DNA of 64,000 bases, from the NCBI RefSeq assembly GCF_002310815.1, contig NZ_CP011032.1, positions 1,156,001 through 1,220,000 on the forward strand, written 5' to 3'. The notes below the pieces were generated by a model. The model worked only from the letters and a program-made list of their open reading frames with translations. It did not search any database and was not told the origin of the DNA. The position numbers were made by a program, and so were the translations under genes. The DNA is from Pseudoalteromonas tunicata. Its GTDB lineage: Bacteria; Pseudomonadota; Gammaproteobacteria; Enterobacterales; Alteromonadaceae. This document shows, one piece after another, positions 1-64,000 of this stretch (its first letter is position 1; each line of letters starts with the position of its first letter).

Positions 1-1
1 T

Positions 2-1660
2 ATGAGTGCGATTCAGCTTACTGCCGCATGTAATAAAATGGGATATGAAGAAACATTTTTTCATACTCAATTACAAACGAATCAAATTTCTGTAGCTGAT
101 GATTACAATAGCCAGCTGCAAGTTAATATTTTTAATTCAAGTGATGATTACGGTAAATACGGTGGCGCTATTTTTGGCATCGATACCAACAATGGCGGGA
201 TGTATTTAGAAGGAAATCCGGCAGATCAAACTAATGTGCCTAATTTTATTGCATATGAGGCAAGTTATGCCAATGCCGATCATTTTGTTTGGAATCTAGA
301 GCATGAGTATGTGCATTATTTAGATGGCCGTTTTGACTTATACGGTGATTTTAATAACCCAACTGAGCGCACAGTATGGTGGACAGAAGGGGTGGCTGAA
401 TATGTAGCCAATCAAAATAATAATCCTGCCGCTATTGCGACAATTAACGACGGTTCGACGTACTCATTATCAACCGTTTTTGAAACGACCTACGATGGTT
501 TTGATCAAGACCGTATCTATCGCTGGGGTTATTTAGCGGTACGTTTTATGTTTGAAAAACACCGTGATGAGGTGAATTTAATGCTGGCCGATACCCGTAA
601 AGGCGATTGGACTGCATATAAAGCGAGAGTGAATACGTGGGGCAGTAGCTATGGCGCGGAATTTACTAGCTGGACGCTAACGTTAACAGATGACACTAAT
701 CCACCGGTTGAAAATAAAGTACCATTTGCAGTACATAATGGTCCTTATGCAGCTGATGAAAATGTCAGTATCCAATTTGATGGCAGTGGTTCTTACGATC
801 AAGATGGCACAATAGTGAGCTATTTATGGGACTTTGGTGATAACTCTACCAGTTCTGAAGCGCAACCGAGCCATAGTTATGCTCAAGCCGGTGATTATAC
901 TGTTACGCTCACAGTTAAAGATGACAAAGGAGCTGTAGCAACAGCGACATCACAAGCATCGATCAGCAGTGATGTGATTGAACCGCCAGTTGGCAATGCC
1001 TTACAAAATAAGCAGCCTTTGAATATTAGTGGCGCACAAGATCAGCAAAGTAACTTTACTTTTGCAGTACCAGCAGGGGCGTCGGAGCTGAACTTTAAGC
1101 TTGCAGGTGGCCAAGGTGATGCAGATTTGTATGTTAAATTTGCAGAGCAAGCAACAGTTGATGTCTATGACTGTCGTCCTTATATTGGAGGCAACAATGA
1201 AACATGTACTATCGAGAATGCTCAGGCGGGTACTTACCATGTAATGGTTCGAGGTTATAACGCGTATGAAACAACCTTGACTGCAAGTTTTACAGCCTCG
1301 CCAAATACTCGTTTACCTAACGTCTGTGCCACTCAAGCACCGGTATCGGGTGGGCAATTAGAAGCGGGTAAAGTCATTTGTTTAGCTCAACAGGAGCCGA
1401 TGTGGTTTAGCATTGCAGATGTTAACGGCCATAGCACCATGTCTATTACATCTGCCAATGGTACTGGAGACTTAACGTTGGAGTACAGTAATGCAACCTG
1501 GCCAAATGGTGTGAACCATCATGGTTCATCTAACAATGTGGGTAATAGTGAATGTATTACTTTGAATGCTCAAGCCAATTATTGGGGTTATCTCAAGGTA
1601 TCGGGTGCGGCACAAGGTGTAGCCATCGTGGTTGATTTTGATACACCAGGTTGTCGTTAA
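2..1660 (+). CDS. Secreted M9 (Vibrio-type) collagenase, 5'-truncated by window edge
   Basis: This is the C-terminal part (552 residues visible) of a zinc metallopeptidase that digests collagen-like substrates outside the cell. The zinc-binding motif HEYVH is at visible residues 101-105, and a downstream glutamate in WWTEGVAEY (about 129) is the probable third ligand; this pattern is that of peptidase family M9. A PKD domain follows (about 240-325, with YLWDFGD), then a pre-peptidase C-terminal (PPC) domain (about 335-435), then another beta-rich domain. M9 enzymes carry a signal peptide and an N-terminal domain before the catalytic region, so the ATG at base 2 is probably internal and the true start lies upstream. 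The family assignment is firm; substrate preference is inferred. Confidence 0.88.
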   Translation: MSAIQLTAACNKMGYEETFFHTQLQTNQISVADDYNSQLQVNIFNSSDDYGKYGGAIFGIDTNNGGMYLEGNPADQTNVPNFIAYEASYANADHFVWNLEHEYVHYLDGRFDLYGDFNNPTERTVWWTEGVAEYVANQNNNPAAIATINDGSTYSLSTVFETTYDGFDQDRIYRWGYLAVRFMFEKHRDEVNLMLADTRKGDWTAYKARVNTWGSSYGAEFTSWTLTLTDDTNPPVENKVPFAVHNGPYAADENVSIQFDGSGSYDQDGTIVSYLWDFGDNSTSSEAQPSHSYAQAGDYTVTLTVKDDKGAVATATSQASISSDVIEPPVGNALQNKQPLNISGAQDQQSNFTFAVPAGASELNFKLAGGQGDADLYVKFAEQATVDVYDCRPYIGGNNETCTIENAQAGTYHVMVRGYNAYETTLTASFTASPNTRLPNVCATQAPVSGGQLEAGKVICLAQQEPMWFSIADVNGHSTMSITSANGTGDLTLEYSNATWPNGVNHHGSSNNVGNSECITLNAQANYWGYLKVSGAAQGVAIVVDFDTPGCR

Positions 1661-1681
1661 TTTTCGCATAACATAGAATTG

Positions 1682-1717
1682 AGTAAAACGCTGTCGTATG
1701 ATGGCGTTTTACTTTTT
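1682..1717 (+). terminator. Rho-independent terminator after the collagenase
   Basis: Arms AGTAAAACGC (1682-1691) and GCGTTTTACT (1704-1713) form a perfect 10-bp stem followed by a short T run, 21 bases after the collagenase stop codon. Confidence 0.75.
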
Positions 1718-1912
1718 GCTGTGCTGTCATTCACTGAATCGATAGGAAGTGAAATTCAATATTTAAAATTCAAAGTGATGCTTATCACAACTCGATGGGC
1801 TCATTTCCTCGCGAACTTCGTTTATCTCTTAACTGTAATAATTGGTAATGTACCTGCGTTTAATAGTAAATTATCATTCTGTGCAGATAGTGACAGTTAA
1901 AATGGATTAAAC

Positions 1913-2884
1913 ATGGCAAATCTTCAAAATCAAGTGACATTACAAAATGTTATTTTATTATCGCAGCATATTTTTGGGCGACATCCTAGTACTTCACATA
2001 CCGTTATCAAAGATATTCGAATATCTCGAAATCATGCCACTATTTTTTGGGATGGTGTGGAGTGGTTGTTACAAGACGCAAGTACAAATGGCTGTTTTAT
2101 TAATGAAATACGCTTGCAGCCTAATACTAAGCATCGCTTACATTTAGGAGATGTTATTCATTTTGCCACTTTGGAATCTGAAGGTTGGGAAGTAACAGAT
2201 ACCTCTGAACCAAAAGACATATTAGTGCCAATTAATTCAGGTTTAAACGTCATTGAGCTCGATAGACTCATTGTTTTACCTTCTGAAGATGCGCCTGAAG
2301 TTACCTTATATTTATCACCGAATGGGCACTGGGTCTGCGAAACTAATTCAGGTATTTCGGTATTACAATCTGGTGATGTGATTAATACTCAATACCAAAA
2401 GTGGCGTTATATCGAAGCTAAAATAAGTGATGAAACCGCAAAGGTTGAGGCCATTGACATGCCTTCGTCGCCACAAGTTGGTATCTATTTTGACGTTAGC
2501 CAAAATGAAGAGCATGTAGGATTGAAGTTTTTAGTTGATAACTTTGAATATGATTTAGGGCAACGAAGCCACCATTATTTGCTATTGGTTTTAGCGCGCA
2601 AACGGTTAGAAGATAAAAATGCCGGAGTTATTGAATCTGAGCAAGGTTGGCTTGATAAAGATTTAGTTAGCAAAATGATTGGTCAAAGCGAAGCGCATTT
2701 AAATATCCAAATTCATCGTTTTAGAAAACAGTTGATCAGTATGCTGCCTAAATCATCGTGTTTACCACAAGCGGTAGAGCGCCGAACAGGCGAAATGCGT
2801 TTTGCTTTTGAATCAGTTGAAATAACGGGTGGTGCACTGGGTAGTCAATACGTGACGGTTAAAAAACATTCACAAAATTACTAA
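1913..2884 (+). CDS. FHA domain plus C-terminal winged-helix protein
   Basis: A 323-residue protein with no signal peptide. Residues about 15-75 (FGRHPS...SRNHATI...STNGCFIN) are a forkhead-associated domain, which binds phosphothreonine peptides; the GR, SRNH and NG signature positions are all present. Residues about 200-300 look like a winged-helix DNA-binding domain of the OmpR/CadC kind (a KDLVSKMIG...IHRFRKQL segment). FHA followed by winged helix suggests a transcription factor whose activity depends on a Ser/Thr kinase, but no kinase gene is present in the window. It stands alone between a terminator and a convergent gene. The ribosome-binding site is weak. The FHA call is confident, the winged helix moderately so, and the regulon is unknown. 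Confidence 0.7.
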   Translation: MANLQNQVTLQNVILLSQHIFGRHPSTSHTVIKDIRISRNHATIFWDGVEWLLQDASTNGCFINEIRLQPNTKHRLHLGDVIHFATLESEGWEVTDTSEPKDILVPINSGLNVIELDRLIVLPSEDAPEVTLYLSPNGHWVCETNSGISVLQSGDVINTQYQKWRYIEAKISDETAKVEAIDMPSSPQVGIYFDVSQNEEHVGLKFLVDNFEYDLGQRSHHYLLLVLARKRLEDKNAGVIESEQGWLDKDLVSKMIGQSEAHLNIQIHRFRKQLISMLPKSSCLPQAVERRTGEMRFAFESVEITGGALGSQYVTVKKHSQNY

Positions 2885-2911
2885 ATAACAATCGATTTCA
2901 ATACCCACAAT

Positions 2912-2946
2912 AAAGCCCAAATAGCCGACACTATTTGGGCTTTTAC
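2912..2946 (+). terminator. Rho-independent terminator after the FHA gene
   Basis: AAAGCCCAAATAG (2912-2924) pairs with CTATTTGGGCTTT (2931-2943), leaving a 6-nt loop and a short T run. It lies between two convergent genes and may serve both strands. Confidence 0.8.
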
Positions 2947-2991
2947 TTTGTATTTAAAGCAGCAGATCTTTGCTTTGAGCGCTCAATAATG

Positions 2992-4620
2992 CTAAAGCTT
3001 ATGACGTTGTTGGCGTTGAGCTAACTTATTTTGCCCACTTGATTTGGTTTGTTCACCGGCATAAAGATGCAGCGTACCAAAATGACTTTTTAACTTCGAT
3101 GCGGCGTAATCGAGTTCAATGATCGAAATAATAAGCGCATGTTTTTCAGGAAAGAGGGCTTCAACAGCTTGTGATACCAGTTCATACAAACGTTTTAAGT
3201 TAATTTGATGAGTTTGCCCTGTTTTTTCAAATAGCCAATTGGTCAACGCCATAAATTCATCAAACGGGTTATCGGATAAGATATGAGCCAAAGAATGTTT
3301 GAAGCGTCCAGAATTACCTATCATATCCCAGTAGCGAGCAAAACGATTGATAAGTTGCATAGTCGCAAAATCAACTCGATCAGTACTTAAAATATTAAAT
3401 GGTGGTAATGGATTAAAGCGCAAATCAAACGTCTCGGTATGCCTAATTATCGGGCTGCCTTTAAGACGCTTTAAAATACCCAATTGAATTTCATGCGGGC
3501 GACACTGATACAGTTCGTTAAAGCTTTCTCTAAAGGTCTCAAAGGTTTCACCAGGCAAACCAAAAATAAGGTCGGCATGAATATGCGCGCTAGTATTATC
3601 TTTAAGCCATATTAAATTTTCTTTTGATTTAGGGTTATTTTGTTTGCGGCTAATATTAGTTTGTACTTCAGGGTTAAAGGTTTGAATCCCTACCTCAAAC
3701 TGCAAACTGCCATCGGGGAATAGCGTTAATAATTCTTTTAATTTACGCGGTAAATGGTCGGGCACCACTTCAAAGTGAAGAAATAAATCGTCAGTCATCC
3801 TATCTAAGAAAAACTGCATAATTTGCATGGTCGTGGCAATATTTAAATTAAAAGTTCTATCGATAAATTTAAAGTTTCGTGCTCCGCGCTGATAAAGAAT
3901 ATCCATTTGATCTAGAAATAACTCAAGTTCAAACGGGTTTGATGCCGTGTCTAACGATGACAAACAAAATTCACACTTAAACGGGCAACCACGTGACGCT
4001 TCAACATACAATAAGCGATTTTTTAAATCTTCATCACTGTAATATTGATAAGGTAATTCAAGGTCTTTTAATTCAACGGGGGTTGATTTGAGAATTTTTT
4101 GTTCCGGCTCAGTTTTGTTGATAATATCTTTACACAACTGGTAAAAACTAATGTCAGCCGCGCCCGTTAAGACAAAATCAGCGGAGGCGACAATGTCTTG
4201 TTGCTCAGCTTCATAACTTACTTCAGGCCCACCTAAAACAATTTTGATTTCTGGCGCGACTACTTTTAATAAGCTAACTACATTAGTGGTTTCAATAATG
4301 TTCCAGATGTACACACCAAAACCAACAATATCAGGCTTTGCTTCCAAGATTTGTTCAACAATATCGATGGCACGAGTTTGAATAACAAACTCTTTAATTT
4401 CACAGCAACTTTGTAATTCTTTTAAATTCGCGTACAGATAACGCAGGCCCAAACTAGCATGAATATACTTCGCATTAATGGTTGCCAGCACTATTTTAGC
4501 GTCGCTTGCCACGTTTTCGTGATTAAGTGATGATGTTTTTTTTAACGGCGCAGGGGAGTAGTGCTCTGCCGGGTTTATCTGTGTTACTGAAATCTGATTA
4601 TCGAATTGTTGCATTGCCAT
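2992..4620 (-). CDS. B12-binding radical SAM protein (DUF4080 type)
   Basis: A 542-residue cytosolic enzyme. Residues about 42-160 form a cobalamin-binding (Rossmann-like) domain with KIVLATINAKYIHASLGLRY and a KPDIVGFGVYIWN segment. The radical SAM core begins with CPFKCEFC, giving the CxxxCxxC cluster ligands C212, C216 and C219. The C-terminal third, with FDLRFNPLPPFNILS, resembles DUF4080. The reaction is unknown; the class commonly performs methylations or rearrangements. It is transcribed alone, and its upstream region (4621-4834) faces the ssrA-side flank of the island. It belongs to the chromosomal backbone, not to the island, because it lies outside the left attachment repeat. Confidence 0.82.
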   Translation of the reverse strand: MAMQQFDNQISVTQINPAEHYSPAPLKKTSSLNHENVASDAKIVLATINAKYIHASLGLRYLYANLKELQSCCEIKEFVIQTRAIDIVEQILEAKPDIVGFGVYIWNIIETTNVVSLLKVVAPEIKIVLGGPEVSYEAEQQDIVASADFVLTGAADISFYQLCKDIINKTEPEQKILKSTPVELKDLELPYQYYSDEDLKNRLLYVEASRGCPFKCEFCLSSLDTASNPFELELFLDQMDILYQRGARNFKFIDRTFNLNIATTMQIMQFFLDRMTDDLFLHFEVVPDHLPRKLKELLTLFPDGSLQFEVGIQTFNPEVQTNISRKQNNPKSKENLIWLKDNTSAHIHADLIFGLPGETFETFRESFNELYQCRPHEIQLGILKRLKGSPIIRHTETFDLRFNPLPPFNILSTDRVDFATMQLINRFARYWDMIGNSGRFKHSLAHILSDNPFDEFMALTNWLFEKTGQTHQINLKRLYELVSQAVEALFPEKHALIISIIELDYAASKLKSHFGTLHLYAGEQTKSSGQNKLAQRQQRHKL

Positions 4621-4834
4621 AGTGGTTCTTAACTAGCTTAAAAAGTCTGGACGTAATAATACAGCAATCTGACGCTATTCAGTATCAGATTTTACCGACA
4701 CTAAAAACCAGCTAAACAGTATTTATTTTTTCAGCATTAAACCAATTTAAACACCAATATATATTCAAATAATTTGGATTAGAAAGGAAGAGTGGGAAAT
4801 AAGAGGGTTTGATTAATGACAGATATATTAAACG

Positions 4835-4872
4835 CCAAAAAAATAAGCCGTTGCTTTAAAAGCAACGGCTTA
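4835..4872 (-). terminator. Original ssrA terminator, left behind by island insertion
   Basis: A perfect inverted repeat, TAAGCCGTTGCTTT (4844-4857) with AAAGCAACGGCTTA (4859-4872), is followed on the minus strand by a run of seven T. No minus-strand gene ends just before it. It sits 8 bases beyond the position corresponding to the ssrA CCA end in the left att repeat, as expected for the ancestral ssrA terminator displaced by the insertion. Confidence 0.75.
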
Positions 4873-4875
4873 TCA

Positions 4876-4895
4876 GTATGTGGTGGAGCTGGGGG
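4876..4895. repeat. attL: duplicated 3' end of ssrA
   Basis: GTATGTGGTGGAGCTGGGGG is identical to the 20 bases at 20711-20730, where it forms the 3' end of the intact ssrA gene (complement of CCCCCAGCTCCACCA plus 5 flanking bases). Beyond the core the two copies diverge. This is the direct repeat expected from site-specific integration into the tmRNA gene. Confidence 0.88.
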
Positions 4896-4959
4896 AGGTT
4901 GAATCTAGATTTTAATGTTTTGATATTAAAGGTTAAATTTACATTTTAATTTTTGTGTT

Positions 4960-4976
4960 GGTACTTTGTGTGGTAC
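4960..4976. promoter_or_regulatory. Left-end GGTAC arm-type repeats (putative integrase sites)
   Basis: GGTAC occurs at 4960-4964 and 4972-4976, 12 bp apart, in TTGGTACTTTG and GTGGTACTAAA. The same motif at the same 12-bp spacing occurs at the right end (20585 and 20597). A role as integrase arm-binding sites is inferred from position and symmetry. Confidence 0.5.
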
Positions 4977-5093
4977 TAAAGGTTGTTGCGTAAAGTGCGT
5001 AAGTATTAATCTGAAATTAAAAAGTTAATATTTTTTGAAGGATGGTTCATCACCTTCTATATTTAATCCAAGTTTAATAAAAAGGACTTTATT

Positions 5094-5288
5094 ATGACAC
5101 CTCAACAAGTACCTCCAGTATTACTTAAAACATGGCTTGATATTTACAGCATGCACGAGCTTCACAAACTACAACCAAGCTTCAAAGAAAAAATGGTCTC
5201 GATTTACGGCAGTGTTGATGCTGCTGAGCAGTACTACATAAATTACCTCCACCAGCAAAACAACATAGAATGGATTAAAGTGGCATAA
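5094..5288 (+). CDS. Small protein of unknown function upstream of cas1
   Basis: A 64-residue ORF with a good ribosome-binding site (AAAAAGGAC about 7 bases before the ATG) and a terminator-like hairpin just after its stop, so it looks like a genuine independent gene. It is mostly helical by eye, with no signal peptide, membrane segment or cysteine motif, and contains LHKLQPSFKEKMVSIYGS. I do not recognise a family. It is the first gene inside the left end of the island and reads in the same direction as the cas operon, about 290 bases upstream of it. It could be an excisionase-like or regulatory protein of the island, or an accessory to the CRISPR system; nothing in the sequence decides this. 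Confidence 0.6.
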   Translation: MTPQQVPPVLLKTWLDIYSMHELHKLQPSFKEKMVSIYGSVDAAEQYYINYLHQQNNIEWIKVA

Positions 5289-5310
5289 GTCAGTTTAAAC
5301 AAAAGCCGAT

Positions 5311-5345
5311 AGCCATCTGCTTATTTAAACAAATGGCTTTTTTTT
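5311..5345 (+). terminator. Terminator after the small island ORF
   Basis: AGCCAT (5311-5316) pairs with ATGGCT (5333-5338), followed by a run of seven T after the stem. It separates the small ORF from the cas operon, so cas1 should have its own promoter. Confidence 0.6.
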
Positions 5346-5483
5346 GAGCCTATGTGTAATGAAGTGTAATAGAGTCCATAGTCTAATTAGTGCAATATCA
5401 TTTCCCCCTGCTTGTAGAATACAAATCTAAAAAATAACAAAGTGTCAATTAAATAATCCAGATCAAACTCGTTTTCTTTTGAG

Positions 5484-5504
5484 TATGTAAAGATCTTTTA
5501 CATA
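5484..5504. promoter_or_regulatory. Operator-like palindrome upstream of cas1
   Basis: TATGTAAA and TTTACATA form perfect 8-bp arms around a 5-nt centre, ending 75 bases before the cas1 ATG. A TATAGT (5543-5548) is a possible -10 element, though no good -35 is visible. If that -10 is used, the palindrome centre would be about 60 bases upstream of transcription, a typical activator position. The arm spacing is one base off the CRP consensus. The regulator is unknown. Confidence 0.45.
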
Positions 5505-5578
5505 TCAAAATTTATAGTGATTTCATTATGTTATTTTTTTGATATAGTCGAAGCCTAAACGGATTTTAGAGAACAGTA

Positions 5579-6568
5579 ATGGATGACTTTTCGCCTTCAG
5601 ATTTAAAAACAATTTTACACTCCAAGCGTGCCAACATGTATTACCTCGAATATTGTCGGGTAATGCAAAAAGATGGCCGAGTCCTTTATTTAACTGAAGC
5701 CAAAAACGAAAACCAGTACTTTAATATCCCAATTGCCAATACCACGGTATTACTTTTAGGTAATGGTACATCAATAACCCAAGCGGCAATGAGAATGCTG
5801 GCTCAAGCGGGTGTATTAGTCGGTTTTGCTGGTGGCGGAGGCACGCCATTACATATGGCATGTGAAGTCGAATGGTTTACGCCTCAAAGTGAATATCGCC
5901 CAACCGAATATCTTCACGGTTGGTTACAGTTTTGGTTTGATGATGAAAAACGCCTCAAGGCCGCAAAAACGTTTCAACAAGCGCGGATTCATTATTTACA
6001 AAAAGTCTGGCAAAAAGACCGCGATTTAAAAAATGAAGGATTTGAGTTTAATAGCGAACAAATACAAAGTGCATTAAATACCTTTCATATCCGCACTGAT
6101 GCGGCAAGTAAACAATCAGACTTGCTATTGACCGAAGCCCAGCTCACCAAAGTGCTTTATAAATATGCTGCCAATAATACCAATGCAGCAGAGTTTAAGC
6201 GCCAACACCAACCTGATAAAAATAATATCAATAAAGCCAATGACTTTTTAAATCATGGCAACTACTTAGCGTATGGCTTAGCCGCTAGTTGTTTATGGGT
6301 ACTGGGCATCCCTCATGGCTTTGCGGTTATGCACGGTAAAACACGGCGCGGAGCGTTAGTGTTTGATGTTGCCGATTTAATTAAAGACGCCATCGTGCTG
6401 CCTTGGGCGTTTATTTGCGCCAAAGAAAATGCCACCGAACAAGAATTTCGCCAGCAAGTATTGCAAGCCTTTACCGACCATAAAGCACTCGACTTTATGT
6501 TCGATACAGTAAAGGGAATTGCCTTACAAGATTATTCAACACATGACATTGAGGCACAAAACCTATGA
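5579..6568 (+). CDS. cas1: Type I-F CRISPR integrase Cas1
   Basis: A 329-residue Cas1 of the subtype I-F kind, the metal-dependent integrase that, with Cas2, inserts new spacers at the leader end of the array. Active-site candidates are E186 (in [10 protein letters not shown]), H252 (in [13 protein letters not shown]) and D263/D266, in the order and spacing of known I-F Cas1 proteins. The N-terminal beta domain includes [18 protein letters not shown] and the glycine-rich [12 protein letters not shown]. It is the first gene of the cas operon; its stop overlaps the next start by 4 bases (ATGA), indicating translational coupling with cas2-3. All key residues are present, so it is probably functional. 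Confidence 0.95.
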
Positions 6569-9498
6569 TGGTCACGTTTGTCTCACAATGCGAAAAAAAC
6601 GCACTTTCGAAAACCCGCAGGGTACTCGATGCCTTTGCCAACCGAATTGGCGATAACACATGGCAAACATTAATCACCGAAGATGGCTTACTCACCGTTA
6701 AAAAAATGCTCCGTAAAACCGCCAGCCGCAGCACTGCTGTCAGTTGCCATTGGATCAGAAGTCGCTCACGTAGTCAGTTATTGTGGGTTGTAGGAAACAG
6801 ATTGAAATTTAATGAACAAGGCATAGTGCCAGTGAATAGAACAGAAAAAGAGGTTTATATGGATGTCATAACCGACAAACCTAAATCTGGCGTACTTTAT
6901 GCCAATACAAAGTTACAGCCCTTGGCAGAGCATTTGTTTGCGGTAGGTTATTTTGCCGAGCAATTACATAAAAATTTATTTCCTGATAGCCCACAATTTT
7001 CGATGGTGAATTTTGTTGCGGGGTGTTTACATGATGTAGGTAAGATAGATCCAAAATTTCAAGAGTGGGTTACTAATCCCAAAAAGAAAAGTTTTATTGC
7101 TGATGATGGTCAACATATTGATGATTCAAAATTTAGTTTTGAAAAACATCCACGCCACAATGAAGTGTCGCTATTGCTTTATCATCTTTTAGATAGCGTA
7201 GAATTAAAAATAATCAACCCAAGCAATAAAGAATCCATTAAACATGCTATTTATTGGCATCATGCGAAGCCATATCGTAAAGATAAAAGCAGTTTTAGCA
7301 CCTATAAAGACATTGGCAAAAAACTAATCGCTAACCAAAAAGGTCTGTTACTGAATGATATTTTAGGCCAAGTACATGCCTTACTAAACCAAGTGATGGG
7401 GATAGACAAAAAATATCGCTCAGCAACGAGCTCAATTTTGAGTAAAGCTGTAAATAATGAAATAGTTTTAGAACACGAATTTACTATTTCAAGTTCATTG
7501 CACACGCCCAGTTATAAAGAATATGAGCTAGAAGAGTCTGTTTCTGCTAATCGTGCTAATGTGAAAATAAACGCATTAAATAATATTGCCCGAGCATGCG
7601 TGATCACGGCCGATAGAATCATTTCTACAATGAGTGCGGCAGAATTACACGAAGCTATAATGCAGCAAACTCTTGATGAAAAAGTGAGAGAGCTTCTTGA
7701 GGTTGAATCTACTCTTAGTTCAAATATTGAGGCTTGTTTGAGTGCATTTTATCCCAACAGTGAACGCAGCATTAAGCAAAGTGATATTGCCAAACAGTTA
7801 ACTAACGCTGAAGATGTTGCTGTGTTAGCGGGTACTGCAGGTTGTGGTAAAACCAAAATTGCGTTGGAGTGGGCAAAACTGCAAGGCGCAAAACGAATTA
7901 TTTGGGTCTGTCCACGAGTGCAAGTCTGCCAAGGCTTGTTTTATGAATTAACCTCAGAGCAATACTTACCGAATAGCACCATCGAAATAAATACCGGCGA
8001 GTTTAAATTTCACAACCATTGGGATAACCCGATCCCAGAAGGTGAAAACTTCTCTGGTGATGTTGTAATAACCACCATAGATCAAATTTTAGGCTCTGTG
8101 ATCAGCCACACCAATGCGAATACCCTTATTGATTTTTTAAACAATCATGTGGTCTTCGATGAGTTCCACGAATACGTAAACATGCCCGCGTTTAACTTGC
8201 TATTTGCCGAGTTGATTGCAGCTAAAAAAGTAAAAGAGCAACAAGCGAATACGCTATTGGTCTCAGCAACTCCGCACTATGCGTTTGTTGAAGACTTACT
8301 GGGCATTCACCCCGATGACATCATAGAAATGCCATCGTTTAATCAAAGCAATTATCAACTCAATTTTAAAATATTTGACGATACCAAACTTGATAACAGC
8401 AACCCATTATTTACTCCGCAAAGTGACTGTACTTTTGTTATTAGTAATATGGCACTCACCGCACAAAATGGTTTTATCACAAATCAACATATTGAAAATG
8501 CGGTATTACTGCACTCTAAATTTATCAAAAGTGACAAGCAAAAATGGTTTGAAGAAGTATTTGAATCATACAGACGAGGTGGCACACGTAAATTTGAAGT
8601 GCTACGAAGCGGCCCTATTGTTCAGGCGTCATTAAACATCAGTTGTGATTACATGATCGCTGAAATAACAAATGCTGAAGATTGCCTTCAACGTTTAGGG
8701 CGACTAGATAGATTTGGTGAAAACGAAAAGGTAAATATTTACACCTTAGCAGTGCCAGAATCTATCGCCGCATCAAAAGGCAATAGCCCTGCATCACGAT
8801 TTTTAGCTAAGTTGTATGTGCTTAAGTCTGTGCGCGAATGGTATCAGTTTTTATTAAATTCATTACAGGATAAACCATTCAACTTACCTGAAATTTACAG
8901 GCTTTATAAAGACTTTCATCATTTAGAAAATACAAAAAAATATATCGAAAGTGATCTAGTGGCTGCACTAAAAGCCAGTGTCATGAAGATAAACGGGAAG
9001 ATCATCGACCCGATTGTTGTACCACCTAAAAAGAACAAAGAGAAAAAGCGCAGTAAAATTAGTAAAGGCTCATTGCGCGGTGATAACCGTTTTGTGCAAA
9101 TGGCAGTTGTTGACCTCAGTCAGTCGGAGTATCAATACATTGAACAGTATGCTTATACAATGCCGCTTGATGACGAAAGCGATATTGATAATTTAACCTA
9201 TTCTACGAATGCTATTTTGGGGTATGGACAAAGTGATAAAGACTTACTTTCACACATGTTCAAAAAACATCACAACATTATGGGGGGCACTAAGTCGTAT
9301 AACGATAATGCATTATTAAATGAAGCGCGTGACCCTGAATCACCTATTTATTTAAGTTATACCACTAACGATTTGCTACCAGTGGGCGGTGAGAGTGCAC
9401 GCCACCCTCATGCTATTTATTACGCAGTCTGTGATAAACAACCCATAGGCGCAATGTCAATTAAACAAATTAATCAAACCACAGAAGATGAGGAATAA
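6565..9498 (+). CDS. cas3: Cas2-Cas3 fusion nuclease-helicase (type I-F)
   Basis: A 977-residue fusion that both partners Cas1 in adaptation and degrades targeted DNA. Residues about 1-95 are the Cas2-like domain. The HD nuclease follows, with H123, HD at 156-157 (GCLHDVGK), H195/H198 and WHH at 231-233. The superfamily 2 helicase has Walker [10 protein letters not shown] (422-430), DEFH (532-535) and SAT (567-569), and a C-terminal region beyond. It is about 100 residues shorter than the classic I-F protein of Pseudomonas. Cas2-Cas3 fusion is diagnostic of type I-F. It overlaps cas1 by 4 bases and ends 3 bases before cas7f2. No motif is missing. Confidence 0.94.
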
Positions 9499-9501
9499 AT
9501 T

Positions 9502-10449
9502 ATGGAAAAAGTAACTGGAATTAAAAGTGTTGATTTCAAAATTAAAGCAGTAGGTCATGGCGTTGTGAATTGGAATGGACCAACGACTTTAACGGGTGAT
9601 AGCGGAAAAACAGTAGATAATCACACACTGCCAAAACTAAGAGGATATTCAAATTTAACGGGGAAAATAAAAGACGAGACAGGTTATAAATATAAAAAAG
9701 AGGCAACTGATATCGATTTTAAAAAAACGCCTTTATATATTAGTCAAAACTGTATTCGCCATCATTTATTCAAAGAACAAGCCTTTGATTTGCATTTTGC
9801 CGGTGAAAAAAATTTAGAAAAAGTGTTGGCATCCATTACTGGTCTTGTACGAGGTTACGTCGTACCTTCAAGCCAATGCAAAAGAACAAGTCCATTGTTA
9901 ATGGAGGATTTTGTTGACCAGTTAGGGAATGGCAACTTTGAACAATTTGGTCAAGCGGGTGAACGTGATAGCTCATCATTCTTTTCTAAAACAACGTTTG
10001 GGGATACCGAATATTTATCTTATGGTTCAATCAGCATTGAACAATTACAGTTTATCTCGCTAGATAAAAAGTTTGACCGTGCAAGTATGATTATTAAAGA
10101 AGGTCAAGGTGAAGAAGTTGCAGCTACCGTTCAAGGTTTTATCAAAGAATTAAACCCATCATTAAACCCAGTAGCTACTTTTCATAGCAACTATGTCCGT
10201 AAAGGCACTATTTTCGAAGAAGGAGAGTGCGGAATTTTACTCAATGACGATGCAGTTCAAGCAATCGTTGAGCATACTCTATCCCGCATAGCCGATTTAA
10301 GTATCCGCCAAGCCAAAGGTTATATGTATGTTGATGAAATCACTGTTGATTATAATGATAGTCATAAAATGATGCGCATTAAGCGTGATGAATCCGAAAT
10401 TGTAACCAAGCCAAAATATCAATTCGCTCAATATTTTTACGCAAAATAG
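9502..10449 (+). CDS. cas7f2: Cas7 of type I-F2 (Cas7fv), Cascade backbone
   Basis: A 315-residue protein placed as Cas7fv, the subunit that polymerises along the crRNA spacer. Visible RAMP-like traits are an early beta strand with a glycine ([11 protein letters not shown]), a long thumb-like region with [17 protein letters not shown] residues, and a C-terminal strand before QFAQYFYAK. The call rests mainly on context: the five-gene order cas1, cas2-3, cas7, cas5, cas6f with no cas8f is that described for type I-Fv in Shewanella putrefaciens CN-32. It starts 3 bases after cas2-3 and ends 8 bases before cas5f2. Individual RNA contacts cannot be assigned by eye. Confidence 0.82.
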
Positions 10450-10457
10450 GTGGCAAT

Positions 10458-11468
10458 ATGAGAATCACCATTGATTATGATTCATGCTGGCGTAATTCGT
10501 TTTTAGGCGGTTCTAATAATGAACCATTGCCTAAAAAAGGCAGAGAATTTTTAGGATCTATGACCAGTCTTAAAACAGAGGGAAACTTCAAAGTCTGTGA
10601 AAACACATTAGATACAGTCATGGGATTATTAAATCGGTTAATTGGAGATCAACGAAAGCTCTATCAAGCACGCAGTAAAATGTACGAAGGCACTTACTAC
10701 TTTGAAGATCTAGAAAGTAATGTAACTTTTATAGATAAACCACAGCTGACTAATGAAATGACGTTTATTCGTAATATGAACGGCAGTACAGATCAAAACT
10801 CGTTTACAGGAATGATTAAAGTGACTGATCCTGTTTTTACGTCCAATTACTCATCAAAATTTTGGGGGGTATTAAGTTTAGATCTATCTACACTATGCAA
10901 CTTTATAGTTGATGATGTAATGGAAGAAGAAAGCATTCAACTTGATCCATTGAGTATTATCAGTCGCCTTGAATCTTTGAATAAAGAGAAACCTCTTGAA
11001 AATGAAGGTTCGGTTGAGAAGATTGTCGAAACTCTTAGATCTGTTTACCCTGATATCGAATACTTCAATAAAAAAGGGCAAGTAGTTACTATTAGTCTTT
11101 ACTGTTCAGCTTTGTATCTACAATTGTCGCGTTTAGAAAAGCAATATGATATGTCCTCAGCGAAAACTAAAGTGGGTGGGATAAGTGGAATTTCTAAGCG
11201 AGGATTCACTAAAAAGGACTTCATGGATCGTTATACAACTGGACCTAAAAAAACTATTTGGGGAAATCCTTTTATTAAAAAGGAAAAAATAAAAGGGCAA
11301 GGGGAAGTCACTTCTATGATGACCAAAGCTAGCGGACAACTTGAAATTATCATTGATGTAGATCGAGAGAAAGGGCTAGAAATTAAAAACCTTATCGAAT
11401 GCGCTGGTGTATCAAGTTTTTACCTCGGTAAAAAAGGCCTTGCCTATGTTTCAAGTATTCGAGTTTAG
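10458..11468 (+). CDS. cas5f2: Cas5 of type I-F2 (Cas5fv), caps the crRNA 5' handle
   Basis: A 336-residue protein in the Cas5fv position. In the characterised I-Fv complex this subunit binds the 5' handle and, through an extra helical domain, takes over PAM recognition from the missing large subunit. Here an N-terminal beta start ([19 protein letters not shown]) is followed by a helical middle region (about 30-220), then a basic stretch ([20 protein letters not shown]), and a C-terminal ferredoxin-like end with [17 protein letters not shown], which resembles other Cas5 C-termini. The length fits the enlarged variant. It is 8 bases downstream of cas7f2 and 8 bases upstream of cas6f. The assignment uses context plus this end motif. 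Confidence 0.8.
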
Positions 11469-11476
11469 GAGAAAGT

Positions 11477-12028
11477 ATGGATTCTTATATTGAAATACAA
11501 CTAAAACCTGATGCAGAAATGCGTGAAGCAGAACTTAGCAGTAAAGTATTTACCAAGTTTCATAAAGCATTGGTAGGACTAAAAACGAATCAAATAGGTA
11601 TTAGTTTTCCCCAAGTAAATCTAAAGCTTGGTAGGGTATTTCGTATTCATGGTGATGCAAGTTTGCTTAATGATCTTCAAGGATTGAATTGGTTAGGCCC
11701 GCTAAATGGTTATTGCAAACTAAGCGATATTTTAACTGTTCCAGAAAATACTCAACATCGTATTGTTTCTGAAAAAAGAAGTAATTTAAGTAAGGCAAAA
11801 CTAAGGCGCTTAATTGTCAGAGGTAGTATCGATAAAGAAGGTGAAAAACGTTACAAGGTAAAGATGTTAAGTCAAGGTTTTAATAATCCTTACTTAGATT
11901 TGTTTAGCAGCTCAACAGAGCAAATACACCGCAAATTCTTTGAGTTTAGTGAACTCAAATCTGAACCTGTTAATGGTACATTCGATTCTTATGGGTTAAG
12001 TAAAGTAGCTACTATACCTTGGTTTTAA
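11477..12028 (+). CDS. cas6f: Cas6f (Csy4-like) CRISPR RNA endoribonuclease
   Basis: A 183-residue ribonuclease that cuts the array transcript at the 3' base of each repeat hairpin and stays bound to it. Catalytic His29 sits in KFHKALV, at the same position as in Csy4. The serine cluster S144-S146 and Y172 match the other Csy4 active-site positions. The arginine-rich helix ([16 protein letters not shown], about 101-116) should grip the repeat stem, and the C-terminus [13 protein letters not shown] is typical of the family. It is the last gene of the operon, 130 bases before the first repeat. Its substrate hairpin is visible in every repeat. Confidence 0.95.
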
Positions 12029-12158
12029 CCTTTTAATTTTGCTCTTTAAAAATATGACATAAAAACAGTGAGTTACAGCAGGTCAAATTTTATTAGGTTA
12101 AATTTAAATTTTTAATCTAATTACCTGTTGTAACTTACTTTTTGCCTGATATTCTATT
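12029..12158 (+). promoter_or_regulatory. CRISPR leader with internal inverted repeat
   Basis: This AT-rich 130-base stretch lies between cas6f and the first repeat. The most uniform repeats are next to it and the degenerate ones are at the far end, which marks it as the leader. It holds an inverted repeat, AGTTACAGCAGGT (12071-12083) and ACCTGTTGTAACT (12123-12135), with 12 of 13 positions matched and 39 bases between. The AT-rich centre could be bent by IHF, as in other type I leaders. It should contain the array promoter, but no clear -35/-10 pair stands out. Confidence 0.7.
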
Positions 12159-15100
12159 GTTCACTGCCGCACAGGCAGCTCAGAAATTTTGGAGTTGATT
12201 ATGAGCAAGCACAAAATCGTTCACTGCCGCACAGGCAGCTCAGAAAGGGCAGTGGCAAAAGTTATGAGTGCGTTGTACGTTCACTGCCGCACAGGCAGCT
12301 CAGAAATTTCCAAGATGAGCATAAATTACTAGCGCTAAGTTCACTGCCGCACAGGCAGCTCAGAAAAAACGGATCAAAATCAGGTTTAAATCTAAATAGT
12401 TCACTGCCGCACAGGCAGCTCAGAAAATTTTAATACGCTTTTGCAATCATAATGAATAGTTCACTGCCGCACAGGCAGCTCAGAAAACGGCAAAACCGTC
12501 GACGTCGTAGCCGTATAAGTTCACTGCCGCACAGGCAGCTCAGAAAGCCGTCCCTGTCCCAAAGAACCGCGCTTGCTTGTTCACTGCCGCACAGGCAGCT
12601 CAGAAATTGCTTTTGATAAATTCGCAAGGCCTGATTCAGTTCACTGCCGCACAGGCAGCTCAGAAAAAAATAAAACTAAGGAATAAGACTAAAAACAGGT
12701 TCACTGCCGCACAGGCAGCTCAGAAATCGAAATGGATTATAAGACCCAACAAGATTTTGTTCACTGCCGCACAGGCAGCTCAGAAAACTATCTTTGGTTT
12801 GTGCAAACTCAGTTATGTGTTCACTGCCGCACAGGCAGCTCAGAAATCTTCTTCTACTACCATACCCAACTCTAAATAGTTCACTGCCGCACAGGCAGCT
12901 CAGAAAGTACTCATACCCGTCTTGCTCGGCCGCTGCTAGTTCACTGCCGCACAGGCAGCTCAGAAAACGGTCACAATCCGCTTCAATATCCCAAGCGCGT
13001 TCACTGCCGCACAGGCAGCTCAGAAAAAATTCAACAGTAGAATTCATGAAAAAAATACGTTCACTGCCGCACAGGCAGCTCAGAAAATTTACTTACCGCT
13101 CGATGACCGAATCTGTGAGTTCACTGCCGCACAGGCAGCTCAGAAATTCAACCCACTGACCATCAACTAAAATTTTAAGTTCACTGCCGCACAGGCAGCT
13201 CAGAAATCTGTCAGATATTAGCTTGACGTATTTATTGGGTTCACTGCCGCACAGGCAGCTCAGAAAGCACTAATAACGAAGTGGTAAGCGGTCGTTTAGT
13301 TCACTGCCGCACAGGCAGCTCAGAAAAGAATTAAATAATATATCACCTCCTCCATTAGGTTCACTGCCGCACAGGCAGCTCAGAAAAACAGGAGAGAATT
13401 TAAGCGCCTTACCTGTCAGTTCACTGCCGCACAGGCAGCTCAGAAAATCAGTTTCACTAGTACCGATGGTGCTACGTAGTTCACTGCCGCACAGGCAGCT
13501 CAGAAATTTTATAATCGACCAGCTGACAAGTATACTGAGTTCACTGCCGCACAGGCAGCTCAGAAACGTCGTGCTAAGTAACGTTAACGTTTATATGAGT
13601 TCACTGCCGCACAGGCAGCTCAGAAATTGGAAACTGGGTAAAACACGTGTTGTTTTCAGTTCACTGCCGCACAGGCAGCTCAGAAATAAAAAGAGCTTTA
13701 GCTAAAAACACAAAAACCGTTCACTGCCGCACAGGCAGCTCAGAAATGTAAAAGTAAATCCGAGCATATCATCAGATTGTTCACTGCCGCACAGGCAGCT
13801 CAGAAACACTAACAACCGCACGCATTGCGGAATCTCCAGTTCACTGCCGCACAGGCAGCTCAGAAATTCACCGCATCTTTTAGATAGTTATCAATTAGGT
13901 TCACTGCCGCACAGGCAGCTCAGAAAATGAACGGCGGCGAGCATTACGCGTTCCGCGTGTTCACTGCCGCACAGGCAGCTCAGAAAGGGCAGTGGCAAAA
14001 GTTATGAGTGCGTTGTACGTTCACTGCCGCACAGGCAGCTCAGAAAGGGCAGTGGCAAAAGTTATGAGTGCGTTGTACGTTCACTGCCGCACAGGCAGCT
14101 CAGAAAGGGCAGTGGCAAAAGTTATGAGTGCGTTGTACGTTCACTGCCGCACAGGCAGCTCAGAAAATGAACGGCGGCGAGCATTACGCGTTCCGCGTGT
14201 TCACTGCCGCACAGGCAGCTCAGAAAATGAACGGCGGCGAGCATTACGCGTTCCGCGTGTTCACTGCCGCACAGGCAGCTCAGAAAATTGTGAATAACAT
14301 TGTTTTGTTCATGTGATAGTTCACTGCCGCACAGGCAGCTCAGAAATTTTCTTGCTCGTACTTAGCTTTTTGATGCTCGTTCACTGCCGCACAGGCAGCT
14401 CAGAAATATGCGCTCGCGACCGTTAGTAACAGGTTGGTGTTCACTGCCGCACAGGCAGCTCAGAAATAACCGTAAAACGTTGGGGCTTATTTATGTGAGT
14501 TCACTGCCGCACAGGCAGCTCAGAAATTAAACCCCAACCATTTGGATCTGACTCTAATGTTCACTGCCGCACAGGCAGCTCAGAAAAATAAGTAATAGAG
14601 TTATTGTTCGCTGTCATGGTTCACTGCCGCACAGGCAGCTCAGAAATAAAAATTTATTGGGATCAGCCATAGGGCCACGTTCACTGCCGCACAGGCAGCT
14701 CAGAAAAAATCAACAAAGCACAAGCAAACTACGACAAAGTTCACTGCCGCACAGGCAGCTCAGAAAACTCGATGATTTTTTTAAATCTGACGCAACTTGT
14801 TCACTGCCGCACAGGCAGCTCAGAAATGTGGCTGCTGAAAAGGACGCCAGCAATTGTTGTTCACTGCCGCACAGGCAGCTCAGAAATGTCATAATCTTAC
14901 GTTGTGTTGCTAGGTCTCGTTCACTGCCGCACAGGCAGCTCAGAAATGTTTTATCAGCTAAAGCCGTACAAAGTGCGCGTTCACTGCCGCACAGGCAGCT
15001 CAGAAAACTAAAAATAGTTAAAGCGCCTCTGCTGTTGTGTTCACTGCCGCACAGGCAGCTCAGAAATCTCCCCGATGAAATTTACGATTTTTTCAGCAGT

Positions 15101-18007
15101 TCACTGCCGCACAGGCAGCTCAGAAAACATAAGCACCTCTTAGATCGAAAAAGGGGCGGTTCACTGCCGCACAGGCAGCTCAGAAAGTCAACAATCGACA
15201 CTGTTGTCGGCGCGAACAGTTCACTGCCGCACAGGCAGCTCAGAAAGGTATAAAGTCAAAGTCAAAAGTAAGGTTATTGTTCACTGCCGCACAGGCAGCT
15301 CAGAAATTCAGTCGGGTTTAACTCGTAGAGACGGTTTTGTTCACTGCCGCACAGGCAGCTCAGAAAGAAAAATCAGCCTGTCTTTTATATGTATGAGCGT
15401 TCACTGCCGCGCAGGCAGCTCAGAAAATGCTTAAATAAACATTGAATCCATTCAGTTCGTTCACTGCCGCACAGGCAGCTCAGAAATAACGGCATTATCG
15501 GGTATAAAGTGGCCCGCTGTTCACTGCCGCACAGGCAGCTCAGAAATATAAACACTTGTTCTGCCCCTTCTTCATCCTGTTCACTGCCGCACAGGCAGCT
15601 CAGAAAAAGAGCGTCAATCTTAACTAATTTTGACTGATGTTCACTGCCGCACAGGCAGCTCAGAAAACCAAGTGCGCCAAGATAATCAACGTAAACAGGT
15701 TCACTGCCGCACAGGCAGCTCAGAAATTGAGATTTTCGAGGGTTTCATTTTCGTCTAGGTTCACTGCCGCACAGGCAGCTCAGAAATAACAACTGTTGCC
15801 CTTGGTATAGGGGGTATTGTTCACTGCCGCACAGGCAGCTCAGAAAGCTACAATAAACACTCAATCGAACAATTACATGTTCACTGCCGCACAGGCAGCT
15901 CAGAAATCAATCAGAAAAGGCTCTGAATCTGTTGAAATGTTCACTGCCGCACAGGCAGCTCAGAAAGCCTAGGCTCGGCACCGCCGAAACCAAAGAGGGT
16001 TCACTGCCGCACAGGCAGCTCAGAAAGATAACTGGCCTCACCAACTCAGCAGGGGCAAGTTCACTGCCGCACAGGCAGCTCAGAAATGAATAACAATATT
16101 AAAACCATCAAATACTCGGTTCACTGCCGCACAGGCAGCTCAGAAAATTTTTAGCCATAAAAAACAATGTTGCTGCGGGTTCACTGCCGCACAGGCAGCT
16201 CAGAAAGATAACCGACATTGCTAAATTCGAGCTGTTATGTTCACTGCCGCACAGGCAGCTCAGAAAGTCAGGCGTAGTTGCAATGGATGTTAAAATAGGT
16301 TCACTGCCGCACAGGCAGCTCAGAAATGCGCTATCGATGCGTTATACCAAAACGCCTGGTTCACTGCCGCACAGGCAGCTCAGAAAGTAACAGCCATTAC
16401 TAACTCTGTAATCATTTCGTTCACTGCCGCACAGGCAGCTCAGAAAGATAAATCAGCAGGTGTACATAAACGATGGCCGTTCACTGCCGCACAGGCAGCT
16501 CAGAAATTAATTGTAAGTTATAAAACGTTGTTTCGTTTGTTCACTGCCGCACAGGCAGCTCAGAAATAAAAATTTATTGGGATCAGCCATAGGGCCACGT
16601 TCACTGCCGCACAGGCAGCTCAGAAATAAAAATTTATTGGGATCAGCCATAGGGCCACGTTCACTGCCGCACAGGCAGCTCAGAAATAAAAATTTATTGG
16701 GATCAGCCATAGGGCCACGTTCACTGCCGCACAGGCAGCTCAGAAATAAAAATTTATTGGGATCAGCCATAGGGCCACGTTCACTGCCGCACAGGCAGCT
16801 CAGAAATGTTCCATGCCGTCCACCTATCAATGGTGAGGGTTCACTGCCGCACAGGCAGCTCAGAAAGGAATTGTTGAGCCAGGTCGATTTATCGACCAGT
16901 TCACTGCCGCACAGGCAGCTCAGAAAATTTGTTAATTCGTTTTGCTTGATAAACACAAGTTCACTGCCGCACAGGCAGCTCAGAAAGTTAAAGGGCTAGG
17001 CTATGACGATTAAGACGAGTTCACTGCCGCACAGGCAGCTCAGAAAACAATGAATACATCTAGCATAACCATCTTTTCGTTCACTGCCGCACAGGCAGCT
17101 CAGAAAGTAAACCGGATAACGCAGCTTTATTGACCTTTGTTCACTGCCGCACAGGCAGCTCAGAAATTATTTCTCTCAGAGAGAGGTGCTGATACATTGT
17201 TCACTGCCGCACAGGCAGCTCAGAAAATGATCCCAATCATAGCCGCGCCGCTAGCGAAGTTCACTGCCGCACAGGCAGCTCAGAAATGTAAGTTCTGTCT
17301 GGCCGTTTAACTTCTTGAGTTCACTGCCGCACAGGCAGCTCAGAAATGATTAACTCTGTTAGTTCAGATGGTAGGTGTGTTCACTGCCGCACAGGCAGCT
17401 CAGAAATCAGTATTAATGCTGGTTAATGTTTCAGTACGGTTCACTGCCGCACAGGCAGCTCAGAAAGTTATTGAAGCCAGTTCTAAAGGCAATAATCCGT
17501 TCACTGCCGCACAGGCAGCTCAGAAATTTTCGTTATTAGTGCACGGCCACGCTTAAGCGTTCACTGCCGCACAGGCAGCTCAGAAATCAACAAGGCTGGT
17601 TGTGTTTGTATCTATCTGGTTCACTGCCGCACAGGCAGCTCAGAAAGTTCAACTTCACTTTAATTGATGTTTGACCGTGTTCACTGCCGCACAGGCAGCT
17701 CAGAAATTGTTTCATAGCGATCACCGAAATTCTCTAAGGTTCACTGCCGCACAGGCAGCTCAGAAATGTAGGTATCAAGTCTTGGCTCTCTAGTGTTATG
17801 TTCACTGCCGCACAGGCAGCTCAGAAATGATGCTAACATAGAGAAAGTGGCTTTAGCTGGTTCACTGCCACACAGGCAGCTCAGAAAAGAAGGTGCTAAT
17901 TATGGCGTGATGGACTGGCGTTCACTGCCACACAGGCAGCTCAGAAATTTTAACGCTTTACGCGCAATGCTTTTAGACTGTTCACTGCCACACAGGCAGC
18001 TTAGAAA
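12159..18007 (+). CRISPR. Type I-F CRISPR array: 98 repeats, 97 spacers
   Basis: The repeats are 28 nt, starting GTTCACTGCC and ending CTCAGAAA, with 32-nt spacers (60-base period) from 12159 to 17766. The repeat hairpin is CTGCC-GCACA-GGCAG, and Cas6f cleavage after it would leave the 8-nt handle CUCAGAAA. Spacer 94 (17767-17799) is 33 nt. Repeat variants: 15399-15426 has A to G in the loop; the last three (17860, 17920, 17980) have G to A in the loop, and the final one also has TTAGAAA. This decay marks the old end. Spacers 2, 31, 32 and 33 are identical; 30, 34 and 35 are identical; 42, 74, 75, 76 and 77 are identical. By eye there are 88 distinct spacers. Short ORFs across the array are artefacts of the 60-base period. 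Confidence 0.98.
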
Positions 18008-18316
18008 TTAATTTTATCGGAACGTGCTTTAGCCCATGCCCATAGCGAAAAGCACCAAGCCAACCACACTGCATTGCAGTTGAATGAGTACGCCAAGTTA
18101 AGCGAGTGGATAAACGACCCCGCTACGCAAGTGCTGTGGGAGTTTGAGCGCAGCGAGCTGTTGTTTGTAAAACGACTCGGTGAGGGATCAATCAAGGTTG
18201 TTGTGCGTTATCAAGGGAAAAGGGTTGATCTGGACTTATTAATCAATGCGCTGAAAGTCAAAACCAAAACCATCGAGAGCGGTATAAATGGAGGCTTGTA
18301 TGAAGTATGGCGGTAG
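18008..18316 (+). pseudogene. Gene remnant abutting the array trailer
   Basis: An open frame starts directly after the last repeat (a TAG inside that repeat closes it upstream) and runs to the TAG at 18314, giving about 102 residues, including YAKLSEWINDPATQVLWEF and a basic VVVRYQGKRVDLDLLINAL segment. The frame has no ATG; only an internal TTG at 18074 could start it, without a clear ribosome-binding site. The coding-like composition with a missing start suggests the 3' part of a gene whose beginning was lost when the array was placed or grew here. I do not recognise a family; the neighbours suggest phage origin. A short genuine protein from TTG 18074 (80 residues) is the alternative. Confidence 0.5.
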
Positions 18317-18378
18317 GGCGAGAATCGAACTCACATCACTGTTAAACAGCCCCTTACCAATCGGGGTACACCACCGCC
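18309..18378 (-). other. Degenerate tRNA-like sequence
   Basis: Read on the minus strand, 7-bp acceptor-like arms (GGCGGTG and TACCGCC, one G-T pair) enclose a CCCC/GGGG D-like stem with loop GATTGGTAA and a T-arm GTGAG-TTCGATT-CTCGC. The anticodon region is too short: CTGTTTAACAG cannot make a 5-bp stem with a 7-nt loop. No CCA is encoded. It looks like a decayed phage tRNA, perhaps tRNA-Asn-like, and overlaps the end of the preceding gene remnant. It is unlikely to be a working tRNA. Confidence 0.5.
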
Positions 18379-18414
18379 TGACTAATTATTGCCCACAACC
18401 AAGGTGATTGCAAT

Positions 18415-18543
18415 ATGACCACTCAAATTGAGATCCTTACCCAAGGCAATGCCGCTGAGGTACTGGCGGCCATTGCTGATAAATTTAATGATCTGAGTGA
18501 GCCAATGGGCGCGGTTGCTGCGGTAAAAACCGGACACTCATAA
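18415..18543 (+). CDS. Small phage-like ORF, probably a truncated remnant
   Basis: A 42-residue frame beginning MTTQIEILTQGNAAEVLAAI, with AAGGTG about 8 bases before its ATG. The pattern of a short beta strand then an alanine-rich helix (VLAAIADKFNDLSEP) recalls the N-terminus of phage virion-morphogenesis or tail-completion proteins of the Mu gpG kind, which run to about 150 residues. If so, this is only the N-terminal quarter, ended by an early stop after KTGHS. The resemblance is weak and from memory. It lies between the tRNA-like sequence and a zinc-ribbon ORF, in a stretch that looks like prophage debris. Confidence 0.35.
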   Translation: MTTQIEILTQGNAAEVLAAIADKFNDLSEPMGAVAAVKTGHS

Positions 18544-18612
18544 ATATCTCATTGATATAATTAGTGTTGTCGTATTTAAAACAAGCAAAAACCAAAGGAA
18601 AAAGAAAGACCA

Positions 18613-18813
18613 GTGACTGTTTGGCAGCCTGTTACGCATATTTCAATTGATAGTAACGCCCACCAAATTATTGCTGCTCGGCTTAACGCATTAAAAAGAA
18701 AACGTTATTTTTTGGTGTGTATTGAGTGCGGTTTTAGGCATGTAGTAGGCCACATGCATGACGCTGATATTTGCCAAGGCTGTGCAAGCAACAAGCATGG
18801 CGTGATGTATTAA
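18613..18813 (+). CDS. Small C4 zinc-ribbon protein
   Basis: A 66-residue protein from a GTG start, with a purine-rich AAAGGAAAAAGAAAGA upstream. Two CxxC pairs, CIEC and CQGC, are separated by 16 residues and form a likely zinc ribbon, preceded by a basic helix (ARLNALKRKRYF). Phages and islands often encode such small C4 proteins (TraR/DksA-like or Ogr-like) that act on host RNA polymerase, but this sequence cannot be placed in either family by eye. It is followed 34 bases later by another small ORF in the same direction, and both precede the convergent integrase. Probably real; function unknown. Confidence 0.55.
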   Translation: MTVWQPVTHISIDSNAHQIIAARLNALKRKRYFLVCIECGFRHVVGHMHDADICQGCASNKHGVMY

Positions 18814-18847
18814 TTTTAACTTTAACTCTAACTACAAGGAATATGTA

Positions 18848-19039
18848 ATGACTGATCACAATAAAAGTTCACACGAGCAGGGTGATAACCCAAAAACTAT
18901 TACGCAAAACGCAGCGCTAACACCCGCTCAAATTTACTTAAGAGAACTAGAAGCAGGGCGCGATAGTGAAGAGCGCAAGCAGGCATGGACGCAAATGTTG
19001 GCGCAAGCCGCCAAAGCGGCAGATCAAGTTGAAGAATAA
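18848..19039 (+). CDS. Small acidic helical protein of unknown function
   Basis: A 63-residue ORF with an excellent ribosome-binding site (ACAAGGAAT before the ATG). It is hydrophilic and helical (LTPAQIYLRELEAGRDSEERKQAWTQMLAQAAKAA), with no cysteine or membrane segment. Its spacing of 34 bases from the zinc-ribbon ORF suggests one transcript. I do not recognise the family. Its position near the integrase, among small phage-like ORFs, suggests it came with the original integrating element and not with the CRISPR-Cas cargo. Confidence 0.55.
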   Translation: MTDHNKSSHEQGDNPKTITQNAALTPAQIYLRELEAGRDSEERKQAWTQMLAQAAKAADQVEE

Positions 19040-19106
19040 TGCGTGTACGCAAGTGCCGCTCACTCGCATTTGACATTTAAACGCATTGTTTAAACTTATC
19101 TTATTT

Positions 19107-19309
19107 AATTCAATGTGTTGATGTGTGCGTAATTGCGGCTTTGGAAAATGAGAATGTACGATTTTATTTAAACTGGGTTACTCAGGCTGTTTTGCCAACC
19201 TGTTTATTAGTAGATTTTCCGCTAAAACACGGCCATGTAAGGCGAATATTGGCCGCATTTATCATACTCTTTAAAAGAAAGTGCGATTTTTTAATTAACA
19301 CATTGAATT
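19107..19309. repeat. 203-bp segment bounded by a 13-bp perfect inverted repeat
   Basis: AATTCAATGTGTT (19107-19119) and AACACATTGAATT (19297-19309) are exact reverse complements at the two ends. The interior has no convincing gene; a 62-codon frame across it lacks a ribosome-binding site. The right arm ends two bases before the integrase stop. It could be a small non-autonomous element or a long-range RNA structure. Confidence 0.45.
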
Positions 19310-19311
19310 GA

Positions 19312-20352
19312 TTAAGCATTATTTTTATCTGCAAGGTAACGAACTAACTTGCGTCTATCTTTTAAAATGGCTTCTAATCCTAGTGGTAATAAATGCTGGT
19401 GCCATTTCAAAAGTGCTTGGTATTTTTGCTGCTCTGCATGGGTAAAAATGTACGCAGAATTAAGCGCTGACAGCTTATGGTTAATCAGTTGTTCGCCAAT
19501 AAAGTGGTCGATGCCAAGCTCAGTTAAGTTAGTACGCATGAGTTTGCGTAAATCATGGGATGAGTAGCCTTGTTTGGCGTGATAGCTCACTTGCTTGCCA
19601 GCTAAGTTAATATCGATATGGTCTTTTGCATGGCTTGAACTTGCAAAGCACCATAGTTTTTGTTGTTTGCGGTATTTGTAATGTAGGCGGTAGCTTTCAA
19701 ATACTTCTTCGGCGATATCGGTGATTGGTAGCTGGTGGGCTTGCTTGGTTTTGGTGTGTTCAGCAGGGATATACCATTTTTTATTGCGGATTTTTACATC
19801 GTGCCAACGCATTTTGCAGGTCTCACCTAAGCGCGTACCAAACAGTAACATGGTCAACATTATTTGCTGGATAGTGTGTGGGGCGGCATGAATATCTGCG
19901 AGCACTTGTTCAAGCTGGTTTGTGCTTAAGCGACTTAGTTTTGCCTTTATTTTGCTGGTGGTGAAGTTGGCAAATTGCACCCCTTCGAGCACAGGGTGGT
20001 TAATAACCCCAGCGCTAAAGGCGAGTTGGCATGCTTGTTTTAAATGTTGAAATATTTTGTGTACCGTACTTGGTGAAAGTTTGCCAAGTAGTGGTGTTAT
20101 TAATAGTTGATTGATATGAGCACGGTTAAGCTCTTTGACTGATTGCGACGCTAAACAGGGTAACAGGTGAGTCTGCACGCTGTTGCGAATACTGGTTTTA
20201 GTCGCTTGGCTTAAGCCGTATTGTTGCTGTTTATGTTTTAAAAACCATGTTAATAATTCCGTGACTGTTTTTGCTCTGATACTACTGAGTTGGTTTAGTT
20301 CGATGCCTTCGGCATGTTTTTGGTAATACGTTTTTTCTAATTCGAATGCCAT
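19312..20352 (-). CDS. int: P4-type tyrosine integrase, N-terminal domain disrupted
   Basis: The open frame of 346 codons holds the core-binding and catalytic domains of a site-specific recombinase. Catalytic residues are R174 (FGTRLGE), a lysine at 201 or 203 (HTKTK), H266 and R269 (SSHDLRK), H292 (LINHK) and nucleophile Y301. The ATG at 20352 is not the original start: the frame reads back into LGHYPILSVAEAKN, a typical N-terminal-domain motif of P4-like integrases, and then meets a stop. The first 44 residues of the same protein are encoded just upstream in another frame (20363-20497). About 20-24 residues between LQLVI and LGHYP are missing. The catalytic domain is intact, but arm-site binding should be lost. 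Its position next to ssrA identifies it as the island integrase. Confidence 0.85.
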   Translation of the reverse strand: MAFELEKTYYQKHAEGIELNQLSSIRAKTVTELLTWFLKHKQQQYGLSQATKTSIRNSVQTHLLPCLASQSVKELNRAHINQLLITPLLGKLSPSTVHKIFQHLKQACQLAFSAGVINHPVLEGVQFANFTTSKIKAKLSRLSTNQLEQVLADIHAAPHTIQQIMLTMLLFGTRLGETCKMRWHDVKIRNKKWYIPAEHTKTKQAHQLPITDIAEEVFESYRLHYKYRKQQKLWCFASSSHAKDHIDINLAGKQVSYHAKQGYSSHDLRKLMRTNLTELGIDHFIGEQLINHKLSALNSAYIFTHAEQQKYQALLKWHQHLLPLGLEAILKDRRKLVRYLADKNNA

Positions 20353-20362
20353 ATTTTTAGCT

Positions 20363-20497
20363 TCAGCAACCGAAAGTATTGGGTAGTGGCCTAATTACCA
20401 ATTGGAGGCCTGCGCCATCAGAAAGGCTGTATTCCTTTTCGAGCGCTTTAGCTTGTTTAATTTGCTTGTCGTTTAATGGTTTTACTGTTTTAGCCAT
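20363..20497 (-). pseudogene. Detached N-terminus of the island integrase
   Basis: The frame from ATG 20497 encodes 44 residues with KPLNDKQIKQAKALEKEYSL and SDGAGLQLVI, the hallmark opening of P4-type integrases (a K.IK.AKP..K.Y.LSDG.GL.L pattern). It then runs out of frame into RPLPNTFGC and stops at 20363. The following LGHYP motif lies in the frame of the main integrase ORF. A deletion of roughly 60-70 bases with loss of frame near 20393 explains both pieces. The two parts together would make a protein of about 400 residues, normal for the family. Confidence 0.8.
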
Positions 20498-20506
20498 ATT
20501 TTCTTA

Positions 20507-20601
20507 GTACCATGCTTTAGAAGCCTTTAGATATAAGGGCTGAGTTGATTTTGGTACCACAATATTTTGTCGATAGGTGCATGTGGTACCAAGCATGGTA
20601 C
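20507..20601. promoter_or_regulatory. Right-end GGTAC arm-type repeats near the integrase promoter
   Basis: Four copies of the motif: GTACC at 20507-20511 (inverted), GGTACC at 20553-20558, GGTACC at 20585-20590 and GGTAC at 20597-20601. The last two are 12 bp apart in GTGGTACCAAG and ATGGTACTAAA, matching the left-end pair at 4960 and 4972. They lie between the integrase and the att core, so the integrase may bind here both to recombine and to control its own promoter. Confidence 0.5.
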
Positions 20602-20646
20602 TAAAAACACTGGCTATTAGTTAACGTTATAGGATTTAAAAAGACA

Positions 20647-20686
20647 TAAAAAAACCCGCAAGGCTTGATTTCTCTAGCGTTGCGGG
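20647..20686 (-). terminator. Island-supplied terminator for ssrA
   Basis: CCCGCAA (20655-20661) and TTGCGGG (20680-20686) form a stem, with seven A on the plus strand (20648-20654) giving a T run on the minus strand. It lies about 30 bases after the ssrA CCA end, inside the island, and replaces the ancestral terminator at 4835-4872. Confidence 0.8.
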
Positions 20687-20710
20687 CCTTTGTAGGTTTG
20701 TAAAAAACCT

Positions 20711-20730
20711 GTATGTGGTGGAGCTGGGGG
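20711..20730. repeat. attR: 3' end of the intact ssrA
   Basis: GTATGTGGTGGAGCTGGGGG is identical to 4876-4895. Fifteen of its bases belong to the ssrA acceptor end. The copy on this side is joined to the complete tmRNA gene. Confidence 0.88.
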
Positions 20731-21070
20731 GATTTGAACCCCCGTCCGGAAAGCGTCGACCTTCGGTCCTACATGTTTAGTATCGTCTATTAGTTAACCT
20801 TTGAATCTCGGACGAACACGATAAGCAAAGGCGAGGCCGCTTAGTTTTAACGCTTCAACCCCGGCCAGGGTTTCCGTCGCGATCAGGTGTTAGGGTGACA
20901 CTCCAAAATCCAGTCCACAAGAATACATGGGAGGAGCGCTAGCGGCCTAAGCTGCTAGAGAGTAAGAATCGTCGTTTGCGATTACTTTAAATGCGGCTTT
21001 TTTACGAGGCAAACCGCACCTCGACATGCACCTAAGGCTTCTTGAATTCCGTCGAATCCTAATCAGCCCC
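20716..21070 (-). ncRNA. ssrA: Transfer-messenger RNA (tmRNA)
   Basis: A 355-nt RNA that rescues stalled ribosomes with SmpB. The 5' end GGGGCTGATTAGGATTCGAC and the 3' end with T-loop GTTCAAATCC and CCCCCAGCTCCACCA form the tRNA-like acceptor. The internal reading frame encodes the degradation tag ANDDSYSLAA followed by TAG, close to the gammaproteobacterial ANDENYALAA. It remains intact after island insertion because the att core restores its 3' end. Upstream, GTCACATT/AATGTGAC (21093-21123) can form a hairpin in the precursor leader that RNase P removes. Confidence 0.97.
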
Positions 21071-21134
21071 TGAATAAATTCAGTTAGATGTTGTCACATT
21101 TTTTATTAAACTATTAATGTGACTCGACGGCGCA

Positions 21135-21164
21135 AGTATAACGCACAATTTCTTTAGCACACAA
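21135..21164 (-). promoter_or_regulatory. ssrA sigma-70 promoter
   Basis: On the minus strand TTGTGT (21159-21164) and TATACT (21135-21140) are separated by 18 bases. The start would lie about 55-60 bases before the mature tmRNA 5' end, consistent with a processed precursor. Confidence 0.6.
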
Positions 21165-21261
21165 GTAATTAAGTGATGCAAACCACTTTAACGGAAATAA
21201 AAATGATTAAATGTCGAAAAAACAGGCTATCTGGTTACTGGGTTATTCAATAAGGGAAGAA

Positions 21262-21284
21262 AGCAGCTATTTAGCTGCTTTTTT
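21262..21284. terminator. Terminator hairpin after the phosphate-binding-like gene
   Basis: AGCAGC (21262-21267) pairs with GCTGCT (21274-21279). The T run is best on the plus strand; on the minus strand the stem is followed by TTTCTT. It lies 8 bases past the stop of the minus-strand gene. Confidence 0.6.
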
Positions 21285-21292
21285 AAGGAGTA

Positions 21293-21709
21293 TTAAAATG
21301 ATTGCACTACTTTGACGCTACCATCTGCTGCCCCTGCAGAAATAAATCCAATCGTACTTGGATTTGACGCAACCAAACTAATGACTTCAGCATCGTTAGC
21401 GACTTCTTTAGGTGGTGTGCCTTTACCGGTAAAAACGAGTTTGGACCAATAGGCTTTGAGTTGACTTGAAGATTTTTTCAACGCTTTTTCGTTAAACTCG
21501 TCGGCAATTGGATTACCTGAATCAAGCGCAATTGCAATAATTTTACTACCGTCATCAAAAGATTTAACTTTGCCGGTATATATTTTCGCAATTGCATCTG
21601 CGTCAAGAGCATTGTTGTTTGATGGGTGGACGATTACCGCTACATCAGCAAATGTGAGCATTGAAGTGCATGTTAAGCTAACCGCAAGTGTCAGTTGTTT
21701 AATATTCAT
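21293..21709 (-). CDS. Small periplasmic phosphate-binding-like (PstS-type) protein
   Basis: A 138-residue exported protein starting MNIKQLTLAVSLTCTS, with a signal peptide ending near LTFA. The mature part (DVAVIVHPSNNNALDADAIAKIYTGKVKSF...STIGFISAG) matches the PBP-like domain of PstS-family proteins but at about half the usual length, so it is a single-lobe form. ATG 21709 was preferred to an in-frame start at 21733 because GGGAGC lies at good distance before it and the earlier start would overlap the porin. It follows the porin gene by 13 bases, so the two are probably one operon. Actual binding of phosphate is unproven. Confidence 0.72.
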   Translation of the reverse strand: MNIKQLTLAVSLTCTSMLTFADVAVIVHPSNNNALDADAIAKIYTGKVKSFDDGSKIIAIALDSGNPIADEFNEKALKKSSSQLKAYWSKLVFTGKGTPPKEVANDAEVISLVASNPSTIGFISAGAADGSVKVVQSF

Positions 21710-21722
21710 GTTGAAGCTCCCA

Positions 21723-22796
21723 TTAAAAGACAAGATCTACGCCAAATGTCAGTGATTTACTGTCGCCAGCTACCGCAAGACTATATGAGTTGTCTTTCAC
21801 AATATCGTATTGAATTTTGAATGCGGCTGATGAATGAAAGTCCCAACGTAAACCAATTGATGTGGTATTGTGATCTTCGCCATCTTCACCGTCTTGACTA
21901 AAATCAGCATAAGAAATGTAAGGTGTAATGCCATCAAATCGATAACCCATGCTCAACATCCAAGTATCGAGATTGCCACCTAGATCAAGGCGATTGAGTT
22001 CAGACAAAATAAACAAATTGCCAAAATCAGCATTCATTGCTAGACCATAAAATTTACCATCGCGGTAATCTTTACCGTCCCAAATGACTTTTTCACCTGC
22101 TGCATTATAACGTTCGTTTGTGTACATCATGTGCGTGGCACGGATTTCGAGCCAATCGTTACTGACCGTGACTACTCCACCTAAAATATCTTTCCAGATC
22201 TCGCGAGTTTGTTCTTTAAAGAAAAACTCAGAAAGTAATTTATTATTTTCATCGTCTTCACGACCACCATAAATATTAGCTGATAAAGACCAATCACCAA
22301 TTGAGCCGTTGTAGAGTAAGTTTATGCCGTTGTAGTTAAATATTTGCCATGTATAGTTATCTGCAGGTGGTCGCATCCACACATAAGCATAACCAACATC
22401 ATAAAAATCAGAATAGTAAAACAGCGGTAAACGTTTTTTACCTGCTTGTACTGTCCAACTATCATTTATTTCGTAAGAAATATAAGCCCATTCGAAAGTA
22501 GCATCAAAATTTTCGGCCCCACGAGCCACGATTTGAGCGGTAGCCGAAAGACCATCTGATAAATCTGCTTTAACTTGAAGCCCAAAAAGGGATTCTGGTT
22601 CGAAGCTAAATTCATCTGTATAGGCGCTAACAATTGGGTAATCTGCTAAAAATGTAGGTGGTACATCGTATTGTGGTACACCATCTCCACTTAACACTTT
22701 ACCGGCGTTAACGCTGGCAAAACCTGTGATATTGACTTCAGCATGCAGCGATGTAGAAAGGGCTGCAAGCACTGCGAGTGCGAGAGTTGTCTTCAT
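21723..22796 (-). CDS. Outer-membrane porin-like beta-barrel protein
   Basis: A 357-residue protein with an N-terminal signal peptide (MKTTLALAVLAALSTSLHA) followed by alternating amphipathic strands rich in Tyr, Trp and Asp, ending in LTFGVDLVF, whose terminal aromatic residue is typical of outer-membrane barrels. FGLQVKADLSDGLSATAQIVARG is a characteristic porin segment. It is upstream of and probably cotranscribed with the PstS-like gene, which hints at anion or phosphate uptake; that link is inference. No specific channel family can be fixed from the sequence. Confidence 0.75.
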   Translation of the reverse strand: MKTTLALAVLAALSTSLHAEVNITGFASVNAGKVLSGDGVPQYDVPPTFLADYPIVSAYTDEFSFEPESLFGLQVKADLSDGLSATAQIVARGAENFDATFEWAYISYEINDSWTVQAGKKRLPLFYYSDFYDVGYAYVWMRPPADNYTWQIFNYNGINLLYNGSIGDWSLSANIYGGREDDENNKLLSEFFFKEQTREIWKDILGGVVTVSNDWLEIRATHMMYTNERYNAAGEKVIWDGKDYRDGKFYGLAMNADFGNLFILSELNRLDLGGNLDTWMLSMGYRFDGITPYISYADFSQDGEDGEDHNTTSIGLRWDFHSSAAFKIQYDIVKDNSYSLAVAGDSKSLTFGVDLVF

Positions 22797-22976
22797 ATTT
22801 TATCCCCGATTTAGATAATATGGCTTGCTTTACGCATTTTGAAGTATAGTCATTATTGGTAAAAATCGAGTAAATTGATAAAAATATTAGAATTATTATA
22901 GTAATAGTGGGCTAATAAACTACATTTAAATGTATTAGGACTTTAGCTACGAAATGTTAATTTGAGGATTGCGTCT

Positions 22977-24596
22977 ATGTCTGCAGGGTTTGGCTTTAAT
23001 AATTTAAGCATCACAAAAAAAATACATGCCATTACAAGTATCGCTGTTTTAGTTTTTTTAATTTCGTCAGTAATTAATTATAACGCGATAAGAGATAACG
23101 AAAAATCGTTGAAGGAGCTTGAATCATCAACATTTAAAGTGGTGCAACTAGCCACTGCTAATAAATTTTTACTCGAAAAACTCGACGAGTTATATACCCA
23201 AGCAGTGACCTTTGGTGATGCTGATTTAGTAACCAAAGCGCAAGAAACGGCGACAAAAATAAAAGATAACTTAACGGAGTTGGCTCGCCTAGATAGTGTA
23301 TATCAAGGTCAAGAAGCTCGGCAACTTCAAGAATATGCGGCTATTTCGGGGAAAATAGCTAATGGCATGATTGATGGCAGTGCTGACTTTTCAAAAATCC
23401 AACAAGATGCACAAGAAAAAACAAAAAAATATGAAGCCTTGCTCGATAGCTTTAAAACAATTAACTCAAAAGCCGATGCTCGTTTTATTGAGCTTATTCA
23501 AGCAACACAAAATCGCTCTCAAGATGCGCTTTTTATGATGCTAGCAATCAGTAGTGTTATGTTGCTCGGTTTGGTTATTTTGGCTGTATTTATTGCTAGG
23601 GGGATTGGTCATTCAGCCAGTGATGCAGCCAGATCGCTTGAGCTATTAGCTAATGGTGGTGGTAGTTTAAGTTCTCAGTTGGCGGTGCGTTCTCATGATG
23701 AAATTGGCCAAGTATCAATTAACTTTAATGGTTTTATGTCGTTACTGAAAGGTTCAGTTTTAAATATTATGGCTGTAGTTGAGCCTTTGATGGAGAACTC
23801 AACTCGACTTGTTCAAGGGATGGAGAAAGCAGAGAATGCGACTAATCAGCAAACTAGCGATGCCGAAGTCGTACGTCAATCCATGGAAGAAATGAAGCAA
23901 AGTGTTGGCGATATCTCTTCTTCAGCAGCAAGTGCAGCCCATGCAGCGCAAACGGCTGAAAAAGAAGTTGAACAAAGTTTGCGTCAAATTAAATTATCAG
24001 TCGAAACCTCTCAGGCCCTAAGTAATGAAATTGATAGCGCTTCAGCAACTATCGATAAGTTAGCCAATGATACGCAAAATGTGAGTCAAATCTTAAATGT
24101 AATTACAGCGATTGCAGAACAAACTAATTTACTCGCTTTAAATGCCGCGATTGAAGCTGCTCGTGCTGGTGAACAAGGGCGCGGTTTTGCTGTGGTAGCC
24201 GATGAAGTTCGCGAACTTGCTTCGCGCACAGCTAAATCAACCAATGAAATTAGAGAATTACTCACAGCATTAACAGGAGCGGCCAATGTCTCTGTTAATG
24301 CAATGAATACAGCGCGTGATATGGCAAAAAATAATGCAAACGCAGCGCAACAAACGGGTGGTTCAATTAAGAAAATATCAGAACAAATTTTGGCTATTAA
24401 TGGTATGAATGCGCAGATTGCCGCCGCAACGGAAGAGCAAACTTCAGTGGCTGCGATGGTCGTTGATAATGTATCAAACATGCATCGTTCATTTGAAGAT
24501 ACTTTGCAATCACTTGCACAAGTGCGTCAAGTTGCAACAAATTTGCATAATCTATCTGATAACTTACTTGACGCAACATCAAAATTTGAACTGTAA
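22977..24596 (+). CDS. Methyl-accepting chemotaxis protein
   Basis: A 539-residue receptor. The first membrane helix is at about 15-32 ([17 protein letters not shown]), then a helical periplasmic sensor (about 35-180, four-helix-bundle type), a second helix ([23 protein letters not shown]), a HAMP domain, and a long cytoplasmic coiled coil with the hairpin signature [20 protein letters not shown]. Start ATG 22977 is chosen because TTGAGG lies 9-13 bases before it; an upstream TTG would place that signal inside the gene. It has no C-terminal NWETF-like CheR-binding pentapeptide. The ligand is unknown. It is a single gene divergent from the porin. Confidence 0.9.
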
Positions 24597-24776
24597 TTAG
24601 CCAATAAAAATAGCTTTACTACTTTTGGGTGAGTTGTAACTAATTGTTTAAACTCACCTTTACATTTGATCTTTTGTGTAAAAGTAACGCTTAACATTTT
24701 ATTAAACTTATGCTCAAATGATGACTGAATGAATTGTTAAAACAATTTAGCCCTTGAGTATAGAAGTAGGTCGCTA

Positions 24777-26402
24777 ATGTCTTTGTTTGAATTTAATGAG
24801 CAATCGAAAACGGTTGAATTATTACAGCATCCTATAGAGTCTGGTTTTCCAGCCTCCGCAGCGCAACTGTTAGAAGCAATTGAAGCTTCCCCTTATTGCG
24901 AGTTTCAAATCGACTTAGCGTTAATTCGCACCCTTTTTACCGACTCAAAACTAACCCTCAAACCTCCTTTTATAATTGCCAAAGCCATCGACGCTACAGT
25001 TTCTGTGCGAGTTGATGAAACCAATATGAGTGCACAAGCTACATTTATTGCAGCCCAAGGTGGGCAAATCGCTACGTTTGAAACGGTAAAAGAAGCAATA
25101 ATTAATGCTGGAGTTCAAAAAGGGGTAAGCGGGCGTGCAATTGAAGATTTTCTAGGTCGACAATTTGAAGCCAGCGCAGGCGAAAGCTACAGCGCTATTA
25201 TTGCCCATGGTCGCAGAGCAAAAGATGGTGATGATACCCGTTTTGTCCGTTTATGTGCTACAGCCCAAGATCGAATATTAAGCCCACAAGTACAGGCCGA
25301 TGGTAAAGTCGATATGCGTGATTTAGGTGCTATCATCACGGTCAATCCGGGAGCGCCACTTATGCAGCGTATTCCACCAACCAAAGGAGAAGATGGCTTT
25401 ACTGTCTTTGGTGATGAATTGATTGCAAAACCAGGGCGTGATTTTAGCCTGATGGTAATGGATGGGACTGCAATCGACCCTAATAACCCTAATGTATTAG
25501 TTGCTGCTGCTGTGGGGGTACCTGTTGCGTTATCTCGAGGTATGCGAGTTGATGACGTTATCTGTTATGACAACATAGATGTGACCACAGGGCATGTTGA
25601 ATTTGATGGCAGTGTGATTGTTTCGGGTGATATTAAAGATGGCATGAAAGTCAAAGCAACAGGCGATATTACGGTAATGGGGTTTGTTGAATCAGCTATT
25701 GTGCAGTCGGATTCGGTCATTACCATTGTAAATGGCGCAATTGGTCGAAAACGTGAAGAAGATGATGATTTTACCTGTGTTATTAAAGGTAAAGGCTCTA
25801 TTTCTTTAGGTTATGCTCAATATAGCCAAGTCTTTAGTGAGCAAGACTTAATGATTGATAAGCAAGTACTTCATTGTGAGTTGTCTGCGGGGCGTTTAAT
25901 TCGAGTTGGCAAAGGTGATAAGCCTAGAGGTAAAATTATCGGGGGTAAAATTCTAAATGCCTTGCGAGTTGAAACGGGTGAGTTAGGTGCGCCATCAGGT
26001 ACGCGTACTCAAGTTTTTATCGGTCAATATTGGCATGAGCTAAGGGAAAAACAGAGCCAGTTATCTGAGCTTGAAAAAGCGCTTAATGCTAAATCGGCAG
26101 CACTTCGTCAAGCACGAAAAAAAGCCGAAAAAATACCATCTAAACAACAGAAGCAACTTTATTTAAGTAAAATTGCTGCCAGCGATGAGCAATTGTTATT
26201 AAAACTCAAACATGTTTATCGTAATAAAGAAATTTTAAAAAATAAGCTTAACGGTTTACTTAAAAATAGCAGGGTGACAATCAATGAATTGATGCACCCA
26301 GGTGTTGAATTGCAAATTGCCCGCGACAATAAAACGTTTAGCAGAATTTATCCGCCACATTTATTACGTATGAGTGAAGGGAAAATTACACAGACGTTTT
26401 AA
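24777..26402 (+). CDS. FapA-family protein (DUF342)
   Basis: A 541-residue cytoplasmic protein. The N-terminal and central parts carry the DUF342 signature (VNPGAPLMQRIPPTKGEDGFTVFG, then GRDF) and repeated beta-helix strands with many Gly and Val (VEFDGSVIVSGDIKDGMKVKATGDI). The C-terminal third is a coiled coil (LREKQSQLSELEKALNAKS and onward). FapA proteins have been linked to polar flagellar assembly and to polymer-binding scaffolds. The adjacent chemotaxis receptor and nearby motY make a motility role plausible, but they are not one operon: a 180-base gap separates it from the receptor. Confidence 0.8.
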   Translation: MSLFEFNEQSKTVELLQHPIESGFPASAAQLLEAIEASPYCEFQIDLALIRTLFTDSKLTLKPPFIIAKAIDATVSVRVDETNMSAQATFIAAQGGQIATFETVKEAIINAGVQKGVSGRAIEDFLGRQFEASAGESYSAIIAHGRRAKDGDDTRFVRLCATAQDRILSPQVQADGKVDMRDLGAIITVNPGAPLMQRIPPTKGEDGFTVFGDELIAKPGRDFSLMVMDGTAIDPNNPNVLVAAAVGVPVALSRGMRVDDVICYDNIDVTTGHVEFDGSVIVSGDIKDGMKVKATGDITVMGFVESAIVQSDSVITIVNGAIGRKREEDDDFTCVIKGKGSISLGYAQYSQVFSEQDLMIDKQVLHCELSAGRLIRVGKGDKPRGKIIGGKILNALRVETGELGAPSGTRTQVFIGQYWHELREKQSQLSELEKALNAKSAALRQARKKAEKIPSKQQKQLYLSKIAASDEQLLLKLKHVYRNKEILKNKLNGLLKNSRVTINELMHPGVELQIARDNKTFSRIYPPHLLRMSEGKITQTF

Positions 26403-26418
26403 TTATCCTAAATTGAGG

Positions 26419-27084
26419 TTAATTGACGTCCTCATCACTTGTTTCTTCTTGCTCATTGATGATGGGCCATCCACCTAAAGCCTGCCATTTATTAACAATA
26501 AAACAGAATAATTCAGCGGTGCGTTCAGTATCATACACTGCACTATGTGCTTGGCTGTTATCAAACTCAATACCCGCAGCAATACAGGCTTTTGCCAGTA
26601 CAGTTTGACCAAGCGCTAGACCTGCCAGTGAGGTTGTATCAAAGCTTACAAAGGGATGAAATGGCGTACGCTTTATTTTGCAGCGCTCAACGGCAGCATT
26701 TACAAAGCCTTGATCAAAAGCCGCATTATGCGCCACAATTACCGAACGTTGGCAACCTGCATCTTTTTGAGATTTACTCACAAATTTACAAATCTCTTTA
26801 AAAGCAATACTTTCTTCAACAGCACCGCGTAAAGCACTAAATGGATCAATGCCATTAAATTCGATAGCTGCTTGCTCAATATTCGCTCCTTCAAATGGAG
26901 TAATATGGAAATGCAACGTTTTATCTAGGGATAATACTCCTTCATCGTCCATTTTTAAAGTTGTGACAGCGATTTCGAGTAATGCATCGGTTTGATTATT
27001 AAAACCAGCTGTTTCAACATCGATGACAACAGGGAAAAAGCCACGAAAGCGTTTGGCGAGAAGAGTTTGCTGTATTTGAGCCAT
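26419..27084 (-). CDS. rnt: Ribonuclease T
   Basis: A 221-residue DEDDh exonuclease that trims tRNA 3' ends (the CCA turnover site) and other stable RNAs. Exo I motif VIDVETAGF begins near residue 18, Exo [15 protein letters not shown] lies near 115-127, and Exo III has [14 protein letters not shown] with the catalytic histidine. RNase T-specific segments include [14 protein letters not shown] and ALGGWP near the end. Length matches the family (about 215-225). It converges with the FapA gene at a 16-base gap and is a single gene. Confidence 0.93.
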
Positions 27085-27321
27085 AATAAACTGTCAATCG
27101 AATAAAGGGCGGGTATTATGTCAAAAAACTAGCATTGATTACCACCTAAAGAAAAAATTTAATTAGGTTAATTAAGCAAAGTGGAGTAGACGAAATGATA
27201 AAGACCTTTTTATTAATCATTCTATACTTTTATAAAATCGGCAAAGTAATTGCATGATAAATTTGCCACCATCATGCTTGTACTGTTGTGATGTTAGAAT
27301 TTATTAGGAACTGAGTTAACT

Positions 27322-28194
27322 ATGTATCGTATCTCACATTTATCATTGTTGGTTTTTTTTGCCGCGCCTTGGCATAGTGAGGCGGCAATTCGCGCTTATA
27401 ATGCCACAGTTGATAACTCCTTTTGGCAAGTCGATAAGGTTTCTCGGCTAAGTTGTGAACTTAGTCATCCAATTCCGAATTACGGTCAGGTTATTTTTAA
27501 AACGGCGGCAAGTAAATCTAAACCACTGAACTTTACGGTTGATATGCTTATTCAGCCCGAGGGTTATGATATAGCTGCGATTAAATCAATCCCTCCGGTT
27601 TGGAAACCAAGTCATCCAGCCAAAGAGCTCGCGTCTTTAAAGTTATTACAACAGTTTGATGCTGAGGCCGAAAACAAAACAGCATGGCTGATGCTAACCG
27701 AACTAGAAAAAGGCAATATGCCAACCTTGTATTATCAAGATTGGTATAACGATGCAGATAAAATAAAAGTAGGGTTATCTGGCGTTAATTTTCGTGATAA
27801 ATATACCCAGTTTTTGCAATGCCGTGATGCCATGCTTGGTTACAATTTTGAAGATATTGAGTTTACGGTATTAGGTTATCAAAAAAACTCGAGTGAATTG
27901 ACTAAAGAATCAAAAAAACGACTTGATAAAATAGGTGAATATTTAAAAAACGATCCCAATATTGAGTCTGTACTTATCTCTGCTTATACCGACAGTTATG
28001 GTGGGCGTTATACTAACGATGAGCTGTCAAAAAAACGCGCTTTAACGATTAAAACCTATATGACAGAGTTAGGCGTTGAAGATAAGCGTGTTGAAGTTGA
28101 GGGGTTTGGCGAAAAACGACATATCGCACCGAATACAACTATTTTAGGGCGTCAACTTAACCGTAGGGTGGTGATCCAAATAGCAAAACAATAA
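27322..28194 (+). CDS. motY: MotY, T-ring protein of the sodium-driven polar flagellar motor
   Basis: A 290-residue exported protein. A signal peptide ends near residue 22 (SEA). The N-terminal MotY-specific domain (AYNATVDNSFWQVDKVSRLSC and onward) docks to the basal body. The C-terminal OmpA-like peptidoglycan-binding domain (about 170-290) contains ISAYTDSYGGRYTNDELSKKRALTIK and NRRVVIQ. In Vibrio, MotY with MotX anchors the PomA/PomB stator, so a sodium-driven polar flagellum is inferred. Two cysteines at about 43 and 167 match the conserved disulfide pattern. It is a single gene between rnt and a convergent small secreted protein. Confidence 0.9.
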   Translation: MYRISHLSLLVFFAAPWHSEAAIRAYNATVDNSFWQVDKVSRLSCELSHPIPNYGQVIFKTAASKSKPLNFTVDMLIQPEGYDIAAIKSIPPVWKPSHPAKELASLKLLQQFDAEAENKTAWLMLTELEKGNMPTLYYQDWYNDADKIKVGLSGVNFRDKYTQFLQCRDAMLGYNFEDIEFTVLGYQKNSSELTKESKKRLDKIGEYLKNDPNIESVLISAYTDSYGGRYTNDELSKKRALTIKTYMTELGVEDKRVEVEGFGEKRHIAPNTTILGRQLNRRVVIQIAKQ

Positions 28195-28196
28195 TG

Positions 28197-28529
28197 CTAT
28201 TGTGTCACCATGATGCTAATTTCAGTCCAGTCATTTTGTTGATAAACACTAATCTTAATCGTTTCATTGCTTTGTTTGAAAAATAAGGTTTGGCGACCAA
28301 TTTCTTCCACCATGTTGGTTGGGTCGCCCAGTTTATCAAAATAGAAGTTCAGTACTTGCTGGGCATTTAAGCGAACAAAACCAGTGAGGATCATTGGGTA
28401 TTCATCATCAAGCTGCATGCGAATATCAAGATTGTCAGGTTTTGGAACAGATGATAAATCGGCATATGTAAACGGGCTTAAAACCAGCAATCCACACATT
28501 GCAAGGGCAGATACATATTTGCTCAACAT
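28197..28529 (-). CDS. Small exported protein of unknown function
   Basis: A 110-residue protein with a clear signal peptide (MLSKYVSALAMCGLLVLSPF, cleaved near TYA). The mature 86-residue domain begins DLSSVPKPDNLDIRM and is rich in beta strands (ETIKISVYQQNDWTEISIMV), with the segment LNAQQVLNFYFDKLGDPTNM. No cysteine remains after cleavage. I do not recognise a family; similar short periplasmic proteins are common in Alteromonadales. It lies 9 bases after the CBS-domain gene on the same strand, so the two are probably cotranscribed. It ends two bases after convergent motY. Confidence 0.65.
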   Translation of the reverse strand: MLSKYVSALAMCGLLVLSPFTYADLSSVPKPDNLDIRMQLDDEYPMILTGFVRLNAQQVLNFYFDKLGDPTNMVEEIGRQTLFFKQSNETIKISVYQQNDWTEISIMVTQ

Positions 28530-28538
28530 AGCTTATTC

Positions 28539-28955
28539 CTATTGTAATAATTTAAGTGCTAAACGCACAAAATCTGATGATGTCACAATGCCAAGTAATT
28601 GATTTTCATCATTTACAACTGGTAAGCAACCATGACGGTTAGTGACAAAAAATTCAGCCGCATCTTTTAAAGGCATCGATGCGTTCGCAAAAACGACATT
28701 TTTATCCACTAAGCTCATCACATTAATTGATTTTTCTTCTTGGCTCAAGTGTGAAGAACCATGAATATCAAGTAAATACATTACTTTAGCTAATACCGAC
28801 TTTTGAGTTACGACACCTGCAAATTTATTATCATCAACGATAGGGACATGGCGAATATTATGCTCCTTCATCAGTTTATGTAACTCATACATACTGGCAG
28901 TGCTTGATAAGCTAATTACATTACAAGACATGATATCGTTAATTGATTTATCCAT
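28539..28955 (-). CDS. CBS-domain pair protein
   Basis: A 138-residue cytosolic protein made of two tandem CBS motifs (about 8-60 and 75-135). Characteristic runs include MKEHNIRHVPIVDDNKFAGVVT and GCLPVVNDENQLLGIVTSSDFVRL. Such stand-alone pairs bind adenine nucleotides and act as energy sensors or regulators of partner enzymes. There is no partner domain in the same chain. It is upstream of the small exported protein and probably in one transcript with it. The physiological target is unknown. Confidence 0.85.
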   Translation of the reverse strand: MDKSINDIMSCNVISLSSTASMYELHKLMKEHNIRHVPIVDDNKFAGVVTQKSVLAKVMYLLDIHGSSHLSQEEKSINVMSLVDKNVVFANASMPLKDAAEFFVTNRHGCLPVVNDENQLLGIVTSSDFVRLALKLLQ

Positions 28956-29055
28956 GTTATTTTCCTTTAAAAATAAACGTGTGGCTTACAATAAGCATAG
29001 CTCTAAAAGTCAATTTTACGTCAGTGTTAAAAGGACGAATTTGCGCTGGCACAAA

Positions 29056-31035
29056 CTAATGTTCTTTTTTTAAATTACGAAAATTAAATCGAGCGGGATG
29101 AACTGCATCGGCCACGCGTTTACTGACAGGTAGTGGGTGTCCGGTTAATTCACAGCTAATTAGCTCGGCTAATAATGGTGCGCTGCAAAGTCCTCTTGCA
29201 CCGAGCGCGGTTAATAAATAAAGCCCTTTTGTAGTTGGCTTATATGATAAAAAGCTATGGTACTGCCCTTTTTTTATCGGAGCAAAACTCACATTATAGG
29301 CTGCAGCATCAATCAATTGACCAGCTAAAGGTAAGTGATCAATGACAGTGCATCTAATGCCTGCTTTTGCACTTTCAATATTATTAAGCTCAGTTGCAAA
29401 ATGGCTGCTTTGGTAAAATGACTGAAATTGTTCAAGGTTCTTCTCATCATCACTTGCTCTTAATGCGGTATCGGCATCGCCTTTGTTAAAGGTTGCCCCC
29501 ATGCAGTGTTGACCTTGGTAATGTGGGGTAAAATACCCTTTATGGCATAACACAGTTTTTAATGTTGTTGATGCAGGTGTTGATTTAATATGAGATACCT
29601 GACCTCTAACGGGTACTAAGGGCACATTGTTGCTTTGATGAAACGTATTGCTGTGTTCTGCACAAGCAATAATTACTTGGCTGTATGGTTCTGTAAGATG
29701 GCTATTTATTTTAAGTTGCCACAGTTCATTTTGCTTAATTAGATCTGTTACAGGGCTATTAAAATGACACTCAAATGCTTGCAAAGATTGGGCATAAGCA
29801 AAAAGCGCCTTGACTAATGATGGCGGATTTATCCAACCACCATCAGGAATAAATAAGCCGCTGTAAGGTGTTTCTACACCACTGATTTTTGTGCTTTGTT
29901 CTGCAGTTAGAGGGTGAATAAGTGCTTTTGGCCATTGGTTTTTGGTCAAAAAATTTTGTTGAAACTCCATTTTTGACGGTTTAACGGCTTGTAAAAGCAC
30001 GCCACACCAACTGTGATCAAACGAAAACCCTGCAAGATTTAACTCATCGTAAAGTCTGCGGGCATAATAAAATCCATGAGCAAAAAACTCACTGCTGTTA
30101 CTAAAGTCAACCTGAATATGCGGGTAGAGTGCACCTTGTTGATTGTGTGAGGCACCCATTGCTGGGGCCGGATCTTTACAGTAAATCGTAAAAGGCACTC
30201 TTTTTTTTGCTAATGCAACCGCCATGTTGGCAGCTGCAATACCGCCTCCGATAATAGCAATTTTTTTTATTTGTTGGGTAATACGGGGTAAATACAAGGT
30301 TTGATTATGCTTTGGTGTTATGGAGGCGAATTTCCCGACGAGCATTTCTCTTTTTTTGCCGTAACCTTTGTGCTTTTTAACGTCAAAACCCGCTTTAATT
30401 AAACCACGCCTCACATCGCCTGCCGCGGTAAAAGTGGCAAAAGTGCAGTGCTCTTTTGCTAAGTTAGCCATCGCATTAAATAAACTCTGTTGCCACATTT
30501 GAGGATTTTTACTCGGAGCAAAACCATCTAGATACCATGCATCTACCCATCCATTGGCGTGATAAGGCATTTGCGCTAATGAGTCGTGTACATCGCCAAA
30601 CCATAAATCGAGAATAACTCGGCCATTAAGGAACTCTAATCGGTGGCAACCGGTTAAATTAATTGGGTATTTTTGGACTAATTGATCGGTTAACTCTTTT
30701 AGTTGAGGCCATCTTGCATGAATTTGGCTAAGCGCCTTTTTATCGATAGGGAATTTTTCGAATGAAATAAAATGCAGTGTTTGTTCTGTTTTTGCAATGG
30801 TATTGAATTGTGCCCAAGTATTGAGAAAATTAAGTCCAGTGCCAAATCCTGTTTCAGCAATCACAAACGGCGCGTTGCCATTGAGTAAGCGCTCGGCAAT
30901 ATTGTTTTGGGTAAAAAAAACATAGTTGGATTCTAGTAATCCATCATCATTTGAGAAATAAACATCACCAAAGTTGTCAGAAACAGGTGTGCCTTGTGGA
31001 TTTAAATGAATAGGGGCGTTATCAATCATCGACAA
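29056..31035 (-). CDS. mnmC: Bifunctional tRNA mnm5s2U34 biosynthesis enzyme MnmC
   Basis: A 659-residue enzyme that completes the wobble modification mnm5s2U in certain tRNAs. The N-terminal half (about 1-240) is the SAM-dependent methyltransferase: FVIAETGFGTGLNFLNTW is the SAM-binding motif, and WYLDGFAPSKNPQMW is the DUF752 signature. The C-terminal half is the FAD-dependent oxidase, with dinucleotide-binding KIAIIGGGIAAANMAVALAK near 260-280 and the terminal LGARGLCSAPLLAELI. Length and domain order equal the E. coli enzyme (about 668 residues). It is divergent from fabB, its neighbour in many gammaproteobacteria. Confidence 0.95.
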   Translation of the reverse strand: MSMIDNAPIHLNPQGTPVSDNFGDVYFSNDDGLLESNYVFFTQNNIAERLLNGNAPFVIAETGFGTGLNFLNTWAQFNTIAKTEQTLHFISFEKFPIDKKALSQIHARWPQLKELTDQLVQKYPINLTGCHRLEFLNGRVILDLWFGDVHDSLAQMPYHANGWVDAWYLDGFAPSKNPQMWQQSLFNAMANLAKEHCTFATFTAAGDVRRGLIKAGFDVKKHKGYGKKREMLVGKFASITPKHNQTLYLPRITQQIKKIAIIGGGIAAANMAVALAKKRVPFTIYCKDPAPAMGASHNQQGALYPHIQVDFSNSSEFFAHGFYYARRLYDELNLAGFSFDHSWCGVLLQAVKPSKMEFQQNFLTKNQWPKALIHPLTAEQSTKISGVETPYSGLFIPDGGWINPPSLVKALFAYAQSLQAFECHFNSPVTDLIKQNELWQLKINSHLTEPYSQVIIACAEHSNTFHQSNNVPLVPVRGQVSHIKSTPASTTLKTVLCHKGYFTPHYQGQHCMGATFNKGDADTALRASDDEKNLEQFQSFYQSSHFATELNNIESAKAGIRCTVIDHLPLAGQLIDAAAYNVSFAPIKKGQYHSFLSYKPTTKGLYLLTALGARGLCSAPLLAELISCELTGHPLPVSKRVADAVHPARFNFRNLKKEH

Positions 31036-31426
31036 ACATTACAGCGAAATAAGATGGTATTATGATACGTTTTTTGTAAAGTGAGTGCATTAACTGCGCA
31101 CAGATAAATAAAGTAGCAAAAAAGGCGTTTTTGGTTGTTTTTTGCACGTTAAAGCGTGAGTTATAGGCTTTTAATTTTGGTGAAAATAAATATATTCGTC
31201 GATTGAGCGTATTCACTTTACTTTGACTTATTAGACGATTATTTTTCTAAGTGCTTTTATTCTAAGATAGTTTTTTGGCCTAATAACAAAAAGTCAGCGT
31301 TTGATTTGTCGCTTACTTGCAATATTTTTTACATATTATGGTCAACAAGCAATGAAAGCTGACCAGTTTTATATATTTTTACACGTAAAATAGCGTGCAA
31401 TAGAGTTTGTAACTAAGGGAACTCCC

Positions 31427-32641
31427 ATGAAAAGAGCCGTAATTACGGGGATCGGTATTGTATCTAGTATCGGTAATGATAAACAACAAGTATTAGAATC
31501 TCTCCAGACCGGTCGTTCAGGTATTAAATACAATGAAGAATTCGCTGAATATAAATTACGTAGTCACGTTTGCGGTGCGATAGAAATTGATATTGCTGAA
31601 CATGTTGATCGTAAAGCACTTCGCTTTATGGGTGATGCAGCAGCATTTTCTTATATTGCAATGGCACAAGCGATTGCCGATTCTGGTCTAACAGAAGATC
31701 AAGTTTCAAATCCTCGTACTGGTTTAGTCGTTGGCTCTGGCGGTGGTTCATCAAAGAACCAAGTTGAAGCAGCCGATATTTTACGTGAAAAAGGCGTTAA
31801 ACGTGTCGGGCCATATATGGTACCTCGTACAATGGCAAGCACGGCTTCTGCATGTTTAGCAACACCGTTTAAAATCAAAGGTGTGAACTATTCAATTAGT
31901 TCAGCTTGTGCAACATCAGCTCATTGTATCGGCAATGCAGTTGAGCAAATTCAACTTGGTAAACAAGATGTAGTATTTGCAGGTGGTGGTGAAGAATTAC
32001 ATTGGACGCTTGCAATGGAATTTGATGCTATGGGTGCATTATCAACTAAATATAATGAAACACCTGAAAAAGCATCACGTACTTATGATGCAAACCGTGA
32101 TGGTTTTGTTATCTCTGGCGGTGGCGGTATCGTTGTTGTTGAAGAGTTAGAGCATGCGCTTGCGCGTGGTGCCCATATTTATGCTGAAATTGTTGGTTAT
32201 GGTGCTACATCAGATGGTTACGACATGGTTGCTCCATCAGGCGAAGGCGCAGTGCGTTGTATGCAACAAGCAATGGCAACCGTTGAAGGCCCAATTGATT
32301 ATTTGAATACACATGGTACATCTACACCCGTTGGTGATGTTAAAGAGTTAGGTGCAATTCAAGAAGTCTTTGGTGGTAAATCACCCGCTATCAGTGCAAC
32401 TAAAGCGATGACTGGTCATGCGTTAGGTGCTGCTGGTGTGCATGAAGCTATTTATTCATTATTAATGCTTGAGCATGGTTTTGTTGCGCCATCAATTAAT
32501 ATTGATACTTTAGATGAGCAAGCGGTTGGTTTAGACATTGTGACGCAAAAGCGTGATGTTGCGTTAACTACCGTAATGTCTAATAGCTTTGGTTTTGGTG
32601 GTACTAATGCCACGTTAGTGATGCAAAAATACAAAGGTTAA
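31427..32641 (+). CDS. fabB: 3-oxoacyl-[acyl-carrier-protein] synthase I
   Basis: A 404-residue condensing enzyme of fatty acid synthesis, needed for unsaturated fatty acid elongation. The nucleophile is C161 ([14 protein letters not shown]), with the two catalytic histidines in [11 protein letters not shown] and GHALGAAG. The start [16 protein letters not shown] is the standard KAS I opening. The ribosome-binding site is AAGGGA. About 60 bases upstream, AACTGGTCAGC on the minus strand (31357-31367) resembles half of the FadR consensus; FadR activates fabB in related bacteria, so this may be regulatory, but it is weak evidence. A terminator follows, making it a single gene. Confidence 0.95.
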
Positions 32642-32666
32642 TGCCTTTATTTTGCTAATTAACATT

Positions 32667-32692
32667 AAAAGCCGCTGTAAAGCGGCTTTTTT
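32667..32692 (+). terminator. Rho-independent terminator after fabB
   Basis: AAAAGCCGCT, loop GTAA and AGCGGCTTTTTT form a strong stem with a T run, 26 bases after the fabB stop. Confidence 0.9.
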
Positions 32693-32766
32693 GTTACTGA
32701 TGATTACTGATTGGCTCGCTTATCTCAGTTACAATAGCGAGCATTACAACTCAAAAGGTAGAGTGA

Positions 32767-33906
32767 ATGAAAATTCTTGCGGATCAAAATATGCCTTTGG
32801 TCGAAGCCTATTTTTCCCATTTAGGCGACGTTGAGCGTTTTGATGGCCGTCATTTGAAGCCAGAACAACTCCATGATGTTGATGCATTATTAATTCGCTC
32901 AGTGACTACTATCAATGATGCTGTTTTAGCGAAGGCCAATAAATTAAAGTTTATTGGCACGGCAACAATTGGTATGGATCATGTTGATGAGGCATGCCTT
33001 GAGGCACGAAACATTCGCTTTACCAATGCGCCAGGCTGCAATGCGGTGGCAGTGGCTGAATATGTCATAAGTACCTTATGTGCATTGGCTCAGCAGCAAC
33101 ATTTTGCTTTGGCTGATAAAGTGGTAGGCATTGTTGGTGTCGGAAATATTGGCAGTCGTTTACATAAAAAATTAACCGCTTTGGGGATCAAAACATTGCT
33201 GTGTGACCCTTTTGTGGCACAAACGGAGTCCGAGTATCCGTTTGTCAGTTATGAAACCCTTTTAGCGCAAGCTGATGTGATTAGCTTTCATGTACCGCTT
33301 GTCAAAGATGGCCCTTTTTCTACACGTCATTTGCTCAATGAAACAACGTTAAAAAGTATTAAAGACAATGCAATTGTCATCAACGCAAGTCGGGGGGATG
33401 TAATTGATAACCAAGCATTATTGGCACATCTTGAACAAGAGAATACTCTAACTGCAGTATTAGATGTGTGGGAAAATGAACCTAATATTGCCAAGTCGCT
33501 CTTACAACTAGTTAAATTTGGTTCAGTCCATATTGCAGGTCATACTCTTGAAGGGAAGGCTCGTGGTACCGAAATGCTCTATCATGCATTATGCCAGCTA
33601 ACGGGAGATTTACCCCGTTACCAGTTAAGTGACTTTTTGCCGACGCCTGCAATCAGCCATATCAAAATAACTGAGACATTTTGCGCATCAGATATTATTA
33701 ACTTGGTTCATAGTGTGTATGATGTGCGCCGCGATCACGGTTTAATGACTCAATTATTAGACCTAAAAGGTTTCGATTATCTCAGAAAGCATTATCCGAC
33801 GCGCAGAGAGTTCAGTGCTCTGACAATCGAATGTGCAACAACTTCGCAAGCACAGATGCTTGAACAGCTCGGTTTTAATATCGGCACTCGTAAAAATTTG
33901 ATTTAA
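32767..33906 (+). CDS. pdxB: Erythronate-4-phosphate dehydrogenase
   Basis: A 379-residue NAD-dependent dehydrogenase, second step of the pyridoxal 5'-phosphate branch that starts from erythrose 4-phosphate. The D-2-hydroxyacid dehydrogenase fold is visible: NAD-binding VGIVGVGNIGSRL, catalytic-arginine region NASRGDVIDN, glutamate in DVWENEPNI and histidine in IAGHTLEGKARG. The C-terminal PdxB-specific dimerisation domain follows (about 285-379). Start MKILADQNMPLVEAYF is the usual PdxB opening. Nine bases separate it from asd, so the two are probably one operon. Confidence 0.95.
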   Translation: MKILADQNMPLVEAYFSHLGDVERFDGRHLKPEQLHDVDALLIRSVTTINDAVLAKANKLKFIGTATIGMDHVDEACLEARNIRFTNAPGCNAVAVAEYVISTLCALAQQQHFALADKVVGIVGVGNIGSRLHKKLTALGIKTLLCDPFVAQTESEYPFVSYETLLAQADVISFHVPLVKDGPFSTRHLLNETTLKSIKDNAIVINASRGDVIDNQALLAHLEQENTLTAVLDVWENEPNIAKSLLQLVKFGSVHIAGHTLEGKARGTEMLYHALCQLTGDLPRYQLSDFLPTPAISHIKITETFCASDIINLVHSVYDVRRDHGLMTQLLDLKGFDYLRKHYPTRREFSALTIECATTSQAQMLEQLGFNIGTRKNLI

Positions 33907-33915
33907 GGTAACTTC

Positions 33916-34932
33916 ATGTCACAAAAATATAATATTGCTATTTTAGGGGCGACCGGTTTAGTGGGTCGTCAAATCATTGAAACATTATCTGATCGTAAAT
34001 TTCCTGTTGATACCTTGTATTTGTTAGCAAGTAGCCGCAGCGCTGGGGAAGATATTCGTTTTGATGGTCAAGACATTGAAGTGCAAGATGTAGCTAATTT
34101 TGATTTTAGCCTTGCGCATATTGCAATTTTTTCAGCGGGCAGTGAAGTATCATTACAGTACGCAGAAAAAGCGGCAGAAGCAGGTTGTATTGTGATTGAT
34201 AATACATCAGCATTTCGTAATGATTTTGATATTCCACTTGTGGTACCAGAAGTCAATTTAAGCAGTCTAGAAGACTATCGTAACCGTAATATTATCGCCA
34301 ATCCAAATTGTTCAACCATTCAAATGTTATTAGCAATTAAGCCAGTCTATGATGCATATGGCATTGATAGAATTAATATTTGTACATATCAAGCTGTATC
34401 GGGGGCAGGTAAAGAAGCGGTCGATGAATTAGCAAAACAAACCGCTAATCTCATGAATGCGCGCCCGATGGATAATCAAGTATTCCCAAAACAAATCGCT
34501 TTTAATGTTATCCCACAAATTGATGATTTTACGGACAATGGTTATACCAAAGAAGAAATGAAAATCGTTAATGAAACGCAAAAAATTCTCGGCGATAGCA
34601 CAATTGCAATTAATCCAACTGCGGTACGTGTCCCTGTCTTTTTTGGTCATGCTGAGGCAATTCATCTTGAAACGCGTATGCCATACGACCTTGAGCATAT
34701 CAAAGAGTTATTGCGTGATGCACCGGGCGTTGAGTTGATTGATGCTGCAGATGACTTCCCAACACCAGTATCTGACGCAAGTGGTAATGATACGGTATAT
34801 GTCGGTCGTTTACGTCAAGATATTAGTCATCCGCATGGTTTAAATATGTGGGTTGTGGCTGATAATACGCGTAAAGGCGCAGCAACAAATAGCGTGCAAA
34901 TAGCAGAAGCACTGATTGAATCGTACTTATAA
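33916..34932 (+). CDS. asd: Aspartate-semialdehyde dehydrogenase
   Basis: A 338-residue enzyme that makes aspartate semialdehyde for lysine, threonine, methionine and diaminopimelate synthesis. NADP-binding IAILGATGLVGRQ is at the N-terminus, nucleophile C132 lies in NPNCSTIQM, and the second conserved region has RVPVFFGHAEAIHLET with the catalytic histidine. The intact cysteine distinguishes it from the related USG-1 proteins that lack it. It has AAGGTAAC before the ATG and is 9 bases downstream of pdxB. A terminator follows after 50 bases. Confidence 0.92.
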   Translation: MSQKYNIAILGATGLVGRQIIETLSDRKFPVDTLYLLASSRSAGEDIRFDGQDIEVQDVANFDFSLAHIAIFSAGSEVSLQYAEKAAEAGCIVIDNTSAFRNDFDIPLVVPEVNLSSLEDYRNRNIIANPNCSTIQMLLAIKPVYDAYGIDRINICTYQAVSGAGKEAVDELAKQTANLMNARPMDNQVFPKQIAFNVIPQIDDFTDNGYTKEEMKIVNETQKILGDSTIAINPTAVRVPVFFGHAEAIHLETRMPYDLEHIKELLRDAPGVELIDAADDFPTPVSDASGNDTVYVGRLRQDISHPHGLNMWVVADNTRKGAATNSVQIAEALIESYL

Positions 34933-34982
34933 CAATAAGTGAGTGATTAAAACCAAAGATTGCTAGGTTTGTATTTTTATTA

Positions 34983-35006
34983 AAGCAGGTGAAAACCTGC
35001 TTTTTT
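34983..35006 (+). terminator. Rho-independent terminator after asd
   Basis: AAGCAGGT, loop GAAA and ACCTGCTT, followed by six T including stem bases. Confidence 0.9.
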
Positions 35007-35432
35007 ATTGCTAAACGAAGGTGGCAATTATTGCCGCTTACAGTCAGTCAATGCACTTATTGCTATAACAAAGCAGCCAGAAAATACAATTGTGTGGCGC
35101 AAAACAACATCATGGGTAAAGAGTACCAAAACTCTAATCTTAAGTTTTAAAATAAGGTTCACGCTATTTGGTTGATAAATAGCTGGATTTGATTCAAATC
35201 TATCAATTTATCTGTTCCTGTAACTGAAAAGTTAATTGTTTATTTCATTTTTTTGTTACGAAATTCAGTTTTACTCATCTAAGGCATTCATTCTTAAAGT
35301 CTTTCAATGGATATTCGCGATCATCTGGTTTATAGTTTGAGATTGGAACGAAGCTTGCAAATTTATAAATAACCCTGTTTGATTAATCAATGTCGTTTGG
35401 TCGAACATATTTTCAGAAAGTAAAGGAATAGC
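35007..35432. other. Non-coding gap upstream of fimV
   Basis: About 425 bases with no convincing gene on either strand, AT-rich, with several short direct and inverted stretches (for example TTTGATTCAAA near 35187). It probably contains the fimV promoter. No operator or RNA family is recognisable. Confidence 0.5.
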
Positions 35433-38400
35433 ATGCGTGGTTTAGCCTCAATTTTACTTTTAATGTCAGTGCTGGTGGTAACACCAAATTTGGCTAGTGG
35501 TGAAGGCACTCGATTAAAAGGCCCCAAAGGTGTTGACTATGGTGAACAAGGTCGCTCATTTGGCCCTGTAAAAGAAAGTGATACTTTGTGGCGTATTGCA
35601 GTGAAAATTCGTCCTGATAATTCAGTGTCGATCTATCAAGTTATGCAGGCCTTATACGAAAAAAATCCAGATTCTTTTCTTGATAAAAACATTAATCACA
35701 TTCGTGATGGTGCTTATTTAAAAATCCCATCTTTGGCTGAAATTCGCAGCATTGAACCTGAACTTGCCCGTCAAAAATCGGATAAAGACGATGCCATGTG
35801 GGAAAAAAAGAAAAATGGCACGTTAGATAGCTCAACAATTAACTTGGTTGAGAAAAAAATGACACAGGCGCGTCAGTCTGATGTTGAAGATGCGAAGCAA
35901 GAAATAAAAAAAGAACTAGATGAACTAAAACAAGATCAAAGCGTTCGCCTTGTTGATTTACAAAAGAAATTTAAAGAATCTGTCGATAACGTTGAAACCA
36001 TTTTAGCGGAAAATAATAAGTTAAAATCGCAGCTTGAAAATATTTCTTCTGAGCTTGACGGCGTGAAAGAACAACTGGGTAACGATAGTTTAATTCAGCA
36101 GCAGTTGCGTGAAATGCTGTCGATGCAAAATGAGTTATTAGCCCAGCAAAAAGCAGAGATGTTAGAAAAAGAAGCTGGATTTAGTTGGTCAAAATTTATT
36201 TCAGATCCGCTCACTTGGATTTTCTTGGGTTCAGTCCCTGCGATTATGATGTTAGTGGGTGGGTATTTATATATTCGCAATCGCAAAGCTGGTGCGCAAG
36301 AGCCTGAAAATATTTTTGATACACCAAAACCAGCCGTAGCGCCTGCGCCACCACCTCCGCCATTTGAAACAGATTCACCTGATTTGATGAGTATCGATGA
36401 CAGCCTTGCAGATGATACGCTTGATGATCTACTTAATGACTCTATTCAGCTTGATGATGTACACGATAATGACGACATGCTGCCAGAGCCTGATGATATC
36501 TTGTATGAAGAGGATGAACCTGAATTAGATTTAGATGACTTTGAAGGTGACTCACTGCTAAATCAAGATGAGTTAGATGGTTTACTTAGCGACGATTTAA
36601 TTTTTGATGATGGTTCGGATGAACTCGATGATTTAGTGCCTGATCTAGAATCAGATGCCATCGATCCAAACAATATTTTAAACGAAGATGATATCGATGC
36701 ATTACTGCAACAAGATTTTGACAGTGATGATGATTTATTACCTGAAACCGATATAGAAATAGATATACCTGAAGAGTTAGAGCCTGATGATAATGTGGTT
36801 GATGATGTTGATATTGACGGCATTATGGATGAACTCAGCGCATCAAATACGCCAGTAAAAGATGATGATATTGATTCATTACTTGAAGGTAATCAACAAG
36901 ATGACAGTGATGACTTAACCAGTGACTTAGATGACATTGACGATTTGTTAAATTCAGTTCAAGCGGATGAGGCGCTTGATAATGCTGATATTGACGACTT
37001 ATTAGACAGTCAGCCGATGACAGAGCAAGCAATTGATGATTTGCTTGCATCAGATGATGATACGTTACTTGATAATGACCTACCCACTAGTGATGCAGAT
37101 GAGCTCGGTGGCGATTTTGATGACATTGATAGTTTACTTGATGCTGTAAATGATACTGAAAAAAATAAGCCAAGCTCAGTACCATCGGTAGATTTAAGTA
37201 ATGATGACTTAGACGATATTGATAGTATTTTAGATGCTATTGATGAAGCACCAAGTTCTGAGCCTGATATTGAAATCAATATTGATGGCGATAATGAAAC
37301 CAATGACTTAACTGATGACCTAGATAATTTACTCGATACAGCTAATGATGAGTTAGATGATATTTTAGATTCTACCGATGAGGCGTCTAGTGTTTCGTCT
37401 GATATTGAAATCAATATTGATAGCAATAATGAAGTAAATGGCATAACTGATGACTTCGAGGATTTAGATAGCTTACTTGATACAACTAATGATGCATTAG
37501 TCGATGACTTAGATGATCTTGATGGCTTATTAGACGACAATAACGATCTTATTGCAGACCCTGAACTAACCGACATAGTCGATGATTTAGATGATATCGA
37601 TAATTTACTCAGCGCCACTGATACGCCATTAACTCAAGACTTAACAGAACTACCGCAAGAACTAGATGAACTGATTGCACAAAATGAAACAACTCCTATT
37701 GAGCAAGAGGATGAGTTAAGTGATTTAGACGAGCTTGATGATTTACTCGATTCATTAGATAAGCCTCTGGCTGATGATATTGACGCTGAAGATGACTCGA
37801 TGAGTCTTGATAGTTTAGTTTCTGATCAGGACGATGAGAGCGATTTTGTTCAAAACGCTGAGTTAGCGCCTGACGATGATTTACTCGATACGTTAGATGA
37901 GCTCGATGCTGATGAGCAAATTGAGGGTCAAACAGAGTTAGAGACTTTAGAGGCATCTGCAGTTGAAGAAGCACCTGCAGATGATGACTCAGATAGCCTT
38001 GATGATTTAAGTGACATCGATAATTTACTCGATTCATTAGATGATCCTCTGTTAGATGACGTTCAAACTAGCGATGAGCTGGATACACCAAATGATTTAT
38101 CGATTGAAGATGAAAATGAGCTGGTATCTGATTTAGATTCTGATTCATTAGATGAGTTAGAACAGGCTGATAGCTCTGATGATATGAGGGATTTACTCGA
38201 TTCGTTAGATGACCCTAACCCTCAAGAAGTATCAGATAATGACATTGAAACAGAAGAGCTAGATGCAACAGACTTAGAGACGCAAAAGCCATCCTCAGAA
38301 CAAGAGAGTAATCCTCAACTTGATGATCTTGAGCCTTATCATGAGAATTTAGCTAATTTTGACTCCGATGAGTCTGAGCTGGATGGTGAAATTGAGCTTG

Positions 38401-39518
38401 GTGACGATCCATTGGCTGAATTGGACGAAGCTGATGTTCAAGAGCCTGAGGTTAGCGAAGAACTTGTTGAACCTGAAGATGATGAGCTGTTAATTGAAGA
38501 AGATCTTATCGATGAAGGTCTGATTGATGATGAGCTAATCACTGATGAGATTGATTTGGCTGACGATACTGAAGAGGGAGACGAGCTTACTGCGGATCTT
38601 GAGCAATTGCGAGCTGATACACCGAGTATTGAATTAGATGAATACCCTGAACTTGAATTAGACGAAGCATTGGCTGAATTAAATATGGCCGACTTTGGAC
38701 ACTCGACAGTTCAGCCATCGCAAACTGAAAAAGAGTTACAAGAATCACTAAGCTTAGGTAGCTCAGATATTGATGCTGATTTAGAAATTTCTGAAGATGA
38801 TTTTATCGAAGATTTTGAGCTTGATGGTTTAGATGATGAATTTGGTGAATTGGCTCAAAGTGGAATTGGGAAAACAATTGCTGACTTAGAAGCTGACTTA
38901 CAAAGCATAGAACAAGACATTCATAGCGAAGATGATACTAGTGAGTTAGATAGTAAGTTTGACTCATTATTAGAAGAGAGCGATGAAGGCTTTATGCTTG
39001 ATGATCTCGATGCTGATGATGAGCTAGATGAAGCGCTACTTGACCCACTTGAGCACACCGATTTTGATTCTTTATTGAGTGAATTAGAAGGTGACGATGA
39101 GATAGACTCTAACGACTTACAAGAGTTTGAGTTAGATTTTGATAATCTACTTGCCGAAGAGTCACTGTCGGCGGAACCTTTAGACATCACTGAGCCAGAC
39201 GAGTTAGATGAAGAAGGGGATTACTTAGATATTGAACAATTACTTGAGGAAAGTGATGACCAAGTTCCTGAGGATGAACCTTATGATAAAGTTAAAATCG
39301 ATTTAGGGTTAAGTGAGTTTGATCAACTTTTAGCAAGTGAACCAGGTATGGACGTTGACAGCGAAAGTGGTGGTTTTTCAGCGAAACTTGATTTGGCCCG
39401 TGCTTATTTAGAAATTGAAGATTACGACAACGCACTTAAGACAGTGCAGGACGTAATTGATAATGGTCCTGCCGATGTTCAGCAAGAGGCCGGGCGTTTA
39501 CTCAATCAACTTAAATAA
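35433..39518 (+). CDS. fimV: FimV/HubP polar landmark protein, very acidic
   Basis: A 1361-residue inner-membrane protein that organises the cell pole, recruiting flagellar, chemotaxis and chromosome-partition factors in relatives. A signal peptide (1-23) precedes a periplasmic region with the LysM-like FimV N-terminal domain (VKESDTLWRIAVKIRPDNSVSIYQVMQALYEKN is split here as SDTLWRIAVKIRP and YQVMQALYEKN, about 48-80). A coiled coil (about 145-235) and a single membrane helix (WIFLGSVPAIMMLVGGYLYI, about 263-282) follow. The cytoplasmic part, about 1000 residues, is extremely rich in Asp and Glu, with repeated DDLDDIDxLLD-like units, ending in a TPR-like FimV C-terminal domain (AKLDLARAYLEIEDYDNALK). 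It precedes truA, as in many gammaproteobacteria. Confidence 0.92.
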   Translation: MRGLASILLLMSVLVVTPNLASGEGTRLKGPKGVDYGEQGRSFGPVKESDTLWRIAVKIRPDNSVSIYQVMQALYEKNPDSFLDKNINHIRDGAYLKIPSLAEIRSIEPELARQKSDKDDAMWEKKKNGTLDSSTINLVEKKMTQARQSDVEDAKQEIKKELDELKQDQSVRLVDLQKKFKESVDNVETILAENNKLKSQLENISSELDGVKEQLGNDSLIQQQLREMLSMQNELLAQQKAEMLEKEAGFSWSKFISDPLTWIFLGSVPAIMMLVGGYLYIRNRKAGAQEPENIFDTPKPAVAPAPPPPPFETDSPDLMSIDDSLADDTLDDLLNDSIQLDDVHDNDDMLPEPDDILYEEDEPELDLDDFEGDSLLNQDELDGLLSDDLIFDDGSDELDDLVPDLESDAIDPNNILNEDDIDALLQQDFDSDDDLLPETDIEIDIPEELEPDDNVVDDVDIDGIMDELSASNTPVKDDDIDSLLEGNQQDDSDDLTSDLDDIDDLLNSVQADEALDNADIDDLLDSQPMTEQAIDDLLASDDDTLLDNDLPTSDADELGGDFDDIDSLLDAVNDTEKNKPSSVPSVDLSNDDLDDIDSILDAIDEAPSSEPDIEINIDGDNETNDLTDDLDNLLDTANDELDDILDSTDEASSVSSDIEINIDSNNEVNGITDDFEDLDSLLDTTNDALVDDLDDLDGLLDDNNDLIADPELTDIVDDLDDIDNLLSATDTPLTQDLTELPQELDELIAQNETTPIEQEDELSDLDELDDLLDSLDKPLADDIDAEDDSMSLDSLVSDQDDESDFVQNAELAPDDDLLDTLDELDADEQIEGQTELETLEASAVEEAPADDDSDSLDDLSDIDNLLDSLDDPLLDDVQTSDELDTPNDLSIEDENELVSDLDSDSLDELEQADSSDDMRDLLDSLDDPNPQEVSDNDIETEELDATDLETQKPSSEQESNPQLDDLEPYHENLANFDSDESELDGEIELGDDPLAELDEADVQEPEVSEELVEPEDDELLIEEDLIDEGLIDDELITDEIDLADDTEEGDELTADLEQLRADTPSIELDEYPELELDEALAELNMADFGHSTVQPSQTEKELQESLSLGSSDIDADLEISEDDFIEDFELDGLDDEFGELAQSGIGKTIADLEADLQSIEQDIHSEDDTSELDSKFDSLLEESDEGFMLDDLDADDELDEALLDPLEHTDFDSLLSELEGDDEIDSNDLQEFELDFDNLLAEESLSAEPLDITEPDELDEEGDYLDIEQLLEESDDQVPEDEPYDKVKIDLGLSEFDQLLASEPGMDVDSESGGFSAKLDLARAYLEIEDYDNALKTVQDVIDNGPADVQQEAGRLLNQLK

Positions 39519-39544
39519 GCTTTAAACGAACTGCTATGTTTCAA

Positions 39545-39575
39545 AAAGCCAGTGACTTTGCTCACTGGTTTTTTA
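39545..39575 (+). terminator. Rho-independent terminator after fimV
   Basis: CCAGTGA (39549-39555) pairs with TCACTGG (39562-39568), followed by six T. Confidence 0.85.
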
Positions 39576-39675
39576 TTTGAAACAGAGAAATGTAGCACTG
39601 ATAATCAAGGCTTTTGGTTTGTTGGGTATTTTTATATAATAAGGTGTTAATTTTTATTTATATCAGTGGGACAAT

Positions 39676-40464
39676 ATGCGGATTGCGTTAGGTATTGAAT
39701 ATGATGGTTCTAACTATTTTGGCTGGCAAAGACAAAATAACGTCATAAGTGTACAACAAGAGGTTGAACAAGCTTTATCTCGGATCTGTAATCATCCTGT
39801 TGAAGTATTTTGTGCTGGGCGCACAGATTCAGGAGTGCACGGTACAGGCCAAGTGGTGCATTTTGATACCGATGCAAACCGTGATATCAGTGCTTTTTAT
39901 CTAGGGATGAACTCTGTTCTACCTGATGCTGTTGCAGTACGCTGGGCACAAGAGGTCTCTTTGGATTTTCATGCACGTTTTAGTGCAACAGCACGCCGTT
40001 ATCGTTATGTCATTTTGAATCAGAATAACCGTCCGGGCATTTTAAAAAATGGCATTAGTCATTATCATTTGCCACTTGATGCCGATGCGATGAACCAAGC
40101 TTGCAGTTATTTATTGGGCGAAAATGATTTTACCTCATTTCGGGCGGTGCATTGTCAATCGAATACGCCTTTTCGTAATATCATGCATTTGAGAGTTGAC
40201 CGATTTGGCGATTATGTTGTGATTGATATCAAAGCGAATGCATTTTTACATCACATGGTGCGTAATATCACTGGCTGCTTAATCGATATCGGGATTGGTA
40301 AATATCCTGCAAGCTGGATGAAGGACGTTTTAGAGCTAAAAGATAGAACTAAAGCCAGTGCAACAGCAAAAGCGGCGGGTTTATATTTGGTTGATGTTGA
40401 TTATCCTGAGCAATGGGGCATACCAAAAACTCAGCCGGGACCATTATTTTTACCAGATTACTAA
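39676..40464 (+). CDS. truA: tRNA pseudouridine(38-40) synthase
   Basis: A 262-residue pseudouridine synthase acting on positions 38-40 of the anticodon stem. Catalytic aspartate D51 is in [15 protein letters not shown]; other family blocks are [20 protein letters not shown] at the start and [19 protein letters not shown]. Length is normal for the family. It sits between fimV and accD in the conserved gammaproteobacterial order, but a terminator after fimV suggests its own promoter. Confidence 0.95.
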
Positions 40465-40612
40465 TAAATTAAATTACTTAAAGTACAAAGACTGACAGTT
40501 TAGACCAGTTTTTTATACCTTAGTCTAAGAAATAATGGTTTAATTGGGAAAATTTGTCTGCGCAGTATGGCAGTCAGCGAGCGATAAAATATTAGCATTA
40601 AGAGAATTGCGA

Positions 40613-41485
40613 ATGAGCTGGTTAGAAAAGATCTTACCTAAAACAAAATCGTCAGGCCGTAAGGAAATCCCAGAAGGTGTTTGGGCCAAGTGTACCGACT
40701 GCGATGCTATTTTATATAAAGCTGAGCTAGAAAAAGAGCTTGGTGTATGCCCTAAATGTGGTCACCATATGCGGATCAGTGCTCGTAAACGCCTTGAATG
40801 TTTCTTAGATGATGGCGACCGAGTTGAAATTGGTACTGAGCATGAACCAAAAGACATCTTAAAATTTAAAGATTCAAAAAAATACAGCGACCGTATTACT
40901 GCTGCGCAAAAAGCAAGTGGTGAAAAAGATGCTTTAATTGCAATGACTGGCCGTTTAAAAGGTGTACCAGTTGCAGCAGTTGCATTTGAATTCTCATTTA
41001 TGGGTGGTTCAATGGCATCGGTTGTCGGTGCGCGTTTTGTTGATGCTGTTAATTTGTGTTTAGAGCACAATATGCCGCTGGTATGTTTTTCTGCTTCAGG
41101 TGGCGCTCGGATGCAAGAGGCACTTATGTCACTGATGCAAATGGCAAAAACAAGTGCGGCTCTGGCAAAAATGAGTGAAAAAGGCTTGCCGTTTATTTCA
41201 GTACTAACAGATCCGACTATGGGCGGTGTATCAGCATCATTAGCTATGTTAGGTGATATTAACGTTGCTGAACCAAAAGCCTTAATTGGTTTTGCAGGCC
41301 CGCGTGTTATTGAACAAACAGTACGTGAAACTCTACCAGAAGGCTTCCAGCGTAGTGAGTTCCTCCTTGAGCATGGTGCGATAGATATGATAGTCGACCG
41401 CCGTGAAATGCGTGATAAACTAGGCCGACTAGTCGCTAAGTTTATGGGCTTACCGTCGCCGGACCAAGAACATAGAGTTGCATAA
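40613..41485 (+). CDS. accD: Acetyl-CoA carboxylase carboxyltransferase subunit beta
   Basis: A 290-residue subunit that, with AccA, transfers carboxyl from biotin to acetyl-CoA, the committed step of fatty acid synthesis. The N-terminal zinc ribbon (CTDC...CPKC) is followed by the crotonase-like core with oxyanion glycines ([20 protein letters not shown]) and [21 protein letters not shown]. Start ATG 40613 ([10 protein letters not shown]) is chosen over an upstream TTG at 40544 because MSWLEK is the usual family start and AAGAGAA precedes it. It is upstream of folC by 27 bases, probably in one operon. Confidence 0.95.
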
Positions 41486-41512
41486 TATTATTTTAATTGT
41501 TGAAATTTATTA

Positions 41513-42784
41513 ATGACACAATATATTCCTAGCCAATCATCTAGCCTTGATGATTGGCTTTGTTATTTAGAAGGCATACATCCTACCAATATTGAGATGG
41601 GTTTAACGCGTGTAACAGCTGTTGCCGAAAAAATGGGACTCCTTTCACTTAAAAGTAAAATCATTCTAATTGCAGGTACTAATGGTAAAGGCACAACTGC
41701 GCGCTGTTTAGAAGCGTTGCTTTTAGCGCAAAATTTTACTGTTGGCACTTATGCCTCTCCACACCTTATAAAATATAACGAACGTGTTCGTTTAAATGGT
41801 CAACAACTTGATGATCATTACCATGTAGCTGCCTTTGCTGCATTGGAAAAGGGGCGTGGCGACATATCAATGACTTATTTTGAGTTTGGCACTCTGGGTG
41901 CGCTTGAAATCTTCCGCCACACTGAGCCAGATTTTATTTTGCTTGAAGTTGGTTTAGGGGGCAGACTCGACGCAACTAATATTGTGACGCCAATAGCCTC
42001 TGTGATCACGACTATCGATTTAGATCACAAAGAATATTTAGGCGATACGCGTGAGCTTGTAGGCTTCGAAAAAGCAGGTATTTTTAGAGGAGTAACACCT
42101 GCGATTGTTGGCGATTTAGCTATTCCCGCGAGTATTCTAAATCATGGGAAAGCAATTGGAGCTAATCTCTGTTTGGCGCAGCAAGACTTTAATTTGAGCC
42201 AAAACGAGAGTGGTTATTTATGGCAAAGTGGGGATAACAAAATACGCTTTAGTCAGCCCGCTATCCCGGCTCAAAATGTATCGACTGCACTTGCGACCCT
42301 TAATCAGTTAGGATTGTTACCCACTGAATCTGTTGTACAAGCACAATTAAGTCGCTTAAAGGTAGAAGGGCGCTTTGAGATTTTGAGCCAAGCGCCTTTT
42401 GTCGTGGTTGATGTAGCTCATAATCCAGAATCAGCGGCTTATCTCGCGTTAAAACTCAACGCTTACAAAGAGCAAGGTTATGAAATTAATGCGTTAGTTG
42501 GCATGTTAAAAGATAAAGATCAGCCAGCTGCTCTTAAGCATTTAATACCTATCGTAGATGGGTGGCGAGTTGCAACATTAACTGGACCTCGTGGAGCAGA
42601 TGCTGATTTTATGGTGCAGATATTAACTGAACTAGGCGTGCAAACGCTGCAAAAGTTTGCTTCTGTTGCAATAGCGTTGGATAATGAACAAATAACAACT
42701 AATAAACAGCTATTGATTGTATTTGGTTCGTTTTATACCGTTGCCGATGCAATTTCATACTGGCGAAATAAAGAGGAAGCTTAG
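41513..42784 (+). CDS. folC: Bifunctional dihydrofolate/folylpolyglutamate synthase
   Basis: A 423-residue ligase that makes dihydrofolate and adds glutamates to folates. The Mur-ligase-type P-loop is IAGTNGKGTTARC (about 53-65), with the folate loop region YASPHLIKYNERVR and the glutamate-binding region VVDVAHNPESAAYL. It belongs to the accD-folC-dedD-cvpA-purF block typical of gammaproteobacteria. Its stop codon directly abuts the GTG start of dedD, indicating coupled translation. Confidence 0.93.
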   Translation: MTQYIPSQSSSLDDWLCYLEGIHPTNIEMGLTRVTAVAEKMGLLSLKSKIILIAGTNGKGTTARCLEALLLAQNFTVGTYASPHLIKYNERVRLNGQQLDDHYHVAAFAALEKGRGDISMTYFEFGTLGALEIFRHTEPDFILLEVGLGGRLDATNIVTPIASVITTIDLDHKEYLGDTRELVGFEKAGIFRGVTPAIVGDLAIPASILNHGKAIGANLCLAQQDFNLSQNESGYLWQSGDNKIRFSQPAIPAQNVSTALATLNQLGLLPTESVVQAQLSRLKVEGRFEILSQAPFVVVDVAHNPESAAYLALKLNAYKEQGYEINALVGMLKDKDQPAALKHLIPIVDGWRVATLTGPRGADADFMVQILTELGVQTLQKFASVAIALDNEQITTNKQLLIVFGSFYTVADAISYWRNKEEA

Positions 42785-43411
42785 GTGAACTCAGTTTTTG
42801 TAAATCGACTTGTGGGTACTGTTATTGTGCTTGTTGCGGCAATTGTATTCATTCCAAATATTTTGGATGGTGAAAAAGTACAGCTAAAAGAAGGCTTTAA
42901 AACGATACCGGATAGGCCTGAATTTAAAAAGTTTGATTTGCAAAAACCACCCACTGAAGACGAAATCAATGCACAACTGCCAGATACTCAAGTTGTGCTT
43001 GAAGATGAATCACCTAGTGATGATTTACTGAATCTTGATGAAAACAATCAATCATCAGATAGTTTAATTCAAACTCCAGAAAGTGCATCCGAGCAAAAAA
43101 ATGTGCAAATCAGCACATTGAGCCCCCCTAAAACATTTGAGCGTCCGGCCGAATCGAATTTAAATCAATTTGCTTATGTGATTCAGCTTGGTAGTTTTTC
43201 AGATCAAGAGAATGTACAAAATCTACTTACTAAACTTAAAAGTTCAGGCTTTACGGCGTTTACTCGACCAGTAGAAACCCCTTCAGGAACACTCACTAAA
43301 GTGTTTGTAGGACCAGAACTGAAAAAAGAAATTTTGGAGCAAAAACTCCCTAAATTGAAAGAGCTAACCAAGCTAAACGGTAAAGTCACAGTGTTCGAAG
43401 TTACAAAATGA
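42785..43411 (+). CDS. dedD: SPOR-domain cell division protein DedD
   Basis: A 208-residue inner-membrane protein with a GTG start directly after the folC stop. A short cytoplasmic tip is followed by one membrane helix (LVGTVIVLVAAIVFIPNIL), a proline- and acid-rich periplasmic linker (about 40-125) and a C-terminal SPOR domain (FAYVIQLGSFSDQENVQNLLTKL...TKVFVGPEL) that binds denuded septal peptidoglycan. DedD assists constriction together with FtsN. Its location between folC and cvpA is the conserved one. Confidence 0.9.
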   Translation: MNSVFVNRLVGTVIVLVAAIVFIPNILDGEKVQLKEGFKTIPDRPEFKKFDLQKPPTEDEINAQLPDTQVVLEDESPSDDLLNLDENNQSSDSLIQTPESASEQKNVQISTLSPPKTFERPAESNLNQFAYVIQLGSFSDQENVQNLLTKLKSSGFTAFTRPVETPSGTLTKVFVGPELKKEILEQKLPKLKELTKLNGKVTVFEVTK

Positions 43412-43472
43412 TCTGGCAATTTAGCACTAGGTCTTATAGAATGCGCCCGAAATTAACTATGGCTGGTTTTCT

Positions 43473-43967
43473 ATGATCTGGGTTGATTATACCATCTTAG
43501 GTATTATTGCGATTTCGACATGTGTTAGTTTGCTTCGTGGTTTTGTCAAAGAAGCCATGTCACTTGCTGTTTGGGCAAGTGCCTTTTTTATCTCTAGTTT
43601 TTTTTATCAAAGTTTGGCTGCATTTTTAACGCAAATATCTGAGCCACTCCTTCGTAATGCTGCTGCGGTAGCGATTCTATTTATCGCCACGTTAATTGTA
43701 GGTGGTATTTTAAATTATATTCTTGGTCAACTAGTTCAGCGTACTGGGCTGTCAGGCACTGATCGTATTTTTGGATTAGTTTTTGGTGGTCTGCGTGGCG
43801 TATTGGTTGTCAGCTCAATATTGTTTTTTCTCGATGCTTTTACTGCTGCACCCAAGACGCAGTGGTGGACTAGCTCAATTTTAATTCCTGAATTTGGCTT
43901 TGTTATTGAATGGTTTTTTACCTATTTAGAAAATAACTCAAGCTTTCTAACTTCTGTAACCCGTTAA
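43473..43967 (+). CDS. cvpA: CvpA family membrane protein
   Basis: A 164-residue integral membrane protein with four predicted helices, starting [28 protein letters not shown], split here as [17 protein letters not shown] and LLRGFVKEA, which is the CvpA signature. Family members are needed for colicin V export and for envelope or bile resistance in enterics; the molecular role is unsettled. It is 17 bases upstream of purF and surely cotranscribed, as in E. coli. No PurR operator is recognisable in the 61-base gap before it. Confidence 0.9.
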
Positions 43968-43984
43968 TCGGCGAGGATAATTAC

Positions 43985-45505
43985 ATGTGTGGTATTGTTG
44001 GTATAGTCGGAACTTCTCCTGTTAATCAGGCGATCTATGATGGCTTAACTGTGTTACAGCATCGAGGACAAGATGCAGCTGGCATCATCACTATCGATCG
44101 CAATACGTTTAGTTTACGTAAAGATAATGGATTAGTGAAAGACGTGTTCCATACTCGTCATATGAAGCGTTTACAAGGCAACATGGGTATTGGCCATGTG
44201 CGTTATCCTACCGCAGGTTCTTCAAGTTCAGCTGAAGCGCAACCTTTTTATGTTAACTCTCCATTTGGAATTTCACTTGCGCACAATGGTAATTTAACCA
44301 ATGCGGAAGCGTTAAAAGAGGAGTTATTTTCTGTTGCAAAACGTCATGTTAATACGACATCAGATTCTGAAGTATTATTAAATGTTTTAGCGCACGAATT
44401 ATCTAAACCAGATACGTTGCATTTATCTCCTGAGCACATTTTTACCGCTGTCACGACAGTGAATGAAAAAGTGGTTGGTGGTTATGCCGCAATAGCGATG
44501 ATTATCGGACACGGCATGCTGGCATTTCGTGATGCAAATGGCATTCGCCCGTTGGTATTTGGTAAGCGTGAAACGAGTAAAGGCATTGAATATATGTTTG
44601 CCTCAGAAAGTGTCGCACTAGATGCTGATGGCTTTAATTTTGTACGCGATGTTGCCCCGGGTGAAGCGATTTTTGTTACTAATGAAGGTCAACTCTATTC
44701 GCAGCAGTGTGCAGAGCATGCGACTTATTCGCCTTGTATTTTTGAATTTGTATATTTTGCGCGTCCTGATTCAACCATAGATAAAATGTCTGTCTATGCA
44801 ACGCGTGTTAATATGGGCACAAAATTAGGTGAGAAAATTGCGCGTGAATGGGCTGATAAAGACATTGATGTTGTTATCCCAATTCCTGAAACGTCATGTG
44901 ATATTGCACTTGAAATTGCCTCTGTATTAAATGTGCCTTATCGCCAAGGTTTTGTGAAAAACCGTTATATTGGACGCACATTTATTATGCCTGGCCAAGA
45001 GGAACGTAAAAAGTCAGTGCGCCGTAAACTTAATGCAATTGCACGTGAGTTTAAAGGTAAAAATGTATTACTTGTTGACGATTCGATTGTTCGTGGTACA
45101 ACATCTGCCCAAATAGTAGAAATGGCGCGTGAAGCAGGGGCTAAGCACGTTTATTTCGCATCAGCAGCACCAGAAGTACGCTTCCCGAATGTATATGGTA
45201 TTGATATGCCATCGGCAACCGAGCTTATTGCTCATGGTCGTGAAGTAGAAGATATTAATGCTTATATTGGTTCTGATGGCCTGATATACCAATCATTACC
45301 AGATTTAATTGAAGCGGTTGGTAAAGAAAACCCAGAAATTAAACGTTTTGAAACATCGGTTTTTGACGGTCATTATGTGACGGGTGATATCGATCAAGAG
45401 TACTTAAACCGTATAGAAGCACTGCGTAACGATGCAGCTAAATCTCATCGTGAAGATGCAATGTCATCGGGTTTAGAGTTACACAATCAGGACTCAACAG
45501 AATAA
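43985..45505 (+). CDS. purF: Amidophosphoribosyltransferase
   Basis: A 506-residue enzyme for the first committed step of purine synthesis, making phosphoribosylamine from PRPP and glutamine. Cys2 (MCGIVGIVG) is the N-terminal nucleophile of the class II glutaminase domain, with RYPTAGSSS and the NGNLTN loop. The PRPP-binding motif [18 protein letters not shown] lies in the C-terminal phosphoribosyltransferase domain. Length equals the E. coli enzyme. It is the last gene of the operon and is followed by a strong terminator. Confidence 0.96.
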
Positions 45506-45523
45506 TTGACTCATTATGATTAA

Positions 45524-45552
45524 TAAAAAAAGGAGCAAATGCTCCTTTTTTG
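45524..45552 (+). terminator. Rho-independent terminator after purF
   Basis: AAGGAGC, loop AAAT and GCTCCTT, with six T on the plus side and an A run on the other, so it may also serve the convergent gene. Confidence 0.88.
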
Positions 45553-45573
45553 TTAACTTAAGGAAAGTGAAAA

Positions 45574-46170
45574 CTAATTAAATACAGGTGCATAGCCTGA
45601 GGTCCACATAATGGCGGTTGCAGCTAAAATGATCACCAATAATATTAAACCGCTTGTTACAACTGAACTTGCGTAAATAAAACCGCGCTCCTCAGGGATA
45701 TGCATTAAAATTGGCACCCCGGTATAAAGTAAATACACGGAGTAAGCTAAAGCTCCTAGCCCAACACAAACAATAAACCAAAGCTCAGGGTAAAATGCAG
45801 CAAACGCGGCCATAAAAATGGGGGTTGCTGTATATGCCGATAATTCAAGGGTTTGAGTATAAGTTGGTGTTGCACCAAAGGTTTGTGCCATCCAAAGGGC
45901 TAAATAAGCAAGAGCAAATACACCAGCAATGAGCGCAAAATACATTGCCACGGCTATCATGGAAGCACTTTGTGAGGTTAAGAAAATATCTTTTCCAGAG
46001 CCGATGCTCCAGCCAAGGTAAACAGCCGAGTAATAGCCCATTAAAGATGGGATTAAAGCAATCAGTAAGATATGAGATAAACTGTATTTAAAACTTTCAT
46101 GGCGATCATCAATCGAATGCCACTCTTCTTTTGGATGGGCATAAATACCCCATAAGTGATTCAATATCAT
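45574..46170 (-). CDS. Yip1-family inner membrane protein
   Basis: A 198-residue polytopic protein with about five membrane helices. The start MILNHLWGIYAHPKEEWHSI is the typical opening of bacterial Yip1-domain proteins, and AYTATPIFMAAFAAFYPELW with VGLGALAYSVYLLYTGVPILM are the core membrane segments. It resembles E. coli YohC. The function is unknown; Yip1 proteins shape membranes in eukaryotes, which need not apply here. It is a single gene convergent with purF. Confidence 0.75.
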   Translation of the reverse strand: MILNHLWGIYAHPKEEWHSIDDRHESFKYSLSHILLIALIPSLMGYYSAVYLGWSIGSGKDIFLTSQSASMIAVAMYFALIAGVFALAYLALWMAQTFGATPTYTQTLELSAYTATPIFMAAFAAFYPELWFIVCVGLGALAYSVYLLYTGVPILMHIPEERGFIYASSVVTSGLILLVIILAATAIMWTSGYAPVFN

Positions 46171-46369
46171 AAATATATTCCTATTTCCCTAACTAAAATA
46201 ACTGTGTTGTTTTTTTATACACTCCATTAAGGTATTAACGAAAGGTTAACCTTTGTCAAGCTTGTCAATAAACGTTACATGTATTGCGATAAAAGAGCCT
46301 ACTTTAAGCGCTTATCCAATTTAAATGCTGTGATACAATAAAAGCGTTTGAATTATTGCAGTCGAAATT

Positions 46370-47155
46370 ATGTTAGAAAAATACCAAACCTTGTTAAATC
46401 CTATTTATGATTTTCTTCAATGTGAAACTCCTGATGCATGGGTTACAGAGGCTATTAAGCCTGAAAATTTACACTTATTGCTCCTTGATCATATGCATTG
46501 TGAGTTAAAGGCAGCACAATCTGCCGCCTTTTTGATCCGTAAATACGCAATAGATGATAAAAGTGCCCGTGGCTTACTTGCTTGGTTAAAACCCTATGAA
46601 GATTTTGTCTATCGTGGTGTTGGCGATGGCCAGTTTAGCGAGGGTAAAAATGCATTAGTAGGTGAGCTGCAAGCCAAAGAAGGGGATGACCTCAATCAGG
46701 ATATTCTTGATAAAATGGTGCGCTTGATTAAAGAAGAGTTACATCATTTTGAGCAAGTATTGGCAATTATTCAGCAGCGAGATTTTAGCATTGAACCATC
46801 GGCGGCTTCGCGCTATGCCGCTAGTATGATTAAACATGTTCGTACTTATGAACCCGCGGCCTTGATTGATAAACTGATCATCGGTGCATTTATTGAAGCT
46901 CGCTCTTGTGAGCGTTTTGCAAAACTGGCTCCTTTTTTAAATGAAGAGTTAGCAAAGTTTTACATTTCATTATTGCGCTCAGAAGCTAGGCATTATCAAG
47001 ATTATATTGCACTTGCAAGTGATGTTGCAGCTCAAACTGATCCAATACGCTTTAATGTCGAAGAGCGAATTGCTTTTTTTGCAGAGGTTGAAGCGCAACT
47101 TATCTTAACCGATGATGCTAACTTCAAATTTCATTCGGGTGTACCATTGGCGTGA
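46370..47155 (+). CDS. miaE: tRNA-(ms2io6A37) hydroxylase MiaE
   Basis: A 261-residue non-haem diiron monooxygenase that hydroxylates the isopentenyl group of ms2i6A at tRNA position 37. Ferritin-like iron ligands are visible in the order HMHCELKAAQSA, KEELHHFEQV, EARSCERF and RSEARHYQDYI. The family is found in bacteria that live partly aerobically. It has a promoter-like region in the 200 bases upstream and is convergent with lpxH, ending 7 bases from it. Confidence 0.9.
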   Translation: MLEKYQTLLNPIYDFLQCETPDAWVTEAIKPENLHLLLLDHMHCELKAAQSAAFLIRKYAIDDKSARGLLAWLKPYEDFVYRGVGDGQFSEGKNALVGELQAKEGDDLNQDILDKMVRLIKEELHHFEQVLAIIQQRDFSIEPSAASRYAASMIKHVRTYEPAALIDKLIIGAFIEARSCERFAKLAPFLNEELAKFYISLLRSEARHYQDYIALASDVAAQTDPIRFNVEERIAFFAEVEAQLILTDDANFKFHSGVPLA

Positions 47156-47162
47156 TAAGTAT

Positions 47163-47903
47163 TTACGCCTTTTCTTCAAAAGGGGTAAAAACTAATTTTT
47201 TTTCCTCTGCGGTAACCAGTAAGTAAGACCCTTGATCATACCAATCACCTAGCACAATTCGCTTACATGTGTTTTGGGCGGTTGAGTATTGATGAATATT
47301 GGGTCTGTGGGTATGGCCGTGGATCATTAAATTTACTTTGAATTGCTCAAACATCGCCAGTACAGCTTCATCTGTTACATCAAGTATTTGTTGGGTTTTG
47401 CCTTGCTGGCTCAGTTTACTTTTTGCTCTTGCTTTTTTAGCGACGGACTGACGATACCAAAGTGGTAGTGTAAGCATTAATTTGGGCCACCACCAACCAC
47501 GACTTTTTTTTCTAAATTTTTGGTATTCAACATCTTGAGTGCACATTTCGTCGCCGTGTAGAATAACCGCTTTTTCACCGTATAAGTCAATCAGTGATTG
47601 TTCTGGCAGTAGTTGGATGCCTGCTGTTGCGGCATAGTTTTTCCCGAGCAAGAAATCTCGATTACCATGAACAAAATAAATAGCAGTGCCTTGCTGAGCT
47701 AATTTGTTTAATTCTGAGGCGACTTGTTGCGTTAACGGGGTCTGAAAATCATCACCCACCCAAACCTCAAAAAAATCCCCAAGAATATAAAGAGCGTCAG
47801 TTGCGCAATCAATATGCTGTTTTAAAAAAGTAAAAAAAGCAGCGGAGATATCAGGGCGCTCCTCACTTAAATGAAGATCTGAAATAAAATATGTTTTGCT
47901 CAT
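47163..47903 (-). CDS. lpxH: UDP-2,3-diacylglucosamine diphosphatase
   Basis: A 246-residue metallophosphoesterase that makes lipid X in lipid A synthesis at the inner membrane. The metal-binding blocks are in order: SDLHLSEERPD, GDFFEVWVGDD, GNRDFLLG, LHGDEMC and HGHTHRP. Length is normal. It is 63 bases downstream of ppiB on the same strand, a pairing common in gammaproteobacteria, and is probably in the same transcript. Confidence 0.94.
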   Translation of the reverse strand: MSKTYFISDLHLSEERPDISAAFFTFLKQHIDCATDALYILGDFFEVWVGDDFQTPLTQQVASELNKLAQQGTAIYFVHGNRDFLLGKNYAATAGIQLLPEQSLIDLYGEKAVILHGDEMCTQDVEYQKFRKKSRGWWWPKLMLTLPLWYRQSVAKKARAKSKLSQQGKTQQILDVTDEAVLAMFEQFKVNLMIHGHTHRPNIHQYSTAQNTCKRIVLGDWYDQGSYLLVTAEEKKLVFTPFEEKA

Positions 47904-47966
47904 GAGGTCTTAGTTGAATAAAAAATGAGGAGGAAATGCGCATTGTGACCAATGCGCAAAAAGCAA

Positions 47967-48461
47967 TTAAGCGTCTACAGTTACGCTTTGGATGATCACA
48001 TCTTCAAGAGGAACATCTTGGTGAAAACCGTTGCTGCCAGTTGCTACTGATTTGATTTTTTCAACAATATCCATGCCTTCAACGACTTCGGCAAATACAC
48101 AGTAGCCATAGCCTTGTGATGTTGCACTTGAGAAGTTTAAGAATGAATTGTTATTTACATTGATAAAGAATTGAGCTGTTGCCGAATGAGGATCCGGTGT
48201 ACGTGCCATTGCAACGGTACCAACTTTGTTCGTTAGCCCATTGTTAGCTTCATTCTCTATTGGCTCACCGACTTCTTTTTGTTCCATACCCGGTGCAAAT
48301 CCACCACCTTGAACCATAAAACCATCAATTACACGGTGAAAAATAGTGCCGTTGTAAAAACCTGAGTTAGCGTAGTTTAAAAAGTTTTCAACAGTCTTTG
48401 GAGCTTCATTTTGATGCATCGCAAGTTTGATATCACCAAAGTTAGTATGTAAAACAACCAT
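47967..48461 (-). CDS. ppiB: Peptidyl-prolyl cis-trans isomerase B (cyclophilin)
   Basis: A 164-residue cytoplasmic cyclophilin without signal peptide. Active-site blocks are [35 protein letters not shown] and the [14 protein letters not shown] stretch. Divergent from cysS with about 130 bases between, and upstream of lpxH. The conserved order lpxH-ppiB-cysS-folD supports the call. Confidence 0.94.
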
Positions 48462-48592
48462 GCTTATTCCTATTCAATAATAAAAAGTCGACGATCATTT
48501 TATCTTAGTTAAGAGTAATTCACAAAGGTATAGAGCATCGGCGGGGGAGGTGATAATATAACTACTTAGCCTAAAAAAAGGATAGTTAATCA

Positions 48593-49972
48593 ATGGTACA
48601 AATATACAACACACTTACCCGTCAAAAAGAACAATTCAAACCAATGGTTGCTGGTAAAATCAGCATGTATGTGTGCGGTATTACCATTTATGATTATTGC
48701 CATGTCGGCCATGCGCGCACTTATGTTTCTTTTGATGTGATGAATCGCTATTTTCGCCATTTAGGGTATGACGTGACTTATGTGCGAAATATTACTGATG
48801 TCGATGATAAAATTATTAAGCGTGCCCATGAAAATAATGAAGAAATTAATGATTTAACCGTGCGTATGACTAAGGCAATGCATGAAGATTTTAATGCATT
48901 AAACATGCTCCCGGCTGATATTGAGCCAACAGTAACGGGTCACATACCAGAAATTATTACGATGGTTGAGCGTTTAATCGAAAAAGGTCATGCTTACATT
49001 GCTGGTAACGGCGATGTATTATTTGATGTGTCAACCTTTGCAGCTTATGGCGCATTGTCACAACAAGACCTCTCGATGCTCCAAGCGGGTGCTCGTGTTG
49101 AAGTGGATATGGGCAAAGATGATCCACTTGATTTTGTTTTGTGGAAAAAAGCGAAACCAGAAGAACCAAGTTGGGGATCGCCATGGGGAGCAGGTCGCCC
49201 AGGTTGGCACATTGAATGCTCGGCCATGAGTTCAAAACATTTGGGTGATCATTTTGATATTCATGGTGGCGGCTCGGATTTACAATTTCCCCATCATGAA
49301 AATGAAATTGCTCAATCATGCTGTGCATCAGGTCAAAAATATGTAAATACGTGGATCCACACCGGTATGGTGCAAGTTAATAAAGAAAAAATGTCAAAGT
49401 CACTGAATAACTTTTTTACCGTACGTGAAGTATTAAAACAATATGACCGTGAAACAGTGCGCTTTTTCTTAATTAATGGCCATTACCGCAGTCAGCTTAA
49501 TTATTCACAGGAAAATTTAGATCAAGCTCGTTCGTCATTAGAGCGTATTTATACGGCTTTACGTGGTGTGACACCTACACCTGTCGATTTGGCTGCTAAC
49601 GAATATGTGGCAAAATTTCGCCAAGCAATGAATGATGATTTTAATACACCAGAAGCGTTACCTGTTGTATTTGAGTTAGCGAAAGAAATAAATCGAGTTA
49701 AAGATTCCGACAGTTCGAAAGCTGCAGAGTTAGCGTTTGTTCTTAAAGCAATTACCGAAGTACTAGGGATTGCTCAGCAAGAACCTGAGAGCTTTTTACA
49801 AGGTAATCAAGACGAAGATGAAGTGGCGCAAATCGAAGCCTTAATTGCACAGCGTAACCAAGCGCGCGCCGATAAAAATTGGGCGCTTGCTGACGATGCT
49901 CGCGATAAATTAAATGCGATGAATATCATACTCGAAGACAGTGCTGGAAAAACAACTTGGCGCAAAGCGTAA
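48593..49972 (+). CDS. cysS: Cysteinyl-tRNA synthetase
   Basis: A 459-residue class I synthetase. The HIGH-like motif is HVGHARTY (following zinc ligand C28 in [16 protein letters not shown], split as YVCG and DYCHVGHA). Further zinc ligands are in WHIECSAMS and [11 protein letters not shown], and the KMSKS motif is [10 protein letters not shown]. Length equals the E. coli protein (461). AAAAAAGGATAG precedes the ATG. A bidirectional terminator separates it from the convergent folD. Confidence 0.96.
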
Positions 49973-49990
49973 TACAGCGTCAAAGCAATA

Positions 49991-50017
49991 AAAAAACCGC
50001 TTAAATGCGGTTTTTTT
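49991..50017. terminator. Bidirectional terminator between cysS and folD
   Basis: AAAAAACCGC, loop TTAAAT and GCGGTTTTTTT; A and T runs flank the stem on both sides, serving the two convergent genes. Confidence 0.88.
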
Positions 50018-50046
50018 ATTGCAAAAAAAGCTCAATTAAAATTGAA

Positions 50047-50901
50047 TTAACTGTGGTATTTTTCGCAGGCCTCGAGGGTATTTTCAATCAAGCTAGCAAC
50101 AGTCATAGGACCTACGCCACCAGGCACTGGAGTAATAAAACTTGCACGTTGCTCCGCGACATCATAGGCCACATCACCTACTAATTTACCGTCTTCAAGG
50201 CGATTAATCCCAACATCAATCACAATGGCACCTTCTTTAATCCACTCGCCTGGAATAAAAGCAGGCTTGCCGACGGCAACCACAACCAGATCTGCGCGAC
50301 GAACATGTTGCTCAAGATTTTGAGTGAATTTATGACAAATAGTTGTTGTACAGCCAGCAAGAAGTAATTCAAGCGCCATTGGACGACCAACAATATTTGA
50401 CGCACCAACAACAACCGCATCCATTCCTTTATAACGCACACCCGTTGAATCGAGTAAAGTGATAATCCCTTTTGGAGTACATGGTCGAAGTGCTGGCATT
50501 CGTTGTGCCAAACGGCCAATATTATAAGGATGAAAGCCATCAACATCTTTTAAAGGGGTAATACGTTCTAAGATTTTCTCTGCGTTTAATCCTGCAGGTA
50601 AAGGTAGTTGTACTAAAATACCATCTACTTCAGGATCATTATTAAGCGTATCAACCAAGGTGAGTAATTCAGTTTCAGAGGTGTCGCCTGGTAAATCGTA
50701 AGATTTTGAAACAAAGCCAACTTCTTCACACGCTTTACGTTTAGAACCCACATAAACTTGTGACGCGGGATCTGCGCCGACTAATACTACAGCTAAACCT
50801 GGAGCACGAAGTCCCTCTGCGATACGTTGTTCGACTCGATGTGCAACAGATGTTCGAACCTGTTTAGCAATTGCCTTACCATCAATGATATTTGCCGTCA
50901 T
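50047..50901 (-). CDS. folD: Methylenetetrahydrofolate dehydrogenase/cyclohydrolase
   Basis: A 284-residue bifunctional enzyme interconverting 5,10-methylene-THF and 10-formyl-THF. Signature blocks are [20 protein letters not shown] (catalytic lysine), [29 protein letters not shown] for NADP binding, and [17 protein letters not shown]. Length equals the E. coli enzyme (288). The gene points away from the tRNA cluster. An adjacent tRNA array downstream of folD and upstream of tig is usual in Alteromonadales. Confidence 0.95.
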
Positions 50902-51082
50902 GGTTGACCTTTTAGATTTGGGGTTAATACTAGAGCGAATTATATTTTCTCACGAATCCAGTGAAGCGCCAAGTTAGCATTATGGGATATCGAAGGTTTT
51001 GTTGTTAAAATCAACAAAATCAATAAAAAACCGACAAGCCGCTGTAAAAATAAGCACTTGAACGTTTTTATTTAAAAAGTGT

Positions 51083-51111
51083 TTGACGCCAATCGGTCAA
51101 ATCACTATTAT
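51083..51111 (+). promoter_or_regulatory. Promoter of the tRNA cluster
   Basis: TTGACG (51083-51088), a 17-base spacer, then TATTAT (51106-51111), followed by a GC-rich discriminator GCACCCC, as expected for a growth-rate-controlled stable RNA promoter. It lies 47 bases before the first tRNA. Confidence 0.8.
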
Positions 51112-51158
51112 GCACCCCGTTGTCAACGAGGTTCTCCTCTAGATAACAATAGAAGTAT

Positions 51159-51235
<77 letters not shown>

Positions 51236-51257
51236 CTTAGCACTTGCGAAGTAAGAT

Positions 51258-51334
<77 letters not shown>

Positions 51335-51350
51335 TTTTTTTTTGTGTAGC

Positions 51351-51427
51351 GGTGACTGTAGCTCAGTTGGTAGAGCCCCGGATTGTGATTCCGGTTGTCG
51401 TGGGTTCGATCCCCATCAGCCACCCCA
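51351..51427 (+). tRNA. tRNA-His (GTG)
   Basis: 77 nt including the extra G at -1 typical of tRNA-His and encoded CCA; anticodon loop TTGTGAT. Acceptor strands GTGACTG and CAGCCAC leave an A-C mismatch at pair 4-69. Confidence 0.96.
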
Positions 51428-51455
51428 TTCACACAACGTGTAAAAATAAAGATTT

Positions 51456-51532
<77 letters not shown>

Positions 51533-51556
51533 CTCTTTATTGCACATTCTTTAAGT

Positions 51557-51633
<77 letters not shown>

Positions 51634-51656
51634 TCTTAAAAAAGCAATACACTCAT

Positions 51657-51733
<77 letters not shown>

Positions 51734-51756
51734 TCTTAAAAAAGCAATACACTCAT

Positions 51757-51833
<77 letters not shown>

Positions 51834-51926
51834 TCAATTTAATGCCAAAACTACTTATAACACCTCAAATAAAACTCTTATTTTTCATATCCATACCTCA
51901 GCACTGTAATTATTTAATTCCTATAC

Positions 51927-51954
51927 TCGACTAAACAAAATATTGCGTTATAAT
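51927..51954 (+). promoter_or_regulatory. Likely promoter of tig
   Basis: TATAAT (51949-51954) is a perfect -10; TCGACT (51927-51932) 16 bases upstream is a moderate -35. This would give a leader of about 105 bases before the tig ATG. Confidence 0.55.
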
Positions 51955-52066
51955 GCCGCGTCTATAGGTTTAATAAGAATGCGTCCATAGGGCGTGAGCA
52001 CAATGCTTGTCATTGTGTCTTAAGGAAGGCGTTACAACGCCAAAAATACAAAGATTGAGGTAAATC

Positions 52067-53371
52067 ATGCAAGTTTCTGTTGAGACGACTCAGGGCCTTG
52101 AGCGCCGCCTGACTATCACTGTTCCAGCTGCGAACATTGACTCTGAAGTAAAAAAACGCTTACAACAACTATCAAGAACTCAACGCATTGATGGTTTCCG
52201 TCCTGGTAAAGTACCAGTGTCAATCATTAACAAGCGTTACGGCACAGCAGTTCGTCAAGAAGTTGCTGGTGAATTAATGCAACGTAAATATTACGAAGCA
52301 GTAATCGCAGAGAAATTAAACCCAGCAGGTGCACCAACTTTCGCACCAGGCGCTTTAGATGCTGGTAAAGATTTAGAATTCGTTGCAACTTTTGAAGTAT
52401 TCCCAGAAGTTGAATTAAAAGATTTAGAAAAAATCAATGTTGAAAAGCCAGTTGTTGAAGTGACTGACGCTGATCTTGCTAAAATGTTAGAAACATTACG
52501 CAAGCAACATGCTACATGGGCTGATTCAGATGCTGTGGCAGCTGAAGGCAACCGTGTAACAATCGATTTTGTTGGTACTATCGATGGCGAAGAGTTTGAA
52601 GGTGGCAAAGCTGAAGCTTTCCCATTAGAACTTGGTCAAGGTCGTATGATCCCAGGTTTTGAAGATAACATCCTTGGTAAAAAAGCGGGCGAAGTTGTAG
52701 TTGCAGATGTAACTTTCCCTGAAGAATACCATGCTGAAAATTTAAAAGGTAAAGCTGCTCAATTCACAATTACAGTTCAAAAAGTTGAAGTTCAACAATT
52801 ACCTGAGCTTAATGATGAATTCGCTACATTATTTGGTGTTGCTGAAGGCGGTGTTGATGCGCTTAAAGCTGAAGTTAAACGTAATATGACACGTGAACTT
52901 GAGCAAGCAATCAAAGGTAAAGTGAAAGAGCAAGTGATCGCTGGTTTACTTGAAACTAACCAAGTTGATGCACCATCAGCGCTTGTTTCACAAGAAATTG
53001 ATGCACTTCGTCAACAAGCAGTACAACGTTTTGGCGGCAACGCACAAAACATGCCTGAGCTACCGGCTGAATTGTTCCATGAGCAAGCCGCTAAGCGTGT
53101 TAAAACAGGTTTATTGCTAGGTCAAGTAATCAAAGCAAATGAAATCAAAGTTGATGATGCGAAAGTTGAAGCGTTAATTGCAACTGTGGCTTCTGCTTAT
53201 GAAGATCCAACTGAAGTTGTAGAGTACTACAAATCAAACGCACAATTAATGCAACAAATGCAAAACGTAGCAATGGAAGAGCAAGCAATCGAAGCTATCC
53301 TAGCAAACGCAACAGTTGCAGAAGTAACCGCGGCATTTGATGAGATCATGAATCCGCAAGCAGCACAATAA
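52067..53371 (+). CDS. tig: Trigger factor, ribosome-associated chaperone
   Basis: A 434-residue chaperone that meets nascent chains at the ribosome exit tunnel. The N-terminal ribosome-binding domain has the loop GFRPGKVP (about 44-51); the FKBP-type prolyl isomerase domain (about 160-245) contains [15 protein letters not shown] and [10 protein letters not shown]; the C-terminal helical domain follows. Length equals the E. coli protein (432). It heads the conserved tig-clpP-clpX-lon-hupB-ppiD block. A terminator hairpin ends it. Confidence 0.96.
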
Positions 53372-53400
53372 GTCATTGACTTAAAACTCTGCAAAAGTTT

Positions 53401-53448
53401 AAATGGCTCGTGTATCACTAAATTGTTAGTGTTACCCGGGCCATTTTA
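53401..53448 (+). terminator. Terminator between tig and clpP
   Basis: AAATGGC (53401-53407) pairs with GCCATTT (53440-53446), with an inner ACTAA/TTAGT stem. The T run is short (TTTT), so termination may be partial. Confidence 0.6.
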
Positions 53449-53493
53449 CTATCAATGGTATTACCCTTTAAGCGAATACGGAAATCTATAATA

Positions 53494-54111
53494 ATGTTTA
53501 ATAGTGTGACAGATCCCCTAAACGCATTAGTCCCTATGGTCGTTGAACAAACTGCTAAAGGTGAGCGCTCATATGATATTTATTCGCGACTACTAAAAGA
53601 GCGCGTCATCTTTTTGACTGGGCAAGTTGAAGACCACATGGCGAACTTAATTGTGGCGCAATTATTGTTTTTAGAGTCAGAAAACCCTGAAAAAGATATC
53701 TTTATTTATATCAATTCACCTGGTGGCTCCGTCACTGCGGGTATGGCAATTTATGATACGATGAACTTCATTAAACCTAATGTAAGTACAGTGTGTATGG
53801 GCCAAGCTGCAAGTATGGGCGCATTTTTGTTATCAGGTGGCACAAAAGGCAAACGTTTCTGTTTACCTAATTCTCGTGTAATGATCCATCAACCATTAGG
53901 TGGCTTCCAAGGTCAGGCTTCTGATTTTGAAATTCATGCACGTGAAATTTTATCAATCAAAGATAAATTAAATCGTTTACTTGCAGAGCACACAGGCCAA
54001 CCAATTGAAGTTATTTCACGCGATACTGATCGTGATAATTTCATGAGCGGTGCACAAGCAGTTGAATATGGCATAGTTGATGCTGTATTAACGCAACGTG
54101 ATTTAAAGTAA
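53494..54111 (+). CDS. clpP: ATP-dependent Clp protease proteolytic subunit
   Basis: A 205-residue serine protease forming the 14-mer chamber used by ClpX. Counting from ATG 53494, the catalytic residues are S107 ([11 protein letters not shown]) and H132 (MIHQPLGG), with an aspartate near 181. The start at 53494 ([20 protein letters not shown]) is preferred over an earlier ATG at 53455 because it gives the normal family length and propeptide, though its ribosome-binding site is modest. It lies 62 bases before clpX. Confidence 0.94.
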
Positions 54112-54173
54112 GTTTGTTAACCAGACTATTTACTGCTATAGCAGTAGTAAATAGTAACGAAAGAGGTAGCTTA

Positions 54174-55457
54174 ATGTCCGATAATCGTACTGACGGCGAC
54201 AAGAGCAGCAAGCTGTTATATTGCTCCTTCTGTGGTAAAAGCCAACATGAGGTACGCAAATTAATCGCTGGCCCTTCGGTCTATATTTGTGATGAATGTG
54301 TTGAATTATGCAATGACATCATCAGGGAAGAGATCAAAGACATCGCACCTAAAACCAGTGCGGCTGAAAAATTGCCGGTACCAAAAGAAATTCGCGCTCA
54401 TTTAGATGATTATGTAATTGGCCAAGACCATGCCAAAAAAGTGTTATCGGTTGCGGTTTATAATCATTATAAGCGTTTAAAAAACCAAGATAAATCATCA
54501 AATATTGAACTTGGAAAAAGTAATATATTACTGATTGGCCCTACAGGAAGTGGTAAAACCCTTCTTGCAGAAACAATGGCTAAATTACTTGATGTTCCAT
54601 TTACAATGGCTGATGCCACTACATTAACCGAAGCGGGTTATGTAGGTGAAGATGTAGAAAACATTATCCAAAAGCTGTTACAAAAATGCGATTATGACGT
54701 TGAAAAAGCACAGCGCGGAATTGTTTATATCGATGAAATTGATAAAATTTCTCGTAAATCAGACAACCCGTCAATCACCCGAGATGTTTCTGGTGAAGGT
54801 GTACAACAAGCATTATTAAAGCTGATTGAAGGCACTGTGGCATCAGTACCGCCTCAAGGTGGTCGTAAACATCCACAACAAGAGTTTTTGCAGGTTGATA
54901 CCTCTAAAATCTTGTTTATTTGTGGTGGTGCGTTTGCAGGTCTTGATAAAGTTATCGAGCAACGAAGCACTAAAAATACAGGTATTGGATTTGGTGTTGA
55001 TGTTAAGTCATCTGCAGCAGGTCGAAGCATTAGTGAATCATTCAAAGATGTTGAACCAGAAGATTTGGTTAAATACGGCTTAATTCCAGAATTTATTGGC
55101 CGTTTACCCGTCGTTGCAACGCTTACTGAGCTTGATGAAGCAGCACTTGTACAGATTTTGAATGAACCAAAAAATGCCCTTACTAAACAATATGGCGCCC
55201 TTTTCAAAATGGAAAATGTGGAGCTTGAGTTTAGAGATGATGCACTGTTAGCAATTGCTAAAAAAGCAATGGATCGTAAAACTGGCGCACGTGGACTTCG
55301 TTCAATAGTTGAGGGTGTTTTACTCGAAACGATGTACGAGTTACCTTCAATGGAAGATGTTTCAAAAGTTGTTATTGATGAAACAGTCATTAAAGGTGAG
55401 TCAGATCCAATTCTCATTTATGAAAATAGTCATCAAGATAAAGCGGTTTCCGAATAA
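54174..55457 (+). CDS. clpX: ClpX, AAA+ unfoldase of the Clp protease
   Basis: A 427-residue unfoldase that feeds tagged substrates, including ssrA-tagged proteins, to ClpP. The N-terminal C4 zinc domain ([11 protein letters not shown]...ICDECVELC) is followed by Walker A GPTGSGKT, Walker [11 protein letters not shown] and the IGF-like loop region (GIGFGVDV) that docks ClpP. Start ATG 54174 ([12 protein letters not shown]) is chosen over 54114 because GAAAGAGG precedes it and length fits the family. A strong terminator follows. Confidence 0.96.
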
Positions 55458-55475
55458 ATTGTTTTATTATTAATC

Positions 55476-55502
55476 AAAAAGGAGCCCAAAGGCTCCTTTT
55501 TT
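55476..55502 (+). terminator. Rho-independent terminator after clpX
   Basis: AAAAAGGAGCC, loop CAAA and GGCTCCTTTTTT form a strong stem with six T. Confidence 0.9.
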
Positions 55503-55511
55503 AATAAAATC

Positions 55512-55540
55512 GTTGATCTTTACTGGAAATATCCCCATAT
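55512..55540 (+). promoter_or_regulatory. Sigma-32 heat-shock promoter of lon
   Basis: CCCCATAT (55533-55540) is a perfect match to the sigma-32 -10 consensus CCCCATNT. GTTGATC (55512-55518) is a reasonable -35 (consensus CTTGAAA) at 14 bases, the preferred spacing. It lies 44 bases before the lon ATG. Confidence 0.72.
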
Positions 55541-55584
55541 ACTCCAGTAGTCTTAATTTTAAATCAAAGTACTAGAGAATAATA

Positions 55585-57945
55585 ATGACGCTTGAACGTA
55601 CGGATTGTGTCGAAATTCCAGTGTTAGCATTGCGGGATGTAGTGGTATATCCACACATGGTCATTCCGTTATTTGTTGGCCGCGAGAAATCCATCAAATG
55701 CCTTGAAGCAGCGATGGAAAACGACAAACAGATTTTTTTAGTTGCACAAAAAGATGCAGCAATCGATGAGCCTGAAAGTCAGGACGTGTTTGATGTCGGC
55801 ACTATAGCGACCATTTTACAGTTACTAAAGTTACCTGACGGTACTGTAAAGGTGTTAGTGGAAGGTACTCAGCGCGCTAAAATTAATAAATTCACCCAAA
55901 CAGACGCCTTTTTTATGGCGGATGTGCAGTTTTTAGTATCGAGTGATATTCCAGAGCAAGAGCAAGATATCTTTGTTCGTAGTGCGATTAGCCAGTTCGA
56001 AGGATACGTTAAACTCAATAAAAAAATCCCACCAGAAGTCCTAACGTCGGTTTCAGCAATTGATGAGCCCGCTCGTTTAGCTGACACTATGGCGGCTCAT
56101 ATGCCTCTAAAAGTACCTGAAAAGCAAAAAGTACTTGAGATTGCCAATGTGACCGACCGCCTTGAGTATTTAATGGCGGTGATGGAAGGTGAAATCGACT
56201 TATTACAAGTTGAGAAAAAAATTCGTTCACGCGTCAAAAAGCAAATGGAAAAAAGCCAGCGTGAGTACTATTTGAATGAGCAAATGAAAGCCATTCAAAA
56301 AGAACTCGGTGAGCTTGATGAAGTACCTGATGAATTTGAAACGCTGAATAAGAAAATTGAAGAAGCTGGTATGCCGGTCGAAGCAGCGGCTAAAACTCGG
56401 ACAGAACTCAATAAATTAAAAATGATGTCTCCTATGTCGGCCGAGGCGACCGTTGTGCGCTCTTATATCGACTGGATGATAGGTGCTCCATGGAAAAAAC
56501 GCTCTAAAGTCAAAAAAGATTTAGCAGCAGCGCAAGAAGTGCTTGATGCTGATCACTACGGACTTGAAAAAGTAAAAGAGCGTATTATTGAGTATTTAGC
56601 CGTACAACAACGCACAAATAAACTCAAAGGGCCAATTTTATGTTTGGTTGGACCACCAGGTGTAGGTAAAACCTCTTTAGGCCAATCTATCGCTAAATCT
56701 ACAGGCCGTAAGTACATTCGTATGGCGCTGGGTGGTGTGCGTGATGAAGCTGAGATCAGAGGTCACCGCCGTACTTATATTGGTGCTATGCCAGGAAAAA
56801 TCGTACAAAATATGTCAAAAGTAGGAGTGAAAAATCCACTCTTCTTGCTTGATGAGATTGATAAAATGTCATCAGATATGCGCGGTGATCCTGCTTCAGC
56901 ATTATTAGAAGTACTTGATCCAGAGCAAAATACCGCATTTAACGATCATTATCTTGAAGTTGATTATGACCTTTCTGACGTAATGTTTGTTGCTACTTCT
57001 AACAGCTTTAATATTCCAGGGCCGTTGTTAGACCGGATGGAAGTGATCCGTCTTGCAGGTTATACCGAAGATGAAAAGCTAAATATTGCAATGAAGCATT
57101 TAGTTCCAAAGCAGATATCTCGAAATGGTCTTAAAGCGAAAGAAATTGATATTCATGAAAGTGCCATTATTGGCATTATTCGCTATTATACTCGCGAAGC
57201 CGGTGTACGTAGTTTAGAACGTGAAATTTCAAAATTATGCCGAAAAGCAGTGAAAGAGATTTTACTGACTAAAGATTTGAAAAAAGTATCAATTAATCAA
57301 GAAAACTTAGAGACTTATCTAGGTGTTCAGCGTTTTGATTACGGTAAAGCTGAAGGTGATGATCGTATTGGCCAAGTTACCGGACTTGCTTGGACTGAAG
57401 TTGGTGGTGATTTACTCACCATCGAGAGTGCCGTAGTGGTTGGTAAGGGTAAATTGACTTACACCGGCTCTTTGGGCGATGTGATGCAAGAGTCAATTCA
57501 AGCTGCGATGACCGTAGTTAGAAGCCGTGCTGAAAAATTACGTATTAATACCGATTTTCATGAAAAACGCGATATTCACGTTCATGTGCCAGAAGGTGCT
57601 ACGCCAAAAGATGGTCCAAGTGCGGGCATTGCAATGGTAACGTGTTTGGTGTCGAGTTTAACAGGTAATCCTGTACGCTCTGAAGTCGCTATGACTGGTG
57701 AAATAACCTTGCGTGGTGAAGTATTACCAATCGGTGGGCTAAAAGAGAAACTACTCGCAGCACATCGTGGTGGTATTAAAACTGTCATTATTCCAAAAGA
57801 TAATGAAAGAGATTTAAAAGAAATCCCACAAAATGTAATTGAAGGCCTTTCAATCCATCCAGTTAAGTGGATTGATGAGGTACTTGAATTAGCGTTAGTG
57901 CACCCAGTTGATACTTTTTCAATCGAAACTGAAAAAAAAGCATAA
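55585..57945 (+). CDS. lon: Lon ATP-dependent protease
   Basis: A 786-residue soluble AAA+ serine protease. The N-terminal substrate domain (about 10-205) begins with [20 protein letters not shown]. Walker A is GPPGVGKTS and Walker B is FLLDEIDKM. The catalytic dyad is serine in [11 protein letters not shown] and lysine in [12 protein letters not shown]. Length equals the E. coli enzyme (784). It is preceded by a sigma-32-type promoter and followed by hupB after about 215 bases. Confidence 0.97.
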
Positions 57946-58162
57946 AAATCGTTAAAAAAGTGCTGTAAAGGGCTTTTCAAATCGATGATGTATGCTAAGT
58001 TAGGCACTGGTTTTTAAGCCTAGCCCTTGTGGAGCCTAGGCTTACGAAGAATTAGTAATTAGACAGTTGTGTTCTCATAACTTCTATTAAAACAATAAGT
58101 GGCGTTTGTAAAAAATAATAAATCAAACGCTCGCTACAATAACAATGTAAGGGGATGATATT

Positions 58163-58435
58163 GTGAACAAGTCTCAACTAATTGATGAAATCGCTGCAGG
58201 CGCTGATATTTCTAAAGCAGCGGCAGGCCGCGCACTTGATTCATTCATTGATGCAGTAACAACTGCATTAAAAGACGGTGACTCTGTTGCACTAGTAGGT
58301 TTTGGTTCTTTTTCTGTACGTGAGCGCGCAGCTCGTTCAGGTCGCAACCCACAGACTGGTGCTACAATTGAAATCGCAGCTGCTAACATTCCTTCTTTTA
58401 AAGCAGGTAAAGCACTTAAAGACGCAGTAAACTAA
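58163..58435 (+). CDS. hupB: DNA-binding protein HU-beta
   Basis: A 90-residue nucleoid protein from a GTG start with AAGGGGATGA before it. The IHF/HU signature is clear: [42 protein letters not shown] in the arm region, and [12 protein letters not shown] at the end. Proline at the tip of the DNA-inserting arm (RNPQTG) is present. Location between lon and ppiD is the standard gammaproteobacterial context for HU-beta and not HU-alpha. Confidence 0.95.
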
Positions 58436-58532
58436 TCAGACGTTTATGCGTAAGTTGATGGTATAAGCTGGCTTCATAAAGCTGGCAATTACAAAGCCTT
58501 GGCTAAGTAATTTTGCCTAAAACTTTAAGTAA

Positions 58533-58564
58533 AAAGGCGCATCTGTTAAGATGCGCTTTTTTTA
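58533..58564 (+). terminator. Rho-independent terminator after hupB
   Basis: AAGGCGCATCT, loop GTTA and AGATGCGCTT, followed by a T run. Confidence 0.9.
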
Positions 58565-58599
58565 CATTGCAGTACAGCACAGACTAAAGAGAATTAATA

Positions 58600-60501
58600 A
58601 TGCTAGAGAAAATTAGAGAAGGCTCACAGGGACTTACAGCCAAGATTATTCTTGGTTTAGTCATTTTGTCATTTGCCTTGGCCGGAATTGGCAGCTACTT
58701 AGGGCAAACTACTGAAAAACCTGTAGCTGTAGTGAATGGTCAAAAAATCAGTCAAACAACATTCGCGCGTGCTTATGAAAATGAGCGTAGCCGTTTAGAG
58801 CAACAATTTGGTGAGTATTTTAACCAAATTGCCAGCGATCCCACCTATATGGCACGTGTTCGTGAAGGTGTTATCGACCGCTTAGTGCAACAAGAATTAC
58901 AAACACAGCTAGCGAATGAATTAGGTCTTCGTATTAGTGATGAAGCAATTAAAGAAGAAATTCGCACCTTGCCTTATTTCAATATAGGTGGACAATTCAG
59001 TAATGACCGTTATTTACAGGTCATTCGTCAAATGAATTTCCAACCAGACACTTTCCGTAACTACTTACGTACAGAAATGACTCGTAGCCAATTAGTAACA
59101 GCAGTTGCTGCAAGCGATTTTGCCTTACCAAATGAAATGGTTACAATTTCACAGCTACAAACTCAGGTTCGTGATTTAGATTATGTATTATTGACTGCTG
59201 ATCAAGTTAGCAAAGACATTACCGTCACAGAGCAAGAAATTAGTGACTATTACACGCTTAATCAAAGTCAATTTTTATCACAAGAACAAGTTTCAGTTGA
59301 ATATGTTGAGCTCAATGCTGAAACATTACCTGTAGTTAAAGCCGTTACGGATGATGAGATTTTAGCTCTTTATAATGATAATAAAGCGCAATATGTTGAG
59401 CCTGAGCGTCGCCGTGTTGCCCATATCTTAGTTGACTTAGGTGATGATGAAGCTGCTTCTGAAGCAAAAGCGCAAGATTTATTGGCAAAACTTAAAGCAG
59501 GTGCTGATTTTGCCCAATTAGCTCAATCAGATTCTAGCGATATTGTAAGCGCTGAAAACGGTGGTGATTTAGATTGGATTGATCGTGATATGATGGATCC
59601 TGCATTTGAAGAGGCTGCATTTTCTCTAGCTGCGAAAGGTGATATTTCTGATGTCGTTAAATCTGAATTTGGCTTTCACATCATTAAACTTACCGACCTT
59701 CAAGCTGAACAAATTAAAACACTTGATATGGTAAAAGATGAGCTAACAGCTCGTTTAGAACAAGACCATAAAACAGAGCATTTTTATGAGTTACAAACTC
59801 GCTTAGCTGAACTTGCTTTTGAAGTGGCCGATTCACTTTCTGAAGCGGCGACTGCAGTGGAACAAGAAGTTAAATCAACCGCTTTGTTTAGTCGTTTTGA
59901 TGCTCCAGCGCCTTTAAATGATGCAAAAGTACTTGATGCTGCATTCTCAGTTGAGTTGTTAGAAGATAAAGTAAATTCAGAATTGATTGAACTTGGGAAT
60001 GAACATGTTGTGGTTTTACGTGTAAAAGAGCATAAACCAGCAGCAACTAAAGCATTAGCTGAAGTATCAGATCAAATCAAAGCTGTGTTAGTGAAGCAAA
60101 AAGCTAATGAAGTTAATGCAACACGTGGTGATGAACTTTATGCGAAATTAAGCTCAGGCACTAGCCTAGCTGACTTAGCTGCTGAGCAATCATTACAGGT
60201 TGAGCAAGCACGCGATATTAAACGCAATGCGTATAATTTAGTGCCAGGTTTAGCCAAAGACGTATTCCAAATGGCTCATCCTGTTGATAAGCCTGTTGTT
60301 AATCGTATCACGTTAGCAAATGGTGATGTTGCGCTCGTCTCTTTATTAGCGGTGAAAAACGCACCTGTCACAGAGCTTGATGCCCGTACTAAAGAAAGTA
60401 TTAATGCTGAGCAAATCAATCGTAACTACCTTGTTTTTGTTGATGCCTTAAAGCAACAAGCAGAAGTTAAAGCGGCTGCTGTAGAAGCTGTTACTGAATA
60501 A
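58600..60501 (+). CDS. ppiD: PpiD, periplasmic membrane-anchored chaperone/parvulin
   Basis: A 633-residue protein that helps outer-membrane and exported proteins emerging from the Sec translocon. One N-terminal membrane helix (AKIILGLVILSFALAGIGSYL, about 15-33; split here at AKIILGLVIL and SFALAGIGSYL) anchors it, followed by a SurA_N-like chaperone domain and a parvulin domain (about 265-360: RRVAHILVDLG, GADFAQLAQSDSSD, GGDLDWIDR). The C-terminal helical part completes the chaperone. Length is normal. It follows hupB as in E. coli and ends with a strong terminator. Confidence 0.95.
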   Translation: MLEKIREGSQGLTAKIILGLVILSFALAGIGSYLGQTTEKPVAVVNGQKISQTTFARAYENERSRLEQQFGEYFNQIASDPTYMARVREGVIDRLVQQELQTQLANELGLRISDEAIKEEIRTLPYFNIGGQFSNDRYLQVIRQMNFQPDTFRNYLRTEMTRSQLVTAVAASDFALPNEMVTISQLQTQVRDLDYVLLTADQVSKDITVTEQEISDYYTLNQSQFLSQEQVSVEYVELNAETLPVVKAVTDDEILALYNDNKAQYVEPERRRVAHILVDLGDDEAASEAKAQDLLAKLKAGADFAQLAQSDSSDIVSAENGGDLDWIDRDMMDPAFEEAAFSLAAKGDISDVVKSEFGFHIIKLTDLQAEQIKTLDMVKDELTARLEQDHKTEHFYELQTRLAELAFEVADSLSEAATAVEQEVKSTALFSRFDAPAPLNDAKVLDAAFSVELLEDKVNSELIELGNEHVVVLRVKEHKPAATKALAEVSDQIKAVLVKQKANEVNATRGDELYAKLSSGTSLADLAAEQSLQVEQARDIKRNAYNLVPGLAKDVFQMAHPVDKPVVNRITLANGDVALVSLLAVKNAPVTELDARTKESINAEQINRNYLVFVDALKQQAEVKAAAVEAVTE

Positions 60502-60528
60502 TATTCTTACGATTTAATCTTTTAAAGC

Positions 60529-60560
60529 GAAAGGCCCAATAGTTTATTGGGCCTTTTTTA
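60529..60560 (+). terminator. Rho-independent terminator after ppiD
   Basis: AAAGGCCCAATA, loop GTT and TATTGGGCCTTTTTT form a strong stem. Confidence 0.9.
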
Positions 60561-60886
60561 TTGATGCTATTTTATAACTTTTGGCAATAAACTGCTGTAC
60601 ATGTTCGCTCGAATCACGGACTGATTGTTCCCTCAACAATTAATTGTTAAGGGCAGGATGGGTTAGTAGAGCTATTTTCGATCAGTGTAGTGTCGCTTTC
60701 TTGTTTAAGTGGAGTGATAGTGACGGTTTAAACGTTTTAGGTAACAGCTTTAGAATCACCTAATAAGTTGGGAATGTAGTGATAAGGGATGTCGAAAGAG
60801 GATTGTAAGGATTTAATTATATTTGATGTTTCTTTTCGAAGTAATATCCGACAGATTTTAAAATATAAAATCTGTCGGAATAACGT
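60561..60886. other. Gap between ppiD and pheA with a strong hairpin
   Basis: No gene is evident in these 326 bases. A 14-bp inverted repeat at 60847-60879 (TCCGACAGATTTTA and TAAAATCTGTCGGA around a 5-nt loop) lies 8 bases after the pheA stop. It may end pheA transcription or protect its mRNA, although no T run follows on the minus strand. Confidence 0.6.
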
Positions 60887-62065
60887 TTACTCTTCTACTA
60901 ATGAGTCATTGTTAATTACTTGCACAGCTTTCATTGATTCACTTGGGTAGCAACCTAAAATACGAACATACTCAGTTACTTCTTTGAGTTCTTCTAATGC
61001 TCGTTTGACATTATTTTGCGCAAGGTTAGCTTCTAAATCGACATAAAAAACTTCTTCCCAAGGGTTACCTGGAACAGGACGAGACTCCAATTTAACAAGG
61101 TTGATTTTTTGTTGCTTAAAAATCATTAAAGCGTCAGCTAGTGCACCTGCAATTTGTGCCGTTGCCATAATCAAAGTCGTTTTTGTTGGAATTTGTTTTG
61201 ATACTTGCATCGCTTTACGGGCTACCACAATAAAACGACTGTGGTTATCTGGTTGATTGGCGACGGCAGATTTGATGACTTCTAGACCTGCATTTTTACC
61301 CGCCTGTGCTGATGCAATCGCTGCACTATTTTTGGTTTTTAATGCTTCCTGAATGGCGCTAGAAGTGGAGTCACAATAAGCTAATTGCATTTCACCTAAT
61401 GTTTGAATGAATTGGCTACATTGTGCAAAAGGTTGCGGATGACCAAAGACTTTAGTAATTTCATTTAGTTCTACCCCAGGTTGTGCTATCAGGCAGTGCT
61501 CAACCGATTGAGTCAGCTCACCAACGATAGATACCTGAGCATGTTGTAATAAGTCATATACTTCATTGATACTGCCAGAGCATGTATTTTCAATTGGTAG
61601 TAGGCCATAATCTGCTTGTCCTGTCTCAACCATATGAGTGATTTTCGAAAAGCTATCACAGCCAAGTTCGACCAGTTTACCAGCGCGGCGGCTAAAATAC
61701 TTATGACAGGCTAGTTGGCTATACGAACCTTGGCCGCCTAAATAAGCAACGCGATTGGTTTCATTTAGCGCGTCAGGATTGAGGCTTTGTTGCAACATCG
61801 CTTGCTGATGCAGTACAGAGTCCTCAATGATGGTTTGAAAGACATTGTTAACGTAATAGCTATCAAGACCTAGTGACTTACCATAGGCAATAAGTTTTTC
61901 TAATAAAATCAGCTCGCGCTGTTCATCTCTGATTGGTTTGTTATTTGAAATTTTATACTCAACCACTGAGTGACTAATTCGGCGACGTTTTGCTAAAAGC
62001 ACTAATAACTCAGCATCAATTTCGTTTATGTCTTTACGTAAGGTATCTAATACATCATTTGCCAT
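60887..62065 (-). CDS. pheA: Chorismate mutase / prephenate dehydratase (P-protein)
   Basis: A 392-residue bifunctional enzyme converting chorismate to phenylpyruvate. An AroQ-type chorismate mutase occupies about 1-95 (LRKDINEIDAELLVLLAKRR, with KISNNKPIRDEQRE), then the dehydratase domain (VAYLGGQGSYSQLACHKYF; NHSRFIVVAR), then a regulatory ACT domain with the ESRPVPGNPWEEVF motif that binds phenylalanine for feedback inhibition. Length equals the E. coli enzyme (386). It is preceded by a leader peptide and attenuator, so transcription should fall when charged tRNA-Phe is plentiful. Confidence 0.96.
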   Translation of the reverse strand: MANDVLDTLRKDINEIDAELLVLLAKRRRISHSVVEYKISNNKPIRDEQRELILLEKLIAYGKSLGLDSYYVNNVFQTIIEDSVLHQQAMLQQSLNPDALNETNRVAYLGGQGSYSQLACHKYFSRRAGKLVELGCDSFSKITHMVETGQADYGLLPIENTCSGSINEVYDLLQHAQVSIVGELTQSVEHCLIAQPGVELNEITKVFGHPQPFAQCSQFIQTLGEMQLAYCDSTSSAIQEALKTKNSAAIASAQAGKNAGLEVIKSAVANQPDNHSRFIVVARKAMQVSKQIPTKTTLIMATAQIAGALADALMIFKQQKINLVKLESRPVPGNPWEEVFYVDLEANLAQNNVKRALEELKEVTEYVRILGCYPSESMKAVQVINNDSLVEE

Positions 62066-62091
62066 GGTTTTTTCCTCATTCCCAATAGTGC

Positions 62092-62120
62092 AAAAAAAAA
62101 GCCTCCCGGTTGGGAGGCTT
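62092..62120 (-). terminator. pheA attenuator
   Basis: On the minus strand AAGCCTCCC, loop AACC and GGGAGGCTT, followed by nine T, lies 19 bases after the leader peptide stop and about 30 bases before pheA. An upstream GGGAGGCGATTCC within the leader peptide frame can pair with the first arm (CCTCCC) to form the antiterminator. Confidence 0.9.
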
Positions 62121-62138
62121 GAATTCGTTTTGACTTTT

Positions 62139-62219
62139 TTATGCCGTGACGGAATCGCCTCCCAAATTTAGGTGGTCCATAAAAAAGCTAAAAAAGTAAA
62201 TACGGTGATTTTGTTTCAT
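62139..62219 (-). CDS. pheL: pheA leader peptide (phenylalanine-rich)
   Basis: A 26-codon frame beginning MKQNHRIYFFSFFMDHLN and ending DSVTA. Four Phe codons in five positions (FFSFF) plus a preceding Tyr form the sensing run. Stalling there for lack of Phe-tRNA would free the antiterminator that includes the GGGAGG inside codons 20-21, while completion of translation allows the attenuator hairpin. The sequence differs from the E. coli leader but the design is the same. Its start has a weak ribosome-binding site. Confidence 0.85.
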   Translation of the reverse strand: MKQNHRIYFFSFFMDHLNLGGDSVTA

Positions 62220-62626
62220 ACTCTAGAATGTAAAAATAGTAGCTAAAGAAGTCAACAACTCTTTTTATTAATTAACTTAAATACTGGATAATAAATCTAT
62301 CTTAGGCTGCTATTTTCTAGGTTAACTAGGTTGGATTAATGTGCAATAGGCCTGTTATTGCAACGTCATTCTGTCTTGTTACCGTTGAGAATTTCTGGCT
62401 AGAGAAACATAACTAAGAAATCTAAGCTTAATTCAATATGTTGACAAATCTCTTATCCAGAACTCAAGTTAATTAAATAAATTATGGTTAACGCGATGAT
62501 CTTTATTTTTGTTTTGTTAGATAAAAATTAAAAAAAGGTGTTGTTTAGAGTGATATTCTTTTATATTCACAACGTTAAATAAAACATTCGTGCAACCTCG
62601 GTTTTTTAATTAGTAAAGGTTTTATT
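62220..62626. other. Intergenic region between pheL and a sensor gene
   Basis: Divergent promoter region of about 400 bases: the pheL-pheA promoter must lie just above 62219, and the promoter of the sensor gene near its right end. It is AT-rich, with no gene or structured RNA recognised. Confidence 0.5.
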
Positions 62627-64000
62627 TTGGGATACAGTCGGTTGCCATCGCGTTTTGGCATAAATTCGTTAAGTATAAAGTTGTCGATACTTATTTCTGC
62701 AATCTGCTTAATCGCAGGGATCAGTGCTGCTGTATTAATGCTAAAATCTGAACGCAAGCAGCTCATCTACGAAGAACATGATGCCTTAAAACATGCTAGT
62801 AATAGCTTCATAACCCAATTTAACCGAGTAATTCATAATAAAGAAGCAATTGCCCAAAAAGCCAATCAGGTGGTAAAGAAGCAACTTTTTGAATTTGAAA
62901 TTATAAATAAAGAACGAGATAGAACAGAACTTTCATTTGCTTCCGACTCCAGTATCCGAAGTGCTGCACCTGATGGACTATCAGCTGCATTTTTACCGCA
63001 AGTTTCCTTTAACCCTCATTACAAAAACTTATTTCACAACAGTGAAGTTTTATGGCAGCAAGTTTCACCGACCTTGACAGAAGAATTTTTTAATTTTTAC
63101 CTTATCACTGTAGATAATTTCATTCGGATTTCACCTCCTAATTGGGCGCTCCAAGTAGAAGCTGATCATAAATTTGCTGATGATATTTTTTTTACATTGG
63201 CAGCTGAAGATAACAACCCTGCGCGTGAAGCTGTTTGGACTCCAGTTTATTATGATGATATTTGGCACAAATGGGTAACAAGTTTAATTGTGCCCGTTTA
63301 TCACAAGGGCGAGTTTGTTGGTGTAACTGGCAGTGATTTAGAGCTAAGTAATTTAATTAAAAGTTTTCCATTATCTGATATCGAACAGCAATTTTTTGTT
63401 TTTGATCAGCGAGGTCAAATTCTTGCACATCCAAAATTAAATGAAGGGATTTTACTGCAAGAAGGCAAGATGAACGAACTGTTAAAAACGTCTGGTAAAA
63501 TTTCAGAAGAGTTAGATGCACTTGTTAAAACGGTTAATAGCACAGGATTAAACGAACTTGCTGATGAGTTTTTAGAAGATGATGAATTACATTTAGTTAA
63601 TATCCGAAAAATAAACTCTCTTAACTGGTATGTCGGTGTTTACAAAAAACGCTCTACGGCTTTGTCTGCCCTTGATGAACTTGAAATAAAGTTTTTTGGT
63701 TTATTTATTTTGTATGCTGTTTTGGTTGCATTATTACTGCACCAAGCATTGTTTCAACTTGTATTGAAACGGATTTATACCTTGGTTCAGGCTGTTTCTC
63801 ATTTTGGTAAAGGGCAGCTTGATACGCCTTTTCCAGAGGTTAACAAAGATGAAATAGGTTCCCTTAATAGCGCATTCCAAGTTATGGCTTTAGATATCAA
63901 TAAATTAGTTGATGGATTAAACCAGCGCATTATTGAAAAAGAGCAAGCGGAAAAATCGGCAAATCGTTTATCAAAAGCGGTTGAGTTCTCAGGAAGTGGC
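62627..64000 (+). CDS. Membrane sensor protein with Cache-like, HAMP and PAS regions, cut by window end
   Basis: 458 residues are visible from TTG 62627 (TAAAGG lies about 7 bases before it); the frame is open only from 62579 and has no ATG near, so the start is uncertain. A first membrane helix (LSILISAICLIAGISAAVLML) precedes a large periplasmic domain of double-Cache type (LIVPVYHKGEFVGVTGSDLELSNLI), then a second helix (FFGLFILYAVLVALLLHQALF, split here at FFGLFILYAV), a HAMP domain (LVQAVSHFGKGQLDTPFPEVNKDEIGSLN, seen in its DEIGSLNSAFQVMA end), a short coiled coil, and the beginning of a PAS domain (AVEFSGSG). The output module lies beyond the window: histidine kinase or GGDEF/EAL are both possible. 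Confidence 0.75.
   Translation, partial: MGYSRLPSRFGINSLSIKLSILISAICLIAGISAAVLMLKSERKQLIYEEHDALKHASNSFITQFNRVIHNKEAIAQKANQVVKKQLFEFEIINKERDRTELSFASDSSIRSAAPDGLSAAFLPQVSFNPHYKNLFHNSEVLWQQVSPTLTEEFFNFYLITVDNFIRISPPNWALQVEADHKFADDIFFTLAAEDNNPAREAVWTPVYYDDIWHKWVTSLIVPVYHKGEFVGVTGSDLELSNLIKSFPLSDIEQQFFVFDQRGQILAHPKLNEGILLQEGKMNELLKTSGKISEELDALVKTVNSTGLNELADEFLEDDELHLVNIRKINSLNWYVGVYKKRSTALSALDELEIKFFGLFILYAVLVALLLHQALFQLVLKRIYTLVQAVSHFGKGQLDTPFPEVNKDEIGSLNSAFQVMALDINKLVDGLNQRIIEKEQAEKSANRLSKAVEFSGSG

Follow-up and report, generated by a model that had tools for sequence, protein, structure and literature searches.

Can five tightly packed cas genes, lacking one for the large subunit Cas8f, make up a complete type I-F CRISPR-Cas system? 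We investigated this in Pseudoalteromonas tunicata, analyzing a 64,000-nucleotide stretch of DNA (the window). We consider it very likely that the locus encodes a complete CRISPR-Cas system of subtype I-F2 (I-Fv), which probably resides on an integrase island of ~15.8 kb at the ssrA 3' end. As such, it is a further example of an already described stripped-down CRISPR system, and not a new type. The operon spans 5579-12028 on the forward strand, in the order Cas1f, Cas2-3fv, Cas7fv, Cas5fv, Cas6f, with all five genes intact:

5579..6568, + strand: cas1f, 329 aa (TIGR03637, 482.3 bits; PADLOC Cas1fv, 613.9 bits)
6565..9498, + strand: cas2-3fv, 977 aa, with Cas2 domain, HD and helicase (PADLOC Cas3fv, 1593.7 bits, residues 1-974)
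9502..10449, + strand: cas7fv, 315 aa, crRNA backbone subunit (NF040577, 488.3 bits, cut-off 200 bits; 5o6u_C, 1-315 aligned)
10458..11468, + strand: cas5fv, 336 aa, PAM-reading subunit (PADLOC Cas5fv, 534.8 bits; 5o6u_F, 1-335 aligned)
11477..12028, + strand: cas6f, 183 aa, crRNA endonuclease (PF09618, 184.4 bits; 5o6u_B, residues 3-183)

The open reading frames lie exactly where a first-pass annotation had placed them. As it had claimed, they leave no room for a large-subunit gene, since cas1 runs 4 bases into cas2-3 and the remaining three intergenic gaps measure only 3, 8 and 8 bases; within the operon there is no separate small-subunit gene either. The profile checks confirmed its identification of the 315-aa and 336-aa proteins as Cas7fv and Cas5fv, the latter with a helical domain at residues 110-266 (Pfam PF20158 Cas5fv_helical, 242.5 bits). 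Cas1f, Cas7fv, Cas6f and the Cas5fv helical domain all scored far above the profile cut-offs. In line with the proposed Shewanella putrefaciens I-Fv layout, Cas7fv and Cas5fv aligned without gaps to chains of the solved S. putrefaciens CN-32 complex. Cas2-3fv carries a Cas2 domain at residues 1-79 (PF21384) and aligned with 9g44_A over residues 105-977; against the NCBIfam model of classic I-F Cas3f it reached 151.6 bits, below the cut-off of 565.95, with only residues 1-97 aligned. Of note, a WYL-domain gene precedes cas1 in two congeners, and none was seen upstream of cas1 here.

All of the motifs quoted in the first-pass annotation were located, namely Cas1 E186, H252 and D266, the Cas2-3 HD at 156-157, Walker A around K429 and DEFH at 532-535, and Cas6f H29, which we take to be the catalytic residues. 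Moreover, all five genes are under purifying selection, with pN of 0.034-0.103 versus pS of 0.55-0.72 against the copy in Pseudoalteromonas prydzensis (L001). All five frames are open, and the suggestion of an intact variant system is supported. Q113 of Cas5fv, which PMC6546366 describes as contacting the PAM, is present in the P. tunicata protein and conserved in 32 of the 33 usable sequences (33 of 36 rows were used, leaving out L036-L038, whose 13-16-aa translations came from the wrong strand).

Downstream of cas6f lie a leader and a long array:

12029..12158, + strand: leader, containing an imperfect inverted repeat whose arms lie at 12071-12083 and 12123-12135
12159..18007, + strand: CRISPR array, 98 repeats of 28 nt and 97 spacers (Rfam CRISPR-DR4 and repeat parsing)

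The right-arm element of the leader, TGTTG[TC]AAC, was present in 16 of the 24 leaders examined, a set in which L001 and L048 are the same DNA. The repeats are of one type (98 CRISPR-DR4 matches), identical at the leader side, with the last repeats of the array degenerate; 96 of the 97 spacers are 32 nt long and one is 33 nt, and 88 are distinct. In the strain's own genome we found neither a second array nor a strong self-target, and the matches outside the array were short (E 0.3 and 0.56); another search added one own-genome match at E 0.04. The interval first annotated, 5579-12028, omits this array and the likely island ends.

Among the sequences examined, candidate targets with 1-6 mismatches were found for 6 of the 88 distinct spacers, all six within phage-like or conjugative elements:

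s8: conjugative-element gene (TIGR03757), 1 mismatch
s79: EAL gene adjoining the conjugative element of s8
s43: II/X-type phage replication gene
s62: phage J2-1
s30: phage primase/helicase gene
s70: prophage portal gene

In this small sample of six, the target flank held C at -1 in every case and CC in four, flanks that, as sequence, are consistent with the I-F GG PAM. The two best targets disagree, with a CC flank at 1 mismatch and GC at 2 mismatches, and two of the four CC-flanked targets carry 5-6 mismatches. Matches of s26, s60 and s67 (7-8 mismatches; flanks TA, TC and AC) were taken as chance and kept outside the PAM count. An IMG/VR seed search with four spacers returned a contig for one of them, spacer 2; it matched the first 20 nt and 23/32 overall, with a CC flank, and was left out of the count. 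Twelve phage records matched the array, of which target examination covered H2 and H8, and the plasmid matches (48 records) were taken as other I-F arrays.

The surroundings of the locus suggest that it is part of a larger element:

4876..4895, + strand: putative attL, left copy of a 20-bp direct repeat (exact match to 20711-20730)
18613..18813, + strand: small ORF, 66 aa (weak Lar-like restriction alleviation match, phrog_6795, E 3e-4, 21.6 bits)
19312..20352, - strand: tyrosine integrase, 346 aa (PF00589, 62.3 bits)
20711..20730, + strand: putative attR, right repeat copy, overlapping the tmRNA 3' end
20716..21070, - strand: ssrA (tmRNA), putative integration site (Rfam, 217.6 bits; ARAGORN)

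The perfect 20-bp direct repeat, which has only two copies in the window, together with the tyrosine integrase, encoded 364 bases from the tmRNA, suggests a ~15.8-kb island bounded by direct repeats and carrying the cas locus; judging by this anatomy, the island may be mobile. Second ssrA-end copies were found near ssrA in two congeners. Against the island reading, the left repeat diverges past 20 bases, whereas the islands of G014 and G061 share 44. No empty site was found: of the ssrA flanks of 16 congeners, none matched the left flank at 2992-4875 (blastn, E <= 1e-3). Among the matches listed for literature on tmRNA and subtype I-F2 or CRISPR, no ssrA island with I-F2 was found.

Three other explanations had to be weighed. 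That this is a classic I-F1 locus whose cas8f was lost or misplaced draws on PADLOC models labeled plain Cas7f and Cas5f, which also match (660.7 and 362.3 bits, respectively). These models were presumably built on I-Fv proteins, since the Cas7f and Cas7fv models both match full-length; classic Cas7f and Cas5f models in Pfam and NCBIfam gave no match to either the 315-aa or the 336-aa protein at E <= 1, and the Cas7fv and Cas5fv models and the gapless PDB alignments argue against an I-F1 origin. Moreover, searches with two profiles, TIGR02564 and PF09611, found no Cas8f in the strain's own 4.96-Mb genome, while PF09611 matched 13 of the 108 genomes searched in the genus. The first-pass assignment to the variant thus stood, and we count the I-F1 explanation as refuted, its probability negligible, barring a Cas8f too divergent for either profile to detect. 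Some distant I-F2 operons contain additional genes, and the idea that these encode the missing subunit was dropped; of seven such genes scanned, five encode PIN-domain proteins and the other two KilA-N and RhuM-like proteins. A second explanation accepts an I-F2 locus whose genes look intact but sees it as silent or decayed, unused in this strain, in keeping with the few spacers that found targets in the sequences examined, the degenerate last repeats and the WYL-domain gene that was seen upstream of cas1 in two congeners and not here. We consider this improbable: the five frames are open and under purifying selection, the leader-side repeats are identical and the s8 target differs by a single mismatch. 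Where few phages are sampled, sparse target matches are usual.

A stronger contender, albeit still unlikely, is that the cas locus does not belong to an island, and that a small element alone ends at ssrA, the left 20-bp repeat being incidental. Integrase-like matches adjoin ssrA in the flanks of 3 of 16 congeners, implying that small elements are common there, and short stretches of the ssrA-side end resemble the ssrA flanks of three relatives (the similarity to L060, 55 nt at 89%, is terminator-like sequence). Nor do the cas genes stand out in GC content (cas 37.6%, against 38.8% in the left flank, 39.3% in the right flank and 48.1% in the array). Yet the window's sole second copy of the core is found shortly before cas1, on the far side of the entire cas locus, and the DNA adjoining it on the outside (4837-4903) is an 81% match to the flank of the corresponding second ssrA-end copy in G014. 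We thus favor an island that carries the cas locus.

Directly supported by these data are the gene identities, the Cas8f-free genome search, the array with its leader, the six candidate targets and the direct repeat with the integrase. In the proposed mechanism, Cas1 and the Cas2 part of Cas2-3 would insert 32-nt spacers beside the leader, and Cas6f would cleave the array transcript. The crRNA would then be coated by one Cas5fv, several Cas7fv and Cas6f. Cas5fv with its helical domain would take over from Cas8f in reading the GG PAM, seen as CC on the spacer-like strand, and Cas2-3 would degrade the target last. The assembly of the complex, the reading of the PAM through the major groove and interference are all assigned by analogy with the CN-32 homologue.

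In another congener, G092, most of cas1, cas2-3 and cas6 is ~85% identical at the nucleotide level, while the cas7-cas5 cassette is divergent (roughly 30-65%); the breakpoints fall within approximately the initial 60-70 nt of cas7 and the final ~80 nt of cas5. The G092 Cas5fv measures 428 aa and has an extra helical insertion, and the best targets of the G092 spacers carry a CC flank in 15 of 18 cases. The P. tunicata Cas5fv has a close solved structure, and a long Cas5fv, P0001, was modeled instead (pLDDT 80.3, pTM 0.59); the predicted model matched 5o6u_F (E 1.3e-21), with a poor global superposition (TM 0.32). Whether homologous recombination moves cas7 and cas5 between I-F2 loci as a single effector cassette, with the PAM fixed, we judge to be evenly balanced. 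Such a swap would give the effector a different surface, for example as a defense against anti-CRISPR proteins, while the shared Cas1 and Cas2-3 would set the PAM constraint. The comparison offers a clean natural cassette swap for asking whether swaps evade anti-CRISPR proteins, with the PAM held by the adaptation proteins. This and the ssrA island, with its 20-bp repeat and integrase, are the fresher points of a well-resolved I-F2 locus that adds a long array, a probable compact ssrA island and natural targets fitting the GG PAM.

Among known systems, the I-F2 system of S. putrefaciens CN-32 (PDB 5o6u, 5o7h, 9g44) has solved chains matching Cas2-3, Cas7fv, Cas5fv and Cas6f; its PDB entries are without Cas1, which thus falls outside this structural match. 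Its PAM, given as GG in PMC7266957, fits the targets found for the P. tunicata array. The CN-32 system includes CasDinG, according to PMC12714560, whereas the P. tunicata operon has no casDinG (the genome's two Helicase_C_2 matches lie outside the window), and the P. tunicata locus, unlike that of CN-32, apparently sits on an integrase island at ssrA. Closer at hand, the P. prydzensis MAG locus L001, the same DNA as congener record G049, has the five genes in conserved order, 85-93% identical, and a similar leader; no match to the P. tunicata integrase was found within its 12.3-kb record, which reaches just 1.3 kb past cas5. Island carriage of I-Fv has already been reported for VPI-6 of Vibrio cholerae, which, according to PMC6360697, likewise bears cas1-cas3-cas7fv-cas5fv-cas6f on an integrase island. 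VPI-6 is ~29 kb long and excises in experiments (PMC6360697), compared with the ~15.8 kb of the putative P. tunicata island at ssrA.

The first-pass annotation had read the cas genes in the window as a minimal type I-F2 (I-Fv) operon, and this reading was right. Each gene was identified from its open reading frame and a profile match, and an array lies beyond them:

5579-6568, + strand, cas1 (Cas1f)
6565-9498, + strand, cas2-3 (Cas2-3fv)
9502-10449, + strand, cas7 (Cas7fv)
10458-11468, + strand, cas5 (Cas5fv)
11477-12028, + strand, cas6 (Cas6f)
12071-12083 and 12123-12135, arms of an imperfect inverted repeat in the leader
12159-18007, CRISPR array of 98 repeats of 28 nt

The five reading frames are tightly packed, with a 4-base overlap between cas1 and cas2-3 and then the claimed spacings of 3, 8 and 8 bases, and the catalytic motifs quoted in that annotation were located in the sequences, their residues presumably being the catalytic ones. 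When the window was compared with the Pseudoalteromonas prydzensis copy of the locus (L001), all five genes gave pN values of 0.034-0.103 against pS values of 0.55-0.72. The 315-aa protein matched the Cas7fv model NF040577 (488.3 bits) and aligned over residues 1-315 to chain C of the solved complex 5o6u (619.9 bits), while the 336-aa protein matched the Cas5fv model (534.8 bits), contained the Pfam Cas5fv helical domain and aligned over residues 1-335 to chain F (586.9 bits). Residues 105-977 of Cas2-3 aligned to chain A of 9g44, an entry whose title names the minimal type I-F2 interference complex. Q113 of Cas5fv, described in the available part of PMC6546366 as distorting the first base pair of the PAM, was found in the window's protein; of the 33 usable Cas5fv sequences, 32 have Q113 and all 33 have D254. 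Our guess is that the helix-6 lysine and aspartate mentioned in that portion are K252 or K253, and D254.

As to a separate cas8f, which would have spoken for a classic system, neither TIGR02564 nor PF09611 matched anywhere in the window's own genome. Across the 108 genomes searched in the genus, PF09611 matched in 13 and Cas5fv was present in eight, including this one, without overlap, which is not significant at these numbers. A broken Cas6f-like piece with one internal TGA (G000:C1:2719893-2720327, seen in L140 and L143) scored 56.8 bits in the genome search, and its 97-aa reading frame by itself, at 24 bits, fell just below the cut-off of 25. The two 19.9-kb stretches surrounding the piece were searched with a simple repeat pattern, which gave no I-F-like repeat. 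The piece may be what is left of a different I-F system.

The array holds 97 spacers, 88 of them distinct, with 96 of 32 nt and one of 33 nt, and no second array with the same repeat was found in the own genome. Between 12219 and 16806, three spacers are present 3-5 times, chiefly in tandem and in one case also near the leader end (spacer 2 again as 31-33, spacer 30 as 34-35, spacer 42 as 74-77), and blocks have therefore been duplicated or re-acquired. The altered repeats are the last three and an inner one at 15399; since the last three are changed, we infer that spacer acquisition takes place at the cas end of the array. The element TGTTG[TC]AAC in the right arm of the leader repeat recurs in 16 of 24 leaders examined, among them L001, named P. 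prydzensis, and L048, from congener G049, which are identical DNA. This shared stretch points to Pseudoalteromonas as the genus.

Spacer targets were sought with a phage search using the whole array (two of 12 matching records were compared), a search of the joined spacers against the 108 genomes, and an ungapped comparison of the 88 distinct spacers with the collected loci. Six spacers had candidate targets at 1-6 mismatches:

s8, 1 mismatch, flank CC, TIGR03757 conjugative-element gene in G088 (12900-13361 of L105)
s79, 2 mismatches, flank GC, EAL-domain gene (7718-8497) in the same G088 region
s43, 4 mismatches, flank TC, II/X-type phage replication gene in G056
s62, 4 mismatches, flank CC, Pseudoalteromonas phage J2-1, just before an annotated gene
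s30, 5 mismatches, flank CC, primase/helicase gene of an Aeromonas phage
s70, 6 mismatches, flank CC, portal gene adjoining a terminase gene in G083

Of four other genes scanned in the s8/s79 region, three had matches to families of integrating conjugative elements and the fourth had no match. The base at -1 is C in all six targets and the flank is CC in four, as expected for the GG PAM on the target strand given for I-Fv in the accessible text of PMC7266957.

The operon of congener G092 (L047, G092:C4:25000-44900) stands apart in its cas7-cas5 stretch (8645-10916). Over cas1, cas2-3 and cas6 its DNA is mostly 78-93% identical to the window, falling to 65-67% in two gapped 200-nt bins (cas1 end and leader), and in the bins between ~9565 and 11390 identity is only 31-64%. 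Protein identities are 92% for Cas1 and Cas3, 85% for Cas6, 51% for Cas7 and 33-41% for Cas5. The cas7-cas5 cassette has been replaced, with sharp breakpoints. Its Cas5fv has 428 aa, and similar long forms already carry the Cas5fv label in public data; the predicted structure of one relative, P0001, matches 5o6u_F and would have extra long helices mid-protein. In the collected loci, 18 of 95 G092 spacers had a target at <=5 mismatches, with best-target flanks of CC in 15 and CA, CT and AC in one each; some weaker targets of those spacers had CA, TT or CT. As the best targets are mostly CC-flanked, the swap appears to have left the PAM as it was. Two places in the window's own chromosome, G000:C1:695791-695825 and 707331-707362, resemble G092 spacers (E 7e-6 and 3e-4) and are possibly prophage.

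A scan of GTDB genomes yielded 29 loci, and tblastn matched all five cas genes in 21, some matches being partial or at a contig end. The operon is interrupted by a KilA-N gene in L002, a RhuM-like gene in L026 and PIN-domain protein genes in L011, L012, L014, L021 and L023. In these last five, the PIN-domain gene and a small partner sit between cas7 and cas5 or cas3 and cas7, possibly as toxin-antitoxin pairs guarding the operon. In two congeners (L047:3729-4574, L049:2073-2903) a WYL-domain gene immediately precedes cas1; none was seen upstream of the window's cas1.

The cas locus is probably carried on an island at ssrA. Twenty bases overlapping the tmRNA 3' end (20711-20730) have one other copy in the window (4876-4895), and the 15.8 kb between them contain, besides the cas genes and the array, a tyrosine integrase and some small ORFs. 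Exact 44-bp copies of the ssrA end lie 13.9 kb from ssrA in G014 and 17.8 kb in G061. An integrase-like match was also present in three of another 16 ssrA flanks. Counted against an island are the short left core, the unremarkable GC content, the failure to find an empty site, and short ssrA-side stretches, one a terminator-like sequence, that resemble the ssrA flanks of three relatives. Elsewhere the window carries seven clustered tRNA genes (51159-51833), five of them tRNA-Pro(TGG), and at 2-1660 a protein of the Peptidase M9 (collagenase) type that has PKD and PPC domains and is truncated by the window start.

The window's locus is an additional member of the known subtype I-F2. Unlike the Shewanella putrefaciens CN-32 system, of which CasDinG is a part according to the available portion of PMC12714560, its operon is without one, and carriage of I-Fv on an island has already been reported for Vibrio cholerae in the accessible part of PMC6360697.
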